DNA from: Anaerolineales bacterium
Lineage (GTDB): Bacteria; Chloroflexota; Anaerolineae; Anaerolineales; UBA11579
Direction: 5' to 3'
NCBI GenBank assembly: GCA_019454165.1
Contig: CP075367.1
Span: 131,971-195,970, forward strand
DNA length: 64,000 bases
The notes under the pieces are model-generated. The model searched no databases and was not told the origin of the DNA. It saw nothing but the letters and a program-made list of their open reading frames with translations. Position numbers and translations under genes: made by a program. Below, in pieces: positions 1 to 64,000 of this stretch (within the stretch, counting starts at the first letter, position 1; each line of letters begins with the position of its first letter).

Positions 1-1264
1 TGCGGGCATAGTAGAAATTATTGACCAAGTTGATCACCTCAGCCCGCGCCGCCTCGGCCCGGCCAGAGAGCGGCTCGCCCTGATGCTCTCGAGAGAGAAT
101 ATCGCGTAGTTGCAGCAGCTCGCGCACGATCTCCTGCTCCTCTGTTCCTTCCAACACTTTGACCACCGCCAGGATCAACTGGTCAGTCTGTGCCAGCATG
201 TGATCTATCTCCACAGAAGAGTCCGGGTGAAAACAATCATCGATGGTGCGGATGAGCGACCATACCTGGTAAAGCACCGTGGCCGGCTCATCGAACAGTT
301 CTCGCAGGAACGCTGCGTCGCCATAACGCCCCGTCAGGCGGAAGATGTTGTACATGCGCTTGGCTGCTTTGCCAAAGTTGCGGTCCTTGGTCACATACGT
401 GCGCACTTGCTTTTCCAGCTGGCGCACATATTCATCCAAGGCGTCGCCGTCCACCTGCTTGGCCAGCTTGGTGAACAGCGGGATCGACTCGGCTTCCAAA
501 TACACTTCCTGAAAGTACGGATCCAGGTAGCCGTCCAGCGGGGTCAGCGTGCCGTCCGGTGCCTGCCAGGTCACATCCAGCATATTACTGGCGTTCACCA
601 GTTGTTTGCGTACCGGGTCCACCACCACCCAATCCAGCTTGCACCAGCCTGGCTCAGCCGCCACATCCTCCCAGGTGAGCGTGAGCGGCTGTCCGCTGCT
701 GTCCTGCAACTCTAACTTGCCAGCCTGCACCTCGGCCGCGCTCCAGGAAACAGAGGAGCCCATGCTCAACTCACGTCCTTCGCGTTGAACCGGCCGTGGG
801 TAGTTTCCATATTTGACTTCCATCAACTGGAATGTTGGCCCGCGCAAAGTGGATAGCGCTTTCTCGCGGATCAGCTCGGCCAACACGCTGCAGGCTTCCT
901 CGCGCGTATCAGCAATGATGTTCACGCGTTCAAAGTAGTCTGCATCGCCCGGGTAGGTCTGGATCTTCGATTGGGCTGCTGACCCGGAGAGCGCCAGCGC
1001 GGTCTCCACCTTACCGGGCACGTCATAGAACTCCACCAGCTTGCCCAGCTTACGGAAATGCTCTAGGTCCTCGGCACTGAAATCGAGCATGCTTAGGCGA
1101 TGGCCAAACACACCCGCTTTGACGTCCACCACCACATCGTCCTGTCCGCTATCCACCGCCGCGGCGGTTAACCACTGCAGGGCTTCAGTTTCATTGATCT
1201 GTACGCCCAAACGATTAGCCGATTCAATGATGCGTTGCAGATCTTGTTTAGCCTGGCTGTCCAT
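1..1264 (-). CDS. Partial unknown protein, nucleotidyltransferase-like N-terminal half
   Basis: The frame is open from an ATG at 1264 to the window edge, giving 421 codons without a stop, so the C-terminus is missing. I do not recognise the family. Around residues 93-110 the protein has a GSAAQSK stretch followed by GDADYFERV, and further on KLDWVVVD. This resembles the GS...DxD...D pattern of the Pol-beta-type nucleotidyltransferase fold, but the match is by eye only. The later part is helical and charged (GKAAKRMYNIFRLTG). The start overlaps the end of the exonuclease gene by 17 bases, so the two are probably co-transcribed and translationally coupled. Function is unassigned. Confidence 0.7.
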   Translation of the reverse strand, partial: MDSQAKQDLQRIIESANRLGVQINETEALQWLTAAAVDSGQDDVVVDVKAGVFGHRLSMLDFSAEDLEHFRKLGKLVEFYDVPGKVETALALSGSAAQSKIQTYPGDADYFERVNIIADTREEACSVLAELIREKALSTLRGPTFQLMEVKYGNYPRPVQREGRELSMGSSVSWSAAEVQAGKLELQDSSGQPLTLTWEDVAAEPGWCKLDWVVVDPVRKQLVNASNMLDVTWQAPDGTLTPLDGYLDPYFQEVYLEAESIPLFTKLAKQVDGDALDEYVRQLEKQVRTYVTKDRNFGKAAKRMYNIFRLTGRYGDAAFLRELFDEPATVLYQVWSLIRTIDDCFHPDSSVEIDHMLAQTDQLILAVVKVLEGTEEQEIVRELLQLRDILSREHQGEPLSGRAEAARAEVINLVNNFYYAR

Positions 1265-1811
1265 AGGTCTCCTCAAGGTCTTTCAATATGGCGGCGAATA
1301 ACGCCGCTCCTTGGCGGGCATCTTGCTCTGCATTATGGTCCAGCACTTCGTGCTGGCCATAATAGCTGCTCACATGTTGAAAGGCGGTCTCGCTCCAGGG
1401 TACGCCGCGCAGGCCAAAGAAAACTGCTTTGATATCCAGGGCGCGGTGCCCAAAAGGATTATGGCCCAAATAGTGGTGCAAATAGTCGTTGATATACATC
1501 CAATCAAAGGGTGCATTGAAGGCCACAAAGACCGGGGCACTGCTCCCCGCCTGTGCCTGCACCCAATCCACAAATTGCTGCAGCCCTTCTTTGACCGGCA
1601 GGCCTGTTTGCGCTAAATGGTCCAGGTCTAGCTTATGGATGCGCGCCGCTTCCTCAGTTTGACCAGCCTTGTCCGGTTTCAGCTCAGCATAAAATGAGGT
1701 CTGCGGGTCGCTCACCAGCGCGGCCCCGATCGACAGCAGGGCATAATCTGCCGGGTTCGGGCCGGCAGTTTCCACATCGATGCATATGTACGTTGGTTTG
1801 GTTTGGCTCAC
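1248..1811 (-). CDS. DEDDh 3'-5' exonuclease (DnaQ / RNase T-like)
   Basis: A 187-residue single-domain exonuclease. The DEDDh catalytic set is visible: DVETAG near residue 12 (Asp and Glu), FNAPFDW near residue 100 (Asp), and HNAEQDAR near residue 158 (His and Asp). Family members remove nucleotides from the 3' end of DNA or RNA in repair, proofreading or RNA maturation; which substrate is used here cannot be read from sequence. The start is a GTG at 1811. A TACAAT hexamer with an upstream TG lies 7 bases before it, so the message may have almost no leader. The 3' end overlaps the next gene by 17 bases. Confidence 0.88.
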   Translation of the reverse strand: MSQTKPTYICIDVETAGPNPADYALLSIGAALVSDPQTSFYAELKPDKAGQTEEAARIHKLDLDHLAQTGLPVKEGLQQFVDWVQAQAGSSAPVFVAFNAPFDWMYINDYLHHYLGHNPFGHRALDIKAVFFGLRGVPWSETAFQHVSSYYGQHEVLDHNAEQDARQGAALFAAILKDLEETYGQPG

Positions 1812-1818
1812 CCGCGGG

Positions 1819-1827
1819 ATTGTAGCA
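1819..1827 (-). promoter_or_regulatory. Extended -10 promoter of the exonuclease gene
   Basis: On the minus strand TGCTACAAT ends 7 bases before the GTG start at 1811. The TG one base upstream of the hexamer makes it an extended -10. The -35 is weak (TTAGTG at 17 bp). Transcription would start at or within a base or two of the start codon. Confidence 0.5.
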
Positions 1828-1869
1828 TGCGCCTATTCAGCACTAACCACACGCCAATCATGCGCCTTG

Positions 1870-1875
1870 TATAAT
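1870..1875 (+). promoter_or_regulatory. TATAAT -10 box directly before the binding-protein gene
   Basis: A perfect TATAAT ends 6 bases before the ATG at 1882. No good -35 is visible. There is no room for a Shine-Dalgarno leader, so a leaderless transcript is inferred. Confidence 0.5.
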
Positions 1876-1881
1876 CTCCTA

Positions 1882-3738
1882 ATGCCCCGAACCTTTTATA
1901 TGACCGCAGCCCTGCTGCTTGCTATCATCCTGAGCGCGTGCGGCCAGGCTGGCGATGCCAGTACCCCCACGCCGGAAGCCACTCCTACGCCCAACGCACC
2001 GCAAGTCTTGAATATTTGCATGGCCAGTGAGCCCAGTTCACTGTACATCTATGCCGATAGCTCTAGCAGCGCCCTGGCTGTGCGCCAGGCCATTTACGAT
2101 GGCCCCTTTGACCTGCAAAACTATGTGGCCGAAGGCGTGATCTTTGAAACCCAGCCCGCGCCGACGGTGCAACCTGTCACCGTTCGCCAGGGTGACCTGA
2201 TCGTCGATGCCTACGGACGCGTCACAACCCTGGCGCCCGGCGTGATGGTGCGCCCGGCCGGCTGCCAGAGCGGCGATTGCATGCAAGCCTATACGGAGGG
2301 CGAGATCCAGCTCGACCAGGTGTCCACCACCTTCACCTTGCAGTCCGGCCTGCGTTGGTCGGATGGTACGGCGCTCACCGCCAACGATTCCGTATTCTCG
2401 TACCAGATCGCCTCCGCGGACGAGACCCCCACCAACAAAGACATCATCGCCAAGACAGCCAGCTACACCGCCGCGGACGAACGCACCGTCACCTGGGTCG
2501 GCCTGCCCGGCTTTGTAGACGCACAAGCGGCTACGCGCTTCTGGCACCCCTTGCCCCAGCACACGCTCGGCGGCATTTCAGCCGCAGACCTGCTTGCCAA
2601 TGAGCAGGCCGCCCGCAGCCCGCTGGGCTGGGGACTCTACACCATTACCCAATGGATCGCCGGAGAGCGCATTCAACTGGCGCGCAACACCAACTACGCC
2701 GGCAGCCCGGCCAAATTTGCCGAGCTTAACTTTGTTTTCATCGGCAGTGACACTACAACCAGCGCGGCCGCATTGGCCGATGGCCGCTGCGATGTGCTGC
2801 TGCCCTCCGCAGGTTTGCAAACGCTCGAGTCGGCCGGCATTCAAGGCAGCCTTGTCCCGCAAGACCAATGGCTGCACCTCGTCTTCGGCGTTGAGCCGCG
2901 CACCTACGATGATGGCTTCAACCCCTATTCAGATCGTGCCGATTATTTTGGAGACGTAGCCATGCGCCAGGCTTTGGCCCAGTGCATTGACCGCGGCGCG
3001 ATTGCGAATGCGGTCAATGGCGCGCTGGCGGCAGGATACCTGCCCGCCAGCAGCCCGTACGCCAACCCCAGCGCGGCCTTGCCTGCCTACGACCCCGCCG
3101 CCGCCAATGCCAGCCTGGACGCGCTCGGCTGGATCAGCAGCGAAGACGGCCTGCGCCGCAGCCAGAGCTTCGCCGGGGCGCTGTTCGGCCAGGCGCTGGA
3201 GCTGCGACTGGCGGTCAGCGATGACCCGCAGGATCTGGCCGTGGCCGAGCTCGTCCGCGCCAACCTGGCGGATTGCGGCGCGGCCGTGACCATCGAGAGC
3301 TTGCCGGCCGCCGAGCTGTTCGCTACCGGGCCGGAAAGCCCGATCTTCGGCCGCAATTTTGACCTGGCGCTGTTCGCCTGGCCCTTTGGCGAGCAGCCAG
3401 CCTGCTATCTGTTCCTGAGTGAAACTGTGCCCGGCCCCAATTCGAACATCCAACGCTATGGCTGGGGTGGCTGGAACGTGAGCGGCTGGCAGAACGCCGA
3501 ATTTGATGCAGCCTGCCACACAGCGCTCAACACGCTGGTAAGCGACCCTGCCCACACGCAAGCCCACCAAGCCGCGCATGCCATCTTCACCGAGCAGTTG
3601 CCGGCCTTGCCGCTGGCCGTTCCCTTCGGCGTGGTGGCCGCCCGCCCAGACTTCTGCGGGCTGGATGCCGATACCCAGCCGGGGGCGCGGCTGCTGCAAA
3701 GCATCGATACCTACGGCTACGGCAGCTTGTGCCCGTAG
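1882..3738 (+). CDS. Family-5 extracellular solute-binding lipoprotein (ABC-type, peptide/oligosaccharide class)
   Basis: A 618-residue secreted lipoprotein. It begins with a short signal sequence ending in a lipobox (LSAC, Cys near residue 18) followed by a Thr/Pro-rich linker typical of surface-tethered proteins. The body has the SBP_bac_5 pattern: LQSGLRWSDGTALTANDSVF, then QWIAGERIQLARN, then MRQALAQCIDRGAI. Family members capture peptides, nickel or sugars for Opp/Dpp-type importers. No permease or ATPase gene lies nearby, so its partner must be elsewhere. The longer upstream in-frame start at 1780 is rejected because the signal peptide and the -10 box both point to the ATG at 1882. It ends one base before the convergent oxidoreductase. 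Confidence 0.88.
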   Translation: MPRTFYMTAALLLAIILSACGQAGDASTPTPEATPTPNAPQVLNICMASEPSSLYIYADSSSSALAVRQAIYDGPFDLQNYVAEGVIFETQPAPTVQPVTVRQGDLIVDAYGRVTTLAPGVMVRPAGCQSGDCMQAYTEGEIQLDQVSTTFTLQSGLRWSDGTALTANDSVFSYQIASADETPTNKDIIAKTASYTAADERTVTWVGLPGFVDAQAATRFWHPLPQHTLGGISAADLLANEQAARSPLGWGLYTITQWIAGERIQLARNTNYAGSPAKFAELNFVFIGSDTTTSAAALADGRCDVLLPSAGLQTLESAGIQGSLVPQDQWLHLVFGVEPRTYDDGFNPYSDRADYFGDVAMRQALAQCIDRGAIANAVNGALAAGYLPASSPYANPSAALPAYDPAAANASLDALGWISSEDGLRRSQSFAGALFGQALELRLAVSDDPQDLAVAELVRANLADCGAAVTIESLPAAELFATGPESPIFGRNFDLALFAWPFGEQPACYLFLSETVPGPNSNIQRYGWGGWNVSGWQNAEFDAACHTALNTLVSDPAHTQAHQAAHAIFTEQLPALPLAVPFGVVAARPDFCGLDADTQPGARLLQSIDTYGYGSLCP

Positions 3739-3739
3739 C

Positions 3740-5029
3740 CTAACTGGCTTCTTGCATCAAGGCCGCAGCCTTGCGGCCGATCTCTACTGCAAAATTGGTG
3801 CCGCGGTCCCACGGATAGACCTGGCTCATGCTGGCGAAGTACAGACCCGGCATGGGCGTACGGATGGCGGGGATATTGCGGGAATGATCCACCAGCGGCA
3901 CGGGCTGGGCATAGTTGGTCTTGTGCACCCACAACTTCTTGACCCAACTGCGCTCGAAAGCCGGATTCACCCGTTGGATGCCAGGCGTGAAGCGATCCAA
4001 TAACTCGTCATCGCTCAGCGAGAAGTATTCGTGCCCCAACTCCAGATAATCGCCGCAGTACACAATATGGTCGCCGCCAAAGTGCTCTGAGGAAACATAG
4101 TTGGTGTGGTCCACCAGGGCCAGGAAGGGGAAGCCAGCGCTCTTGGGGATGTTGTACCAGTAGTAGCCTTGCTCCGAGAGCTGGCGGTCGAGCGACATCG
4201 TCATCACCACCGCGCCCATGCTCTTGAGCTCCAGCAGGCCGCGCAAATAATCACTGTTCAGCTGCGGGGCTAGCTTGGCAAGCAGTTGGGGCGAAGTAGT
4301 GACCAGCGCCTGGTCAAAAACATGCGCTGCGCCGCTCACCCGCAGCTCCAGGCCGCCGTCAGCCGGCTGGATGCTTTCCACCGCGGCCTGCATCTCAAAA
4401 CGCACGCCCATTTGCTTCAAACGCTCCGCGAACTGGTCCGCAAAGGCCTGGAAGCCGCGTTCATACGTGCCCAGCCGGGTGGTGCGGGCATGCAAACGCG
4501 CCCACAACCAGGCCATGTTGACCTCTTTGGCATATGGGCCAAACTTGCCTTCGATCAGCGGCAGCCACATGCTCTCATACACGCGGTTGCCGGCCCACTT
4601 GCGCATCCAGGCGTCAACGGTGCTGCGCTCCAACGGCTTCCAGTTATTGGTGATGCGCAGATACAAGCCCACCAGGCCGAAGCGAACTTTATCCAGCCCC
4701 CAGCCCAGGCCGGGATACAGCAGCGCGGCCGGAATGGAATCGAACGGATAGAACTTGCCTTCGTGATAGACAACCGTGTACGGCCGCGGGAAGAGCACCC
4801 GCTCGCTCCAGCCCAGCTCCTCGATCAGCCCCAGCATGTGCTTATCACTGGCAAACCAGTGATGGTAGAACTTTTCAACGCTCCAGTCCCAATGCGGCTC
4901 CTTGAAGCCGGCCGCCAGGCCGCCCACATGGGCCGCCGCCTCAAAGATGGCGACGTCGTGTCCCGCCTTGGAGAGATCGTAGGCCGCGGCCATGCCGCCA
5001 AAACCGGCACCGATGATGGCGATCTTCAT
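3740..5029 (-). CDS. FAD-dependent oxidoreductase (protoporphyrinogen oxidase / phytoene desaturase-like)
   Basis: A 429-residue NAD(P)-binding Rossmann protein of the amine-oxidase superfamily. The N-terminus carries the dinucleotide-binding motif IIGAGFGGMAAAYDL followed by FEAAAHVGGLA, the usual FAD-binding start. The C-terminus (YFASMSQVYPWDRGTNFAVEIGRKAA) matches the terminal FAD contact of this class. In Chloroflexota and other bacteria such proteins sit in glycan or lipid clusters; the substrate is not deducible. The ATG at 5029 overlaps the stop of the upstream flippase-like gene by four bases (ATGA), so the pair is translationally coupled and a role in modifying an envelope lipid or glycan is a reasonable guess. 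Confidence 0.85.
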   Translation of the reverse strand: MKIAIIGAGFGGMAAAYDLSKAGHDVAIFEAAAHVGGLAAGFKEPHWDWSVEKFYHHWFASDKHMLGLIEELGWSERVLFPRPYTVVYHEGKFYPFDSIPAALLYPGLGWGLDKVRFGLVGLYLRITNNWKPLERSTVDAWMRKWAGNRVYESMWLPLIEGKFGPYAKEVNMAWLWARLHARTTRLGTYERGFQAFADQFAERLKQMGVRFEMQAAVESIQPADGGLELRVSGAAHVFDQALVTTSPQLLAKLAPQLNSDYLRGLLELKSMGAVVMTMSLDRQLSEQGYYWYNIPKSAGFPFLALVDHTNYVSSEHFGGDHIVYCGDYLELGHEYFSLSDDELLDRFTPGIQRVNPAFERSWVKKLWVHKTNYAQPVPLVDHSRNIPAIRTPMPGLYFASMSQVYPWDRGTNFAVEIGRKAAALMQEAS

Positions 5030-6045
5030 GCTGCCTCCGTGGAGGGCACTTCGCCCCACTTGATGCCTTCTTTGGCCAGGTAGTATGCGCCCAACAGGGT
5101 GATCGGCAGCCACAGCGCAATATGCAATACAAAGGTATAGCTGGTGGCGACTTCCTTCGGCACACCGTAGGCCTCCAGAATGGCGATGCCCGGCGCATCA
5201 AAGGTTCCGATGTAGCCGGGCGCCGAGGGGATCGTGGTCGCCAGGTTGACCACACCATTCATGAGCATCAGGGCGAAGAAGCTGACCTCAAAGTTGAAGG
5301 CGTGCATGACAAACCAATACTTGCCCGTCTCCAGCAGCCAGATCACCAGCGAGCTGACGAAGACCATCAAGACTTCGAACGGAGAACGCAGCGCTTCCAG
5401 CCCACCCAGGAAGCGGTTGCCTACCTCGAGCAAGCGGTCACGCAAGCGTTCAGGCACCAGGCGGGCCGTGAACCAGCTCAGCAAACGCTGTGTGGCGGCT
5501 GGAAACATCGCGGCCAGCAGGAAGGTGGCCAGCGCCCCCAAAAACAGCAGGCTGCCCCAGAAAGCGATCTGCTGGATACTGAGGCCGGCCACCAGGCCGC
5601 CGCCGATCTCGGCCAGCTCGCCCAGGTTGACAAAGATGAACGCCAGCATCACCACGCCGTCAAAGATGCGCTCCACGATGATGGTGGCCAGCGAAGCGGA
5701 GACCGCAACACCCTCTTTGCGCTTGAGGATGACGGCGCGCAGCACCTCGCCCGCCCTGGCCGGGTAGATGTTGTTGCCCATGTAGCCAATGGCCACGATT
5801 GGGAACATGGTGCGGGTGGGCACGGATTTGAGCGGGCGCAGCAGGTAATGCCAGCGCCAGGCGCGTGCCCACACCGCCAGAAAATAGACGCCGATGCCTG
5901 GCAGCAGCCACACGTAATCAGCCTGGCGCACCTGCTGCCAAAAATCGCCGAAGTGCATATTGCGCAGCACCAGGTATAGGAACACGACGCTGATGCCGAT
6001 GCCCAGCCAGAATTGCCAACGGAATTTGGGTTTTGCAGTGCTCAT
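5026..6045 (-). CDS. Lysylphosphatidylglycerol synthase TM-region / AglD-type flippase-like membrane protein
   Basis: A 339-residue integral membrane protein of the LPG_synthase_TM (UPF0104) family. Visible marks are the N-terminal helix (FWLGIGISVVFLYLVL), the conserved RAWRWHYLLRP, GYMGNNIYPARAGEVLRAV and, near the end, NLATTIPSAPGYIGTFD. It lacks the soluble lysyltransferase domain of MprF, so it is the transmembrane half only. Such proteins are linked to lipid or glycolipid flipping and sit beside glycosyltransferases. A TAGAAT hexamer lies 9 bases upstream of the ATG at 6045. Its stop overlaps the start of the FAD oxidoreductase. Confidence 0.85.
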   Translation of the reverse strand: MSTAKPKFRWQFWLGIGISVVFLYLVLRNMHFGDFWQQVRQADYVWLLPGIGVYFLAVWARAWRWHYLLRPLKSVPTRTMFPIVAIGYMGNNIYPARAGEVLRAVILKRKEGVAVSASLATIIVERIFDGVVMLAFIFVNLGELAEIGGGLVAGLSIQQIAFWGSLLFLGALATFLLAAMFPAATQRLLSWFTARLVPERLRDRLLEVGNRFLGGLEALRSPFEVLMVFVSSLVIWLLETGKYWFVMHAFNFEVSFFALMLMNGVVNLATTIPSAPGYIGTFDAPGIAILEAYGVPKEVATSYTFVLHIALWLPITLLGAYYLAKEGIKWGEVPSTEAA

Positions 6046-6054
6046 GAAGTTTGC

Positions 6055-6060
6055 ATTCTA
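6055..6060 (-). promoter_or_regulatory. TAGAAT -10 box before the flippase-like gene
   Basis: On the minus strand TAGAAT ends 9 bases before the ATG at 6045; the -35 is poor. Near-leaderless transcription of the two-gene unit is inferred. Confidence 0.4.
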
Positions 6061-6062
6061 GC

Positions 6063-6755
6063 CTAGACTGGCGGCCAAGGCATGTAGCGCTCATCCTCTG
6101 GTGGGTGAGGGAAGACAGGCTGGGCCAGCAGCGCAGCCACGCGCTGGCGCAACGCGTCCAGCTCCGGCGGGCTAAGGTAGGCGGCCAGCTGCTCACTCAG
6201 CTCCCCGCCAGTGCGCAGCTTGGCTTGCAAGCTGCGCACATCCTCCACAAGCTCAGGCGGAATATGCTCTCCGGCAAAATCCCAGATCACTGTGCGCAGC
6301 TTAGGCTCCTCGTGGAAGCAGATGCCGTGGTCGATCAGCCACAGGTGGCCGTCATCCCCCAGCAGGATGTGGCCGCCCTTGCGGTCGGCATTGTTAGCGA
6401 GTAAATCGAACACGGCGGCCGGGCGCAGACGCTGGCACACCGCATCCTCAAAGGTGAAGTAGTGCTGCTCCGGGTCATGCGGGACGCGCAACTGCAACGA
6501 CCCCGGCCCGAACGGGCCTTCGCTGCGGAACACCGTGGGCGGCACGAGTTGCCAGCCCAGCGCTTCGCTGAGCAGGAACGCGGCCACCTCGCGGCCGGCC
6601 AGAGTCTCCGACGGAAAATCCCACAGCGGTTGCTCCCCCTTGACGGGCTTGTACACGCCTTCCAACTCCGCGCCGACGCGCACAAGGAATGTGTAATTGG
6701 AACCCCAGGTGAACTGCCCCTCCAATTCAAGCTCCCCCGTTTGTAAAGCCAACAA
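6063..6755 (-). CDS. SCO1664-family protein (PI3/4-kinase-like fold)
   Basis: A 230-residue protein of the SCO1664 family, which has a kinase-like core. It shows a Lys-bearing strand (GVYKPVKGEQPLWDFP), a catalytic-loop-like segment NNADRKGGH and a metal-binding-like LIDHG. The biochemical activity is unknown. The start is a TTG, probably the one at 6755, since no ATG or GTG lies between the upstream stop and the first conserved residues; a GGAG lies 13 bases before it. The neighbours upstream are DUF3090 and a histidine phosphatase, exactly the partners this family has in actinobacteria, so the three products likely act together. Confidence 0.85.
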   Translation of the reverse strand: MLALQTGELELEGQFTWGSNYTFLVRVGAELEGVYKPVKGEQPLWDFPSETLAGREVAAFLLSEALGWQLVPPTVFRSEGPFGPGSLQLRVPHDPEQHYFTFEDAVCQRLRPAAVFDLLANNADRKGGHILLGDDGHLWLIDHGICFHEEPKLRTVIWDFAGEHIPPELVEDVRSLQAKLRTGGELSEQLAAYLSPPELDALRQRVAALLAQPVFPHPPEDERYMPWPPV

Positions 6756-6772
6756 GACGTGCAGGCCGACTC

Positions 6773-7300
6773 CTAATGTTTGTGGCCGTTCTTCTTAACG
6801 CAGAAGTGGCCGGCGGGGTCCATCGGTTCGCCGCATTGCGGGCAGGTGGGCCGGCCGCGGGATGCGATCTCGATGCCCCAGTTAGCCATGCTGCGCAACT
6901 GTGAGCGCGTGCACCACAGGCGAGCGGTGTACAGATCATCGCTTGTGGCTTCTGGCGATTCAACACCCTCACGCAACTCCAACGCCACCAAGTCCTGCTC
7001 AGCATCGTAGCCCAGGCCAATTTCGGCGGCGCGGAATATCGCGTCCACCGGCGGGTGGATATGCATCTGAGCCTCGTCAAACTCTGCCGAGGCGTTGGGC
7101 AGGTCTACGTGCTTGGTGTTGAGCTCGGCCAGGAATTGCTCAATGGCCACGGCCAGGCTCTGCACTTGCACCTTTTCAACAATGACGGCGACGATCCGCT
7201 CTTCCTTCCAGGCCTGGATGTAGAAGACGCGCTGGCCGGCGGGACCGATGGCATCGGTAGTGATATGGTCAACTGGACGAAGTTCGATAGTTTTAGGCAT
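6773..7300 (-). CDS. DUF3090 protein with C-terminal zinc ribbon
   Basis: A 175-residue DUF3090-family protein. The start (MPKTIELRPVDHI) and the body (GQRVFYIQAWKEERIVAVIVEKVQVQSLA) match the family. The C-terminus holds CPQCGEP then HFCVKKNGH, a probable zinc ribbon. Function is unknown. It lies between the histidine phosphatase (47-base gap) and the SCO1664-like gene (17-base gap). The ATG at 7300 is chosen because upstream codons are non-homologous and a TATACT hexamer lies 11 bases before it. This suggests a promoter inside the cluster. Confidence 0.88.
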   Translation of the reverse strand: MPKTIELRPVDHITTDAIGPAGQRVFYIQAWKEERIVAVIVEKVQVQSLAVAIEQFLAELNTKHVDLPNASAEFDEAQMHIHPPVDAIFRAAEIGLGYDAEQDLVALELREGVESPEATSDDLYTARLWCTRSQLRSMANWGIEIASRGRPTCPQCGEPMDPAGHFCVKKNGHKH

Positions 7301-7311
7301 AAGCGCTGCGC

Positions 7312-7317
7312 AGTATA
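7312..7317 (-). promoter_or_regulatory. TATACT -10 candidate before DUF3090
   Basis: On the minus strand TATACT ends 11 bases before the ATG at 7300, in the 47-base gap after the phosphatase gene. No strong -35 is seen. It would give a transcript with a leader of only a few bases. Confidence 0.3.
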
Positions 7318-7347
7318 GTCCGTAACGAGGGATTGGGAAATTCGATT

Positions 7348-7953
7348 CTAAAGCTCCGGCGCTACCCAGTTGAGACGCTCCAACATGGCGCGGCCGGGCT
7401 GGATATGCAGGGTGCTGACGGAGGCAGTGGCGATGCTGAGGCGCTGGAACTGGTCGAGCGGCATGCCGGCATAGTGGGCGATGATGAGCTTGATCGGGTC
7501 GGCGTGGAGCACGCAGGCGATGGCGTCTTTGGGCTTGTGCATGGCGCACAACGCTTCGATCTCAGCCACCAGGCGGGCCTGCTGCTCCAGCATGCCTTCG
7601 CCACCCGGGAAGCGGAACAAGGAGGGCTTGTTTTGCAGCGTAGCCCAGCGCTTGTCGCGTTGCAGGGTTTTGAGCAGCTTGCCCTGCCATTCGCCAAGAT
7701 CGCTCTCGAGCAAACCTTTGCATTTCACGATCGGCAGCTTGCGGGCGGCGGCCAGCGGCTGGGCGGTCTGCACGGCGCGCTCCAGTGGGCTGCTGTACAC
7801 GGCCGCCAGGCGCAGATCTTTGAGCGCGGCGGCCAAAGCGGCGGCTTGCGCCTGGCCGCGGGCATTGAGGTGCACCCCGGGCAAACGGCCGGCCAGGCGC
7901 CCTTTCTTCACATAGTCGTTCTCCCCGTGGCGGATCAACAACACGGTTGGCAT
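7348..7953 (-). CDS. Histidine phosphatase, MSMEG_4193 type
   Basis: A 201-residue phosphoglycerate-mutase-like protein. The catalytic LIRHGEN is at residues 6-12, followed by LPGVHLNARGQAQAAAL, and the second phosphate-pocket histidine lies in VLHADPIKL. The family attacks phosphate esters through a phosphohistidine; the substrate here is not known. Its stop-to-start spacing to rarA is one base and it precedes DUF3090 and the SCO1664-like gene. That order reproduces the MSMEG_4193-DUF3090-SCO1664 neighbourhood and makes this subfamily call stronger than a general mutase label. Confidence 0.88.
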   Translation of the reverse strand: MPTVLLIRHGENDYVKKGRLAGRLPGVHLNARGQAQAAALAAALKDLRLAAVYSSPLERAVQTAQPLAAARKLPIVKCKGLLESDLGEWQGKLLKTLQRDKRWATLQNKPSLFRFPGGEGMLEQQARLVAEIEALCAMHKPKDAIACVLHADPIKLIIAHYAGMPLDQFQRLSIATASVSTLHIQPGRAMLERLNWVAPEL

Positions 7954-7954
7954 G

Positions 7955-9370
7955 CTAGTGGCTTCCTCCGGCTTTGTGGCGCGCTTTGAGCGCGTCGGCG
8001 GTTTCTTTGCTGGGCAGAGGGACTTCCTGGCTCTGGGTGATGCCAAGCGCCTTGCGCTGGGCTTCACGCCAGCGCGCCAGGCGCTCTTTGACCTGGGCTT
8101 CGTAGCCCTGGTCAGAAGGTGTGTAGAAATAGGTGCCGAGCACGCCGCTGGGCAGGTATTGCTGCGGCGCAAAATGCTCCGGCTCGTCGTGCGGGTAGAC
8201 GTACCCCTGACCGTGCCCGAGGGCTTTGCCGTCACGGTTCTTGTCCTTGAGCGGGTCGGGCACTTCCACCATGCCATCAGCCTCGATCTTGGAATAAGCG
8301 GAGAAGTAGCCCAGGCTGCTGTTGGACTTGGGCGCGGTGGACAGATAAACGACGGCGTGCACGAGCGGGAAGATGCCCTCGGGCAGGCCGACATAATCGA
8401 AAGCCTGGGCGGCGGCGTTGGCGACGACCATACCCATCGGATCACCCATGCCAATATCTTCGCCGGCCAGGATCAGCAGGCGACGGAAGATGAAGCGCGG
8501 GTCCTCGCCGGCGTACAGCATCTTGGCCAGCCAGTAGAGCGCGGCATCCGGGTCAGAGCCGCGCACGGACTTGATGAAGGCTGAGATCGTGTCGTAATGG
8601 GCATCGCCGTCTTTGTCGTACAACACGGCGCGGCGCTGGATGGATTCTTGCGCCACAGCCAGGCTGACATGCACGACACCGTCCACCGGCGGGGTCGACT
8701 CGACCGCCAGCTCAAGGGCGTTGAGCGCGTTGCGGGCATCGCCACCGGCCACATGGATGAGGTGCTGGGCGGCGTCTTCGTCGAACATGATCTTGCGCTC
8801 GCCGTAGCCGCGCTGCGGATCCTGCAGGGCTTGCTCCAGCACGCGGCGCACGTCCTCATCGGAGAGAGGGCGCAGCTGGAACACGCGCGAGCGGGAGACC
8901 AGCGCCCCGTTGACCTCGAAATACGGGTTCTCCGTGGTGGCACCGATCAGGGTGATGGTGCCATTTTCCACATGCGGCAGCAAGGCATCCTGCTGGGCTT
9001 TGTTCCAGCGGTGGACCTCATCCACGAACAGGATGGTGCGCACATTGTGCAGGCGGCGGCGCTCTTTGGCCTCCTCGATCACGGCGATCAGGTCGGCTTT
9101 GCCGGTCATCACCGCCGAGAGGGTGACGAAGTAGGACTGCGTATGGTTGGCGATGACCATGGCCAGGGTGGTCTTGCCTGAGCCCGGCGGCCCCCACAGC
9201 AGGATGGAGGAAAAGAGCCGGTCAGCCTCGATGGCGCGCCGCAGCAGGCGGCCCTCGCCCACGATGTCGTCCTGGCCGATGTACTCTTCCAGGCGGCGGG
9301 GACGCATACGAGCGGCCAGCGGGCTTTCGGTGGCCAGGCGCTCCTTGAGGGCGTGGTCAAACAGGTCCAT
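7955..9370 (-). CDS. rarA: Replication-associated recombination protein A (RarA/MgsA AAA+ ATPase)
   Basis: A 471-residue AAA+ ATPase of the clamp-loader-like MgsA/WRNIP1 family, which acts at stalled replication forks. The N-terminus has [18 protein letters not shown], Walker [13 protein letters not shown] near residue 50, Walker [16 protein letters not shown], sensor 1 GATTENPYF and the sensor 2 region [13 protein letters not shown]. The C-terminal tetramerisation part has [16 protein letters not shown]. Length and motifs are normal. The ATG at 9370 is chosen over an upstream in-frame start because the family begins MDLFD; a TACAAT lies 10 bases before it. It heads the unit with the phosphatase, DUF3090 and SCO1664-like genes. 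Confidence 0.95.
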
Positions 9371-9380
9371 AAGTAGAACG

Positions 9381-9386
9381 ATTGTA
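9381..9386 (-). promoter_or_regulatory. TACAAT -10 box of rarA
   Basis: On the minus strand TACAAT ends 10 bases before the ATG at 9370. The -35 at 17 bp (ATCTTG) is weak. A leader of about three bases is inferred. Confidence 0.4.
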
Positions 9387-9402
9387 CTGCAATGGGCTAC
9401 CC

Positions 9403-9539
9403 ACAAGATGTTGTTCGCCGGATGGGTGGGGGTGTTGCGCCGCTTTGCGGCGCGGGCCTTTTTTGCGCTAGCTGCGCTGGCGCGGCAAAATGCCAGGCTG
9501 CACCAAGACAAGATGTTGTTCGTTTTCTGGGTGAGGGTA
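9403..9539. repeat. Imperfect 32-base direct repeat flanking a GC-rich palindromic segment
   Basis: The 15-mer ACAAGATGTTGTTCG occurs at 9403-9417 and again at 9508-9522. Each copy is followed five bases later by a similar TGGGTGGGGGTG / TGGGTGAGGGTA tail, so the repeat units are about 9403-9434 and 9508-9539. Between them lies a perfect hairpin, GCGCCGC-TTT-GCGGCGC at 9437-9453, followed by a T run. The 9371-9648 interval has no convincing gene. Confidence 0.55.
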
Positions 9540-9648
9540 TAGGGTGCAACTGAAAAGATATCTGGCCGGTCTCGTGATGTAAGCATTCAGAGGCACAATA
9601 TCATCCGCGCGGGGTTTTCAGGCTAAATAACTTTTGTTGTCAACGGAA

Positions 9649-9677
9649 TTGTTATACACAATAAAGTTGTGTATAAT
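9649..9677 (+). promoter_or_regulatory. Promoter of the toxin-antitoxin operon
   Basis: TTGTTA at 9649-9654 and TATAAT at 9672-9677 are separated by 17 bases, a good sigma70-type promoter. Transcription would begin about 9684, which is itself an ATG in the antitoxin frame, so the message is predicted to be leaderless. Confidence 0.65.
9652..9676. promoter_or_regulatory. Palindromic operator overlapping the TA promoter
   Basis: TTATACACAA at 9652-9661 and its exact reverse complement TTGTGTATAA at 9667-9676 are separated by five bases. The 25-base element covers the spacer and most of the -10 box, where binding would block RNA polymerase. RHH antitoxins usually bind such palindromes as dimers, so autoregulation is the natural reading. 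Confidence 0.7.
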
Positions 9678-9683
9678 ATGCCA

Positions 9684-9941
9684 ATGCAGAAGCCTAAAAT
9701 CCAAAGGGTGCAGATACTGCTTGAAGCGCGCCAGCAGGCATATCTGGCGCGGGTATCGAAGAAAAGCGGGCGCAGCATCTCAGCCCTACTGCGCGAGCTA
9801 GTAGACGAGAAAATGAATGCCAGCGCTGAAGCAGGCTTGGCACGCGCAGCGCGCGAATTGCGAGCGGCGTATCAGACCGATCATGAATTGAACGCCTTCA
9901 GCAGCTTGGATGCCGTTGACTGGGAAGACAACGGCGAATGA
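9684..9941 (+). CDS. Ribbon-helix-helix antitoxin
   Basis: An 85-residue protein. Its N-terminal half (QRVQILLEARQQAYL then KSGRSISALLRELVDEK) fits a ribbon-helix-helix DNA-binding domain; the acidic, less ordered C-terminus (ELNAFSSLDAVDWEDNGE) would bind and neutralise the toxin. It overlaps the downstream MazF gene by four bases (ATGA). In-frame starts at 9678 and 9684 are both possible. I prefer 9684 because the -10 box ends at 9677 and the predicted transcript begins there. It is expected to repress its own promoter through the palindrome at 9652-9676. Confidence 0.82.
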   Translation: MQKPKIQRVQILLEARQQAYLARVSKKSGRSISALLRELVDEKMNASAEAGLARAARELRAAYQTDHELNAFSSLDAVDWEDNGE

Positions 9942-10282
9942 ATCCAAAAAGGGGCGAAGTTTGGCTGGTGAACCTGGATCCCGTAGTTGGGTCCGAGTTG
10001 CGCAAAACGCGGCCAGCTGTGATCGTCAGCCGAGATGAAGTTGGGGCGTTACCCGTGCGAGTTATCGTTCCCTTGACTACATGGCAAGAACGTTTTGCAC
10101 AAGCTATATGGCTTGTCCCCATCGAACAAGACGCCGGCAAGGGGATAAAGCAAAAGTCAGCGGCCGACACGGTACAAGTTCGCTCGGTGAGCGAGAAACG
10201 TCTGGTCAAACGACTAGGAGAGCTGCCAGCAACCGACTTGCAGCGCATAACTGCCGCGCTTACCATCGTCTTGCAGTTGTAG
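9938..10282 (+). CDS. mazF: MazF/PemK-family endoribonuclease toxin
   Basis: A 114-residue toxin of normal MazF length. It opens with KRGEVWLVNLDPVVGSELRKTRPAVIVS, covering the conserved RGEVW and the catalytic-site Arg/Lys region, followed by VIVPLTTW and the DTVQVRSVSEKRL strand. MazF enzymes cut single-stranded RNA at short motifs and arrest growth. The start overlaps the antitoxin stop, the usual TA arrangement. The type is II, with an RHH antitoxin rather than an AbrB-type MazE. Confidence 0.92.
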   Translation: MNPKRGEVWLVNLDPVVGSELRKTRPAVIVSRDEVGALPVRVIVPLTTWQERFAQAIWLVPIEQDAGKGIKQKSAADTVQVRSVSEKRLVKRLGELPATDLQRITAALTIVLQL

Positions 10283-10344
10283 CCAGCAAACCCAGTTTCC
10301 ATTCCATACAATATTTCAGCCCCTGGCTCGTCTTCCCTTGTAAG

Positions 10345-10911
10345 ATGAGCGAGGGAGCGATCCAAACCCTGATGGCAAGCGACGAGCGCATATCTAAGGC
10401 CGTAGAGCAGCACGAACCCCGGCTGCGCAGCTTCATCCGCGCCCGGGTGCCGGATGCGCTGGACGCCGAGGACATTCTGCAGGATGTCTTCTACGAACTG
10501 GCGCGGGCCAACCGGCTGCTGGTGCCGATCGAGCACCTGAACGGCTGGCTGTACCAGGTGGCGCGCAACCGCATCACCGACCTGTTCCGCAAGCGGCAGC
10601 CCGAGCGCCTGCGCGAGCTGGACGCCGAAGACGGCGACGAAGGCTTGCTGCTGGCAGAACTGCTGCCGGCAGCCGACGGCGGGCCGGAGGCGGCCTATGC
10701 CCGCAAAGCCATGCTGGCCGAACTGGAGCAGGCGCTGGGCGAGCTGCCAGCCGAGCAGCGAGCGGTCTTTGTGGCGCATGAGGTCGAGGGCCGCTCCTTC
10801 AATGAGATGGCCGCCGAAAGCGGCGCCAGTATCAACACCCTGCTCTCTCGCAAACGCTACGCCGTGCTGTATCTGCGCAAGCGTTTAGCATACCTTTATC
10901 AAGGATCATAG
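10345..10911 (+). CDS. ECF-type RNA polymerase sigma factor
   Basis: A 188-residue sigma-70-family protein with only regions 2 and 4. Region 2 is seen in LRSFIRARVPDALDAEDILQDVFYEL and WLYQVARNRITDLFRKR. Region 4 is ELPAEQRAVFVAHEVEGRSFNEMAAESGAS followed by LSRKRYAVLYLR. The start at 10345 is favoured; a later ATG at 10372 would also keep region 2. No anti-sigma factor with a recognisable domain is adjacent. The small membrane protein 13 bases downstream may be its regulator or its target. Confidence 0.9.
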   Translation: MSEGAIQTLMASDERISKAVEQHEPRLRSFIRARVPDALDAEDILQDVFYELARANRLLVPIEHLNGWLYQVARNRITDLFRKRQPERLRELDAEDGDEGLLLAELLPAADGGPEAAYARKAMLAELEQALGELPAEQRAVFVAHEVEGRSFNEMAAESGASINTLLSRKRYAVLYLRKRLAYLYQGS

Positions 10912-10924
10912 GAAGGATACGAAC

Positions 10925-11284
10925 ATGCAACATCATATGGAACGAAATATCGGCAAAGGCATCCGCATTGGCATCATGATCGTGATCGGGCTGGTGCTGT
11001 TCGTGACCGTGGGCGGCTTTGTGGTGCGCGGGCTATGGAACTGGCTGCTGCCTGATCTGTTCGGCTGGCCGCAGATCACCTTCTGGCAGGGGCTGGGCCT
11101 GCTGGTGCTGAGCCGCATTCTGTTCGGCGGCATCGGCGGGCCGGGCGGCCGGGGCCGCAAGGGCAAGCGCGGCCCCAAGGGCCACTGGGGGCCTCCGCAT
11201 CTCAGCGATGAGGAGCGCGAACACCTGAGACATGCAGGCCCGCCTGCGCACGAAAGCGCAGACGAAGACCGCGAAACGATGTAA
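10925..11284 (+). CDS. Small membrane protein with glycine/lysine-rich and acidic tail
   Basis: A 119-residue protein, not assigned to a family. It has two hydrophobic segments, IRIGIMIVIGLVLFVTVGGF near residues 13-32 and FWQGLGLLVLSRILFGG near 54-70. A basic glycine-rich stretch (GGRGRKGKRGPKGHWGPP) and an acidic, His-containing tail follow. A strong AGGAAGGA lies just upstream of the ATG at 10925, and only 13 bases separate it from the sigma-factor gene. Proteins of this shape are common downstream of ECF sigma genes, so a regulatory link is possible but unproven. A strong terminator follows directly. Confidence 0.75.
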   Translation: MQHHMERNIGKGIRIGIMIVIGLVLFVTVGGFVVRGLWNWLLPDLFGWPQITFWQGLGLLVLSRILFGGIGGPGGRGRKGKRGPKGHWGPPHLSDEEREHLRHAGPPAHESADEDRETM

Positions 11285-11321
11285 AACAAAGAGCGACCTC
11301 GAAAGGGGTCGCTCTTTTGTT
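11285..11321 (+). terminator. Intrinsic terminator after the sigma-factor unit
   Basis: AAGAGCGACC (11289-11298) pairs with GGTCGCTCTT (11307-11316) around an 8-base loop, followed by TTTGTT. Its T tract overlaps the -35 of the trpS leader promoter. Confidence 0.9.
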
Positions 11322-11346
11322 GTGGCCGGCCAGTCTCAGGTAGAAT
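11318..11346 (+). promoter_or_regulatory. Promoter of the trpS T-box leader
   Basis: TTGTTG at 11318-11323 and TAGAAT at 11341-11346 are 17 bases apart. The start near 11353 would place the T-box stem I at the very 5' end of the transcript. Confidence 0.5.
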
Positions 11347-11352
11347 TACGCC

Positions 11353-11586
11353 ACGCGGAAAGAGTACGCTCTGAACCGATGGCACAGAAAGCTGGAGCGC
11401 TGAGAACCAGCCCACACGCCAGAGCCGAATATGGACCCGTGCGCTGCGATGCAGCGCGAATGTTGCTTCGCAACGTTGCGCAAAATGATAAAAGCGGTGT
11501 GCGCTTAAGCGCACGCAACTGAGGTGGCACCGCGGGCTGACGCTCGTCCTCAGAGCAAATGTATTTGCTCTGAGGACGAGCGTTTT
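11353..11586 (+). ncRNA. T-box riboswitch (tryptophan-specific) controlling trpS
   Basis: The leader has the T-box landmarks in order: AAAGAGTA near 11363, an AGAAAGCTGG...GAGAACCAGC apical stem near 11385-11411, a specifier loop GAATATGGA with codon TGG at 11432-11434, and the T-box core GAGGTGGCACCGCGG at 11521-11535. TGGC in the core can pair with a tRNA end GCCA, matching the G discriminator of bacterial tRNA-Trp. CTGAGG (11519-11524) can pair with CCTCAG (11548-11553), forming an antiterminator that excludes the terminator downstream. Uncharged tRNA-Trp should therefore turn trpS on. Confidence 0.93.
11541..11586 (+). terminator. T-box leader terminator
   Basis: A perfect 20-base-pair stem, 11541-11560 with 11563-11582, two unpaired bases between, followed by TTTT. 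It lies between the T-box core and trpS and is the OFF state of the riboswitch. Confidence 0.92.
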
Positions 11587-11616
11587 CATCTTCGGCCAGG
11601 AGCACAGGAGACAAGC

Positions 11617-12606
11617 ATGACCGCAAGCAAAGGACGCATCCTCACCGGCCATCGCCCCACCGGGCCGCGCCACATCGGCCATCTGGTGGGCACGCTGGAG
11701 CAGTGGGCCAAGATGCAGGATGACTATGAGTGCTACTTCCTCATCGCTGACCTGCATGTGCTCACCACGGACTACGAGCACCCCGAGCGCATCCAGGAGA
11801 ACATCGTCAACGTGGTGGCCGACTGGCTGGCGGCCGGCATCGACCCGGCCAAGGCCACCCTGGTGCGCCAGTCGGCGCTGGCGCAGCACGCCCAGCTCTC
11901 ACAGCTGTTCGGCATGATGACCACAGTGGCGCGGCTGGAGCGCGTGCCCACCTACAAGGACCAGATCCAGAACCTGGGGCTCAACCCTTCGCTGGGCCTG
12001 CTGGCCTACCCGGTGCTGCAGAGCGCCGACATCCTGGTCTACAAGGCGAACCTGGTGCCGGTGGGCGAGGACCAGATGCCACACATCGAGCTGACCCGCG
12101 AGGTGGCCCGCCGCTTCAACACGCTGTACGGGGAAACCTTCCCCGAGCCGGATGGCCTGCTGACCAAGACGGCCCGCCTGCCGGGCGTGGACAACCGCAC
12201 GATGCACAGCTCATACAACAACGCCATCCGCTTCATTGAAAGCGAAGAGGAGACCACCAAGAAGGTCATGAGCATGTACACCGACCCGACCCGCCTGCGC
12301 GCCACCGACCCCGGCACAGTGGAGGGCAACCCGGTCTTCGAATACCATGACGTGTTCAACCCCAACAAGGATGAGGTAGAGGACTTCAAGGCCCGCTACC
12401 GCGAGGGCAAAGTGGGCGATGTAGAAGTCAAGAAGAGTCTGGCCGTGGCGCTGAACAACTATCTGCGCCCAATCCGTGAACGCCGCACCGAGTTCCTTAA
12501 AGACCCAGGCAAGGTGGTGAAAATTCTGGACGAGGGCACCGAGAAGGCCCGCCCGTTGGTGGAAGCCACATTTGACGAAGTAATGCGCAAAATGGGCCTT
12601 CGCTAA
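11617..12606 (+). CDS. trpS: Tryptophan-tRNA ligase with an eroded KMSKS loop
   Basis: A 329-residue class I aminoacyl-tRNA synthetase that charges tRNA-Trp. The HIGH motif is intact in GPRHIGHLVGTL near residue 19, and GEDQMPHIELTREVARRFN is the typical TrpRS segment. Where family members have KMSKSYNNAI, this protein has TMHSSYNNAI, so both lysines of the KMSKS loop are lost. The rest of the C-terminal region (KKVMSMYTDPTR, NPVFEYHDVF) is well conserved, so the gene is not decaying. The ATG at 11617 follows a GGAG and sits behind the T-box leader. A 15-bp palindromic terminator follows the stop. Confidence 0.93.
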   Translation: MTASKGRILTGHRPTGPRHIGHLVGTLEQWAKMQDDYECYFLIADLHVLTTDYEHPERIQENIVNVVADWLAAGIDPAKATLVRQSALAQHAQLSQLFGMMTTVARLERVPTYKDQIQNLGLNPSLGLLAYPVLQSADILVYKANLVPVGEDQMPHIELTREVARRFNTLYGETFPEPDGLLTKTARLPGVDNRTMHSSYNNAIRFIESEEETTKKVMSMYTDPTRLRATDPGTVEGNPVFEYHDVFNPNKDEVEDFKARYREGKVGDVEVKKSLAVALNNYLRPIRERRTEFLKDPGKVVKILDEGTEKARPLVEATFDEVMRKMGLR

Positions 12607-12626
12607 GCCCGCCACCGCGCCAACCT

Positions 12627-12660
12627 TGCAAAAACGCCCGCAAATGCGGGCGTTTTTGCA
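12627..12660. terminator. Intrinsic terminator after trpS
   Basis: A perfect 15-bp palindrome (12627-12641 with 12646-12660) around an AAAT loop, with A and T runs on both sides. The core CGCCCGC-AAAT-GCGGGCG is identical to that of the terminator at 43107-43146. Confidence 0.9.
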
Positions 12661-12736
12661 TCGTAGAACGGAAGGTGGTATCCTAAACTCCCCGGTGGCA
12701 CTCGCACGCCACCCAACCGTCACCGAACAGGACCGA

Positions 12737-14512
<1,776 letters not shown>

Positions 14513-14524
14513 CCACAGGACCTT

Positions 14525-16336
14525 ATGGGCTTTTTCTCCGGACTCGACGCGGAACAATACGACCGCCAATATAGTGACAAGCAACTGATCCAGCGCATGG
14601 CGGATTACTTCAAGCCGCACATGAACAAACTGTGGGCCATTGGCACCCTGGCGCTGCTGACCGCCGTCACGGCCGCGGCCGTGCCGCTGCTGCTGGCGCG
14701 CGCTCTCGACGAAATGAGCGCTCAGCTTACCCCACAGCGGATCTGGCTGCTGGTCGGCGTGGTGTTTCTCTCCGGCTTTCTGAGCTGGGCGGCCAACTGG
14801 TGGCGCCGCCGCCTGACGGCACGGGCCATCGGCGATGTGATCCTGGCCATCCGCCTGGACGGCTTCCAGGCCGCCATGTCGCACGACCTTTCGTTCTACG
14901 ACGAGAACCCATCCGGCAAGGTGGTCTCGCGCATTACGTCAGACACGCGCGAGTACGGCGATATGGTGGTGCTGATCACCGACCTTATTTCGCAGTTCGG
15001 CCAGGCCATCCTGGTAGGCATCGTGCTGATCGTCATCAACTGGCGGCTGTCGCTGTACCTGTTCGGCATGCTGCCGATCGTGTATTGGATGGCAACCCTG
15101 TTCCGCGAAGCCGCCCGGCGCACCACCCGCACGGGCATGCGCGCCATGGGCAACGTCAACTCGGTCATCAAGGAGACGATCAGCGGTATTGCGGTGGCCA
15201 AGAACTTCCGCCAGGAAGAAGCCATCTTCAAGGAATTCGACACCGGCAACCGCGGCTCGTTCGAGGTGAACTTGCGGCGCGGCTTCGTGCTCAGCATGGT
15301 CTTCCCGGTGCTGAATGCGATGGCGGCGCTGGGCACGGCCCTGCTGCTGTACGTGGGCGGCATGAGTGTGGCGGCTATGGTCATCACGGCGGGGGCCTGG
15401 TATCTGTTCCTGCAAGGCTTGGACCGCTTCTGGTTCCCAGTGCTCAACCTCTCCGCGTTCTGGACGCAATTGCAGTCCGGCCTGGCTGCGGCCGAGCGCT
15501 CGTTCGCCCTGATCGACGCCGAGCCGCGGGTGGTGCAGACGGCCAAGCTGCGTGTGGCGCGCTTCAAGGGCGATATTCGCTTCGAGCACGTCAACTTCCG
15601 CTACACCGAAGGCGAGCCGATCCTGCGTGACTTCAGCCTGCATATTCGCCCGGGCGAGACGGTGGCGCTGGTCGGGCACACCGGGGCAGGCAAGACCTCG
15701 ATCGCCAAGCTGGTCAATCGCTTCTACGAGTTCCAAGAAGGCCAACTGCTGATCGACGGCAAGGACATCCGCAGCCTGGACCTGACCGCCTATCGCCGCC
15801 AACTGGGCATCGTATCCCAAGTGCCCTTCCTGTTCGACGGCACGGTGGCGCAGAACATTCGCTACGCCGCGCCCGGCGTGAAGGATGCGGCCATCCTGCG
15901 GCTGGCCCGCCAGATCGGCAAGGGCGAGTGGCTGGAAACGCTGCCGGACGGGCTGAAGACCCAGGTGGGCGAGCGCGGCGGCCGCCTCTCGATGGGGCAG
16001 CGCCAACTGGTCTCGCTGCTGCGCGTGCTGGTGCAGAAGCCGGCCATCTTCGTGCTCGACGAGGCCACCGCCAGCATTGACCCCTTCACCGAATGGCAGA
16101 TCCAGCAGGCGCTGGATCTGATCCTGAGCAAGAGCACCAGCATCCTGATAGCCCATCGCCTCTCCACTGTGAAGGCGGCCGACCGCATCATTGTGTTGAA
16201 GGAAGGCCAGATTATCGAAGAGGGCGATCACGACGGCTTGTTGGCGCAGGGCGGGCACTACGCCACGCTGTACAACACCTACTTCCGCCACCAAAGCCTG
16301 GCGTATATCGAAGAGAGCCGCAAACTAGCGGAGTAA
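14525..16336 (+). CDS. ABC exporter half-transporter, catalytic-Glu subunit
   Basis: A 603-residue partner of the preceding gene. The membrane domain carries six helices; the ATPase domain has Walker A VGHTGAGKTSIAKL, signature LSMGQRQLVSLLR (Gly to Met at the second signature position) and Walker B FVLDEATASID with the catalytic Glu present, then AHRLSTV. Its altered signature faces the Asp-containing Walker B of the partner, so both defects fall in one composite site while the other site is fully canonical. This is the known layout of heterodimeric exporters such as TM287/288. A terminator shared with the convergent folA gene follows. Confidence 0.93.
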   Translation: MGFFSGLDAEQYDRQYSDKQLIQRMADYFKPHMNKLWAIGTLALLTAVTAAAVPLLLARALDEMSAQLTPQRIWLLVGVVFLSGFLSWAANWWRRRLTARAIGDVILAIRLDGFQAAMSHDLSFYDENPSGKVVSRITSDTREYGDMVVLITDLISQFGQAILVGIVLIVINWRLSLYLFGMLPIVYWMATLFREAARRTTRTGMRAMGNVNSVIKETISGIAVAKNFRQEEAIFKEFDTGNRGSFEVNLRRGFVLSMVFPVLNAMAALGTALLLYVGGMSVAAMVITAGAWYLFLQGLDRFWFPVLNLSAFWTQLQSGLAAAERSFALIDAEPRVVQTAKLRVARFKGDIRFEHVNFRYTEGEPILRDFSLHIRPGETVALVGHTGAGKTSIAKLVNRFYEFQEGQLLIDGKDIRSLDLTAYRRQLGIVSQVPFLFDGTVAQNIRYAAPGVKDAAILRLARQIGKGEWLETLPDGLKTQVGERGGRLSMGQRQLVSLLRVLVQKPAIFVLDEATASIDPFTEWQIQQALDLILSKSTSILIAHRLSTVKAADRIIVLKEGQIIEEGDHDGLLAQGGHYATLYNTYFRHQSLAYIEESRKLAE

Positions 16337-16342
16337 GACAAC

Positions 16343-16371
16343 AAAAAAACCGGCGAACGCCGGTTTTTTTT
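16343..16371. terminator. Bidirectional terminator between the ABC exporter and folA
   Basis: CCGGC-GAAC-GCCGG with seven A on the left and eight T on the right, so it can end transcription in both directions. The folA stop codon begins inside its right edge. Confidence 0.9.
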
Positions 16372-16864
16372 ACTGCTTGCGGGCAAGCTCGAAAATAGTG
16401 AAGTCGTGATCGTTCTTGCCGCCGGCCGCAAAGTCTTGCTGGCTGAGCAACTTCCACTGGCCCATATCGAATGCCGGGAAAAAGACATCACAGTCTGCAA
16501 CGGTCTTGACGCGGGTGAGGTAAAAGCGCTGCGCCAGCGGCAAGGCGCTTGCGAACACTTCCGCCCCACCGATGACGAACAGATCCTCCTCGCCGGCGGC
16601 CTGCGCCTCGGCCAGGGCGGCCTCAAAGCTGGCGAAGACGAGCGCATCATCCGCGCGGAACGCCGGATTGTGCGAGAGCACCAACAGCTTGCGCCCAGGC
16701 AGACGGCCGGCGACGGTGGCGTAGGTCTTGCGGCCCATGAGCACATGATGGCCCAGGGTGAGGGCGCGGAAATGCTTGAGGTCGTCGCTGAGGCGCCAGG
16801 GCATACGGCCGTTGCGGCCAATGCCCCCGTGCTCATCCACGGCGGCAATGAGCGAGATGATCAA
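16370..16864 (-). CDS. folA: Dihydrofolate reductase
   Basis: A 164-residue DHFR that regenerates tetrahydrofolate with NADPH. Conserved marks are the N-terminal [42 protein letters not shown], and [14 protein letters not shown]. The start is a TTG at 16864, overlapping the thyA stop in a TTGA, so it is translationally coupled to thymidylate synthase, which consumes the folate it regenerates. It is the last gene of the nusA operon and ends at a bidirectional terminator. Confidence 0.96.
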
Positions 16865-17655
16865 ACTGCCACCGGGGCCTTGATGTGCGGGTGAGCCTGG
16901 TAGTCGAGCAGCGTGAAATCTTCATACGTGAAGGCGAAGATATCTTGCACGGCCGGGTTGAGCTGCATGCGCGGCAGCGGCAGTGGCTGGCGGCCCAGTT
17001 GCTCGCGGGCCTGCTCGAAATGATTGCTGTACAGATGGCAGTCGCCCAGCGAGATGACGAAGTCGCCCGGCTGCAGGCCACACACCTGCGCCACCATCAT
17101 GGTGAGCAGAGAATATGAAGCAATGTTGAATGGCAAGCCCAGAAAGATGTCGGCCGAGCGCTGGTACAGCTGGCACGACAGCTTGCCATCCGCTACATAG
17201 AACTGGAACAGCAAATGACACGGCGGCAGGGCCATCTTGGGCAGCTCGGCTACGTTCCAGGCGCTGACGATGAGCCGGCGCGAATCTGGATTGCGTTTGA
17301 TCTCGGTAATCACCCAACTGATCTGATCGACCGCCTGCCCGTCCCCCGCGGGCCAGCTGCGCCACTGGGCGCCGTACACGGGGCCCAGGTCGCCGCGTTC
17401 ATCAGCCCACTCGTCCCAGATACGCACTCCGTTTTCCTTCAGGTAGGCGGTGTTGGTGCCGCCCTGCAGGAACCACAGCAGCTCATGGATGATGGATTTG
17501 GTATGCAGTTTCTTGGTGGTGAGCAGCGGGAAGCCCTGCTGCAGGTCAAAGCGCATCTGGTGGCCGAACAGCGAACGCGTGCCGGTGCCGGTGCGGTCGT
17601 GCTTCTCCACGCCGTCTTGCAACACACGCTGCATCAGGTCCAGGTAGGTTTGCAT
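16861..17655 (-). CDS. thyA: Thymidylate synthase (ThyA type)
   Basis: A 264-residue enzyme that methylates dUMP to dTMP using methylenetetrahydrofolate. Seen are [14 protein letters not shown], the [11 protein letters not shown] segment, the active-site Cys in [12 protein letters not shown], and [17 protein letters not shown]. Length is standard. The ATG overlaps the ribF stop by one base (TGATG) and its stop overlaps folA. Both nucleotide genes are thus coupled to the tail of a translation operon, which would tie dTMP supply to growth rate. Confidence 0.97.
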
Positions 17656-18578
17656 CAGGTCAGGGTCGCTCGGGCTTGCTCGATGTCCATGCGGATCTGC
17701 TGCAGCAGCGCATCCACGCCGTCAAACTTCTGTTCGCCGCGCAGGCGGGAGACGAATTCCAGCTTGAGCGGCTGATCGTAGAATTCCGCACCCTCATATT
17801 CTAATAGGTGTGCCTCGACCACCGGCGCCGGGGTGCCGTCCTCAAAGGTCGGGCGCAGGCCGATGTTGGTGACGCTGGGCAGGCGTTGTCCGCCCAGCCA
17901 AGCCCAGGTGACGTACACGCCGGTGGCCGGCACCAGGCGGCGCTCCGGCACCCTGAGGTTGGCGGTGGGGATGCCGATGGTGCGGCCGCGCTGCGCCCCG
18001 CTGACCACCGTGCCGGTCAGCGTGTAGCGGCGGCCGAGCAGGCGCTCGGCCTGGCTGACCTCACCGGCGGCCAAGGCCGCCCGGATCAGGGTCGAGGACA
18101 CCACCTCGCCATCCACGCGCACGGGCAGCACCTGGTGAACGGAGAAACCCAGCTCAGCGCCAAAGCTGCGCAGGGCGTCGAAATTGCCTTCACGGTCATG
18201 CCCCAGCGCAAAGTCGTGCCCGATCCAGAGCTTGTCGATATCCAGCCGGCCATGCACCAGCTCGATGAATTGGCGCGCCGGCGTGGCGCGCACCTGCTCA
18301 TCGAATGGGTGTGAGATGAGCATATCGACCCCCAGCGCAGCGAACAGCTCAGCCTTCTCTTCAGGCTCGTACAGATAAAAGCCTTTCAAGGGGCCATGCA
18401 GCACTTCGGCAGGGTGCGGCTCAAAAGTTAAAACGACTGCCGGCGCGCCCTGTGCGTGCGCTCCGGCAGTCAGTTCTTTGATGATCTGTTGGTGCCCTGC
18501 ATGCAGCCCGTCAAACGAGCCGATGGTAAGCCAGGCATGCTTGGCGCTGGCCGCTTGCAGGGAGGTGAATTGCTGCAT
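17655..18578 (-). CDS. ribF: Bifunctional riboflavin kinase / FAD synthetase
   Basis: A 307-residue enzyme that makes FMN then FAD. The N-terminal nucleotidyltransferase domain has [14 protein letters not shown] and, later, [10 protein letters not shown]. The C-terminal kinase domain has [27 protein letters not shown] and TNIGLRPTF. The ATG at 18578 is chosen over an upstream in-frame start because the family begins just before the Rossmann strand. It lies 7 bases after truB, its usual partner in nusA-infB operons. Confidence 0.95.
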
Positions 18579-18585
18579 GGGATCG

Positions 18586-19485
18586 TCAGGAAGCCAGAAA
18601 GACCTTACGCGGCTGCCATTCCCCATCTTTGACTTCAACCACCGCCACCAGCTCACCCTGCTGGCTGACGGCGCGGGCCAGGCCAGTAGCGCCCTCGGCG
18701 GCCGGGATGCGGATGCCGTTGGTGACCTTATGCAGGGCGGCCTCGTCCAGCTCCACCGCCGGCCAGTCAGCCAGGGCTTCGGCGGCCGGGATCAGGAACT
18801 GAGCCCAGCTGCCCTGCTCGAAGGCTTCACGCAGGCGGCGCAGCGAGACTGCGTCCCGCAGGGTGAAGCGGCCGCTGCGCGTGCGGCGCAGGCCAACCAA
18901 ATGGCCGCCGACGCCCAACTCTTCGCCAATGTCGTGCGCCAGCGAGCGCACGTAGGTGCCGGAGGAGCAGTGCACATCCACGACGGCTTCGGGCAGCGCC
19001 CATTCCAGCAGCTCCAGGCTGTGGACGTTGATGATGCGCGGGGCCAGGTCGACTTCTTCGCCGCGGCGAGCCATGTCGTAGGCGCGCTGGCCCTGCACCT
19101 TGATGGCGGAGTAGGCCGGCGGCTTCTGCTCGATCTCACCCACAAAATGGGTGAGCAGTTCTGTGAATTGCTCTTTCTCAACATTGACAGGCACTTCCGG
19201 GCCGCTGGGGGTTCCCTCAGCGTCGTAGGTATCTGTCGAGCTGCCCAGACGAATGGTCGCCTGGTAGCGCTTGTCTTCTGCGGAAACGAATTCGCTGAGG
19301 CGCACGGCCGGGCCGATCAGCACCACCAGCACGCCTGAGGCGCGCGGGTCGAGCGTACCGGTATGGCCGGCGCGGCGAATGCCGGTGCCGCGGCGGATGA
19401 TCTGCACCACGTCATGCGAGGTGAGACCCACGGGTTTATCTACTACCAACACGCCGGAAACGAGATTGTTCACGTCCTGATTCAT
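18586..19485 (-). CDS. truB: tRNA pseudouridine(55) synthase
   Basis: A 299-residue pseudouridine synthase that modifies U55 in the T-loop of tRNAs. It opens with SGVLVVDKPVGLTSHDVV and contains the catalytic Asp in GHTGTLDPRASGVLVV, KRYQATIRLG, and VHCSSGTYVRSLAHDIG. The C-terminal PUA-like part is short. The ATG at 19485 has a GGGG upstream. The 121 bases before it hold a small palindrome, CGTCTTAGACG at 19561-19571, and may include an internal promoter, but nothing firm. Confidence 0.95.
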   Translation of the reverse strand: MNQDVNNLVSGVLVVDKPVGLTSHDVVQIIRRGTGIRRAGHTGTLDPRASGVLVVLIGPAVRLSEFVSAEDKRYQATIRLGSSTDTYDAEGTPSGPEVPVNVEKEQFTELLTHFVGEIEQKPPAYSAIKVQGQRAYDMARRGEEVDLAPRIINVHSLELLEWALPEAVVDVHCSSGTYVRSLAHDIGEELGVGGHLVGLRRTRSGRFTLRDAVSLRRLREAFEQGSWAQFLIPAAEALADWPAVELDEAALHKVTNGIRIPAAEGATGLARAVSQQGELVAVVEVKDGEWQPRKVFLAS

Positions 19486-19606
19486 GTTGCCCCTATCCCC
19501 AGTGTCTGAGTGATAGTCGTGCATGTGAAAACGATAATTTCCTTTCTATGTTCTTTCTAACGTCTTAGACGCTAATCAACTATAGGTCTTTCGTCCCAAA
19601 AAAGGG

Positions 19607-20551
19607 TCACATCGCAGCCCGGGTGGCCGCCAGCACACGCTCGTGGGCCTGGGCCAGGCTGCCGTTCACTACGGCGCCTGCCGCGGCGGTGTGCCCGCCG
19701 CCGCCGAACTGGGCGGCGATGCGCGAAACATCATGGCCGCCCTGGCTGCGCCAGCTGATCTTGACCTGCTGGTCAGCCTGCTCAACGAACAGCACGGTGA
19801 TGGCCGCCCCTTCGATCATCGAGATGTTGTTGACCAGCTCGGCGTCATCGTTGCCCGGGTAGCCCACCGCCTGGCGGTCAGCCAGGGACAGCGTACCCCA
19901 CACCAGGCCGCCCTCCTGCTGCAGGCTGGTGAGCCCGGCGCCCCAATAGCGCATGGCCTGGAACGAGCGACGCAGCAAGGCGCGCTCGTACAGGGCAGGC
20001 AGGTCTGCGCCCTTCTCGACCAGATCGGCCGAGAGGCGCAGGGCTTTGGGGGTCATGTTGGAGGTGCGGAAGCCCATGGTGTCGGTCAGGATGCCGGTGA
20101 GCAGCGCATCGATCACGCCCGGCGAAAAGTCCAGGCCCAGGGCGGGAAAATGCTCCGCCAGCAGGGCGCAGGTGGCCACGGAGGCCGGGTCCACCAGATT
20201 GAGGTCAGCATAATTATTGTTGCTGATGTGGTGGTCAATATTGATATCGACCTTGGGGAAGCTGCTCAGCGCTTCGCCACAGCGGTCCTGGGTGGCCGCG
20301 TCCACAGTGATGACCAGATCCACCGGGCCTTGGGCCGTGCGCACAACATCCGCCCAGCCGTGCAGGTGCTTGAAGTCGGCGGGTGCGCCATCGGCCAGCA
20401 CCATTTGCACCTGCTTGCCCTGCGCCTGCAGGGCAAGCCCCATGGCCAGCACGGAGGCGATGGCATCGCCATCCGGGCGCACATGCGAAGTGACCAGCAC
20501 GCGCTGTGCGGCGCGCAGGCGGGCAGCGATTTGCTGTATTTGAGTGTTCAC
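19607..20551 (-). CDS. nrnA: DHH-family oligoribonuclease / pAp phosphatase (NrnA type)
   Basis: A 314-residue DHH-DHHA1 protein. Metal-binding motifs are SHVRPDGDAIAS, DLVITVDAA, the DHH triad in NIDHHISN, and the C-terminal GGGGHTAAAG. NrnA degrades very short RNA oligomers to nucleotides and dephosphorylates pAp. The start is a GTG overlapping the rbfA stop (GTGA). The position between rbfA and truB is the standard place for this gene in nusA-infB operons. Confidence 0.94.
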   Translation of the reverse strand: MNTQIQQIAARLRAAQRVLVTSHVRPDGDAIASVLAMGLALQAQGKQVQMVLADGAPADFKHLHGWADVVRTAQGPVDLVITVDAATQDRCGEALSSFPKVDINIDHHISNNNYADLNLVDPASVATCALLAEHFPALGLDFSPGVIDALLTGILTDTMGFRTSNMTPKALRLSADLVEKGADLPALYERALLRRSFQAMRYWGAGLTSLQQEGGLVWGTLSLADRQAVGYPGNDDAELVNNISMIEGAAITVLFVEQADQQVKISWRSQGGHDVSRIAAQFGGGGHTAAAGAVVNGSLAQAHERVLAATRAAM

Positions 20552-20928
20552 GATTTTTTGGGTTTTGCCTTGTCTGAAGATTCGGTCTGGTTGAGCTCAG
20601 AGATGATCTGCTCAATGCGTTGGGCGCGCTCGGGGGTCGGGTCCCACACGAAGCGCAGACGCGGGAAGGTGCGCAGGTCCATCTCACGCGCCAGCTCGCT
20701 GCGCAGGAAGCCGCTGGCGTGCTTGAGGCCGGCCAGCACTTCACGCTCGCGCTCCACGCCTTCGAGGGCGGAGACGAACACGCTGGCTACCGATAGCTCG
20801 CGGTCCACGTTGACATCGGTGACAAAGATGCCCTGCAGGCGCGGGTCAGTGACGCGGAACAAGAGCAGCTCTGAGAGCAACTCTCGCATCCGCTTGCCGA
20901 TCCGTCCTGCGCGTGAAAGTGAAACCAT
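20548..20928 (-). CDS. rbfA: 30S ribosome-binding factor A
   Basis: A 126-residue KH-fold protein that helps mature the 5' end of 16S rRNA in the small subunit. It shows RIGKRMRELLSELLLFRVTDPRL, VTDVNVDRELSVASVFVS, and LRSELAREMDLRTFPRLRF. A short charged Lys-rich tail follows. It lies 18 bases after infB and overlaps nrnA by four bases. Confidence 0.94.
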   Translation of the reverse strand: MVSLSRAGRIGKRMRELLSELLLFRVTDPRLQGIFVTDVNVDRELSVASVFVSALEGVEREREVLAGLKHASGFLRSELAREMDLRTFPRLRFVWDPTPERAQRIEQIISELNQTESSDKAKPKKS

Positions 20929-20946
20929 ACCCGCCCTGCCTGCGTG

Positions 20947-22761
20947 CTACTGCGCGGCTACCAGCTCGCGCACGTAGCATTCGATGACATCTTTTTCCTT
21001 GAAGTCATCGAACTCTTTGAGGTTGATGCCGCACTCGAAGCCGGTCTTGACCTCTTTCACATCGTCCTTCTCATGCTTGAGCGAGGTCAGCTCACCTTCG
21101 TAGACCAGCTTGCCGTCGCGGTACACGCGCAGGAAGGCGTTGCGGCGCAGCTCGCCTTCGGTCACGCGGCAGCCGGCGATCTTGCCGAAGCGGCTGATCT
21201 TGAAGACCTGCAGCACTTCGGCCTTGCCGATGACGCGCTCTTTGAGTTCCGGCTTGAGCATGCCCTTCAACGCCTTCTCGACGTCTTCGGTCATGCGATA
21301 GATGATGTCATACAGGCGGATGGATACGCCTTCTTTCTCCGCTTCGCGCTGCGCCGGGCTATCTGCAGCTACATTGAAACCCATGACGATGGCCTTGGAG
21401 GCCGCCGCCAGCTGGATGTCGCTCTCGCTGATATTGCCGGTGCCGGTGTGCAGAACATGCACGCCGATCTCGCCCTCTTTGTCCTTGGACTTCATCGCTT
21501 CGAGCGATGAGACGATGGGCTCGAGCGAACCCTGCACATCCGCCTTGACGATCAGACGCAGCTCACGCACATGGCCGGCCTGGAAGGCTTCGAACATGCT
21601 CTCCAGGGTCAGCGGGCCGGAGGAGGAACTCTTCTCAGCCTTTTCCTTCTCAGCGCGCTCGGCCACCAGGGCGCGGGCCTCACGCTCGTTCTCGACGACG
21701 CGGAACGGCTCGCCGGCCACGGGCACATCGTTCAGGCCCAGGACGGAGGCTGGGGTCGAGGGGCCGGCGGCTTCGATCTTCTTGCCGGCGAAATCGAACA
21801 TGGCACGCAGGCGGCCATAGGCGCTGCCCACGACCACCGTGTCGCTCATCTTCAGGGTGCCGTTCTGCACCAGCAGGGTAGCGATCACGCCGCGCGAGGG
21901 GTCACGCTCGCCTTCGATGACGGTGCCGATCACTTCGCCGGCCGGGTTGGCCAGGATCTCAGTATTGTCGGCCACCAGCAGGATGGCTTCGAGCAGGTCC
22001 TCCAGGCCGATCTTCTGCTTGGCGGAGACCGGCACCACGATCGTGTCGCCGTCCCACTCATCCGGGATGAGGCCGTTGTCAGCCAGCTGCTTCTTGACCA
22101 GCTCAGGGTTGGCGTTGGGGCGGTCCACCTTAGTGAGCGCCACCACGATGGGCACACGCGCAGCGCGGGCATGCGCCAGCGCTTCCTTGGTCTGCGGCAT
22201 CACGCCGTCATCGGCGGCCACCACCAGGATGACCACGTCAGCGCCCTGGGCGCCGCGCGAACGCATGGCGGTGAAAGCCGCATGGCCCGGGGTGTCCAGG
22301 AAGGTGATCAGGCGCTCCTTGTGGGAGGCCTGGTATGCGCCAATGTGCTGGGTGATGCCGCCAGCCTCTTCATTCACGACCGAGGTCTGGCGAATGGCGT
22401 CCAGCAGGGTGGTCTTGCCGTGGTCGACGTGGCCCAGGATGGTGACGACGGGCGCGCGCGGTTTCAGATTCTTCTTGTCTTCGTTGGCGATCAGCTGGCG
22501 CCACAGGGGCACCTCGCCAACCGGCTTGCTCTCCAGCTCATCCACTTTCAGCAGCGTGGCTTCGTAGCCCATCTCAGCCGCCACGACCGCGGCGGTGTCA
22601 AAGTCAATGTGCTGGTTGATGTTGGCCATCACGCCGTTGGACATGAGGGTCTTGATGATCTGGATCGGGCTGGCTTCGATGGCTTCGGCCAACTCACGCA
22701 CGGTGAGATTGGCGGGGAGCTCGATGGATTTGGCCTCGGTGGCTTTTACGTTTTCTGCCAT
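20947..22761 (-). CDS. infB: Translation initiation factor IF-2 (short form)
   Basis: A 604-residue GTPase that recruits initiator tRNA to the 30S subunit. A single IF2_N-like module ([22 protein letters not shown]) precedes the G domain. The G domain has [12 protein letters not shown], the switch region [19 protein letters not shown], and TKVD. The C-terminal domains end with [20 protein letters not shown] residues. The long variable N-terminus of enterobacterial IF-2 is absent. The ATG at 22761 is preceded by AGAAGGAGA, a strong ribosome-binding site. A 107-base gap with a hairpin separates it from rnpM. Confidence 0.96.
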
Positions 22762-22828
22762 GACAAATTCTCCTTCTATCCATAAAGAATTGCTTCCCCC
22801 GAAGCACATTCTACCAACTTGCTCTGCA

Positions 22829-22864
22829 GGCTGTTCCCGTGCGCTGGGCACACGCAAAACAGCC
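22829..22864 (-). other. Intercistronic hairpin between rnpM and infB
   Basis: GGCTGTT pairs with AACAGCC across a GC-rich loop with a CGTG/CACG inner pairing; no T run follows. It may stabilise or process the operon mRNA, or be incidental. Confidence 0.3.
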
Positions 22865-22868
22865 AGAC

Positions 22869-23165
22869 TTACTCCTGCGGCAGCGCTTCAAAGAAGGCGG
22901 CCAGCCGCTGCGCATCTGCTTCACTGAGGCTGGTGCGCAGGGCGCTCGCCAGGCTGTGGCGGATGCCGCGCTCCCAGCAGCTGCGCTGGGCATGCAGGTA
23001 TGCGCCGCGTCCCGGCTGTTTGCCGGTGGGGTCTGCAAAGACGCCTTCTGTCGTGCGCACCAGGCGCACCAGCGCAACCTTGGCCTCAGTTTGCCGGCAG
23101 GCTACGCAGGTGCGCTGGGGCACATGCCGGGGACGCCCAGAAGATCGCTTCGTGGGCTCTGCCAT
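22869..23165 (-). CDS. rnpM: YlxR-family RNA-binding protein (RnpM)
   Basis: A 98-residue DUF448 protein. The family signature is complete: PQRTCVACRQ near residue 16, LVRLVR, and GRGAYLHAQRSCWE. In Bacillus subtilis this protein binds the RNase P RNA and modulates its activity. It lies 18 bases after nusA and before infB, its invariant place. Confidence 0.92.
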   Translation of the reverse strand: MAEPTKRSSGRPRHVPQRTCVACRQTEAKVALVRLVRTTEGVFADPTGKQPGRGAYLHAQRSCWERGIRHSLASALRTSLSEADAQRLAAFFEALPQE

Positions 23166-23183
23166 ACATGTCCTTGAACGAGT

Positions 23184-25049
23184 TTAGTCTTCCTCCCATT
23201 CGTCGCGCATGCGCGGAATGGTGGTATCCGTATCCGGATCGTAGTCCAACTCGCGGAATTTCTTTTTCTTCTTCTTTTTCTTGTCGTCCTGGGCCGGGGC
23301 AGCGCCAGGCTTGGCTTTGCCGCCCAGCTTGGCGCTGCTCTTGGCAAAGATCTCTTCCAGGGACTGGCCGGGCGCCGGGCGCTCAGCCTGCATGGCCGCC
23401 AGCAGGTCTTCATCTTCCTGCGAGAGCTGCACGGGCTCATCCGTCAGCTCGGCCACGGGAGCGGCTTCTTCCACCGGAGCAGCTTCCACGACTTCCGGCT
23501 CGGGCTCCGGCTCAGCTTCGACCACGACGGGCTCAGCCTTGGGCGCGGGGGCCGGGAAGGCGAAGCCGTCAATCGCAGCCTGGATGGCCTTGAGGGTCTC
23601 AGGGCCAATACCTTCCATCGCCAGCAAGACATCGCTGTCCAGCTTGAGCTGGGTCATGAGCTCGCCAATGGTGGAGTAGCCTTCACCACTGAGCTTGATG
23701 GCCAGGCTGGGAGCCAGACCCAGATCATCCAGCGGGATGTCAAAGGCGGTCTCGGGCAGGGTGGCTTCCACTGCGGCACGCTTCTGGCGCTCCGCATCCA
23801 GGATCGCTTCACGCTGCGACTGGGCGCCGCTCTCGATGCGGTCCACAAAGCGGCCCAGCAGGGTGAACTCCTCCGGGGTGAGCGGGCGACCTTCGGCCTT
23901 CTTGGCCAGGGCGGTCTCGACCAGCGGGAGCTGCTCAGCCCACTCGGGGTTCTGCTCCAGGAAGCTGGCATCGGCTTGCGCCTTGGCCAGCGCATCCGCG
24001 GCGGCTTCGGGCAGGCTCTTGATATCAATGCGCCAGGCGGTCAGCTTGGCGGCCAGGCGGGCGTTCTGCCCGTCACGGCCGATGGCCAGGCTGAGCTGGT
24101 CTTCGGGCACGACTACGGTGGCGGTCTTGCCGCCGCCGCTCTCTTCTTCAAGATATACGCCGGTGACACGGGCGGGGCTGAGCGCCTTGGCGATGAACTG
24201 CGAAGGGTCAGAGTTCCACTCGATCACGTCGATCTTTTCGTCGTGCAGCTCGCGCACGATGGCCTGGATGCGCACGCCGCGCATGCCCACGCAAGCGCCC
24301 ACCGGGTCGATGCCGGCTTGCAGAGCGGAGACGGCCACCTTGGAGCGGTAGCCCGGCTCGCGGGCAATGGAGCGGATCTCCACCAAGCCCTGGTAGATCT
24401 CAGGCACTTCATCCTCGAGCAGGCGGCGCAGGAAGTCTTTGTGGGCGCGGGTCAGGATGATCTCAGGCCCGCGGGTGGTGTCTTTGACTTCGAGCAGCAG
24501 GGCGCGCACACGGTCGTGCACGCGGAAGCGCTCGCCGGGGATCTGCTGGCTGCGCGGCATCTTGCCCTCCGCCTTGCGGTCGAGGCCAATGGTGATCATG
24601 TGCGGGTTGGCCGCCTGCACGACGCCGTTGACGATCTCGCCTTCCAGGGTGGAGAAGTGGTCCTTCTGCGCCAGGCGCTCCGCTTCGCGGATGCGCTGCT
24701 GGATCATCTGGCGGGCGGCCTGGGCGGCCACACGGCCGAAGTCCTCCGGCGTGCTTTCCACCATCACAATGTCGTCGAGCTGGGCTTCAGGATTTTCCTT
24801 GCGGGCATCCTCCAGCGTCACTTCCGTGCGCTGGTCCTGCACCTCTTCGACGACCTCTTTTTCGGCATAGATCTGCATCTCGCCGGTGGTCTCGTTGATG
24901 CGCGCTTCGATCTGCTGCGCGGTGGAGGCGTTGACCGTCTTGCGGTAGGCGGAGACCAGCGCAGCTTCAAGCGCGCCGACGATCACGTCACGCGGCAGCT
25001 GCTTGTCATCCAGAACTTCATTGAACGCCAGAGCGAATTCTTTCTTCAT
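23184..25049 (-). CDS. nusA: Transcription termination/antitermination factor NusA with charged C-terminal extension
   Basis: A 621-residue NusA. The N-terminal RNAP-binding domain starts [13 protein letters not shown]1 follows ([19 protein letters not shown]), then KH1 ([18 protein letters not shown]) and KH2 ([18 protein letters not shown]). A helix-hairpin-helix-like segment ([19 protein letters not shown]) lies near residue 490. The last 110 residues are an acidic Pro/Glu/Ala linker ending in eight lysines (590-597) and an acidic tail. The start has AGGAGTTTAGGG before it. It is the first gene of the nine-gene operon; rimP, usually first, is absent here. Confidence 0.95.
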
Positions 25050-25085
25050 CCCTAAACTCCTGATATTTCAACCAATACTATTTAA

Positions 25086-25110
25086 GCAAAAAAGTGGGGG
25101 TTGCCCACTT
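25086..25110 (-). terminator. Attenuator-like hairpin in the nusA leader
   Basis: On the minus strand AAGTGGG pairs with CCCACTT around CAACC and is followed by a T run. It lies between a good promoter (25146-25174) and the nusA start, so it may terminate leader transcripts. It could instead end transcription from the upstream GNAT gene, or do both. Confidence 0.65.
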
Positions 25111-25145
25111 CCGTCGCCATTACTATGCGGTTACGAAGCTTGAAT

Positions 25146-25174
25146 ATTCTAGCATTCCGCAATGCAAAAGGCAA
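25146..25174 (-). promoter_or_regulatory. Promoter of the nusA operon
   Basis: On the minus strand TTGCCT (25174-25169) and TAGAAT (25151-25146) are 17 bases apart. It would start near 25139, giving a leader of about 90 bases that includes the hairpin. Confidence 0.65.
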
Positions 25175-25198
25175 GCAGAACAATAAGCAGAGTATGAG

Positions 25199-25732
25199 TT
25201 ACAGCGCCTTGCCCAGGCGCCAACCGGGCTCGTGCAGGTGGCGTTCCTGGCCCTCGTGGTCGATAAAGCTCCAATAGCCGGTCACGCGGTGCAGCTCGCT
25301 GTACCCGTGGCGCTGGTACAGGCGCAGCGCGGCGGGGTTGTCCTCGGCCACGTTGAGCGCCACCCAGGCGAAGCCGCGGGCCCGCAGGTCAGCCTCGGCG
25401 TGCTGCAGCAGGCCGCTGCCCAGGCCACGGTTGCGGTGCTCCGGCCGAACGCGAAAGGAGTGGATGAAGGCTCGCTGGCGGCCGTCTGCGGTTTGCGGGT
25501 CGTTCTCCGAATTGAGCAGGACGAAAAGCTGGCCCACCAGCTTTTCGTCGCCATCCGTCACGCCCCACAGAGCCGCATTGCCCGCCCGGGCACGCTCGAA
25601 CGCCACGGCGTATACGCGTCGGAAGTGGGCGAACTCGCCCTCCCACTCCAACGCAGGTGCATCCGGCGGCTGCAGCGGGCGGATGCTGTAACCGGCCGGC
25701 AGCGCAAGCAGGCTGGGGCTAGCGTTGCTCAC
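25199..25732 (-). CDS. GNAT-family N-acetyltransferase
   Basis: A 177-residue acetyltransferase. The acetyl-CoA-binding motif A is clear in SFRVRPEHRNRGLGSGLLQHAEADLRA-like sequence, followed by ALNVAEDNPAALRLYQRHGY, the motif B region. The substrate is unknown. The start is a GTG at 25732, inside the end of the upstream CCA-adding-type gene (14-base overlap), so the two are coupled. Confidence 0.88.
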   Translation of the reverse strand: MSNASPSLLALPAGYSIRPLQPPDAPALEWEGEFAHFRRVYAVAFERARAGNAALWGVTDGDEKLVGQLFVLLNSENDPQTADGRQRAFIHSFRVRPEHRNRGLGSGLLQHAEADLRARGFAWVALNVAEDNPAALRLYQRHGYSELHRVTGYWSFIDHEGQERHLHEPGWRLGKAL

Positions 25733-27032
25733 GCAGCAGCGCCTCCAGCAGGGCCGCTTCCTGCTTGCGGGTCTTGACCTCGCCGTCGAGCCAGGCTGTG
25801 CGCAGCGTTTGGAGGATCTGGCCGTAAGCCTTGCCTGGCTTGAGGCCGCGGGCTTTCAAGGCATTGCCATCCGTGTAGGGCTGCAGGCTGCGCCAGCGAC
25901 GGGCATACGCCAAAAGGCGCGGGCCCAGTGGCGTAGTGCGCTGCAAGCTGTACAGCGCGTACACCGCCAACTGCGGGGCGCGCTGCAAGGTGTATGTCAG
26001 CGCGCTGTTGAGCATGTTGACCAACCAAGCCGCCTTCGCCCGCAGGCTGGCTGCCGCCTGGCTGGCGGCGGCCAGCTCGGTGGTCAGGCGCAGACGTTGG
26101 GTCACGGCCTGCACCGTGGCTGGCGCAGCATGCGCCAGCCACACCACCAGGCCGAGCTCGGCCTGGGTGGCGTCCACGCCCCACAGCGGCGCGGGCGGCC
26201 GAGCGGCTGCCAGCGCACCCGCCATGACTGGCGTGAAACGCAGCTTGGGATGCAGGGCGCGCAGCACGCGATACTTCTGCAGGCTATGTAGGATTTCGCC
26301 GCGCTGGGGTTCTTGCAATATCAAGTCAAGCTCATTGGCGATGCGCTCACCGGACACCGCATCCAGCATGCGCACATTGGCGCGCAATTGCTGCAGGGTC
26401 TTGCGTTCCAGCTTGAAGCCCAGCCGGCCGCTGAAGCGCAGAGCGCGCAAGATGCGCGTCGGGTCGTCACTAAATGACTGGTCATGTAGCACACGGATGA
26501 CGCCGGCGCGCAGGTCGGCCAGGCCACCCCACGCATCCAATATCTGGCCGGCTTGCGGGCCATCCTGGCGCAGGGCCAACGTGTTGATGCTGAAATCACG
26601 CCGGAACTGGTCATTCTGTATGGTCGAGAACTCGACGCTGGGCAGTGCGCCCGGCCGCGCATAAGTCTCACGCCGGGCCGAGATCAGGTCGATGAATTCG
26701 GGCAGGCCGCGGCCCGGTGCCAGGGTCCACACTGCCGTGCCGAAGGCCTTGTGCGGCAGCAAGCTGCCGCCCAGGCTGCGCACCAGCTGGCGCCCGAAGG
26801 CGATGGCGTCACCCTCCACCACCAGGTCAAGGTCCAGGCTGGGCAGGCCCAACAGCAGATCGCGCACATAGCCGCCCACGATGTAGAGCGGCAGCTTGCG
26901 CCCGGCCGCCTGCGCCGCCACGGCGCGCAGCAGCCGGCGGCTGGCCGGCGGCAGCGGCGCCAGGGCGCGGGCCAGCGGCAAGTGCGGAGCAGAAGACGCC
27001 AGCTGGGTCAATAGCCGAACAGGCTTGGGCAT
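25719..27032 (-). CDS. cca: CCA tRNA nucleotidyltransferase / poly(A) polymerase family protein
   Basis: A 437-residue class II nucleotidyltransferase. The head has LYIVGGYVRDLLLGLPSLDLDLVVEGDA, carrying the G-G and D-x-D metal motif, then RRDFSINTLAL and DDPTRILRALRFSGRLGF, and ERIANELDLIL. The C-terminal third is divergent and lacks an HD motif that I can see. CCA addition to tRNA is the likely role, but tRNA-specific A-adding or poly(A) activity cannot be separated by sequence alone. TACTAT lies 10 bases before the ATG at 27032. Confidence 0.85.
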   Translation of the reverse strand: MPKPVRLLTQLASSAPHLPLARALAPLPPASRRLLRAVAAQAAGRKLPLYIVGGYVRDLLLGLPSLDLDLVVEGDAIAFGRQLVRSLGGSLLPHKAFGTAVWTLAPGRGLPEFIDLISARRETYARPGALPSVEFSTIQNDQFRRDFSINTLALRQDGPQAGQILDAWGGLADLRAGVIRVLHDQSFSDDPTRILRALRFSGRLGFKLERKTLQQLRANVRMLDAVSGERIANELDLILQEPQRGEILHSLQKYRVLRALHPKLRFTPVMAGALAAARPPAPLWGVDATQAELGLVVWLAHAAPATVQAVTQRLRLTTELAAASQAAASLRAKAAWLVNMLNSALTYTLQRAPQLAVYALYSLQRTTPLGPRLLAYARRWRSLQPYTDGNALKARGLKPGKAYGQILQTLRTAWLDGEVKTRKQEAALLEALLREQR

Positions 27033-27042
27033 GAAATCAATG

Positions 27043-27048
27043 ATAGTA
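27043..27048 (-). promoter_or_regulatory. -10 candidate before cca
   Basis: TACTAT on the minus strand, 10 bases before the ATG; no good -35. It lies in the 24-base gap after the VWA/FHA gene. Confidence 0.3.
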
Positions 27049-27056
27049 GAGAGCGG

Positions 27057-28871
27057 CTACTTCGTCAGCAGGAAGCGGAAGGCAACCCGGCCAATATGCA
27101 CGATGTCGCCATCCTGCAGGCGGCTGCCCTCCGGCGAGACGGGGGCATAGTTGATCCAGGTGCCGGCATGCGAACCCATGTCGGCGATGTGGAACTCGCC
27201 GGCTTCATCCTGAGTGACCCGCGAGTGCTGCTTATCCACCGAGGGCTCAGCCAGGATCAGGGTGCAGGTTGGCCCAGACCCGATCGTGATCTCGGCCAGG
27301 CTGAGCGGCAACACCTGCGCCGGCTGGGTGGGGTCTTGCATGGCCAGGCGCTGCAGGGTGGCGGGGGCCACCTGCTCCTCCTCCGGCTCGTCCTGCAAAT
27401 GCGGCACCTCGTCCATCCCCAGGGGCGAATCGCGCAACGGGTCCACCGTGGGACGCGGCGCAGTGCGGGTGCGCCGGTCACGCGCAAAGATGCGGTTGAG
27501 CCGCACCGGGTCCAGGCGGCCCGAGAGCACCATCACCAGGAAGAAGGCGCCGGCCGCGATCAGTACCACCGAGAATGCCAGGGTGGAGCCGGCCCGCGAC
27601 AGCAGGGCCTGGAACCAGGTGGCGGGCGCCTGCACGCTGATCTCGACCGGAAAGTCGATGCTTTCGCCGATCAGGCCAAGCTCATCCTGCACCTCAGCCC
27701 GCAGGAAGATCTGCTGGCTTTGGGTATACGGCTTGAGGTCCCAGGCGAAGTGCGTGAAGGGCGCGGTGGTGTTCTCGGCCACGATCTCGTCATTCACATA
27801 CAGCGTGCTGCGCACCAGATTGCGCTGGAACCCATCCGGAAATTCCACCAGCAGCTCGATGGGTTGGCTGAAGGGCGAGAGCAACTGCGGGTCGATGGCG
27901 GCCGGGCCGCGCGCGATCTGGGTCGGCGGGCTGACCAGGATGGGATTGGGCGGCTGGATCTCCAGCGAGATGGTGAACGGCTCCGAGGTCAATCCGTCGG
28001 CCTGGGCCTGCATCACCAGCTCGTGCTCGCCGCTGCGGCGCAGCTGCGAGTAATACTGGAAGAAATACGCGCTGCGCAAAGGAGAGAAGAACGGCTCGGG
28101 CGAACTGAGTTCCTCGCCGCCGGAGAACTGCAAGCGTTGCCCGGCTGAATTCTCCGCCATGCCCAGGAGCAGCTGCGAGGCTTCGTTCTCAAACAGTGAA
28201 GGCGAATCCACCTGCCAGATGACCAGCGGCACGCCCAACTCGTCCAACTGTGCCATCCAATCCGGCGCAACGGCTTCGATATCGGCGAGGCGCGGGGTGC
28301 TGGTGACCCACCAGATCGCCGTATTGGCTCCATCCGGCGCGGGCTGGGCCGCCAAAGCCAGCGCATTGCTGAAGGTCTGCAAATCAGGGTAGAGCCTGCC
28401 CACCGGCACCTGCAAGCCGTCAACGGCGGCCTGCCACTCGCTGACAATGCCGTTGCTCACCAGCGTGCCTTCGTGCGTCGTCAGGGTTAGCAGGGTGTCG
28501 CTGGTGGAGGAGAGCATACTGGCCCAGTCTCGGATAGCTTCCTTGGCATGCTCGAAGCGCGGCGTACCCTCTGCATCACGGATGCCAAAGGGCTCAGCCG
28601 GGGAGACCACCAGGATGACCCGCAGGGCGATCTGCACGTTACGCAGCTGCTGGATGGGCTGGGCCACGCCGTCTTCCAGCATTTGCAATTGGTCGGCGGT
28701 CAGGTCGGCAATACGCGCCCCGCTGGCGTCTTGCGCGTCAAAGTAGCCCGTGATGGAGGGGAAGTTGTCGGTCTGTACAGAACGGAGGTTGATGCGCGCC
28801 CCGGTCTGGGCGGCGGCATTGAAGGGAACTGCCGCCAACAACAGGGCCAGCGCAAGAAGAAAGCGCTTCAC
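27057..28871 (-). CDS. Secreted VWA-like / single-pass membrane / FHA-domain protein
   Basis: A 604-residue protein with a signal peptide (residues 1-21), a VWA-like extracellular part (about 75-250), a beta-rich segment (300-415), one membrane helix (429-450), a charged linker, and an FHA domain (525-600) with IGSGPTCTLIL, DKQHSRV and the GTWIN strand. FHA domains bind phosphothreonine, so the predicted topology places a phospho-reader in the cytoplasm. The MIDAS-like strand reads VVSPAEP rather than DxSxS, so metal binding is doubtful. The start is a GTG with TAGAAT 6 bases upstream. The partner kinase is not in the window. Confidence 0.82.
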   Translation of the reverse strand: MKRFLLALALLLAAVPFNAAAQTGARINLRSVQTDNFPSITGYFDAQDASGARIADLTADQLQMLEDGVAQPIQQLRNVQIALRVILVVSPAEPFGIRDAEGTPRFEHAKEAIRDWASMLSSTSDTLLTLTTHEGTLVSNGIVSEWQAAVDGLQVPVGRLYPDLQTFSNALALAAQPAPDGANTAIWWVTSTPRLADIEAVAPDWMAQLDELGVPLVIWQVDSPSLFENEASQLLLGMAENSAGQRLQFSGGEELSSPEPFFSPLRSAYFFQYYSQLRRSGEHELVMQAQADGLTSEPFTISLEIQPPNPILVSPPTQIARGPAAIDPQLLSPFSQPIELLVEFPDGFQRNLVRSTLYVNDEIVAENTTAPFTHFAWDLKPYTQSQQIFLRAEVQDELGLIGESIDFPVEISVQAPATWFQALLSRAGSTLAFSVVLIAAGAFFLVMVLSGRLDPVRLNRIFARDRRTRTAPRPTVDPLRDSPLGMDEVPHLQDEPEEEQVAPATLQRLAMQDPTQPAQVLPLSLAEITIGSGPTCTLILAEPSVDKQHSRVTQDEAGEFHIADMGSHAGTWINYAPVSPEGSRLQDGDIVHIGRVAFRFLLTK

Positions 28872-28877
28872 TGCGGC

Positions 28878-28883
28878 ATTCTA
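28878..28883 (-). promoter_or_regulatory. TAGAAT -10 box of the VWA/FHA gene
   Basis: On the minus strand TAGAAT ends 6 bases before the GTG at 28871; the -35 is weak. A leaderless transcript is inferred. Confidence 0.45.
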
Positions 28884-28945
28884 ACCTGAGCTTTGCCTGC
28901 CCAATGTGTGTGAGCGATTAAGGCAGCTGCCGCGGCGCGGGCGGC

Positions 28946-28951
28946 TACAAT
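28946..28951 (+). promoter_or_regulatory. TACAAT -10 box of the heparinase-like gene
   Basis: TACAAT ends 9 bases before the ATG at 28961, with no clear -35. It heads the plus-strand glycan cluster. Confidence 0.4.
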
Positions 28952-28960
28952 CAGTGCTTA

Positions 28961-30847
28961 ATGGCCGCCCGCAGCCCCGCAACCATCCTCAAAGCCCTGT
29001 GGCAGCTTGGCCCACGTGCCGTAGGCCAGTACAGCCTGTATGCGCTGCAGCTGCGCAGCGGCTGGCTGCGCGCCCAAACCCCGGCCGGCGGCCGCCCGCA
29101 GCCGGCCGGGCCGATCACGCGCCTGGTGCGGCCGGCGGGGCCGGCCGCCCTGCGCAAGCTACTGGGCAAGCAGGCCAAGAGCGTGCTGACCGAAGCAGAC
29201 GAGGTGCTACGCGGCCGCGTGCGCCTGTTCGGGGGCGAGTCGCGGCCGCTTCGCCTCGACCCCGGCGGGCATACGCAACACTGGACCGCCTATACCGGCG
29301 CCCTGCCGAACGGCAGTGACATCAAGCCAGTCTGGGAAGTGGGCCGCATGGGCTGGGCCACTCTGCTTGCACGCGCCTACTGGCTCAGTGGTGAGGAACG
29401 TTACGCCGAAGGGTTGTGGCGGCGCGTAGAACAGTTCCTGGACAAGAATCCACCCAATGTAGGGCCGCACTGGTCTTCCGCGCAGGAAGTAGCCCTGCGC
29501 CTGATCGCGCTGAGCTTCAGCTGCAGCGTGGTGGCCGAAGCTTCGGCCACCACGCCCGAACGCACGCAGCGGCTCAGCCAGGCGCTGGCGGCGCACGCCG
29601 AGCGCATCCCACCCAGCCTGCGCTATGCCCAGGCCCAGAACAACAACCACCTACTCAGCGAAGCGCTGGGCCTGTGGACCGCTGGCGTGGCGCTGCCCCA
29701 GCATCCTAACGCGGAGCAGTGGCGCGCCACCGGCCGCACGCACTTTATAGAAGCCATCCGCCGCCAGGTGGCCGCAGATGGCGCCTACAGCCAGCACAGC
29801 GCCAACTACCAGCGCCTGATGCTGCAACTGGCGGCGTGGGCCAGCCTGCTGGCCGCCGCCGAAGGCCAGCCCCTGCCCGGCGAGACGCTGACCCGGCTGC
29901 GGGCGGCCTGCACCTGGCTATTCGGCCTGCTGGATAGTGAAAGCGGTCAGGTTGCTAACCTCGGCCCCAACGATGGCGCATATATCCTGCCGCTGAGCCT
30001 GCTGCCGTTCAGCGATCACCGCCCAGCCCTGCAAGCGGCAGCCGCCGCGCTGGGCTTGCCAGGGCTGAAGCCGGGGCTATGGGATGAGCTACGTCTGTGG
30101 CTTGGGCTGGATGGCAAGCTCACCGCAACCCGCAAGCGCACCACAGCAAGGTCTCCGCTGCGATTGGAAAGCGGAGATACGTGGGCCTACTTGCGCGCCG
30201 CCCATTTCGATGGCCGCCCGGGCCACGCCGACCAATTGCATCTCGATCTATGGTGGCGCGGCCTCAATATTGCGCACGATGCGGGTACCTATCTCTATAA
30301 CGCGCCCTCGCCCTGGGATAACGCCCTGTCCGGCACGGCGGTGCACAATACGCTGATGCTGGACGATGCCGAGCAAATGACGCGCGCCGGCCGCTTCCTA
30401 TGGCTGGATTTTGCGCAAGCGACTGTATTGCAGCATAGCCCGCGCCGCGCCGCGGCCGAGCACGACGGCTACCGCCGCCTGGGCCTGACCCACCGCCGCA
30501 GCGTGCAAGCCAACCCGCGTGAATGGGTGGTGCGCGACGAAGTGCTGGGCGACACCGCCGGCCACCGCGGGCGGCTGCACTGGCTGCTGCCAGACTGGCC
30601 GTGGCGCGTGGCGGGCGATACGCTGCACCTCCGCTCCCCCAAAGGCCGTATCAGCATCCAGGTAGAAGACCATACCCTCAGCCTGCTGCGCGCTGGCAAA
30701 CGTCAGCACGGCGCAGCCGCCGCAGCGCCCACGGCGGGCTGGGTCTCGCATACCTATGCCAGCAAGCAGCCTGCATTAGCATTGGTGGTCGAGCTTGAAG
30801 ACGATGCGCTGCACAGCATCACCACAAAGTTCGTGTTTCCAAAATGA
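28961..30847 (+). CDS. Heparinase II/III-family protein
   Basis: A 628-residue protein of the alginate-lyase/heparinase II-III superfamily. The helical toroid part has NGSDIKPVWEVGRMGWATLLARAYW and NNHLLSEALGLW with the conserved Asn-His; the beta-sandwich part has GHADQLHLDLWWRG, IAHDAGTYLYN and GTAVHNTLMLD. No signal peptide is visible, which is common for members that sit in exopolysaccharide clusters. It probably cleaves or edits a uronic-acid-containing polymer, though the substrate is unknown. It overlaps the next glycosyltransferase by four bases. Confidence 0.88.
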   Translation: MAARSPATILKALWQLGPRAVGQYSLYALQLRSGWLRAQTPAGGRPQPAGPITRLVRPAGPAALRKLLGKQAKSVLTEADEVLRGRVRLFGGESRPLRLDPGGHTQHWTAYTGALPNGSDIKPVWEVGRMGWATLLARAYWLSGEERYAEGLWRRVEQFLDKNPPNVGPHWSSAQEVALRLIALSFSCSVVAEASATTPERTQRLSQALAAHAERIPPSLRYAQAQNNNHLLSEALGLWTAGVALPQHPNAEQWRATGRTHFIEAIRRQVAADGAYSQHSANYQRLMLQLAAWASLLAAAEGQPLPGETLTRLRAACTWLFGLLDSESGQVANLGPNDGAYILPLSLLPFSDHRPALQAAAAALGLPGLKPGLWDELRLWLGLDGKLTATRKRTTARSPLRLESGDTWAYLRAAHFDGRPGHADQLHLDLWWRGLNIAHDAGTYLYNAPSPWDNALSGTAVHNTLMLDDAEQMTRAGRFLWLDFAQATVLQHSPRRAAAEHDGYRRLGLTHRRSVQANPREWVVRDEVLGDTAGHRGRLHWLLPDWPWRVAGDTLHLRSPKGRISIQVEDHTLSLLRAGKRQHGAAAAAPTAGWVSHTYASKQPALALVVELEDDALHSITTKFVFPK

Positions 30848-32082
30848 GCACGCCATCCCTGCACGTTCTGCTGTTGCACCAAGCCTTCGTCGCGCTGGAC
30901 GAGGCGGGCGGCACGCGCCACTACGAATTTGCGCGCTACCTGGCGCAGCACGGCCACCGCGTCACCGTCATCGCCAGCCAGACCAGCTACCTGACCGGGG
31001 CGGACGCCAACAAGGGCATCGAGACCACGGAGTTTGTGGGCGGCGGCCGCCTGAGCATCCTGCGGGTGCGCACGCTGCCCGGCCTGCACCGCAGCTTTGC
31101 ACGGCGCATCCTCAACTTCTTCAGTTTCACGTGGAGCGCGTTCTGGGCCGGGATGCGCGTCAAGGACGTGGACGTGGTGTGGGGCACAACCCCGCCCATC
31201 TTCCAGGCCGCCGGCGCCTGGGCGCTGGCGCGCTTGAAGGGCGCGCCGCTGCTGCTGGAAGTGCGCGACCTGTGGCCGGCCTTCGCCATCGCCGTGGGGG
31301 TGCTGCGCAACCCCGTCCTGATCGCCGCCTCCGAATGGCTGGAGCGCTTCCTGTATCGCCGCGCCTACACCGTGCTGCTCAACTCGCCCGGCTTCATGGC
31401 CCACGTGCAGGCCCGCGGGGCGCGCCAGGTGCGCCTGGTGCCCAACGGCGCCGACGCGGCCATGTTCGACCCGCTGGCGGATGGCGCCGCCTTCCGCCAG
31501 CAGCACGGGCTGGAGGGCAAGTTCGTGGCCCTCTACGCTGGGGCGCACGGCCTCTCGAACGATCTTGAGGTCTTGCTGCGCGCCGCCGAGCAACTGCGCG
31601 CTCACCCCCATATTCAATTGGTGCTGGTGGGCGACGGCAAAGACAAGCCCGCCTTGCAAGCCCAGGCCGCCCAACTACAGCTCGAGAACGTGCACTTCGT
31701 AGCGCCGCTGGCCAAAGAAGGCATGGCCGCCGCCCTGGCCGCCGCGGATGTGTGCATTGCGATCCTGAAGCCGCTGCCGCTATACGCGACCGTCTACCCC
31801 AACAAAGTGTTCGACTACCTGGCCGCTGGCCGGGCCGTAGTGCTGGCGATCGACGGCGTGATCCGCCAGGTGGTGGCGGATGCCAACGCCGGCGTGTTCG
31901 TGCCGCCCGGCGACCCGCAGGCCATGGCCGATACCCTGCTACACCTTTCCACCCAACCCGAGCAGGTGCGCGCCATGGGCGCGGCCGGCCGCGCCTTCCT
32001 GGAGGCGCATTTCAACCGCCCACAGCTGGCCGCCCAACTGGAAGCAGTGCTGCTAGAAACTGCGGCCGGGCGCTCACAGTAG
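30844..32082 (+). CDS. Glycosyltransferase family 4 (WbuB-like)
   Basis: A 412-residue GT-B glycosyltransferase. The N-terminal domain has HQAFVALDEAGGTRHYEFARYLAQHGHRV-like sequence with a glycine loop, and LLEVRDLWPAFAIAVGVL, typical of WbuB-type enzymes. The C-terminal domain has VPNGADAAMF, LYAGAHGLSND, and the nucleotide-sugar-binding PNKVFDYLAAGRAVVLA. It would add an activated sugar to a lipid-linked or polymeric acceptor at the cytoplasmic membrane. It starts in an ATGA overlap with the heparinase-like gene. Confidence 0.92.
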   Translation: MSTPSLHVLLLHQAFVALDEAGGTRHYEFARYLAQHGHRVTVIASQTSYLTGADANKGIETTEFVGGGRLSILRVRTLPGLHRSFARRILNFFSFTWSAFWAGMRVKDVDVVWGTTPPIFQAAGAWALARLKGAPLLLEVRDLWPAFAIAVGVLRNPVLIAASEWLERFLYRRAYTVLLNSPGFMAHVQARGARQVRLVPNGADAAMFDPLADGAAFRQQHGLEGKFVALYAGAHGLSNDLEVLLRAAEQLRAHPHIQLVLVGDGKDKPALQAQAAQLQLENVHFVAPLAKEGMAAALAAADVCIAILKPLPLYATVYPNKVFDYLAAGRAVVLAIDGVIRQVVADANAGVFVPPGDPQAMADTLLHLSTQPEQVRAMGAAGRAFLEAHFNRPQLAAQLEAVLLETAAGRSQ

Positions 32083-32098
32083 AATCCCTGCCAAGCTG

Positions 32099-33028
32099 AT
32101 GGCCAAGAAAAGCAAGACCCTCGATCTGGAAGAAGGCGAACTGCGCCGCATGCTGCTCGACCGGCGCGCCGCTGACCGCAAGCGCCGCGTCGATGCCTTC
32201 AGCCAGTCCGGCGAGCTGCTGCCGCTGGACGCTGAGGACACCGAGGGCGTGCAAGTGGAGCCGCTGGTTGGCACGCGCATCCATGCCGACCCGGATCTGC
32301 GCCTGGCCCGCCCCAAACCCAAGCGCGCCCGCGTCTGGGTGGAGCGCGCCCTGCTGGCAGTCGAGCTGCTGGCCGTGGTTGGCCTGGGCTTCATTTTCAT
32401 GAACGGGCTCGACCTGCTGAGCCAGCTCAACCGCGAGCTGGCGGGCAGCTTTGCCGGTAGCACCGCCAGCCCGGCGCCGCTGCTGGGGCCAGTGGTGCTA
32501 CCCTCCGGCCACACCGCGCCCAGCGCCAACAACCCGGCTGCGCCCAACGAAGCCGAGATCCCTGACCACCTGCGCCCGCTGGTGCAGGCCTACACCGCTG
32601 CGCTCGTGCTGCCCACCCCGGGGCCGGAGCAGGCCATGGCGATCAGCATCCCCGCCATCGGCGTGAATGCGCCGATCGTGCAGGGCGACGACTGGGAGGC
32701 GCTCAAGCGCGGCGTGGGCCAGCACATTGGCAGCGCCAACCCGGGCCAGAACGGTAATTTAGTATTGAGCGGCCACAACGACATCTACGGTGAGGTTTTC
32801 CGCCACCTCGACCAACTGCAGCCGGGTGACGAGATCGTGGTGCATACCGCCCAGACCAGCTACACCTACACCGTGACCGGCCAGCTGCTGGTGGCGCCTA
32901 CCTTCGTGGAAGTCATGTTCCCCACGCCCAACGCCACGCTAACCTTGATCAGCTGCTTCCCCTACATGATCAATACCCAGCGCATCATCATCCAGGGAGA
33001 GCTGACCCGCATCTCAGACGCGGGCTAG
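32099..33028 (+). CDS. Sortase (class D/E-like)
   Basis: A 309-residue membrane-anchored transpeptidase. An N-terminal cytoplasmic charged region is followed by one membrane helix (LLAVELLAVVGLGFIFM) and a Pro/Ala linker. The sortase domain has the catalytic His in LSGHNDIYGEVF, the Cys in LTLISCFPY and the Arg in NTQRIII. Sortases attach secreted proteins to the cell wall or link pilins. No LPxTG-type substrate is evident next door. A TAGAAT overlaps the upstream stop codon 13 bases before the ATG, so it may also have its own promoter. Confidence 0.92.
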   Translation: MAKKSKTLDLEEGELRRMLLDRRAADRKRRVDAFSQSGELLPLDAEDTEGVQVEPLVGTRIHADPDLRLARPKPKRARVWVERALLAVELLAVVGLGFIFMNGLDLLSQLNRELAGSFAGSTASPAPLLGPVVLPSGHTAPSANNPAAPNEAEIPDHLRPLVQAYTAALVLPTPGPEQAMAISIPAIGVNAPIVQGDDWEALKRGVGQHIGSANPGQNGNLVLSGHNDIYGEVFRHLDQLQPGDEIVVHTAQTSYTYTVTGQLLVAPTFVEVMFPTPNATLTLISCFPYMINTQRIIIQGELTRISDAG

Positions 33029-33058
33029 TTTCGCATCACCCCCATCATCGGAGACACA

Positions 33059-34312
33059 TTGCCCAAGCTCAACGCTGCCCTGATCTATCGCCTCATTTAC
33101 ATCGCATTCGGTTTCAGCACCATGGTGATGTACACCACCTATGTGGTCTACCGGGTCGAGGTGGCCGGGCTGGATGCCCTGCAGCTGGTGCTGCTGGGCA
33201 CCGCGCTGGAAGTCAGCATTTTCCTGTTCGAGATCGCCACCGGCGTCGTGGCGGATGTGTACAGCCGCCGGCTTTCGATCATCATCGGCGTGTTCCTGTT
33301 CGGCATCGGCCACGCCATCGAGGGCCTGGTGCCGGTGTTCAGCATCATCCTGCTGTCGCAGGTCGTGTGGGGCATCGGGCACACCTTCATCAGCGGCGCG
33401 CTGGATGCCTGGATCACCGATGAGGTGGGCGCCCGCAAGGTCGGCCCGGTCATCATCTCCGGCAACCAACTCGAGATCCTGGGCAGCTTGCTGGGCATCC
33501 CCATCGGCGTGTGGAGCGCTGGGCAGCTTGGCTTGTCGTTCCCATACTTCATCGGCGGCGGGCTGCTGGTGGTGCTGGGCATCTTCCTCATCTTCAGCAT
33601 GCCCGAGCACGGCTTCACGCCCGTGCCGGCCAAAGAGCGCCACGGCTGGCGCACCATGTTCAAAACTTTCAACGCCGGCCTGCGCACGGCCCGCCGCAGC
33701 GCGGCCCTGATGGTCTTCGCGGTCGCGGCGCTGTTCGTGGGCCTGTACAGCGAAGCCTGGGACCGCCTGGCCCAGCCCTACTTGCTGCAGGTGTTCAGTT
33801 TCCCGTCACTCGGATCGCTACAGCTCAGCAATGTGCAGTGGTTCGGCGTGCTCAACGTCATCTTCCTGCTGGTCGGCCTGCTGGCCAACCAGATCGCCAA
33901 GCGCGCCGTGGACACCACCCGCGGCCCGGCGGTGGCGCGCGGCCTGCAGCTGCTGTACGCCGGCATGGTGGTCTCCATGCTGCTGTTCTCGCTGACCGGC
34001 AACTTTGGCGTGGCGCTGCTCGCCATGGTGGTCTTCAACGCGCTGCGCCGGGTCACCTTCCCGCTGACGCGCACCTGGATCAACCAACAGATCCCCGCCA
34101 AATCGCGCGCCACGGTGCTCTCGATGGCCGGGCAGATCGACGCACTGGGCGAGCTGGGCGGCGGCCCGATCCTGGGCACGGTGGGCCGCATGTACTCGAT
34201 GCGGGCCGCCCTGGTCACCTCAGCCCTGGTGCTGACCCCGGTCGTGGCGCTGTTCCAGCGCATCATCGCCATGACGCGCACTCCAGCCACCACAAAAAAG
34301 AAGAGCCGCTGA
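33059..34312 (+). CDS. MFS transporter
   Basis: A 417-residue major facilitator with about 12 hydrophobic segments. It shows the family loop in GVVADVYSRRLSIIIGVFLFGIGHA and the charged central loop near residue 190. The call to a drug or metabolite exporter is general; the substrate is unknown. The start is a TTG at 33059 with a GGAG five bases upstream; no ATG fits as well. The last five codons (KKKSR) lie inside the stem of the downstream terminator. Confidence 0.88.
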   Translation: MPKLNAALIYRLIYIAFGFSTMVMYTTYVVYRVEVAGLDALQLVLLGTALEVSIFLFEIATGVVADVYSRRLSIIIGVFLFGIGHAIEGLVPVFSIILLSQVVWGIGHTFISGALDAWITDEVGARKVGPVIISGNQLEILGSLLGIPIGVWSAGQLGLSFPYFIGGGLLVVLGIFLIFSMPEHGFTPVPAKERHGWRTMFKTFNAGLRTARRSAALMVFAVAALFVGLYSEAWDRLAQPYLLQVFSFPSLGSLQLSNVQWFGVLNVIFLLVGLLANQIAKRAVDTTRGPAVARGLQLLYAGMVVSMLLFSLTGNFGVALLAMVVFNALRRVTFPLTRTWINQQIPAKSRATVLSMAGQIDALGELGGGPILGTVGRMYSMRAALVTSALVLTPVVALFQRIIAMTRTPATTKKKSR

Positions 34313-34329
34313 CGCGGCTCTTCTTTTTT
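34294..34329. terminator. Bidirectional terminator overlapping the MFS 3' end
   Basis: A perfect 16-bp palindrome (34294-34309 with 34314-34329) around TGAC. Its left arm encodes the last residues of the MFS protein and the loop holds the stop codon. It also lies 17 bases past the convergent lipoprotein gene. Confidence 0.92.
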
Positions 34330-34346
34330 TTCACTGTCATTGCATT

Positions 34347-36551
34347 CTAGGGGGCGTACCAGCGGGCACGCCAGTCACCCGAACCCACTTCAGGCTCGAA
34401 GAAGTCAGCGTTCAGATGCACCATGTGCATGAACAGCTGGCCCGGCTTGAGCGGGAAGGGCGTGCCATCCGCATACACAAAGCGGATCGGGCGCGTGCGG
34501 CCGGTTTCCTTCTCGTAGTCCCCGTTCACGGTAGACCAGTACAGATCACACACTAAACCATCACGCAGCAGCTTGACCCGGCCAGTGCGGCCCTCCATGT
34601 GTACATTGAAGATGGTGCCGGCATCGTTGAGCTGCTCATGCTCGACGAAGAAGACCAGCACGTTCTCGAAGGCTTGCGGATCACCCGTCAACGCTTCGGT
34701 GCTTACTTCCTGCACATCGGGGGCCATGTAGGTGTTCTGGTGGCGGATGTACGCGCCCGTCGCCTCGTCATAGCTCCAGTAGGTCTGGTTGTTGACGTTG
34801 TAGAACATGGTCAGGGAGTTGGCCGGCACGCAGCCGTCCGGCGGGTTGGCGTCGAACAGGTTGCCGGTCAGATTGGGCGGGCCATAGGTGCCGATGTTGT
34901 CGGCCGCCACCTGCTGCAGCTTGGTGACGTCAATGCCCGCCGCGCCGATATCCTCGGCATTATTGTTGGCCGCCTGGGCGCACACTTGGATCTGCGCCAG
35001 CACCGTGGGGTCGGCCCCGGCGATCACCGTGCAACCCTCGAAGTAGCCGCGCATCACTTCGTACACCAGGCGGCCGGAGCGCACACCCTCAATGATGATC
35101 GAGTGGCGCAGGCCGGCGTCGATATCCAGTTTCTCGCTGGCGCCTTCCACCAGGGTGAAGCCATCCGTCAGGCCGGTGGAGGGGTTCGGGTCGCTATCCA
35201 CATCATCAGCCGCCAGGTTGGCGCTGACGAAGTAGAAGGTCTGCAAATGGCTAGGGATGCTGAAGCGCACCTGGTAGGTGTAGCCATACTCAGGCTGGAC
35301 GACGAAGTAGTAGCGCCCCGCGCCATCCGTGGTCGTGCTGGCTATCACCTGGCTGCTCAGGATCAGCTCCACGCCGATGCCAGGCACGCCCGGCTCGCCC
35401 TCATCCTGTTGGGCATTGCTGTTCAGGTCATACCAAACCTTGTCACCGATGACGAACTCGTCATCTTCAGGCTCCGGCTGGCCGTCGCCTTGCTGGCCGC
35501 CCAAGGCCGCGTCAAGATCGATCTCAGGGTAGCAGCCGTAGAACTGGGCGTACAAGCGAGTGTCGCCGTCGCCGATCCACCATTCGCTGACCCAGGCCGC
35601 CCACTGCAGGCCGGTCGCCGGCCGCGTGGCGGCGGGCGGGAATTGCGAGATGGAGATGCCCACCACGCCCCAGTCGATGGCGGCCGGTTCGCACATCGGC
35701 TGTCCAGTCAGCGGGTTGTAGCCGGCCGGGAACTCGTCCGGCCCCATGCTGGTCGGCCCAGTCGGCACAAAGCCGGCATCGTAGGCCGCGCCGGCTGCGT
35801 CCAGCGTAAAGGATTGCGTCTGGCCGCTGTTCGGGTCAGCGTCACTGTCGATCGCATCGTCATCGCCGGCGTTCATGGCGGTGAATTGGTAATCGAGCGG
35901 GGGCACAAAGGCGAGTGTGAACTCGCCGCCCAGCGCGGTGCTTTCAAATACATAGCCACCATCATCGCCGGTGAACTTTTCGTCCATTGCATCGCCGTTG
36001 TCATCCAGCAGCTGCACCTGCACGCCGGCCAGGCCGGGCTCGCCAGCATCACGCAGGCCATTGGCATCTTCATCCAGCCAGGCCTGCCCGCTAATGATGG
36101 CCGCCGGGGCGGGGTCCTCTACCACTGGCCCAGCGTCCACTTCGGTCCCCAAAAGCAGCAGGCCGGCGTCAATGCTGTCATCCACTTCGGTCAGCGCCAG
36201 CAGGTCGGTGCGCCCGGTAGCCGGGTCGGCATCACTGTCACGCAGCGGGTCGCTGCCCTGGTGCTGGGTCGTGAAGCCATACCCATCCGGCAGGCCGAAA
36301 ACAACGTAGAAATTGCCCGGGCTGCTTTGCACGGAAACCTCGTAGCTGCCGTCGGCAGCCGTCTCGGTCTCACTTAAAAGCTCATCTGCCTCCGAATAAA
36401 GCTGTACGCTGACCCCCTCCACGCCCGGCTCGCCAGAGTCTTGAATGCCGTTGGCATTCTCATCCAACCAGACCAAGTTGCCAGCTCCAACACAGGCAGA
36501 GAGCACAAATGCGAACAATAACAAGATGAACAGATGAAGGCGATTTTTCAT
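34347..36551 (-). CDS. Lipoprotein with SdrD-like B domains and a split DUF3048 domain
   Basis: A 734-residue lipoprotein (LSAC lipobox, Cys 20). Residues 22-135 and 152-263 are SdrD-like B domains (VWLDENANGIQDSGEPGVEGV and AWLDEDANGLRDAGEPGLAGV-type starts). Residues 278-345 match the DUF3048 N-terminal part (NPLTGQPM, RPATGLQWA, GDTRLYAQFYG). A third B domain occupies 366-483 (KVWYDLNSNAQQDEGEPGVPG). Then DUF3048 resumes at 485 (IIEGVRSGRLVYEVMRGYF) and runs to about 715 (YNVNNQTYWSYDEATGAYIR, PLKPGQLF). The ATG at 36551 follows GAGAGGAAG. It is surface-exposed by prediction; function unknown. Confidence 0.85.
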   Translation of the reverse strand: MKNRLHLFILLLFAFVLSACVGAGNLVWLDENANGIQDSGEPGVEGVSVQLYSEADELLSETETAADGSYEVSVQSSPGNFYVVFGLPDGYGFTTQHQGSDPLRDSDADPATGRTDLLALTEVDDSIDAGLLLLGTEVDAGPVVEDPAPAAIISGQAWLDEDANGLRDAGEPGLAGVQVQLLDDNGDAMDEKFTGDDGGYVFESTALGGEFTLAFVPPLDYQFTAMNAGDDDAIDSDADPNSGQTQSFTLDAAGAAYDAGFVPTGPTSMGPDEFPAGYNPLTGQPMCEPAAIDWGVVGISISQFPPAATRPATGLQWAAWVSEWWIGDGDTRLYAQFYGCYPEIDLDAALGGQQGDGQPEPEDDEFVIGDKVWYDLNSNAQQDEGEPGVPGIGVELILSSQVIASTTTDGAGRYYFVVQPEYGYTYQVRFSIPSHLQTFYFVSANLAADDVDSDPNPSTGLTDGFTLVEGASEKLDIDAGLRHSIIIEGVRSGRLVYEVMRGYFEGCTVIAGADPTVLAQIQVCAQAANNNAEDIGAAGIDVTKLQQVAADNIGTYGPPNLTGNLFDANPPDGCVPANSLTMFYNVNNQTYWSYDEATGAYIRHQNTYMAPDVQEVSTEALTGDPQAFENVLVFFVEHEQLNDAGTIFNVHMEGRTGRVKLLRDGLVCDLYWSTVNGDYEKETGRTRPIRFVYADGTPFPLKPGQLFMHMVHLNADFFEPEVGSGDWRARWYAP

Positions 36552-36659
36552 ATGTAACTTCCTCTCACTACAAGTATACGGAGAAAAATATTTACTAAAA
36601 CTTTCTAAATAATGAGAAATGCAAAACACTGCGTTCCAGAAGGCCCCAAACACGGGCGG

Positions 36660-36665
36660 TATAAT
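36660..36665 (+). promoter_or_regulatory. TATAAT -10 box of acnA
   Basis: A perfect TATAAT 17 bases before the ATG at 36683; the -35 is poor. A short leader containing GGAG is predicted. The 131-base divergent interval is AT-rich and also serves the lipoprotein gene on the other strand. Confidence 0.5.
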
Positions 36666-36682
36666 GAAGCGCGGAGCAATAG

Positions 36683-39388
36683 ATGACAACTGATTTCTTC
36701 AATACTCGCAGCACCCTGACCGTTGGCCCTAAAACATATACCTTCTATAGCTTAAGAAAACTTGAGGCAGCCGGCCTGACCAGGCTGGACAAGCTGCCGT
36801 TCTCCATGCGCATCATGCTGGAGGCGGCCCTGCGCGGCTGCAACAATGTAGACATCCTGGAGCAGGATGTGCGCAACCTGGCCGCCTGGCAGCCCCGCGT
36901 CGAGCAGCGCGGCGCCATGCCCTTCAAGCCGGCCCGCGTGCTGCTGCAAGACTTCACCGGCGTGCCCACCATTGTGGACCTGGCCGCCATGCGTGACGCG
37001 GTGGCCAAGCTGGGCGGCGACCCCAAGAAGATCAACCCCCAGGTGCCGGTAGACCTGGTGATCGACCATTCGGTGCAGGTGGATTTCTTCGCCAGCGCCG
37101 ACGCCCTGCAGCGCAATGCCGAGATCGAGTTCATGCGCAACCGCGAGCGCTACGAGTTCCTGCATTGGGGCCAGCAAGCCTTCGATAATTTCCGCGTCGT
37201 GCCACCCGCCACGGGCATCGTGCACCAGGTCAACCTCGAATTCCTGGCCCCGGTGGTGATGACCCGCCAGGTGGGCGAGGATGTGCTGGCTTTCCCTGAC
37301 ACGCTGGTCGGCACCGACTCGCACTCCACCATGATCAACGGCCTCGGCGTAGTGGGCTGGGGCGTAGGCGGCATCGAGGCCGAGGCCGCCATGCTGGGCC
37401 GCGCCATCGACATGCTCACGCCGGATGTATTGGGTTTCAAACTGCACGGCAAGCTGCGCGAAGGCGTCACCCCCACTGACCTGACCTTGACCATCACCCA
37501 GATGCTGCGCAAGAAGGGCGCGGTGGACAAGTTCATTGAATTCTACGGCGCAGGCTTGGATTCGCTCAGCCTGGCCGACCGCGCCATGATCGCCAACATG
37601 ACGCCTGAGAACGGTGGCACGATCACCTTCTTCCCCGTTGACGCCGAAACGCTGCGCTACCTGCGCGCCAGCGCCCGCACCGAAGAGCAGATCGCCCTGG
37701 TCGAGGCGTATTGCAAGGAACAGAACCTGTTCCGCGACGCCAACACGCCCGAGCCGGAATTCACCGACACGCTCGAGCTCGATCTGGACAGCGTCGAGCC
37801 CAGCCTGGCCGGCCCCAAGCGCCCGCAGGACCGCGTGAGCCTGGAGAACATGCGCGCCGAGTTCCACAAGGCGCTGCAAGCCCCCAAAACCGAGCGCGGT
37901 TTTGCCCTGCCGGCCGAGCGCATGAGCGACAAGGTCACCTTTGGCAGCAACGGCTCGCGCACCGAGATGGGCCACGGCGCCCTGGTCATCGCCGCCATCA
38001 CCTCGTGCACCAACACCAGCAATCCGTCCGTGATGCTGGGCGCCGGCCTGCTGGCCAAGAAAGCCGTCGAGCGCGGCCTCAAGGTCAAGCCCTACGTCAA
38101 GACCAGCCTGGCCCCCGGCTCCCGCGTCGTGACCGAATATCTCGAGAAGGCCCAGCTGATGGAACCGCTGGCCGAGCTCGGCTTCAACCTGGTGGGCTAC
38201 GGCTGTACCACCTGCATCGGCAACAGCGGCCCGCTGGCCGGCGAAGTGGTCAAGGCCATCACCGGCGGTGATCTGGTGACCGCGGCCGTGCTCTCCGGCA
38301 ACCGCAACTTCGAGGGCCGCATCCACCCCTACGCCCTGGCCAACTATCTGGCCTCCCCGCCGCTGGTCGTGGCCTACGCCCTGGCCGGCACGGTGGATAT
38401 TGACCTGACCAACGAGCCGCTCGGTATCGGGAAGAACAACGAGCCGGTCTACCTGAAGGACATCTGGCCCAGCCAGCAAGAAATCCGCGAAGCGGTGGAG
38501 ACCAACGTAACGCCCGAGATGTTCGCCGAGCGCTACTCCAACGTCTTCACCGGCAACGAAACCTGGAACGCCATCCAGGCCGGCAGCAGCGAGCTGTTCG
38601 ACTGGAAGGCCGACTCGACCTACATTCACCAGCCGCCCTTCTTTGACGGGCTGACGATGGAATTGCAGCCGATCAGCGATGTGCTGGACGCGCGCGTGCT
38701 GGTGAGCCTGGGCGACTCGGTCACCACGGACCACATCTCGCCGGCCGGCTCCATCCCGGCCGATAGCCCGGCAGGCAAGTTCCTGCTGGAGAACGGCGTC
38801 ACCGTTCCCAACTTCAACTCCTACGGCTCACGGCGTGGCAATGACCTCGTGCTGACCCGCGGCACCTTCGCCAACATCCGGCTCAAGAATCTGATGCTGG
38901 ACGGTGTGGAGGGCGGCTACACCCTGCACCTGCCCGACGGCGAGCAGATGAGCATCTACGACGCTTCGCAAAAGTACAAGGCCGATGGCACGCCGCTGAT
39001 CGTGCTGGCCGGCAAGGAATACGGCTCTGGCTCCAGCCGTGACTGGGCCGCCAAAGGCCCGCTGCTGTTGGGCGTCAAAGCCGTCATCGCCGAATCCTTC
39101 GAGCGCATCCACCGCAGCAATCTGGTGGGCATGGGCGTGCTGCCCCTGCAGTTCAAGGGCGGCCAAAGCCGCGAAACCCTGGGCCTGACCGGGCGCGAGC
39201 GTTTCTCGCTGACCGGCATCGAGGGCATGCATGGCCCGGCCGCTGACATCAGCGTGGTGGCGGTGGACGAGAACGGCAAGGAGACCGCCTTCACCGTCAA
39301 GAGCCGCCTCGACACCCCGCTGGACCTGGAAGTCTATAAGCAGGGCGGCATCCTGCAGACCGTGCTGCGCGAACTGGCCAAGAACTAG
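36683..39388 (+). CDS. acnA: Aconitate hydratase
   Basis: A 901-residue AcnA/IRP1-type enzyme of the citric acid cycle that isomerises citrate and isocitrate. The Fe-S cluster cysteines lie in [17 protein letters not shown] and [13 protein letters not shown]. Other marks are [42 protein letters not shown] and, in the swivel domain, [17 protein letters not shown]. Length is standard. It has its own TATAAT promoter and stands alone. A REP-like repeat and a strong terminator follow. Confidence 0.98.
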
Positions 39389-39390
39389 GC

Positions 39391-39438
39391 GTCATTGCGA
39401 GGACTGCGCTGCAAAGCAGCGCTGACGAAGCAATCCCC
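39391..39438. repeat. REP-like palindromic repeat, copy 1
   Basis: GTCATTGCGAGG at the left and CGAAGCAATCCCC at the right flank a perfect hairpin GCGCTGC-AAA-GCAGCGC (39406-39422). The ends carry ATTGC/GCAAT inverted. A diverged copy in the opposite orientation lies at 41931-41972. Elements of this look are scattered in many genomes. Confidence 0.6.
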
Positions 39439-39452
39439 ATGCTAGTAAAAAA

Positions 39453-39484
39453 AAAAAGAGCCCGCCAAATGGCGGGCTCTTTTT
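39453..39484. terminator. Bidirectional terminator between acnA and the unknown gene
   Basis: A perfect 14-bp stem (39453-39466 with 39471-39484) around an AAAT loop, with an A run of ten before it and a T run at the end. Confidence 0.92.
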
Positions 39485-39501
39485 GTTCTCACTCAGCGTG
39501 C

Positions 39502-40995
39502 CTACATCGGCACTTGCTCTTCCTTCAGGTGCAGGCGCCCGTCCGGGCCGGGCTCGTAGCTCATCTTGCCCTGCGGCACATGCGGGTCGATCTCCAGGTC
39601 GCCGCTGTCCATCGCATCCCAGAACAGCTGGAAGGGCACCTTGCCCTCTTCCCACTTCTCGATCATCACCAGGCCATGGCCGGGCAACACCGTGAAGGCG
39701 ATCTTACGCGGGTCGCTGGGGTTGAGCAGGATCTCGGCCCGACTGAAGGCGCCCTTGATGCCCTTGGCCTGCGCCTCAGTGGCGCACGACACCAGGTAGT
39801 GATAGTAGGGAGCATCCAGCGGAACGTATTCCACCAGCTCGGGGTTGAAGGCTTTCACGCCACGGTGGCCGTGCAGCTTAGAGCGTGACACGGGCACCTG
39901 GGTCTTGACCGCGCCACTCTCCACTTCGATCCACGGCAGCGGGCCGTCCAGGTCCATCATTTCCACAGCTTCGGAGGACGGCTTGTCGTTGCGCTTACCG
40001 TCCACATGGCGCACCTGGGCGCCGGCGCCGTCAGGGCGCACGCCCACGATCAGCGCCAGGTCGTCATCGGTGATGTTGCCTTTGTCCACCGGGCGGGCGC
40101 TGCCGGTGATGGTAGCCACCAGGCCCTGTACCCGCGGGTCCCAGGTGCCGAAGCAGCCTTCGCTGTACTGGCTGGCGATCGAGTCGTTGACGGCCGGCAC
40201 GGCCACCAGGTCTTCGATGCGCACCATCTCGGTGAAGAAGTTGCGCTTGCCCAGCTCCTGGCCGGCGCGGCGCATGGCCTCGGGGGTGCTCATGGCCTGC
40301 CATTCTTCGGCGGTCACCTTGGGTTCCATCACCTGGTGGTTGGTGATCTCATGCGTGCTCTCGGTGGTCACCATGCGCAGGGCAATATCGGTATAGAAGG
40401 CGTCGGCGCTGGCGTTCACCGAGGCCGGGAAGGCGCCCACCAGGTCAAAATGGTAGACGCGCTCGGGGTGCTCGTCACCCACGGTCAGCAGCACGCGGAT
40501 GCTCTTGGCCTGGGCCTGCAGCAAGCGCAGCAGCGACATGATCGGGCCGCCGCGCAAGCCCTGCTCGATCAGCACACGCGGCGATTCGGGCGAGAGCCCC
40601 TCGAACTCGAAGTCTTTCGGGTCGAGCGGCTGCTTGGCCAGGGCGGCCTTGAAATGATCGATCTTCTCTTTGAATTCCTGTTCCGTCATATGGATCATGG
40701 TGTAAATGACGGGCGATTCCTTCAGGCCGAACTGGCGACGGGCCATGAACATGAAGGCCTTGCGCCACGGGATCGGGTCGCCGTATTTGGCGGTGGTCAG
40801 GATCACATCCGTGCTGTCGGCCGGGTTTTCGACCACGTTGTGGCCCAGCTGCCTGAACTTCTCCAGCAGGCCATCGGCCAATTCTTCAATGGCCGATGAC
40901 ACCGGCGCATCGCCGGGCACAAAGCTGACTTCAATTTGGCGCAGCCACGAGTGTACGGGGTTGGCCACTTTCAGGGCTTCTTGGGGTATTTCCAT
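39502..40995 (-). CDS. Unrecognised 497-residue cytoplasmic protein
   Basis: I do not recognise this family. The protein is soluble, without signal peptide or membrane helix, and rich in acidic residues. Possible landmarks are TTAKYGDPIPWRKAFMFMAR, GLRGGPIMSLLRLLQAQ, a TTESTHEITNHQVMEPK stretch, SEGCFGTWDPRVQGLVATITGSAR, and SRSKLHGHRGVKAFNP. Conserved-looking His, Cys and Asp residues suggest an enzyme. The ATG at 40995 is preferred over an in-frame TTG at 41013 because the intervening CAGAGG makes a good ribosome-binding site. It is a lone gene, convergent with acnA, divergent from surE, and bracketed by two inverted copies of a REP-like repeat. Confidence 0.85.
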   Translation of the reverse strand: MEIPQEALKVANPVHSWLRQIEVSFVPGDAPVSSAIEELADGLLEKFRQLGHNVVENPADSTDVILTTAKYGDPIPWRKAFMFMARRQFGLKESPVIYTMIHMTEQEFKEKIDHFKAALAKQPLDPKDFEFEGLSPESPRVLIEQGLRGGPIMSLLRLLQAQAKSIRVLLTVGDEHPERVYHFDLVGAFPASVNASADAFYTDIALRMVTTESTHEITNHQVMEPKVTAEEWQAMSTPEAMRRAGQELGKRNFFTEMVRIEDLVAVPAVNDSIASQYSEGCFGTWDPRVQGLVATITGSARPVDKGNITDDDLALIVGVRPDGAGAQVRHVDGKRNDKPSSEAVEMMDLDGPLPWIEVESGAVKTQVPVSRSKLHGHRGVKAFNPELVEYVPLDAPYYHYLVSCATEAQAKGIKGAFSRAEILLNPSDPRKIAFTVLPGHGLVMIEKWEEGKVPFQLFWDAMDSGDLEIDPHVPQGKMSYEPGPDGRLHLKEEQVPM

Positions 40996-41128
40996 CGCTT
41001 CAAACCTCTGCAAATTGAGGGATTTTTACGCCGCACAGCGGCGTTCCGCCACATCAGGGCGTGTATGCGATAATACTACCGCAAGGGCAATTATCACACA
41101 CAGTATAGGGTTAAACACGGCAATCGTT

Positions 41129-41893
41129 ATGAAGATACTCGTAACCAATGATGACGGCATCACCCACCCAGGCCTCTTGGCGCTGGTAAACGCCGTAAAA
41201 CCCCTGGGAGAGGTCACCGTTCTGGCGCCTGACCGCAACTGGAGCGCCTCAGGCCACGTGAAGACCCTGCACCGCCCGCTGCGCGTGCGCCCCACCCAGC
41301 TGCCGGATGGCACGCCGGCCCACATGAGCGACGGTGCGCCCTCAGACTGCATCGCCCTGGCCTTGCTGGGCTACTTTGACCACGAGTTCGACCTGGTGGT
41401 GTCCGGCATCAACCCGTACGCCAACATTGGCGATGATGTCACCTACTCCGGCACCGTCACGGCCGCCATGGAAGCCGCCATCGGCGGGCTGCCCGGCGTG
41501 GCCTTCTCACTCGACTCGCCGATCGGGCTCAACAGCCAGCGCGATTTCAGCGCCGCCACCCAGATCTGCCAGCGGGTGGCAATGCGCGTGGCCGCCGGCG
41601 GCCTGCCGCGCCACACGCTGCTCAACGTCAACATCCCCTACCTGCCGCTGGAGCAGATCAAGGGCATGCAAGTGACCCGTCTGGGGCTGCGCGTTTACCG
41701 CGATGAGCTTATCCGCCGCACCGACCCGCAGCACAACCCCTACTACTGGATCGGCGGCGAAGCGCCCACCGGCCAGCCTGACGAAGGCACCGAGGTCGGA
41801 GCGCTGCAAGCCGGCTTCGTTTCGATCACCCCACTGCAGATGGATATGACCGCCTATAACCTGCTGCCCGAACTTGCCACCTGGCAGTGGTAA
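41129..41893 (+). CDS. surE: 5'-nucleotidase SurE
   Basis: A 254-residue metal-dependent nucleoside-monophosphate phosphatase. The metal site is seen in ILVTNDDGITHPG, the conserved SGHVKTLHRPLRV, and VSGINPYANIGDDVTYSGTVTAAMEA. It belongs to stationary-phase survival functions in other bacteria. The ATG at 41129 begins the canonical MKILVTNDDG; earlier in-frame codons overlap the divergent gene and are not homologous. Confidence 0.96.
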   Translation: MKILVTNDDGITHPGLLALVNAVKPLGEVTVLAPDRNWSASGHVKTLHRPLRVRPTQLPDGTPAHMSDGAPSDCIALALLGYFDHEFDLVVSGINPYANIGDDVTYSGTVTAAMEAAIGGLPGVAFSLDSPIGLNSQRDFSAATQICQRVAMRVAAGGLPRHTLLNVNIPYLPLEQIKGMQVTRLGLRVYRDELIRRTDPQHNPYYWIGGEAPTGQPDEGTEVGALQAGFVSITPLQMDMTAYNLLPELATWQW

Positions 41894-41930
41894 CTCCTGC
41901 TTTGAACTTGGCTCTGGCTTGGGGATTGCA

Positions 41931-41972
41931 CTTCGTTCAGCAACTCGCTGCTTCACATCCTCGCAAGGACAG
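41931..41972. repeat. REP-like repeat, diverged copy 2 (inverted relative to copy 1)
   Basis: GGGGATTGC, then CTTCGTTCAGC, CGCTGCTT and TCCTCGCAAGGACAG align, with small insertions, to the reverse complement of 39391-39438. The hairpin is no longer perfect, so this copy looks older. Confidence 0.5.
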
Positions 41973-42080
41973 CGTTGGCGAAGCATATTGATAAATGATT
42001 AATAATTTCATAAAACCTTTGGGTGCTAAAATCGTAGTTAAGTGCACAGACTGTGCAACGAAGGAGAGAACGATAAAAGA

Positions 42081-42656
42081 ATGGAAATCTTAAGCGGCAT
42101 CTTTTCTGCTTTTGGCCTTTCAGCCAGCGCGGGATTGAACGCCTACATCCCGCTATTGGTCGTCTCACTGCTGGGGCGTTACACCTCGCTCATCGAGCTG
42201 AACTCCCCTTGGGACACCCTGACCAGTGGCTGGATCATCGGCCTGTTGGTAGCCCTGTCTGCGATCGAGTTCTTCGCAGACAAAGCCCCGCTGGTCAACC
42301 ATCTCAATGATGCCATCCAGACCTTTGTGCGGCCGGCGGCCGGCGCTATCGCTTTCGCCGCCAGCACGCAGGTGATCGACGGCATCAACCCGGTGGTGGC
42401 CCTGGCGGCTGGCCTGCTGATCGCCGGCACCGTGCATGTGGCTAAGGCGGGCGTCATGCGCCCGGCGGTCACAAGCGTGAGCGGCGGTACGGCCAACGTG
42501 GCCGTAGGCCTGGTGGAGGATGTAGCCGCGATCTCGGTATCCCTGATCGCCGTGCTCATCCCGCTTATCATTGGTATAGTCTTCATTCCATTGCTGGCTT
42601 TGGTGATCTGGATGCTTTGGCGCCGCGCCAACCGCAATGTACAACCCGCAACGTAG
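42081..42656 (+). CDS. DUF4126 membrane protein
   Basis: A 191-residue integral membrane protein of the DUF4126 family. It starts EILSGIFSAFGLSASAGLNAYIPLLVVSLLG-like and has WDTLTSGWIIG, FFADKAPLVNHLNDAIQTFVRPAAGA and a C-terminal helix pair. Five or so hydrophobic helices are seen. Function is unknown. AAGGAGAG lies 13 bases before the ATG. It is followed, 16 bases on, by the disordered membrane protein. Confidence 0.88.
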   Translation: MEILSGIFSAFGLSASAGLNAYIPLLVVSLLGRYTSLIELNSPWDTLTSGWIIGLLVALSAIEFFADKAPLVNHLNDAIQTFVRPAAGAIAFAASTQVIDGINPVVALAAGLLIAGTVHVAKAGVMRPAVTSVSGGTANVAVGLVEDVAAISVSLIAVLIPLIIGIVFIPLLALVIWMLWRRANRNVQPAT

Positions 42657-42672
42657 ATAGAGGTAAGACATT

Positions 42673-43092
42673 ATGGCACTTCGAGGTTCTTCCGGCGGCC
42701 GCAATAAATCCGGCCGCTCCAGCTCCAGCGCTCGTTCCACCAGTGGCGGCGGCAGCCGCAGCGGCCGCGGCGCCAGCTCCTCCGGCGGCGGTTCGCGCAG
42801 CACCGGTCTGCCCAGCCGCGGCTCGGCCGGCGCAGCCCGCCGCAGTTCCGGCAGCAGCGCCCCCAAGGAAACCGGCCTGTCCGGTGCAAGTGGCGGCGTG
42901 ACCCGTCGCGGCCTGTCCGGCGGCCGAGCTGGTGTACAGCAGACCCCCGGCTACGGCAGCAACAGCGGCCGCCGCTTCCCGTGGACGATCGTGATCATCC
43001 TGGGCATCCTGCTGCTGTGCTGCATCGCCACCTTCCTGGCCGCCTGGCTCATGGGCGACAGCGTGGTGGAGATCCTGCGCCAGCTGCAGTAA
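42673..43092 (+). CDS. S/G/R-rich disordered protein with a C-terminal membrane anchor
   Basis: A 139-residue protein. Residues 1-98 are almost entirely Ser, Gly, Arg and Ala (SSGGRNKSGRSSSSARSTSG and similar), with no predicted fold and a strong positive charge. One membrane helix (WTIVIILGILLLCCIATFLAAWL, about 103-125) follows and a short amphipathic tail ends it. By the positive-inside rule the basic region would be cytoplasmic, making it a tail-anchored basic protein. Such a region could bind nucleic acid or acidic lipid; this is inference. It is the second gene after DUF4126. Confidence 0.75.
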   Translation: MALRGSSGGRNKSGRSSSSARSTSGGGSRSGRGASSSGGGSRSTGLPSRGSAGAARRSSGSSAPKETGLSGASGGVTRRGLSGGRAGVQQTPGYGSNSGRRFPWTIVIILGILLLCCIATFLAAWLMGDSVVEILRQLQ

Positions 43093-43106
43093 GCTGCATC
43101 CTAAGC

Positions 43107-43146
43107 AAATAAAAAAACGCCCGCAAATGCGGGCGTTTTTTTATTT
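43107..43146. terminator. Bidirectional terminator, 18-bp palindrome
   Basis: A perfect 18-bp stem (43107-43124 with 43129-43146) around AAAT. The core is the same CGCCCGC-AAAT-GCGGGCG as after trpS. The stop codon of the convergent DUF402 gene lies in its right arm. Confidence 0.93.
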
Positions 43147-43596
43147 GGCGAAGCGTTGCCGGAAATGAGCTTGCAGCGCCGCCAGCCCATCCAGGGCCAG
43201 CTGGCGGTCCTCGATGCTGCATTCCAGCGCCTCGAATTCGTCTTCGTCCAGCACGACTTGACGCCCATCTGGGTAGACCAGCAGATCCAACGCAAAATCA
43301 CGGAAGATGATTTGCCCGGGCGTGATCACCGCCGGCGCCGAGATGTTGCAATACCATCCTTTCAGGTGATCGTCAGACTTGTCGTGGACCTCAAAGATGT
43401 TGTACCAACGGTCATCAAAGTAGCTTTCCAAAAAGCGATCGCCCTTAGCCAGCGGGATATCCACCATGTGCCCGCTCTCGGCATTGAACAGCGCCTCGAC
43501 CAGGGCTTCATGCCCAGCATGGCTGAGCAAACGGCCGCGCCACTCGTACATCAGCTGGCCGGCCGGGTTTTGTTTGAGAACGGTGATATCAGTCAT
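43141..43596 (-). CDS. DUF402 protein
   Basis: A 151-residue protein with a DUF402 beta-barrel-like domain: YFDDRWYNIFEVHDK, LKGWYCNISAPAVI, and the acidic metal-binding-like FRDFALDLLVYPDGR with ...VLDEDEFEAL. DUF402 proteins include nucleoside di/triphosphatases. The ATG at 43596 overlaps the end of the ABC ATPase by eight bases, so it is the last gene of the thiamine operon. A role in nucleotide or thiamine-phosphate hydrolysis would fit but is not shown. Confidence 0.85.
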   Translation of the reverse strand: MTDITVLKQNPAGQLMYEWRGRLLSHAGHEALVEALFNAESGHMVDIPLAKGDRFLESYFDDRWYNIFEVHDKSDDHLKGWYCNISAPAVITPGQIIFRDFALDLLVYPDGRQVVLDEDEFEALECSIEDRQLALDGLAALQAHFRQRFAK

Positions 43597-44614
43597 TGCG
43601 GAAGATGCGCAGCGCCTGGGCCGGGTCAAAGCTCAACTCAAGCGTTTGGCCCACGGCGGGCAACTGTGCACTGGATGGCAATTCTAGTGCAAGCACTGCA
43701 TCCTTGACAGCCACCTCGGCCAGCCACTGGCTGCCGCGGAACTGTTTGCGCTGCAGCGTACCCTGCACGCTGTACGGGCCACCTGCACCCAGGTGCAGGC
43801 TGTCTGGCCGCAGCAGCACCGTCACCTCGCCGGCGGGTTGGCCGGCGAGCGGCAGGCTCCCGAACGGAGCGTGCAGCTGCTCGCCTTCGATCGTGGCGGC
43901 GAACAGGTTTTGCATCCCCAGAAAGCGCGCCACGAATTCGGAGGCGGGCTGGCGATACAGCTCCTCCGGCGGCCCGATCTGGGCGAATTGCCCCGCATTC
44001 AGGATGGCAACTCGATCAGCGATGGCGTAGGCCTCTTCCTGGTCATGCGTGACGTATAGACTCGTCAGCTGCTGCGCCTTCAAGATCTCGCCCAGCTGGG
44101 TCAGCAGGCGCGTGCGCAAGGCGCGATCCAGCGAACCGAGCGGCTCGTCTAGCATCAGCAGGTGCGGCGCGGGCGCCAGCGCCCGCGCCAGCGCCACGCG
44201 CTGCTGCTCGCCGCCGGAGAGGCTGGTGACATCCCGCAGCTCGAAGCCGTCCAGCCCTACCAGATGCAGCACCTCGCTCACCCGCGCTGCGATCTGCTCT
44301 GCATCCTGCCCGGCCATCTGCAGGCCGAAGGCGACATTGCCGAACACATCTCGATGCGGGAAGAGCGCATAATCCTGGAACATGAGGCCGAAGCCGCGGC
44401 GGTGCGGCGGCGTATGGGTCACATCCACGCCGTCCCATAGCACCTGGCCGCTGTCCGGCGTCTCCAACCCTGCCACGATGGAGAGCAACGTAGACTTGCC
44501 GCTGCCACTGGGGCCGAGCAAGGCCAACACCTCGCCCGACTCGACGCGCAGGTCAATACCGGCCAGGACAACCTTGCCATCGTAGCGCTTGGTGATGTTG
44601 CGCAGCTCAAGCAT
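43589..44614 (-). CDS. thiQ: ABC importer ATPase, thiamine/iron class
   Basis: A 341-residue ATPase with a C-terminal TOBE-like extension. Motifs: Walker A LLGPSGSGKSTLL, Q-loop LMFQDYALFPHRDVFGNVAFGL, signature LSGGEQQRVALARAL, Walker B LLMLDEPLGSLDR, and switch VTHDQEEAYAIADR. Sequence alone fits iron, spermidine or thiamine importers; the riboswitch-controlled operon with thiN supports thiamine. The ATG at 44614 overlaps the permease stop by one base (TGATG). Confidence 0.85.
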   Translation of the reverse strand: MLELRNITKRYDGKVVLAGIDLRVESGEVLALLGPSGSGKSTLLSIVAGLETPDSGQVLWDGVDVTHTPPHRRGFGLMFQDYALFPHRDVFGNVAFGLQMAGQDAEQIAARVSEVLHLVGLDGFELRDVTSLSGGEQQRVALARALAPAPHLLMLDEPLGSLDRALRTRLLTQLGEILKAQQLTSLYVTHDQEEAYAIADRVAILNAGQFAQIGPPEELYRQPASEFVARFLGMQNLFAATIEGEQLHAPFGSLPLAGQPAGEVTVLLRPDSLHLGAGGPYSVQGTLQRKQFRGSQWLAEVAVKDAVLALELPSSAQLPAVGQTLELSFDPAQALRIFRND

Positions 44615-46281
44615 CAAAACTCTCCCACGTCTGCAATGCGCAAACGTTCGATCAGCAGCATACCGCCGCCGGTGAAGAGCATCAACAAGGTGCTGAGTGC
44701 CATGGCCTGCCCATAGGTCAGCGCGCCCGGCTGGGCCAGCAAGCGATAGATGAGCACCGGCATGGTGGGGTACTCCGGACGGACGATGAGGGCAGTCGCG
44801 CCGAACTCGCCCACTGAGATCGCAAAGGCGAACAAGGCCGCCGCCAACAGGGAGCGGCCCACCAGCGGCACGTCAATGCTGCGCAACACTTGCGCCGGCG
44901 CAGCGCCCAGCACAGCGGCCGCCTGGCGCAGCCGCGGCCGGATGCTGCGCAGCGCCGGCACCAGGCTGCGCACCACGAACGGCAGCGCCACCAGCGTATG
45001 CGCCAGCGGCACCAGCACGGGGGAAGCGCGCAAGTCCAGCGGCGGCGTGTTGAGCGCCACAATGAAGCCGAGCCCCAGTGTGAGCGATGAGGTGCCGAGC
45101 GGCAGCATCAGCAGCGGGTCGAGAATACGCACCAAGCGTGAGCGTTCCTGCTGGGCCAACAGCCACGAGGCGGGCAGTCCGATCAGCAGCGCCAACGCCA
45201 CCGTGGCGCCGGCGTAGACCAACGAGGTCTGGATGGCGCGCAGCGGCGGGGCAAAGAAGATGTTGTTGCGCGGGTCTTCACCCAGAGCGCGGTAATAGTC
45301 GAGGGTGAAACCAGGCGCGGCAGCCTCCTGGCGGCGGTCGGTCTCCAGCCGGGTGACCGAGCGGGCCGCCAGACCGCCCAGCGGCGCAACGAAGAACAGC
45401 GTCAGCGCCGCCAGGAACAGCGCGCTCAGCCAGCGGGCCGGCTGCGTGCGCAGCGCGGGCAGGCGCGGGGCGCGCTGCTCCACCGGGCGCGAGAGCCGCG
45501 CCGAGAGGCGTGTATACACGACCGTGAGCGCCAGCGTGCACAGCAGCTGCACCAGCGCCAGCAAGGCGGCAGTGGGCAGATTAAAGAGTGCGATGGTCTG
45601 GTAATAGATCTCGGTTTCCAGGGTGGCAAAGCGTGGGCCGCCCAGCACCAGAATGACGCCAAAGGATGTGAAGTTGAAGATGAACACCAGCAAGGCCGCG
45701 GCCGCCAGCGCCGGGGCCAGCATGGGCAACGTGACGCGCGTGAACACGCGCCAACCATTGGCGCCCAGCGTGCTGGCGGCCTGCTTGATGCGCGGGCTGA
45801 TGCGTGACCAAAAATCGCCCACCATGCGCAGCACGATGGTGGTGTTGTAAAACATGTGCGCCACCAGAATGGCCGTGAAGGTGTTGATGAACTCCAGCGG
45901 TTGCTGGCCGATGGCGATCAAGGCCTGGTTGAACCAGCCGCGCGGCCCCAGCACGGCGTTGAACGCCGCGGCCACCACCAGCGTGGGCAGCACGAAGGGC
46001 ACACCGCTCACCACACGCAGCAGGCGCTTGCCGGGGAACTCGTAGCGGGCCAGCAGGTAAGCGGCCGGCAAGCCCAGGGCCAGGGTGAGCAGCGTCGAAA
46101 GTATTGCTTGCCACAGCGTAAAACCCAGCACGCGGTGGATGCTGCTGTCCGTGAGCAGTTGCTGCAAGGCAGCCTGCCAGCCGCGCTCGAAGCTGAGCGC
46201 AAAGATGCTGCCCAGCGGATAGAAATAGAACAGCGCCAGGAACAGCAGCGGCAGCAACGCCAATGCGAGCGCTCTGCGCAC
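44614..46281 (-). CDS. thiP: ABC importer permease with two fused membrane units (ThiP-like)
   Basis: A 555-residue permease holding two copies of the BPD_transp_1 domain, each with its ATPase-contact loop: AASTLGANGWRVFTRVTLPML in the first half and AAAVLGAAPAQVLRSIDVPLV in the second. This fused layout is shared by thiamine (ThiP) and ferric-iron (FbpB) permeases. The start is a GTG two bases after the PNPOx-like stop. The operon context favours thiamine. Confidence 0.85.
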   Translation of the reverse strand: MRRALALALLPLLFLALFYFYPLGSIFALSFERGWQAALQQLLTDSSIHRVLGFTLWQAILSTLLTLALGLPAAYLLARYEFPGKRLLRVVSGVPFVLPTLVVAAAFNAVLGPRGWFNQALIAIGQQPLEFINTFTAILVAHMFYNTTIVLRMVGDFWSRISPRIKQAASTLGANGWRVFTRVTLPMLAPALAAAALLVFIFNFTSFGVILVLGGPRFATLETEIYYQTIALFNLPTAALLALVQLLCTLALTVVYTRLSARLSRPVEQRAPRLPALRTQPARWLSALFLAALTLFFVAPLGGLAARSVTRLETDRRQEAAAPGFTLDYYRALGEDPRNNIFFAPPLRAIQTSLVYAGATVALALLIGLPASWLLAQQERSRLVRILDPLLMLPLGTSSLTLGLGFIVALNTPPLDLRASPVLVPLAHTLVALPFVVRSLVPALRSIRPRLRQAAAVLGAAPAQVLRSIDVPLVGRSLLAAALFAFAISVGEFGATALIVRPEYPTMPVLIYRLLAQPGALTYGQAMALSTLLMLFTGGGMLLIERLRIADVGEF

Positions 46282-46283
46282 AG

Positions 46284-46760
46284 CTACTCAGCCTGCCAGC
46301 GTGTGGCACTTTGGGGGAAGTTGGCTTCTTTCCAGGCGAAGGCTTGCTCCACGCTGAACCGATAGATGTTGCCGAGCCCCAGAAAGGCGACCGCATACTT
46401 TGCCTTGTAAAGCTTGTCGAGGGTCGTGAGCAGCTTCTTCTCAGCTTCGGGCGAGACGATCTGCATCTGCCCTTCCAGGATGATGGCGTCGTCGCCGCTT
46501 TCCAGGTGCACCACCGCGGCCGCATTGGCCGCCAGGTTGCGCGCCTTGCGCGAATCTGTGCCTGTGCTGAAAAAGAAGCTGTCCTCATACCACAGGCCCC
46601 ACACCGGTGCAGCATGCGGGCGGCCATCCTCGCGCACGGTGCTGACCCAATAGTTGCGCGCCGCGGCCATTTGTTCAGACACAACAGACCACGGCAACAG
46701 CCCGCCTTTTGCAGCGGGCTGGATGCCGTAGCCGGGCATAGTGGGACGGCTGGCTTTCAT
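46284..46760 (-). CDS. PNPOx-like flavin split-barrel protein inside the thiamine operon
   Basis: A 158-residue member of the pyridoxamine 5'-phosphate oxidase-like split-barrel family. The core pattern is YWVSTVREDGRPHAAPVWGLWYEDSFFFSTG-like, then SRKARNLAANAAAVVHLESGDDAIILEG. Such proteins bind FMN, F420 or heme. It lies between the binding protein (9-base gap) and the permease (2-base gap), so it is made with the transporter. An AGGAGC precedes the ATG at 46760. It could act on a thiamine precursor or an imported pyrimidine, but nothing in the sequence proves it. Confidence 0.85.
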   Translation of the reverse strand: MKASRPTMPGYGIQPAAKGGLLPWSVVSEQMAAARNYWVSTVREDGRPHAAPVWGLWYEDSFFFSTGTDSRKARNLAANAAAVVHLESGDDAIILEGQMQIVSPEAEKKLLTTLDKLYKAKYAVAFLGLGNIYRFSVEQAFAWKEANFPQSATRWQAE

Positions 46761-46769
46761 ACAAGCTCC

Positions 46770-47810
46770 TTACTGGCGTAGCACCACCTGAGTCCAGGCA
46801 TTGATCCATTGTTCACGCTTGGCGGCAATGTCTGCCGGGCTGACCACCGAGGTCTCATCCGGCACTTCCAGATAGTTTACAAATTCTGGCTGCAGTTGGG
46901 CGTTCTCATTGACCGGGAAAACGAACATCTGCATCGGCATGTCTTCCTGGAAGGTGGTCGAGAGCATGAAATCGACCCAGGTCTCGGCCAGTTCACGGTT
47001 CTGCGTGCCGCGCAGAATGCCAACGAACTCGATCTGGCGGAAGCAGGCCCCATCTGCCACCACCGCGGCCGTGGGCGGCTCGCTCATCGGCTCCTCGGCG
47101 AAGACCAGCTCCACCGGCGGGCTGGAGGCGTACGAGACGATGAGCGGACGCGTCCCGCCCCACTGGCTGAACTCTGAGTAGTACGCCGTCTCCCAGTCGT
47201 TCACGACCTTGACGCCGTTGTCCACCAGCCCCTGCCAATAGTCCAGGTAGCCCTCCTCACCAAAGTGGCCGATGGTCGCCAGCAGAAAGGCCAGGCCGGG
47301 CGAAGAAGTCGCCGGGTTCTGCACCGCCAGCAAGTCCGCGTATTCCGGCTTGAGCAGGTCTTCTAAATTGGCAGGCGGGGCGATGCCCGCTTCTTCGAAA
47401 TAGGCTTTCTCGTAGTTCAAGCACACATCGCCAAAATCCACCGGCAGGGCGCGGTGCTGTGGATCAATCTCGAAACGGTCCGGGATCTGGGCCAGCAACG
47501 GCGACTCGTACGGCTCAAAGATGTCGCCCTCCAGGGCACGGCTGAGGAAGGTGTTGTCGACGCCGTAGAAGACATCCGCCAACGGTTGATCGCCGGCCAG
47601 CACGGCCGCATTGGTGGCCGAGCCGGTATCGCCCATCTTGAGGAAGGTCACGGTGACATCATGCTCGGCCTGGAAGGCGGCCACCACTTCTTCGGATACC
47701 GCGAACGAGTCGTGCGTCATCACCGTCAGGGTGCGCGGGCCTTGCGGCGCGGTGCCGCCACAGGCGGCCAGCAGCACCGCCAATAGTGCAAGTAGTAGTT
47801 TTTTGGTCAT
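46770..47810 (-). CDS. thiB: Thiamine ABC transporter substrate-binding lipoprotein (ThiB/TbpA-like)
   Basis: A 346-residue lipoprotein with signal peptide and lipobox (LLAAC). Family marks are LTVMTHDSFAVSEEVVAAFQ, KMGDTGSATNAAVL, DVFYGVDNTFLSRAL and PVDFGDVCLNYEKAYF, with the SPGLAFLLATIG segment, all typical of thiamine-binding proteins. It captures thiamine (or TMP/TPP) outside the membrane and delivers it to the permease. It lies 9 bases after thiN, in a TPP-controlled operon. Confidence 0.92.
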   Translation of the reverse strand: MTKKLLLALLAVLLAACGGTAPQGPRTLTVMTHDSFAVSEEVVAAFQAEHDVTVTFLKMGDTGSATNAAVLAGDQPLADVFYGVDNTFLSRALEGDIFEPYESPLLAQIPDRFEIDPQHRALPVDFGDVCLNYEKAYFEEAGIAPPANLEDLLKPEYADLLAVQNPATSSPGLAFLLATIGHFGEEGYLDYWQGLVDNGVKVVNDWETAYYSEFSQWGGTRPLIVSYASSPPVELVFAEEPMSEPPTAAVVADGACFRQIEFVGILRGTQNRELAETWVDFMLSTTFQEDMPMQMFVFPVNENAQLQPEFVNYLEVPDETSVVSPADIAAKREQWINAWTQVVLRQ

Positions 47811-47819
47811 GGTTGCTCC

Positions 47820-48455
47820 TTAGTCATAATCTGTGGGCGTGAGCACACACAGCAGCAGCCCGCTTTCCAGCGAGACGGACGCGATAGCATCAGCCACCAC
47901 ATTGCTGATGCCGCGGCTGCTGCCAAAAGGAATGCGCTCCGCCTGCAGTGGATATTCAAGCCCCTGGGTCGTGACACCCAGCGCATCGCCAGCCAGCGGG
48001 ATCAGCGAGACGCGGCTGCCAACTGCCGCATCCAGCTGAACATGCTGGCGAATGGGGAACAGCCGCTGCGAGTCGTGCAGAAAGGTGATGGGCAGCGCGG
48101 CGAAGCGCGCATCGGCCGCCAACATCAAATTCGCCAGGCTGTGATCCCAGCGGCGGCCCAGCCCACCTACAACAGTGACGGCGCTGGCCCCGGCTTGCTG
48201 GGCGTGCAGCAAGGCCAACTCAAAGTCGGTTTCATCTTTGCGGGCCGAGTGGGCCAGCAGCTGCGTACCGTTGGCCCTCAGCTCGGCTTGCAGCTCCGGC
48301 TCCAGCGAGTCCAGATCGCCGACCAGCACATCCGGGTATACGCCGAGGGTGCGGCAGTGGCGCGAGCCGCCGTTGGCGGCGATGCGCAGGTCAGCCTGCG
48401 GCAGGCCGCCGGGCGGCAGATCGAGCTCTCCGTTGGCAAAGACAAGTGCGTGCAA
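47820..48455 (-). CDS. thiN: Thiamine diphosphokinase
   Basis: A 211-residue TPK that transfers pyrophosphate from ATP to thiamine. Motifs are ANGELDLPPG, AANGGSRHC, VLVGDLDSL, KDETDFELAL, and VVGGLGRRWDHSLANL; the C-terminal beta-sandwich includes SLIPLAGDALGVTT and SSRGISNVV. The start is a TTG at 48455, eight bases after a perfect AGGAGG. That ribosome-binding site lies in the 3' arm of the riboswitch hairpin. It is the first gene of the operon, so imported thiamine is activated by the kinase made with its transporter. Confidence 0.94.
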   Translation of the reverse strand: MHALVFANGELDLPPGGLPQADLRIAANGGSRHCRTLGVYPDVLVGDLDSLEPELQAELRANGTQLLAHSARKDETDFELALLHAQQAGASAVTVVGGLGRRWDHSLANLMLAADARFAALPITFLHDSQRLFPIRQHVQLDAAVGSRVSLIPLAGDALGVTTQGLEYPLQAERIPFGSSRGISNVVADAIASVSLESGLLLCVLTPTDYD

Positions 48456-48485
48456 AACAAAAACCTCCTGGTAATGCCGGAGGTT
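48454..48485 (-). promoter_or_regulatory. TPP riboswitch expression platform hairpin (SD-sequestering / terminator-like)
   Basis: On the minus strand AACCTCC pairs with GGAGGTT around a ten-base loop, followed by TTTGTTTT. The 3' arm contains the thiN AGGAGG. The 5' arm CCTCCGGCAT can instead pair with ATGCCGGCGGAGG inside the aptamer, giving a mutually exclusive ON state. The T run means it may also terminate. Confidence 0.75.
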
Positions 48486-48494
48486 GGGTACTAC

Positions 48495-48610
48495 TTGTGC
48501 GCATTTCCTCCGCCGGCATGATCCGGATCAGGTCGTACGGGTCGCAGACTTCGGTCTGCCTCTCAGCTCCCGCGGCGTTCTTGCTGCCGCAAAGCTCCCC
48601 GAGCGTATGT
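48495..48610 (-). ncRNA. TPP riboswitch (THI box)
   Basis: On the minus strand the aptamer runs CTCGGGGAGC (48603-48594), then GCTGAGAGG, GACCCGTACGACCTGATCCG and GATCATGCCGGCGGAGGAAA, which matches the THI-box consensus (CUGAGA, ACCUGAUCUGGAUAAUGCC, GCGnAGG). A hairpin with GCGGCAGCAAGAACGCCGC forms the variable P3-like arm. TPP binding should stabilise the aptamer and free the downstream hairpin to shut off thiN and the transporter. Confidence 0.96.
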
Positions 48611-48635
48611 TGTGGCTTCTAGTATATCGTGTTGT

Positions 48636-49322
48636 TCAGGCGCGCGGCTTACCGTTTTTGTAATTGGCCGCGTAATAGTCGCACAGGTCGGTGAGCGGGC
48701 AGGCCGGGCAATTCGGTTTGCGCGCCATGCAGATCTCGCGCCCCAGGCGGATGATATTGAGGTGCGCGGCGTAGTACGTATCCGGCGGGAATATCGACTC
48801 CATATACGGGTGCGCTTTCTCGACGTTCATGTTGGCCGGGCGCAGGCCTAGTCGCCCGGTCACCCGATAAACGTGCGTATCCACCGGGAAGGCGGGGATA
48901 TCCAGCGAGAACTGCAGCACGATCGCGGCCGTCTTCGGCCCTACCCCGTTGAACTGGGTCAGCCACTCGCGCGCCTCTTCAGCGGAATAGTCTTTCAGAA
49001 AATCGAGCGAGAGTTCGCCGCGCGCTTTGGTGATGGCCTGCAACACCGCCTTGATGCGCGGGCCTTTCTGGTTGGCCAAGCCAGCCGGGCGGATGGCGGC
49101 GATGATGGAGTTGACCGGGGCGTCGCGCACTTGCTCCCAGGTGGCGAACTTGTCTTTGAGCGCAAAGAAGGCTACATCCCGGTTCACGTCGTTCGTGTTC
49201 TGCGAGAGGATCGTCGAGACCAGCTCATCCAATGCCGGCAGCGGCGTGCGCCACTCCGGCGTGCCGAAGAAATCGAGCAGGCGCTCGTGAACGGCCAGGG
49301 CGCGGCGGGCGAGCGCCTTCAC
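48636..49322 (-). CDS. nth: Endonuclease III-type DNA glycosylase/AP lyase
   Basis: A 228-residue HhH-GPD enzyme of base excision repair. It has LVSTILSQNTNDVNRDVAF, the helix-hairpin-helix FNGVGPKTAAIVL with the catalytic Lys, and VDTHVYRVTGRLGL with the catalytic Asp. The C-terminus has the 4Fe-4S ligands CMARKPNCPACPLTDLC with spacing 6-2-5. The start is a GTG at 49322 overlapping the asparaginase stop (GTGA); an apparent longer reading frame upstream is antisense-like filler. It would remove oxidised pyrimidines. Confidence 0.93.
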   Translation of the reverse strand: MKALARRALAVHERLLDFFGTPEWRTPLPALDELVSTILSQNTNDVNRDVAFFALKDKFATWEQVRDAPVNSIIAAIRPAGLANQKGPRIKAVLQAITKARGELSLDFLKDYSAEEAREWLTQFNGVGPKTAAIVLQFSLDIPAFPVDTHVYRVTGRLGLRPANMNVEKAHPYMESIFPPDTYYAAHLNIIRLGREICMARKPNCPACPLTDLCDYYAANYKNGKPRA

Positions 49323-50368
49323 GCCCGCTCCAGCGTGAAGACCGGCTCGGCCAGGCCTACGGCCTGGCCGCTCCAGTTGGTGACGGTGCGCTGCGGCCCG
49401 TAGGCGCTGAGCTGAGCCAGTTGCTGGGCGCTCAACGCGCCCAGCTGGCGCAGCACCTCCAGCGTGACGGCGTGGCTGGCCCACTTACGCGCATCGCCAT
49501 CGGCGATCTTGAGGGCGATCCCCACCGCGCCCGAACCAGCGCCAAGCACGCCAGGCGCCAACCCGATGGCCTGGAAGCCATCCGCTCCCACCTTGGAGAC
49601 CAGCTGGCCGCCGGCCACACGCATGAGGTCCGTATCAAAACGCTCCGGGCCGCCAACCATATCCGGGTATGTACGCATCGCCTCGGCGATCTGGGCGCAG
49701 GCGGCCGCCTGTGCCGCGGGCAACCAAGACGGGTCGGCCAGGCGTGCGTAGGCCAGCGCGGTGTTGTACAGCGGCGCGGCCCAGTTGGGCGCAGAGCAGC
49801 CGTCCACCCCCACGGCGAGCTGCCCGGTCTGCATCCCAGCCAACTCCGTGAACAGGCTCAGAACTTCCTGCTGCAGCGGGTGACTGAGCTCAACATAACT
49901 GTCCAGCTCCCAGCCGCGCAGGCGCGCATACGCCAGCATACCGGTGTGCTTGCCCGAGCAGTTGTGTCGCTCCGGCGTAGCCATCGCGCCCTGGCGTTGC
50001 AGACGCTCGGCGGTGGGCGCGTGATACGGCGGATGCGTGCCGCACAGCAACTGCGCTTCGCCGATGCCGGTCTTGTGCATCAGGCTGTGCAACACGGCCA
50101 CATGCTCGTCCGTGCCCGAATGCGAGGCGCACATCAGCGCCAACTCTTGCGATGAAATGCCATAGTGGGTCAGGCCACCGGCCAGCACGAACGGCATGAC
50201 CTGGAAAGGTTTGGCGGCCGAACGGAGGAAGGCCATCTGCTGGGGATCGCCATAGGAGGCCAGCAACTGGCCCCCCAGGTCCACCACCGCGATGGCGCCA
50301 TAGTGCACTGATTCCTGCTGGCCCCCACGGCTCAGGCTGAATACGGGGCGGTAGCCAGGCTCGCTCAT
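49319..50368 (-). CDS. Asparaginase, AsnII (Rhizobium etli) type
   Basis: A 349-residue protein of the asparaginase II family that is unrelated to the E. coli enzymes. Conserved marks are FLRSAAKPFQVMPF, CASHSGTDEHVAVL, HNCSGKHTGMLAYA and VDGCSAPNWAAPL. Family members hydrolyse asparagine to aspartate and ammonia. No signal peptide is seen, so it is cytoplasmic. It overlaps nth by four bases and follows the MBL-fold gene with a 3-base gap. Confidence 0.9.
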   Translation of the reverse strand: MSEPGYRPVFSLSRGGQQESVHYGAIAVVDLGGQLLASYGDPQQMAFLRSAAKPFQVMPFVLAGGLTHYGISSQELALMCASHSGTDEHVAVLHSLMHKTGIGEAQLLCGTHPPYHAPTAERLQRQGAMATPERHNCSGKHTGMLAYARLRGWELDSYVELSHPLQQEVLSLFTELAGMQTGQLAVGVDGCSAPNWAAPLYNTALAYARLADPSWLPAAQAAACAQIAEAMRTYPDMVGGPERFDTDLMRVAGGQLVSKVGADGFQAIGLAPGVLGAGSGAVGIALKIADGDARKWASHAVTLEVLRQLGALSAQQLAQLSAYGPQRTVTNWSGQAVGLAEPVFTLERA

Positions 50369-50371
50369 TTG

Positions 50372-51220
50372 CTATTTGCGTTTGGCGTTGGCCAGCAGGC
50401 GGGTGGCATATTCCTGCATGCCGTGGCGCAGCCGCTGGATATACAGGGCGCGCAGCCGCGTGCTGGGCTTGTAGCGGTCGGCGTACTTGCCAGCCAGCTT
50501 TTCGATCTCAGCCGGCGCATTCTTGCTGCGGCTGATGCCGCGCAGCTTGCCGTGCAGGTCTTTGATCAGGCTGTACATTTGCTTAAGGTCACGCGCCTCA
50601 GCTTTGCCGCCCCGGCCGGCGACGATCGTGAAGTTCTTGTACTCTCGCGCCTGCAATTCTTCCAGATGCTCCATCCACAGCGGAATATCCGCCTGGCCGA
50701 TGAACGGCGGCTCATCCAGCGTGAGCGCGTCGCCCACAAAGATGACTTCATCCTCAGGGGCGATCAGCCAACACGCGCCCGGGCCAACGCCCGGCCGCTC
50801 GACCACCTGTAGCTGGCTGTCGTCAAAATACAGATTGGCGGTGTGCGAGAAGGTGATACGCGGCATGACCCAGCGCAAGCCGGTCAGGCCAGGCGTGCCT
50901 TCCCACTCGGCGCCGCTCTCCTGCCGCAGGGTCTTGAAGATGGCTGCCCGGCGGCGGAACTGGCGGGTGGTCTCATCGTGCGCCAGTACATCCGCCTGCA
51001 GGGTCTGGGCGCCCAGCGTACGATCCGGGTGCGCATCCAGATTGACCAACGTAGTACGCGGGCTGGCGCCGGCGTCTTTGAGCGCGGCCAGCCAGGCCCG
51101 GCCGTCCTCGGGCTTCAGCGGCGCGTCCACCAATATCGTATGTTCGGGAAAAAGAAAGGCGCCAACCGTCACGCCCGCGTAGCTGTTCTCAAAGAAAATA
51201 TTGCGTTTGATCTTTCGCAT
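50372..51220 (-). CDS. Metallo-beta-lactamase-fold protein with altered metal motif
   Basis: A 282-residue MBL-superfamily protein. The N-terminal beta-strands (NSYAGVTVGAFLFPEHTILVDAPLKPEDG) and VIFVGDALTLDEPPF near residue 165 match the fold. Where HxHxDH is expected it has LDAHPDRTLG, so only part of the metal site remains. A Lys/Arg-rich helical tail of about 80 residues follows (RSKNAPAEIEKLAGKYADRYKP and on). Its ATG overlaps the histidine kinase stop by one base (TAATG). Function is unknown; activity may be lost or altered. Confidence 0.8.
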   Translation of the reverse strand: MRKIKRNIFFENSYAGVTVGAFLFPEHTILVDAPLKPEDGRAWLAALKDAGASPRTTLVNLDAHPDRTLGAQTLQADVLAHDETTRQFRRRAAIFKTLRQESGAEWEGTPGLTGLRWVMPRITFSHTANLYFDDSQLQVVERPGVGPGACWLIAPEDEVIFVGDALTLDEPPFIGQADIPLWMEHLEELQAREYKNFTIVAGRGGKAEARDLKQMYSLIKDLHGKLRGISRSKNAPAEIEKLAGKYADRYKPSTRLRALYIQRLRHGMQEYATRLLANAKRK

Positions 51221-53340
51221 TACTTCAATTCACCCGTACGCGCCACGGGCAACGTAAAAATAAAGCGCGAGCCCCTGCCGAGTTCACTTTCCACCCAAAT
51301 TTTGCCGCCATGGCCTTCGACCGCCAGCTTGCAGTAAGCCAAGCCAAGCCCCAGGCCCTTGGTGTTGCCGGTAGCCCCCATCTGCACGCGGGCAAACTTC
51401 TCAAAAATGCGTTCCTGGTCCGCTTTGGGGATCCCGCGGCCCTGGTCTTGCACATACAGCTCAATAAAATCGCCATTGCGTTTGGCGCCGACGGTGATTT
51501 TCTTCCCATGCTCGGAGTATTTGAGCGCGTTTTCGATCAGGTTGATCAGCACACGCCGGATCATTTCGGCATCCGCCATGGCCTTGGGCAGGCCCTTGAC
51601 CACCGCCGGGTCGAGCACGATTTCCTTGGCTTGCGCGCCCGGCGCGGTCGCCTCCAGCGCGGCCTGCACAATATCTGCCACGGCGTTGGGCTCCGGGTTG
51701 CCGATGCGCTGGCCGGCCTCCATGCGCGAAGTATCCAGCAGCGAGTTGGCCAGGCGTTGCACGCGCTCCGTGGAGCGCATGGCAATGTCCAGCACCGAGC
51801 GTATCGTCGGGTCCTGGTCAGCCGGCAGCATCATCTGCAGCACATCCAGGCCGGAAACCACATTCGCCAGCGGAGAGCGCAGGTCGTGATAGATCATCGA
51901 GGCCAGGTCCTCGCGCAGCTGGTCCAGGCGTTTTCGCTCGGTGATGTCGCGCAATATCCACTGCAGCTGCTCCACTCCCTCCACAATAATGGAGTGGACA
52001 AAGATCTCGACCGCGATCTGGGTATTACCCTGCCCCTGTAGCACAGACTCATAGGAAACCGAGCGGCCATTTTGCAAATTGGCCATATCCTTCCCCAAGG
52101 TCCTGTAGTCAGCCTCGTGGAAGTGATGCACGTTCATGCCGTGCAGGCTTTCTTCGTCAAAACCGATCCATAGCTCAGCCTGGCGGTTGGCCTCCAGAAT
52201 ATTGCCTTGCAGATCGGTCACAAAGATCGCGTCAATACTGTCTTCGAACAGCTCGCGGTAGCGCGCCCGCGCCGATTCCATCTGCGCGAACAGTTGGGCA
52301 TGCTCGATCGCCGTGCCTGCCAGCGTGCCGATGCCTTCCAGCACCGGCAGGTCCGCCGCGTCGAACACGCCGCCGCTGGGGTTGAGCGCCTCGATGACGC
52401 CGATCACCCGCCCGCGGGCGCGGATCGGCACGCAGGCCACCGCCTGGGTCTTGTAGCCGGTCAGCTCATCCACAGCAGGGTAGAAGCGCGGGTCCTTCTG
52501 CGCATCCGGCACCACGACCCCTTCGCCCCGCTCGGCCACCCAGCCCGCGATCCCCTGGCCCAAGGCCACCTGGATCCCGATGACCTGCTTGCTGCGCTTG
52601 CCGGTGGCGGCGCGGAAGGCCAGCGCGCTGCCCGCCGGGTCGAGCAGCGCCAACGACACGGCCTCCACATCCAACGCCTCGGTGGTCTGCTCCAGAATGG
52701 TCTGGAGCACCTGGTCCAATTGCAAACTGGCGCTGATCGCTGAGGCGCTCTGCGCGATGGCGGTCATGATGCCCGCATTGCGCTGGCTCTCGGCATACAA
52801 GCGCGCATTCAGCACGGCGAATGCGGCTTGCTCGCCAATGATCTTGATGAGGCTCAGGTGGTCTTCGGTATAAAAACCCGGTTCGGGATTGGTGAGGGTC
52901 AGGATGCCAACCAGGCGCTCGCGCGCCAGCAGCGGCGCGGCCACGACCGATTTGGGGCTGCTCTGCTTGCCGCCCGGTGCCGCCTGCCAGCGCGCATCCG
53001 CGCTGGTATCGTCCACCAGCGCCGGCTGGCGGTTCTTGCGCACCCAGCCGGCCAGGCCGTCTTGCAGCGTGAATTTGAGCTGCTCTGTTGTCTCCTGAAT
53101 GACCTTGTCTTTGACAACAATGATCGAGTCGAGCGGCAAGCCATTGTCGTCCAGCACGATGATGCTGCCGCTGCCGCCGCCCACGTTCTGCAGGCACAGC
53201 TTGATGACCCGCTCCAGCACCAGGCGCAGGTCTAAGGCGGAAGCCAGCTCACGGCTGACATGCACCAATAAATCTAACGAGGATCGCGGGTTGGCGCCGT
53301 GAACGGCGTCACCCTCAGAGGCTGCGGTGATAGCGGCCAT
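51220..53340 (-). CDS. GAF-GAF-PAS sensor histidine kinase
   Basis: A 706-residue cytoplasmic sensor kinase. Two GAF domains (about 38-180 and 205-345) precede a PAS domain (about 350-470, ELFEDSIDAIFVTDLQGNILEANRQA). The HisKA phospho-acceptor is His in MIYHDLRSPLANVV; the ATPase has NLIENALKYS, QGRGIPKADQERIFEKF and GLGLGLAYCKLAVEGHGG. No membrane helix or signal peptide is present, so it senses an internal cue. No response regulator gene is adjacent; it is an orphan. A TATACT at 53393-53398 and a hairpin precede it. Confidence 0.93.
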   Translation of the reverse strand: MAAITAASEGDAVHGANPRSSLDLLVHVSRELASALDLRLVLERVIKLCLQNVGGGSGSIIVLDDNGLPLDSIIVVKDKVIQETTEQLKFTLQDGLAGWVRKNRQPALVDDTSADARWQAAPGGKQSSPKSVVAAPLLARERLVGILTLTNPEPGFYTEDHLSLIKIIGEQAAFAVLNARLYAESQRNAGIMTAIAQSASAISASLQLDQVLQTILEQTTEALDVEAVSLALLDPAGSALAFRAATGKRSKQVIGIQVALGQGIAGWVAERGEGVVVPDAQKDPRFYPAVDELTGYKTQAVACVPIRARGRVIGVIEALNPSGGVFDAADLPVLEGIGTLAGTAIEHAQLFAQMESARARYRELFEDSIDAIFVTDLQGNILEANRQAELWIGFDEESLHGMNVHHFHEADYRTLGKDMANLQNGRSVSYESVLQGQGNTQIAVEIFVHSIIVEGVEQLQWILRDITERKRLDQLREDLASMIYHDLRSPLANVVSGLDVLQMMLPADQDPTIRSVLDIAMRSTERVQRLANSLLDTSRMEAGQRIGNPEPNAVADIVQAALEATAPGAQAKEIVLDPAVVKGLPKAMADAEMIRRVLINLIENALKYSEHGKKITVGAKRNGDFIELYVQDQGRGIPKADQERIFEKFARVQMGATGNTKGLGLGLAYCKLAVEGHGGKIWVESELGRGSRFIFTLPVARTGELK

Positions 53341-53355
53341 TAGCTCACATGAGGA

Positions 53356-53398
53356 GCGGCAACCAAGTCCTGTTGCCGCGATAGATTAAGTCAGTATA
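53356..53398 (-). promoter_or_regulatory. Histidine-kinase promoter -10 and leader hairpin
   Basis: On the minus strand TATACT (53398-53393) is followed by a leader with an 8-bp hairpin, GCGGCAAC-8-GTTGCCGC at 53379-53356. No T run follows, so it may shape translation or mRNA stability. Confidence 0.4.
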
Positions 53399-53417
53399 GC
53401 ATAGCGGCCAAAACCGC

Positions 53418-54434
53418 TCAGGAAGGCAGTGAGGGCAATTCCAGCAGCAAAACTTCCAGCGCCAGGCGGGTATTTACATTCGTTTCCAGCTGGGCCAGGG
53501 TGTGTTCCACGGCTTGCAGGGCGCTGGCGGCGCCCGAAAAGCCGATTTGCTGGCCAACCGAGCTGATCTCTGCCGCTCGGTCGGTGTTTGCCAGCGCTAC
53601 CGTGGCCCCGGAGGCGCTTACGAGCACATCCCGCCAGTACGAAAGCCAGACCAGAAGCAGATTTTTGACCTGCTCGCGGTCCTTGCTGGCCTTCTCAGCA
53701 AACGCAAAGCGCTGCACTTTGTTGGCCGTCAACAAACTCTGCAACGAATCCAGCCACTGCGCACGGCTTTCGAGCAACCCGGGCTCCTGATGCAAGCGCA
53801 TGGCCAACCCGGGCAGCCCCTGGCTCACGGAGGCCAGCACCCGCGCCTGCTCAGCCTCCACGCCCAGACGGGTTTGCAATGCCGGAGCCAGTTCGGCGGC
53901 CGGCAGCGGGCGCAGACGCAGTACTTCGCAACGCGAGACCACCGTAGCGGGAATGCTGTCGGCGTCCAGCGCGGTCAGGCACAGGATGACCGAAGGGTTC
54001 GGCTCCTCCAGCGTCTTGAGCAATGCATTGGCAGCTTCGTCACTGGCGTGATGGAAGTTGAGCACCAGGGCGATCTGGTAACGTGCCTCCAGCGGCGTAA
54101 GGGACAGCGAGCGGGTCAGCGCCCGCAGCGCATCGATCTTGATCTCGCGGTCACCCTCCTGGCGCTCGACCAACAGCAGGTCCGGGTGCTGCCCGCGGCC
54201 GAAGCCGCGGCAGGCGCGGCATTCGCCGCATATCTCTCCCGGCGCGGGCGGCTGCGTGCAGTTGGCCGCGGCCGCCAGACGCAAGGCCAGGCTGCGGCGG
54301 CCAACACCCAGCGGCCCGGTGAACAGGTAGGCGTGGCCCAAGCGGTTGTCGGCGATCTGGCGGCGCAGCAAACCGACCGCCCATTCGTGGCCCAGCATGC
54401 CCCAGTTGGTGTTTAAAGCAATGGGTGCTTCCAT
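53418..54434 (-). CDS. holB: DNA polymerase III delta-prime subunit
   Basis: A clamp-loader subunit of about 338 residues. It shows WAVGLLRRQIADNRLGHAYLFTGP, a P-loop-like GPLGVGRRSLAL in which the Walker Lys is Arg (delta-prime does not hydrolyse ATP), zinc-site CGECRACRGF, HHASDEAANALLKTLEEPN and VVSRCEVLRLRPL. It helps load the sliding clamp onto primed DNA. Starts at 54434 (ATG) and 54443 (GTG) are both possible. The ATG lies in the loop of a perfect inverted repeat. A TAGAAT lies 11 bases before it. Confidence 0.92.
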   Translation of the reverse strand: MEAPIALNTNWGMLGHEWAVGLLRRQIADNRLGHAYLFTGPLGVGRRSLALRLAAAANCTQPPAPGEICGECRACRGFGRGQHPDLLLVERQEGDREIKIDALRALTRSLSLTPLEARYQIALVLNFHHASDEAANALLKTLEEPNPSVILCLTALDADSIPATVVSRCEVLRLRPLPAAELAPALQTRLGVEAEQARVLASVSQGLPGLAMRLHQEPGLLESRAQWLDSLQSLLTANKVQRFAFAEKASKDREQVKNLLLVWLSYWRDVLVSASGATVALANTDRAAEISSVGQQIGFSGAASALQAVEHTLAQLETNVNTRLALEVLLLELPSLPS

Positions 54435-54447
54435 TAGAAGCACCCAT
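54421..54447. promoter_or_regulatory. Perfect 11-bp inverted repeat around the holB start
   Basis: ATGGGTGCTTC (54421-54431) and GAAGCACCCAT (54437-54447) flank a five-base loop that carries the holB ATG. It may act as a protein-binding site or as an mRNA hairpin that displays the start codon. Confidence 0.5.
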
Positions 54448-54474
54448 TCTACTCTTTGCTCACTCCGCGCTCTT

Positions 54475-55227
54475 TTAGCGCGTGCTTTTCTTTTTAGCTT
54501 TGGTCTTGGCCTTCGTCTTGGCCTTGGCTTTTGCTTTCGGCTTCGCCTTCGCTTTGGCCTTGGACTTTGCCTTTGTCTTCGCCTTGGACTTCGGCGCAGT
54601 CTTCACTTTAGCTTTTGCCTTTGACTTGGCTTTGGTTTTTGCTTTCGCCTTGGGCGCAGCTTTGGCCTTCGCTTTTGGCTTCGCCTTGGCTTTCGCTTTC
54701 GCCTTGGCTTTTGGTTTCGCTTTCGCTTTGGCTTTGGGCTTGGCTTTCGTCTTGGCCTTCGCTTTCGGCTTCGCCTTAGCCTTCGGCTTGGGCGCCGCGG
54801 CAGCGATCAGCGCCGACGGCGCTTCCACAACCGGCAGCGTCGGCGTCATCGGCTCAGGCTCCACTTCAGCTTCGGTTTCCGCTTCGCTGGCTCCCCAGGC
54901 AGATGCACTGTCCGAGCCGGCGTCATAGCCCATGTCATCCGCTTCGGCGGCGGCACCCATCTCGGCAGGCTCGTCCACGCGCAGGAACACTTCATCTCCA
55001 GCCCGCACGGCATCGCTCACCAGAATGGCCACATCGTCGCCGGGGTGGGCTTCCTCCACGCTGTTGTGCTCGATCTGCATGGAGCTGACCAGTTCCACAA
55101 GGTCTGTGCTGGAGCCCACAATATGGATCTCGTCACCCACCTTCAACGGGGCGCTCAGGCTCAGTACCGCCGCACTGGGGCCGCCGAAGAAATGTGTGAC
55201 TACACCAATTTTCTTCTCATTGTCCAT
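54475..55227 (-). CDS. EF-Tu domain II-like protein fused to a histone H1-like Lys/Ala tail
   Basis: A 250-residue three-part protein. Residues 5-85 (KIGVVTHFFGGPSAAVLSL, APLKVGDEIHIVG, SSMQIEHNSVEEAHPGDDVAI) match the small beta-barrel proteins annotated as translation elongation factor-like, related to EF-Tu domain II. Residues 86-140 are an acidic Glu/Ala/Ser linker. Residues 146-250 are near-pure KAKAKPKA repeats with Thr, Ser and Pro interruptions, as in histone H1 or bacterial Hc1/AlgP tails. The ATG at 55227 fits the barrel; an upstream in-frame start adds no homology. It is a lone gene divergent from pcrA and adjacent to holB. Confidence 0.88.
   Translation of the reverse strand: MDNEKKIGVVTHFFGGPSAAVLSLSAPLKVGDEIHIVGSSTDLVELVSSMQIEHNSVEEAHPGDDVAILVSDAVRAGDEVFLRVDEPAEMGAAAEADDMGYDAGSDSASAWGASEAETEAEVEPEPMTPTLPVVEAPSALIAAAAPKPKAKAKPKAKAKTKAKPKAKAKAKPKAKAKAKAKAKPKAKAKAAPKAKAKTKAKSKAKAKVKTAPKSKAKTKAKSKAKAKAKPKAKAKAKTKAKTKAKKKSTR
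54478..54792 (-). repeat. Coding tandem Lys/Ala repeats
   Basis: About 105 codons of irregular Lys-Ala/Pro-Lys units form the tail of the preceding gene. Codon use mixes AAA/AAG and GCC/GCT/GCG, so the DNA repeats are imperfect; unit number may vary between strains. Confidence 0.85.
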
Positions 55228-55310
55228 GTGTTTCTCCTCCAAGACTGCTGGAATGATGAAATTACTATACATCATGTGAGAGGGGCTTTCAACGCCAAGA
55301 ATCGCTACAG

Positions 55311-55316
55311 TACAAT
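55311..55316 (+). promoter_or_regulatory. TACAAT -10 box of pcrA
   Basis: TACAAT ends 6 bases before the ATG at 55323; a weak TTCAAC lies 17 bp upstream. A leaderless transcript is inferred. Confidence 0.45.
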
Positions 55317-55322
55317 CACAGC

Positions 55323-57503
55323 ATGGCAGACCTTGCTGCGGGGCTCAACTCGCAACAACAACAAGCATTGCACGCCGGCCTGGGGCCGGTTTTGGTGCTG
55401 GCCGGCCCCGGTTCGGGCAAAACCCGCGTGCTGACCCACCGCATCGCCCACCTCATCAGTGATCTGGGGGTCAACCCCTACAACATCCTCGCGGTTACTT
55501 TCACAAACAAAGCTGCCAAGGAGATGAACTCCCGTGTAGAGGCCCTGCTGGGCGGCCGCCCGCGCGGCCTGACCCTGGGCACCTTTCACTCGATCTGCGC
55601 CCGTTTGCTGCGCCAGGAGGCCGATAACCTGCCGGTCAGCAAGAACTTTGTGATCTATGACGCAGATGACCAGATCTCCCTGGTGCGCCAGGCGCTCAAA
55701 GACCTGAACGTGGACGAAAAGATGCACCGCGCCGGCGGCGTCCATGCCAGCATCTCGGCCGCCAAGAACGAGCTGGCCCTGCCCGAAGACATGCCTATCA
55801 ACAGCTACCGCGACGAGGTGGTGGCCCGGGTCTACCAGCGCTACCAGCAAGCCCTGATGGCCAACAACGCCGTGGATTTTGACGACCTGCTGCTTTGGTC
55901 GGCTCGCCTGCTGGAAGACAACCCCGAGGTGCGCCAGCGCTACGCCACCCGCTACGAACACATTCTGGTGGACGAGTTCCAGGACACCAACCAGGCCCAA
56001 TACAGCCTGCTCAAGCACCTCGCCTCTGTCCACCGCAATATCTACGTGGTGGGTGATACCGACCAATCGATCTATCGCTGGCGCGGCGCCGATTATCGCA
56101 ACGTGCTGCGCTTCGAGGAGGACTACCCGGATGCGCAGGTGATCCTGCTCGAGCAGAATTACCGCTCGACCCAGCGCATCCTCGACGCCGCCATGGCCGT
56201 GATCGACCGCAACCCGCACCGCACGCGCAAGCACCTCTTCACGGACCGCGGCCACGGCAGCAAGATCATCTACCAGCAGACCCTCAATGAAGAGGAAACC
56301 GGCAAGTTCGTGGTCGAGAGCATCGCAACCGCCATCGCCGCCCGCGGCGCCCGCCCGGGGGACTTCGCCGTGATGTATCGCACCAACGCCCAGTCCCGCC
56401 TGATCGAAGAAGCTTTCCTGCGCGCCAACCTGCCCTACAAGCTGGTCGGCGCCCAGCGCTTCTACGGCCGCCGCGAGATCAAAGACGTGCTCTGCTACCT
56501 GCGCCTGGTCTTCAACCCAAATGATGAGGTCAGCCTGGGCCGCGTCATCAATGTGCCCACCCGCCGCATCGGCATCAAGAGCCAGGCCGCGTTGCGCACC
56601 ATCGCATTGCAGAACAAGACCACGCCGGGCGCGCTGCTGATCCACATGGGCGCCAATCCGGAAGACCCGCGCTTCGCGCCGATCTCATCCCCCACCGCGC
56701 AGGCCATGACCCGCTTCGGCCAATTGCTGGCCCGCTGGAACGAACTGGCCCAGGCCGGCGCCGAACCCATGCCGCTGATGGACCGCATCCTTGCCGATGT
56801 GGATTACCACGGCTACCTGATGGCCGATGGACCGGACGAAGAAGCCCAGGATCGCTGGGACAACGTGCAGGAGCTTCGCCGCCTTGCCGCCGAATACGCC
56901 GGCAAGACCCTACCGGAGTTCCTCGAGAACATCGCCCTCGTATCAGACCAGGACACCATCGACGAATCCGGCGATGTGCCCACCCTGCTCACCCTGCACG
57001 CCGCCAAGGGCCTCGAATTCTCCACCGTGTTCATCACCGGCCTGAACGATGGCACCCTGCCGCACCAACGCGCCCTGGATGACCCCGAAGAGATGGAAGA
57101 AGAACGCCGCCTATTCTATGTAGGCATCACCCGCGCCAAGGACCAACTGGTATTGGTGCACAACATGTACCGCAGCAGTTATGGCTACGCCGAGGGCACG
57201 CTGCCCTCGCGCTTTTTGGATGATCTGCCGGATGAACTCATCGAGGGCGGCAACCAAACCCGCCTGGAGCATCCCAACCGGCCTGACCGCTGGCAGAACC
57301 CGCGCCAGCGCAGCGCGCCCATCTTGCAAACCCAGTTCAAGCCAGGCATGAACGTGCTGCACCCCACATGGGGTGAAGGCATGGTGCTCAACAGCCGCAT
57401 TCAGGATGATGATGAAATGGTGGACATCTTCTTTCAGGATGTCGGCCTCAAAAAAGTGATGGCGGCTTTCGCCAACCTGCAACCACTACCTAAAGGCAAA
57501 TAA
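55323..57503 (+). CDS. pcrA: UvrD/PcrA-type DNA helicase
   Basis: A 726-residue superfamily 1A 3'-5' helicase. Motifs in order: Q-motif LNSQQQQALHAG, Walker A LAGPGSGKTRVL, Ia VTFTNKAAKEM, TLGTFHSICARLLR, II LVDEFQDTNQAQY, III VVGDTDQSIYRWRGA, IV LEQNYRSTQRIL, V LLTLHAAKGLEF, VI EERRLFYVGITRAKDQL. The C-terminal RNAP-binding Tudor-like piece (GMNVLHPTWGEGMVLNS) is present. It acts in nucleotide-excision repair, fork clearance and plasmid replication in other bacteria. It lies 3 bases before galE. Confidence 0.96.
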   Translation: MADLAAGLNSQQQQALHAGLGPVLVLAGPGSGKTRVLTHRIAHLISDLGVNPYNILAVTFTNKAAKEMNSRVEALLGGRPRGLTLGTFHSICARLLRQEADNLPVSKNFVIYDADDQISLVRQALKDLNVDEKMHRAGGVHASISAAKNELALPEDMPINSYRDEVVARVYQRYQQALMANNAVDFDDLLLWSARLLEDNPEVRQRYATRYEHILVDEFQDTNQAQYSLLKHLASVHRNIYVVGDTDQSIYRWRGADYRNVLRFEEDYPDAQVILLEQNYRSTQRILDAAMAVIDRNPHRTRKHLFTDRGHGSKIIYQQTLNEEETGKFVVESIATAIAARGARPGDFAVMYRTNAQSRLIEEAFLRANLPYKLVGAQRFYGRREIKDVLCYLRLVFNPNDEVSLGRVINVPTRRIGIKSQAALRTIALQNKTTPGALLIHMGANPEDPRFAPISSPTAQAMTRFGQLLARWNELAQAGAEPMPLMDRILADVDYHGYLMADGPDEEAQDRWDNVQELRRLAAEYAGKTLPEFLENIALVSDQDTIDESGDVPTLLTLHAAKGLEFSTVFITGLNDGTLPHQRALDDPEEMEEERRLFYVGITRAKDQLVLVHNMYRSSYGYAEGTLPSRFLDDLPDELIEGGNQTRLEHPNRPDRWQNPRQRSAPILQTQFKPGMNVLHPTWGEGMVLNSRIQDDDEMVDIFFQDVGLKKVMAAFANLQPLPKGK

Positions 57504-57506
57504 ACG

Positions 57507-58487
57507 ATGAACATCTTTCTGAGCGGCGGCGCGGGCTACATTGGCTCCGCCGTCGCGGCCGAACTGATAGCCGCCGGACACCAGGTCACCGTATACGACT
57601 CGCTCGTCACCGGGCATCGCCAGGCGGTGCCTGACGCGGCCACCTTCGTGCAGGCTGACCTGGCCGACAATGCAGCGCTGCGCGCTGCATTGTCGGCCGC
57701 CAAGTTCGAGGCGGTGCTGCACTTCGCCGGCTTCATCGAAGCCGGCGAAAGTATGCAGGACCCCGGCAAGTACTTCGAGAACAACGTCACCAACTCCTTC
57801 AAGCTCATCGAGGCCGCCCAGCAAGCCGGTGTGCAGCGCTTCGTGTTCTCCTCCACTGCTGCGGTGTACCGCAGCAGTGATGAGCCCCTCAGCGAAGACT
57901 CGCCACTGGGGCCAGAGAACACCTACGGCCAGACCAAGCTAATGGTCGAACAGGCGCTGGAGTGGTACCGCAAAGCGCATGGCATGCGCTTTGCCGCCCT
58001 GCGCTACTTCAATGCCTCGGGCGCGTATCCAGACCGCGGTGAGGGCCACCAGCCCGAAAGCCATCTCATCCCGCTCGTGCTGCGCGTCGCATTAGGGCAG
58101 CGTGACGACATCGCCATCTACGGCGACGACTACGCCACGCCGGACGGCACTTGCATCCGTGACTACATCCACCTGGCTGACCTCGCCTCTGCGCACCTGC
58201 TGGCCCTGGATGCGCTGGCCGAGCGCGACCGCCTGGTCTACAACCTGGGCAGCGGCCGCGGCTACTCCGTGCTTGAGGTGATCGAGGCGGCCCGCAAGGT
58301 GACCGGCCACGCCATCCCGGCCGTGCACAGCCCGCGCCGCCCGGGTGACGCCGCCCGCCTGGTGGCGTCGCCGGCGCTGATCCAACGCGAGCTGGGATGG
58401 CAGACTGTACACTCCAGCCTGGAGAGCATCATGAGCAGCGCCTGGGCCTGGCACCAAAGCCACCCGCACGGGTACGACCACGCATGA
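57507..58487 (+). CDS. galE: UDP-glucose 4-epimerase
   Basis: A 326-residue short-chain dehydrogenase that interconverts UDP-glucose and UDP-galactose. NAD binds at FLSGGAGYIGSAVAAEL; the catalytic Ser is in VFSSTAAVY and Tyr-Lys in YGQTKLMVE. Substrate marks are RYFNASGAYPDRGEGH and YATPDGTCIRDYIHLADLASAHLLAL. Length is normal. It overlaps the next gene by four bases (ATGA). Confidence 0.95.
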   Translation: MNIFLSGGAGYIGSAVAAELIAAGHQVTVYDSLVTGHRQAVPDAATFVQADLADNAALRAALSAAKFEAVLHFAGFIEAGESMQDPGKYFENNVTNSFKLIEAAQQAGVQRFVFSSTAAVYRSSDEPLSEDSPLGPENTYGQTKLMVEQALEWYRKAHGMRFAALRYFNASGAYPDRGEGHQPESHLIPLVLRVALGQRDDIAIYGDDYATPDGTCIRDYIHLADLASAHLLALDALAERDRLVYNLGSGRGYSVLEVIEAARKVTGHAIPAVHSPRRPGDAARLVASPALIQRELGWQTVHSSLESIMSSAWAWHQSHPHGYDHA

Positions 58488-58912
58488 AGATCTACTTTGC
58501 CTGCTCCATCATCGGCGGCCGTCAGGATGAGGCCGCCTACCGCCACATCGTCCAGGCCATGCTGGACGATGGCCACGCGGTGCCCACGGCCGGCAACGCC
58601 GGCATCGTGGGCGCCAGCCACGCCGGCCTGGAGCCGGACATGGACCCGGTGGCGGTCTACAGCCGCGATATTGGCTGGATCGATGAAAGCGACACGCTGA
58701 TCGCCGAAGTCAGCACGCCGTCACACGGCGTGGGCTATGAAATTGGCTATGCGTTGGAGCATCAGAAGCCGGTGCTGTGCATCTTTCGCCAGGGCGTACG
58801 CGTGTCGAAGATGATCACCGGCAACACCATGCCCGGCCTGCAAGTCGCTGAATATGCAAATGAGCGTGAAGCGATCGAGATCGTGCGGAATTTCCTGGCG
58901 AATTTGAGCTAA
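58484..58912 (+). CDS. 2'-deoxynucleoside 5'-phosphate N-hydrolase (DNPH1/RCL-like)
   Basis: A 142-residue nucleoside 2-deoxyribosyltransferase-fold enzyme. It starts KIYFACSIIGGRQDEAAYR and has a catalytic-type Glu in AEVSTPSHGVGYEIGYAL, the pattern of DNPH1 hydrolases, which split deoxynucleotides into base and deoxyribose phosphate and clean up modified dNMPs. It is coupled to galE by an ATGA overlap. Its stop overlaps, tail to tail, the stop of the next histidine kinase by four bases. Confidence 0.88.
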   Translation: MKIYFACSIIGGRQDEAAYRHIVQAMLDDGHAVPTAGNAGIVGASHAGLEPDMDPVAVYSRDIGWIDESDTLIAEVSTPSHGVGYEIGYALEHQKPVLCIFRQGVRVSKMITGNTMPGLQVAEYANEREAIEIVRNFLANLS

Positions 58913-60336
58913 GTCTTCGCCAGCGGCAGCACCACAGTAAAGATGCTGCCTTCCCCAACTTTTGAATCAACCCAGATGCGCCCGCGGTGGTTCTCCACGA
59001 TCGTCTTGACGATCGCCAGGCCTAACCCCGTGCCGGGCACGTTCGGCAGCGCGTTGGTGGCGCGGTAGAAGCGGTCGAAGATCTTGGTCTGCTCATCCAG
59101 GGGGATGCCCGGGCCGGTATCGGCCACATGCAAAATGAGCTGCTTTTGCTCATGGCGCAGCATCACGCGCACCTCGCCGCCCTCCGGCGTGTACTTGATC
59201 GCGTTGCCGATCAGGTTGGCCGCCACCTGGCCCAGCTGGGTATGGCTGCCCAGCACCGCGGGCAAGTTATCCCCGGTGGACAGTTTGAAGCTCTGCGCCT
59301 TGGCTTCGATCTGAGACTGGAACGCCTCGATGGTCTTCTCAACGATGGCGCACAGATCCACCGGGGCCAGCTCGTCGATCAGGCCCACTTCCACGCGGCC
59401 GAGGTCGAGCAGGTCATCGATCAGCTCAGTCGTGGTGTGCACGCTGGTCTTGACCCGCCGGATGAACTCGGCCTGCTGCGGGTTCACCGGGCCGGCCCGC
59501 TCGATCAATTCGACATACCCAAGAATCGCCGTGAGCGGAGAGCGCAGGTCATGCGAGACCGTGTTGACAAAATCCTTGCGCAGATGGTCGAGCTCGATCA
59601 GGTTGGTGATGTCGTGCAGGCTGATGACCGTGCCCAAGCCCTGAATGACTGACAGCCGCGCGTCATACGTGCGCCCCGTGGGGCTCTTGATCTCAGCCCG
59701 TGCACTCTCGGCCGCCGGCTTGTCGAGCGCGTCCAACAGTTCCTTATTCGGCAGCACATCCTGCAATCTGCGCCCAGCCGGGTCTTTGCTGCCCAGGCCA
59801 AATGCCTTGCGGAAGGCGCGGTTGACCATCAGCACCTTGCGATCCGCATCCACCAGGATCACGCCGTCGTTGACCTGCTGCAGAATGCTTTCGAGCTCGG
59901 CCAGGCGGCGGGCCAGCGGCCCGGTGACCCGCCCGGTCTCGCGGCGCAGCCAGCCTTCCCAGCGGCGCTTGCGCTCCAGGCCGCGGCTGGCTGCCTCCAG
60001 CAGCACGGCCGGCTCCACCGGCAGGGTCAGATAGTCCACGAAGCCCAACTGGACGCCGCGCAAAAGCTGCTCCTGCGAGGCGTGCTGCGCCAGGAAGATC
60101 ACCGGCAAGGTAGGTTGGCTGGTCTTGATGCTTTCAGCGAATTCGAACGAGTCTTCCTCAGCAAAATCCCCCAGAAACAACACATCCGGCTTCTGCGTGC
60201 GCAGCAGGCGGCGCAATTCGCCGCCGCTATGCGCCAGGGCAGCAGCGTAACCCGCCGGCTCCAGCACACGCTCAGCCAGCTGCTTGCACTCGATCTTGTC
60301 TGGCAGGGCCAGCAGCACTTGCTTAGGCACAGGCAC
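58909..60336 (-). CDS. Histidine kinase with N-terminal pseudo-receiver and PAS domain
   Basis: A 475-residue cytoplasmic kinase. Residues 6-120 fold like a receiver, but the phospho-acceptor region reads KPDVLFLGDFAEEDSFEF, which puts Gly where Asp is expected, and no acidic pair follows the first strand. A PAS domain follows (LESILQQVNDGVILVDADRKVLMVNRAF), then HisKA with HDLRSPLTAILGYVELIE and an ATPase with NLIGNAIKYTPEGG, DTGPGIPLDEQTKIFDRF and GTGLGLAIVKTIVENHRG. The start is probably a GTG at 60336, three bases after a TATTAT. No cognate regulator is adjacent. Confidence 0.9.
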   Translation of the reverse strand: MPVPKQVLLALPDKIECKQLAERVLEPAGYAAALAHSGGELRRLLRTQKPDVLFLGDFAEEDSFEFAESIKTSQPTLPVIFLAQHASQEQLLRGVQLGFVDYLTLPVEPAVLLEAASRGLERKRRWEGWLRRETGRVTGPLARRLAELESILQQVNDGVILVDADRKVLMVNRAFRKAFGLGSKDPAGRRLQDVLPNKELLDALDKPAAESARAEIKSPTGRTYDARLSVIQGLGTVISLHDITNLIELDHLRKDFVNTVSHDLRSPLTAILGYVELIERAGPVNPQQAEFIRRVKTSVHTTTELIDDLLDLGRVEVGLIDELAPVDLCAIVEKTIEAFQSQIEAKAQSFKLSTGDNLPAVLGSHTQLGQVAANLIGNAIKYTPEGGEVRVMLRHEQKQLILHVADTGPGIPLDEQTKIFDRFYRATNALPNVPGTGLGLAIVKTIVENHRGRIWVDSKVGEGSIFTVVLPLAKT

Positions 60337-60375
60337 GGAATAATAGCACGGGCTGGCTTTCTAACAATGCTCTTA

Positions 60376-60403
60376 TTGACTCCGTAAGGTGGGGTCATAG
60401 AAT
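60376..60403 (+). promoter_or_regulatory. Promoter of the J-protein gene
   Basis: TTGACT (60376-60381) and TAGAAT (60398-60403) are 16 bases apart. It starts near 60410, with a leader of about 17 bases. Confidence 0.6.
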
Positions 60404-60426
60404 ACAGCAACGACCCGAGCTGCATT

Positions 60427-61347
60427 ATGGAATACAAAGATTATTACAAGGTGCTTGGGGTTGGCCGGGATGCCAGCGCAGAAGACATCAAGAAAGCCTA
60501 TCGCAAACTGGCGCTGAAGTATCACCCAGACCGAAACCCAGGCGACAAGACCGCAGAAGACAAATTCAAAGAGGTCAATGAGGCCAACCAGGTGCTCAGT
60601 GACCCGGAAAAACGCGCCCACTATGACCAGCTGGGCAGCGCCTATACCCAATGGGAACGTGGTGGCGGCCAACCCGGCGGCTTTGACTGGGGCCAGTGGA
60701 GCAACCGCGGCAACGGCAATGTGCATGTGGAATATGCCGACCCGGCCGATGTGTTCGGCGGGCGCATGGGCAGCTTCTCTGACTTCTTTGAGCAGATCTT
60801 CGGCGGCTTCCAGGGCGGCGGCTTCGGCCAGACCGCCACGCGCCGCCCGCAAGGCACACGCCCCGCCCCAGCCTATGAGCAGCACATCAGCATCAGCCTC
60901 GACGAGGCCTACCGCGGCGGCAGCCGCCTGCTCGACCTGAACGGCAAACGCCTCGAAGTCAAGATCCCCGCCGGCGCCCAAACCGGCACCAAGATCCGCA
61001 TGGCCGGCGCGGCCAACGGCAGCGACCTGTACCTGATCGTAGATGTAACCGCCGACCCGCGCTTCACGCGTGAGGGCGACAACCTGCGCACCGAAGTGCC
61101 GATCGATCTGGCCACGGCGGCCGGCGGCGGCGAAGTGCGCGTGCCCACTCTGGAGGGCGAGGTGGTGCTGACCGTGCCGGCCGGCACGCAGCCCAATCAA
61201 TCTTTCCGTCTCAAGGGCAAAGGCATGCCGAAGCTCAAGCAGCCCAGCACCCGCGGCGACCTGTACGCTCAGGCGCGCATCCGCATACCCAAGATCACCG
61301 ATCCAGAAGACAAAGAACTTCTGAAGAAACTTTCGCAGAATAGCTAA
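60427..61347 (+). CDS. DnaJ-family co-chaperone without zinc finger (CbpA-like)
   Basis: A 306-residue type B J-protein. The J domain has [34 protein letters not shown] with the HPD motif near residue 33. A Gly/Phe-rich linker follows ([10 protein letters not shown]), then two C-terminal substrate-binding barrels ([16 protein letters not shown] and [25 protein letters not shown]). The four CxxCxGxG zinc repeats of DnaJ are absent, which matches CbpA. It would stimulate DnaK; no dnaK is in the window. The HtrA genes follow, suggesting a protein-quality-control unit. Confidence 0.93.
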
Positions 61348-61362
61348 CTGACAAGAGGTCTT

Positions 61363-62535
61363 ATGCATACACAACGCAACCGTTCGTTCCTGGCAGTCAT
61401 CAGCGTGCTGGTGCTGGCAGCCCTGGCCTGCGGCACCATCTCGCTGCCCAATGCCGGCGAAGCCCTGCAAGACTTTGGCAACCAGGTGCAGGAGCAGATA
61501 GAGAACATGGATCTGCCGCAACTGCAACAGCCCAACCCAGAGGTGCAGGTCTCCAGCGATATGCTTTCCCAGCAAGAGGCGCTGGTCTCGCTGTATGAGG
61601 CCGTCAGCCCGGGCGTGGTGTCCATCGCCGTCGTCTCCGGCCAAGGCGGCGCGCAAGGCTCCGGCTTTGTGTATGACATGCAGGGCCACATCGTCACCAA
61701 CTTCCATGTCGTCGAAGGCGCCCAGTACATTGAAGTCACCTTCCCCTCCGGCTTCCAGGCCGTGGGCGAAGTCATCGGTGAGGATCTTGACTCGGACCTG
61801 GCGGTGTTGAAGATCGACGCGCCGGCCGAGGAACTGTTCCCGGTGCAAATGGGTGACTCGGACGCGCTGCAAGTGGGCCAATACGTCGTGGCGATCGGCA
61901 ATCCCTTCGGCCTGAGCGGTAGCATGAGCCTGGGCGTGATCTCCAGCAAGGGGCGTACGCTCGACTCGATGAACCTGGCCCCCAACTCCACCCAGTTCTT
62001 CAGCGCCGGTGACATCATCCAGACCGATGCGGCCATCAACCCCGGCAACTCTGGCGGCCCGCTGCTAAACCTGTATGGCGAAGTGGTGGGCGTGAACCGC
62101 GCCATCCGTTCGTTCAGTTTCAATGAAACCGGAGATGCGCTGAATTCCGGTATCGGCTTTGCCATCTCCGCCAACATCGTCAAGCGCGTGGTGCCGAGCC
62201 TGATCGAAGTCGGCCACTACGAATACCCCTATCTGGGCCTGAGCAGCAGCTCCAACCTAAGCCTGGCTGCCGCCCAGCAACTGGGGCTGGAGAACAACAA
62301 CGGCGCCCTGGTGGCCGCGGTAGTGGACGGCGGCCCGTCAGACCAGGCCGGCTTGCAACAAGGCGACATGATCAAAGCCATCAACGGCCGCCTGGTCAAG
62401 AACTTTGACCAGCTCATCGCTTACCTGTTCGGCAATACCAGCCCCGGGGATGTGGTTCTGCTCGACATCATCCGTGAGGGCCAGACCATGCAGATCAACC
62501 TGACCCTGGGCGCCCGCCCCGTGAGCCCTCCGTAG
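61363..62535 (+). CDS. HtrA/DegP-type serine protease lipoprotein, first copy
   Basis: A 390-residue S1C protease. The signal peptide ends in ALACG (lipobox), then a Gln/Pro-rich linker. The catalytic triad is His in GHIVTNFHVV, Asp in DSDLAVLKI and Ser in INPGNSGGPLLN. One PDZ domain (LGLSSSSNLSLAAAQQLG to ILTLGARP-like end, with GPSDQAGLQQGDMI) closes the protein. It is predicted to be a membrane-tethered extracellular protease/chaperone. AGAGG precedes the ATG at 61363. Confidence 0.93.
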   Translation: MHTQRNRSFLAVISVLVLAALACGTISLPNAGEALQDFGNQVQEQIENMDLPQLQQPNPEVQVSSDMLSQQEALVSLYEAVSPGVVSIAVVSGQGGAQGSGFVYDMQGHIVTNFHVVEGAQYIEVTFPSGFQAVGEVIGEDLDSDLAVLKIDAPAEELFPVQMGDSDALQVGQYVVAIGNPFGLSGSMSLGVISSKGRTLDSMNLAPNSTQFFSAGDIIQTDAAINPGNSGGPLLNLYGEVVGVNRAIRSFSFNETGDALNSGIGFAISANIVKRVVPSLIEVGHYEYPYLGLSSSSNLSLAAAQQLGLENNNGALVAAVVDGGPSDQAGLQQGDMIKAINGRLVKNFDQLIAYLFGNTSPGDVVLLDIIREGQTMQINLTLGARPVSPP

Positions 62536-62557
62536 GCGTATTTGATTAGAGTTACCC

Positions 62558-62585
62558 AAAAACGGCCCCGAAAGGGCCGTTTTTT
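62558..62585 (+). terminator. Terminator between the two HtrA genes
   Basis: CGGCCC-CGAAA-GGGCCG flanked by A and T runs (62558-62585). It would partly separate the first HtrA unit from the second. Confidence 0.88.
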
Positions 62586-62629
62586 GTTGTAGGCTATAAG
62601 TGCGCTCGGATTCGCCAATGGGCTTAATA

Positions 62630-63784
62630 ATGAGACGCGTGCAGACCCCTGCGATACTTTGCCTGGCTGTCGCTCTGGCGGCGGCCAGCCTTGCCTGCAG
62701 TGTCACGGTGGACCTCGGCCGCGAGCCGGCCCGCTCCACCAACATCCCCCTCCAAACTTCACAAGCAGCACAGCCTTCCATGCCGGGCATCGTCCTCTCC
62801 AGTGACCTGGCCAGCCAGCAAGAGGCGCTGGTCTCCTTGTATGAGACGGCGAGCCAGGGCGTGGTCTCGCTGGATATTGACTCGCCCATCGGCCTGCGGC
62901 ACGGCGCTGGGTTCGTGATCGACGACGCCGGGCACATTGTCACCAACCAGCATGTGGTCGACCGGGCGCGCGGCATCGAGGTGGTCTTCCACAACGGAGA
63001 CCGCGCCACCGCGGTGGTGTTGGGCACCGATGTCGACTCTGACCTGGCGGTCCTCAAAGTGGACTCGCCGCCTGAGCAGCTGGTTCCGCTGGTGTTCGGC
63101 GACTCAGAGCAGGTGCGAGTGGGCCAACTGGTGATCGCCATCGGCAATCCGTTCGGGCTGGAAGGCAGCATGTCCACCGGCGTGGTATCCAACCTGGCGC
63201 GCACCCTGCCGGGGCTCAACTCCACCCAGCTGAATGAGGAGAACATCTTCGCCGTGGGCGATCTGATCCAGACCGATGCCGCCATCAACCCCGGCAACTC
63301 CGGCGGCCCGCTGCTCAATATGTATGGCGAGGTGATCGGCGTCAACCGCGCCATCCGCACCCTGTACTACAACCAGGACAATCAGGCGCTCAGCTCTGGC
63401 GTTGGGTTTGCCATCTCAGCCAATGTGGTCCAGCGCATCGTGCCGTCGCTGATCGAGAAGGGCTACTACGAATATCCCTTCATGGGCATGACCAGCCTGA
63501 CCGATCTGACCCTGGCGATCGCCGAAGGATCAGGGCTGCAGCACACCCGCGGCGCCTACGTGCGCCAGGTGCTGAGCGACGGCCCGGCGGAGCAAGCCGG
63601 CCTGGCGGAGGGTGACCTCATCACCCAGGTCAACGGCAAGGACATCAGCACCTCTACCGAGCTGGCCGCCTACCTGCTGAGCCACACCAGCCCCGGCGAT
63701 GTGCTCATGCTCACGGTGTTGCGAGCTGACCAGCAGCTTGAGATCGAACTGACTCTGGGTGCCCGCCCTGCAGCGGCTCCGTAA
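62630..63784 (+). CDS. HtrA/DegP-type serine protease lipoprotein, second copy
   Basis: A paralogue of the preceding gene, about 384 residues. The signal peptide (RRVQTPAILCLAVALAAASLAC) ends in a lipobox. The triad is His in GHIVTNQHVV, Asp in DSDLAVLKV and Ser in INPGNSGGPLLN; a PDZ domain with GPAEQAGLAEGDLI follows. The sequence is clearly related to copy 1 over its whole length (SLASQQEALVSLYE and MQQEALVSLYE regions), so it is a tandem duplication. Starts at 62618 and 62630 are both possible; 62630 gives the better signal peptide. Confidence 0.92.
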   Translation: MRRVQTPAILCLAVALAAASLACSVTVDLGREPARSTNIPLQTSQAAQPSMPGIVLSSDLASQQEALVSLYETASQGVVSLDIDSPIGLRHGAGFVIDDAGHIVTNQHVVDRARGIEVVFHNGDRATAVVLGTDVDSDLAVLKVDSPPEQLVPLVFGDSEQVRVGQLVIAIGNPFGLEGSMSTGVVSNLARTLPGLNSTQLNEENIFAVGDLIQTDAAINPGNSGGPLLNMYGEVIGVNRAIRTLYYNQDNQALSSGVGFAISANVVQRIVPSLIEKGYYEYPFMGMTSLTDLTLAIAEGSGLQHTRGAYVRQVLSDGPAEQAGLAEGDLITQVNGKDISTSTELAAYLLSHTSPGDVLMLTVLRADQQLEIELTLGARPAAAP

Positions 63785-63805
63785 CACATTCCCCCTATTG
63801 ACTGC

Positions 63806-63835
63806 TAAAGAGCCGCTCAGTAGAGCGGCTCTTTA
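63806..63835. terminator. Terminator between the second HtrA gene and the right-edge gene
   Basis: A 13-bp stem (63806-63818 with 63823-63835) around AGTA. Its T tract is short (TTT), and the stem sits just before the convergent stop at 63839. Confidence 0.75.
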
Positions 63836-63836
63836 A

Positions 63837-64000
63837 CTAACTGCTATCGTTGCTCGTCTTTTTATCTCTATCTTGAGTAAAGTTAAGGACGTTTTTAAGA
63901 GCTTCGTATGTCATTTCGTTATCCAGGTTAGCCTTATCTTCAAACAGATCAAACTGTCTGTTAGGAAAAAACACCTCTTGAATTTCATTAAGAGTAAATG
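63837..64000 (-). CDS. C-terminal end of an AT-rich gene entering from the right edge
   Basis: An open frame of 54 codons runs from the window edge to a TAG at 63837-63839. The visible residues include FTLNEIQEVFFPNRQFDLFE and, near the end, NFTQDRDKKTSNDSS. Codon use is AT-rich (GAA, GAT, AAA, CTT), unlike the rest of the window, and the last 160 bases have 56 G+C by hand count. The product is unknown. It may belong to a recently acquired segment. Confidence 0.65.
   Translation of the reverse strand, partial: FTLNEIQEVFFPNRQFDLFEDKANLDNEMTYEALKNVLNFTQDRDKKTSNDSS

Follow-up and report, generated by a model that had tools for sequence, protein, structure and literature searches.

The minus strand of the 64,000-nucleotide stretch of DNA analysed here (the window) carries at positions 54475..55227, stop codon included, a gene for a 250-residue protein in which a small barrel is joined through an acidic linker to a Lys/Ala tail. 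This architecture, as given in a preliminary description, was confirmed by translation, by a structural model, by composition and by a codon-position test, and homologues share it; the gene and its architecture are real and are conserved within the window's genus. The preliminary description had also regarded the fusion of this barrel with a lysine tail as unknown elsewhere, and had proposed a listing of tailed homologues. That listing did recover tailed forms, C-terminal in the window's genus and N-terminal in other lineages, and the fusion is not unique: Lys-rich N-terminal extensions recur on the same barrel, and the combination of barrel and polybasic extension arose at least twice. The window protein is part of a recurring architecture, and in the literature searched, which covered few subscription journals, we found none that describes this barrel with a tail. 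Binding to a polyanion is a plausible role for the protein.

The gene and its product

The ATG at 55227 is preceded by a Shine-Dalgarno-like GGAGGAG (55234..55240, minus strand), which presumably functions as such, and by a promoter-like stretch (55264..55292, minus strand) that matches the sigma-70 consensus at 10 of 12 positions (shuffle mean 0.2). An alternative in-frame ATG upstream would give a protein of 266 residues; it adjoins the promoter-like match and lies 5' of the Shine-Dalgarno-like stretch. The antisense frame at 54482-54928 is the complement of the Lys/Ala codons. We also noted a 12-pair inverted repeat at 54420-54448, in the gap between the tail gene and holB and overlapping the holB start region; terminator-like sites showed no excess over shuffles. 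Elsewhere in the window, a TPP riboswitch was recognized at 48487-48611 on the minus strand (60.1 bits; gathering score 54.3).

Structure prediction, which had been proposed as a check, returned a barrel for residues 1-83 (54979..55227, minus strand) when these were modelled alone (mean pLDDT 93.8). The Pfam match to EF-Tu domain 2 (PF03144) scored 21.7 bits for the whole protein and 24.4 bits for the barrel alone, below the cut-off of 30.3. We nevertheless assign the barrel to this type, because 64 of 69 diverse relatives matched the same family at E <= 0.01 and because the predicted structure is a six- to seven-strand barrel of the EF-Tu domain 2 superfamily. By these results the claim of a translation-factor-type barrel is borne out, and the match is not spurious. 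The narrower designation, EF-Tu domain II-like, holds for the type of barrel but not for the nearest fold, since the predicted structure is closest to the C-terminal domain of a U32 protein (PDB 4he5; 15-18% identity), with EF-Tu-type barrels second. The corresponding Pfam family, PF16325, scored 14.8-16.5 bits, below its cut-off of 28.2.

The window protein differs from each of these relatives in overall plan. Unlike domain 2 of EF-Tu or EF-1A, its barrel is free-standing and carries a Lys tail, and neither Pfam nor NCBIfam matched a GTP-binding domain in the 250 residues, so that it is not recognizable as a translational GTPase. Unlike the U32 proteins, it has no Peptidase_U32 domain by Pfam, and has an added tail. 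Weak matches at E <= 0.1, far below the model cut-offs, were also obtained with the models for TrhP, a tRNA hydroxylase (27 of the 69 barrels), and for Pbp11 (22 of the 69). Pbp11 of Pyrococcus abyssi (PDB 7anu) is kin to the barrel in fold and sequence, although the window barrel scored only 16.5 bits with the NCBIfam model (NF041207, named tRNA-binding protein), against an equivalog cut-off of 100. Pbp11 is a tRNA binder, as that name also states, and is linked to the archaeal proteasome; we know of no Lys/Ala tail on it, and we found no paper on Pyrococcus Pbp11 in the literature searched, in which few subscription journals were covered. By sequence, the same barrel makes up stand-alone proteins in many phyla, which where titled are called only 'translation elongation factor-like protein' (P0034, P0115, P0118 and P0132) or 'putative protease', and the titles shown assign them no function.

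Since the U32 C-terminal domain is the closest fold, and TrhP matched 27 of the barrels weakly, the barrel could be a free-standing U32 C-terminal domain that acts in trans with a U32 RNA hydroxylase. We regard this as highly improbable: no Peptidase_U32 match reached E <= 1e-10 in the window's genome, and among 400 Chloroflexota genomes, of which 56 had the barrel, 36 had U32 and 3 had both, there was no association between the two (Fisher p 0.45).

The linker, residues 84-143 (54799..54978, minus strand), has 15 Asp or Glu and no Lys or Arg in 60 residues. The tail, residues 144-250 (54478..54798, minus strand), has in its 107 residues 50 Lys, 1 Arg, 35 Ala and 9 Pro, with no Asp or Glu, for a net charge of +51. 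In the full-length model, 10-residue blocks past residue 90 averaged pLDDT 45-56, which is consistent with disorder in this region, and by composition and low pLDDT the tail is of the long disordered Lys/Ala/Pro kind known from AlgP, PhaF and H1. It is translated and under purifying selection, because its substitutions relative to seven same-genus genes are concentrated at third positions, which varied most in every comparison; against L116, for example, changes over 98 codons numbered 12, 8 and 53 by position, with 43 synonymous and 16 nonsynonymous changed codons. Among 23 C-tailed proteins, that of the window included, together with seven genus loci in addition, tail length ranged from 52 to 139 residues while the Lys fraction held at 0.39-0.54, and on this basis we read the tail as a generic polycation.

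This variation in length, together with the loose tandem repeat formed by the tail DNA, would also suit a low-complexity expansion of little function, tolerated on an ordinary barrel. We think this improbable, given the third-position changes, a Lys fraction near one half, the presence of the tail in every one of the 8 genus genomes that have the gene, and the recurrence of polybasic extensions elsewhere at the other end of the barrel. As to the linker, it had been suggested that its acidic residues mask the tail. As a general mechanism this is ruled out, because most tailed relatives are without an acidic linker: there are 4 or fewer Asp or Glu at that place in 19 of the 23 C-tailed proteins, and 8 or more in the other 4.

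Polybasic extensions at either end of the barrel

In named genomes we confirmed at least 452 relatives, of which the best 80 were kept; judged by their titles, they come from many groups of bacteria and archaea, and tail-less barrels are widespread across many lineages of both. The stand-alone barrels are mostly tail-less, 71 of these best 80 loci (of at least 452) being without a polybasic extension. In the other 9 the extension is C-terminal in 4 and N-terminal in 5. The C-terminal ones (L003-L006) all belong to the window's genus. The N-terminal ones are from Marinimicrobia (L049), Deltaproteobacteria (L053), Saganbacteria (L061), WOR-1 (L072) and Margulisbacteria (L081), and these and their relatives combine the same barrel with a polybasic extension at the end opposite to that used in the window's genus. 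A terminal-Lys score was passed by 8 of the 80 barrels (L049 failing), as against 7 of 742 ORFs in their neighbourhood; when the genus contributes a single count, the comparison is 5 of 77 barrels, again from the best 80 of at least 452, against 7 of 742 ORFs (p 0.003).

A search with the Deltaproteobacteria protein (L053) as query gave 201 matches. Lys-rich N-terminal extensions were present in 57 of the best 120, and in 55 of 63 when only proteins of 110 aa or more are counted; the list is biased to tailed forms by the query and by its length range. A stricter cut-off was used for these counts, as a looser N-basic cut-off admitted 60 of 148 proteins, at least two of which (P0044 and P0139) are not Lys-rich. 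In 29 of the 57 N-type Lys-rich barrels listed among the best 120 of 201, a Pro-rich linker is followed by a C-terminal motif resembling K-F-L/F-x-F (P0033, P0037, P0039 and others; also L049, L072 and L081), which may be a docking peptide.

A tree of 162 rows, built on 81 columns and mostly unresolved, required 15 changes for the N-terminal extension and 2 for the C-terminal tail, of which its starred branches force 6 and 1, respectively; a quicker tree of 258 rows required 14 and 1. The six C-tailed rows group with the tail-less L120 in a starred set of 7; three Zipacnadia barrels join this set in a larger starred one of 10, outside which all 36 N-tailed rows fall. At least two origins are indicated because the extensions are at opposite ends and occupy separate places in the tree; we claim only two, because the rows scored as tail-less include some that start with the barrel itself and are possibly fragments. 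At one locus, L077:5332-6237 (plus strand), the barrel ends a 302-residue open frame, the N-terminal part of which we take to resemble a CBS-domain pair.

Distribution in the genus and gene neighbourhood

A search of proteins with the window barrel as query brought up 23 relatives; the tail is present in 22, and the remaining one (P0005) is a fragment that stops before it. With the excised barrel there were 5 matches: three come from short records and end soon past the barrel, and two (P0027 and P0028) are free-standing barrels. Within the window's genus the barrel is present in 8 of 11 genomes, always with the tail. The other three lack the barrel but keep pcrA and holB, with a lipoprotein-like frame between these two, and also keep the kinase gene. 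Because the gene is absent from these 3 of 11 genomes, the protein is likely an accessory factor. The lipoprotein-like frame is about 185-200 aa long (L128:919-1509, with no Pfam match, and the same place in L129 and L130), and two tailed genomes (L006 and L124) have the barrel plus two such frames.

In other genera of the same family, a tail-less barrel was found in two genomes (L120/L126 and L121/L127), a count that leaves out a weak match in G402 (E 2.5e-5, in a 612-residue frame). Matches occurred in 63 genomes of the 400-genome Chloroflexota sample. Seven of these have nothing better than weak matches (E > 1e-6) that lie in longer frames, and without them the barrel is counted in 56. Besides the window, none of 57 full-length Chloroflexota barrel matches (29 in L084-L112 and 28 more, one partial second match in G242 being left out) has a C-terminal Lys tail, and no Lys-rich N-terminal extension was seen upstream of the 37 barrels read (the 29 and the eight longest of the 28); in G075 the upstream frame is rich in Arg, but no Met precedes the start of the barrel. 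In this sample, the tail is seen within Chloroflexota only in the window's genus.

The next gene downstream in the window is holB, for the DNA polymerase III delta' subunit (53418..54443, minus strand; PF13177 and PF09115 over cut-off, NCBIfam scores below the equivalog cut-offs), and a pcrA/uvrD-type helicase gene is divergent from the barrel gene (55323..57503, plus strand; PF00580, PF13361 and PF21196 over cut-off, TIGR01073 at 804.6 bits against a cut-off of 911.2). The order pcrA, barrel, holB, histidine kinase was found in all seven same-genus loci tested, two of which have extra frames between barrel and holB. In a sister genus, a tail-less barrel occupies the same pcrA-holB place (L126), and in L127 pcrA alone adjoins the barrel. 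Because the L126 barrel has no tail, the pcrA-holB place predates the tail. The neighbours are thus as the preliminary description gave them, but they tell nothing specific about the tail and give no support to a role in replication.

Outside the window's family, pcrA was not found near the barrel within the flanks examined; the single match, in L047, is some 5 kb from it. There was no conserved operon partner, the largest neighbour cluster covering 11 of 76 other named loci (from the best 80 of at least 452); this commonest neighbour is the riboflavin gene for lumazine synthase, and its eight nearest examples are all on the opposite strand. In 3 of the 76 (L017, L030 and L045), a gene of the rtcB RNA ligase family, with archease before it, lies 31-272 bases upstream of a tail-less barrel. 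A phage origin was discarded, as there was no PHROG match.

Possible ligands

As our best explanation, held tentatively, we propose that the window protein is an adaptor directed to RNA. Recognition of an RNA or ribonucleoprotein partner, of the tRNA or rRNA type, would fall to the barrel, and the tail would contribute a strong, sequence-independent electrostatic grip. We infer that the ligand is RNA, what kind of partner is bound and that affinity is gained; RNA is favoured because the barrel's kin in fold and sequence are for the most part translation factors, the others being Pbp11 and the C-terminal domain of a U32 protein, and because the letters of the tail vary while its charge holds. 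The weak TrhP and Pbp11 matches, the recurring extensions and the presence of rtcB upstream in 3 of 76 other loci (best 80 of at least 452) likewise suggest this reading. Several points are against it. By analogy, the Lys/Ala tail resembles the DNA-binding tails of AlgP, PhaF and H1 as much as RNA-binding ones, and Lys-rich disordered domains can serve in binding either nucleic acid. The barrel is acidic, with a predicted net charge of -9, so that one would not readily expect the barrel alone to bind RNA. Also, no operon partner in RNA metabolism is conserved, the neighbours in the window act in replication and repair, and 3 of 11 genus genomes manage without the gene.

The main rival, which we consider somewhat unlikely, is a nucleoid tether of the PhaF/AlgP kind, in which the tail would coat chromosomal DNA and the barrel would hold cargo, or else a nucleoid-associated protein. 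AlgP and PhaF also join a head domain to a long disordered Lys/Ala/Pro tail of similar composition, and these tails have been connected with DNA as well as with granules of polyphosphate or PHA (PMC9239181, PMC3574117). In those reports, however, their heads are helical or coiled-coil where that of the window protein is a barrel, and they repeat KPAA where the window tail is mostly KA and KP dipeptides. At E values up to 1, Pfam matched the window protein to barrel families only, with no AlgP-, PhaF- or H1-type head, and the barrel's kin are of translation-factor type. The adjoining holB and pcrA genes in seven of seven same-genus loci would fit such a tether, but their arrangement around the barrel is older than the tail.

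AlgP suggests a further alternative, in which the lysine tail would hold polyphosphate or another granule and the barrel would bring a partner to it: AlgP is reported to associate with polyphosphate granules and to space them, its C-terminus being required (PMC9239181). We encountered in passing no tie of the gene to polyphosphate in the window or in the relatives, and rate this reading as quite improbable.

Returning to the RNA-directed adaptor, a broader form of it is possible, although unlikely as a whole. A widespread bacterial and archaeal barrel family would repeatedly have acquired tails, at one end or the other in different lineages, and so have become a polylysine-tethered RNA adaptor. 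Such proteins would be the prokaryotic counterpart of nucleolar snoRNPs with their lysine-rich tails, and would be candidates for a physical link of translation-type RNA recognition to the nucleoid. The snoRNP tails are reported to be disordered and to concentrate their proteins near nascent rRNA (PMC11528048). Polybasic extensions that recur on the barrel and are absent from most of its members hint at its class of ligand, and the natural tailed and tail-less versions offer a direct experimental route to that ligand.

Lysine-rich tails were also noticed on other proteins. In the window's own genome, a 116-aa frame (L135:1246-1596, plus strand) has a small folded-looking N-terminus and a K/A tail, KAKAKTKTKAKAKSK, with no Pfam match; it sits between frames that we take to resemble sufD and sufS. 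Neighbours of the tail-less barrels at L030 and L051 have Lys-rich C-terminal tails, and we take them to resemble RNA polymerase alpha and ribosomal protein S3, respectively.
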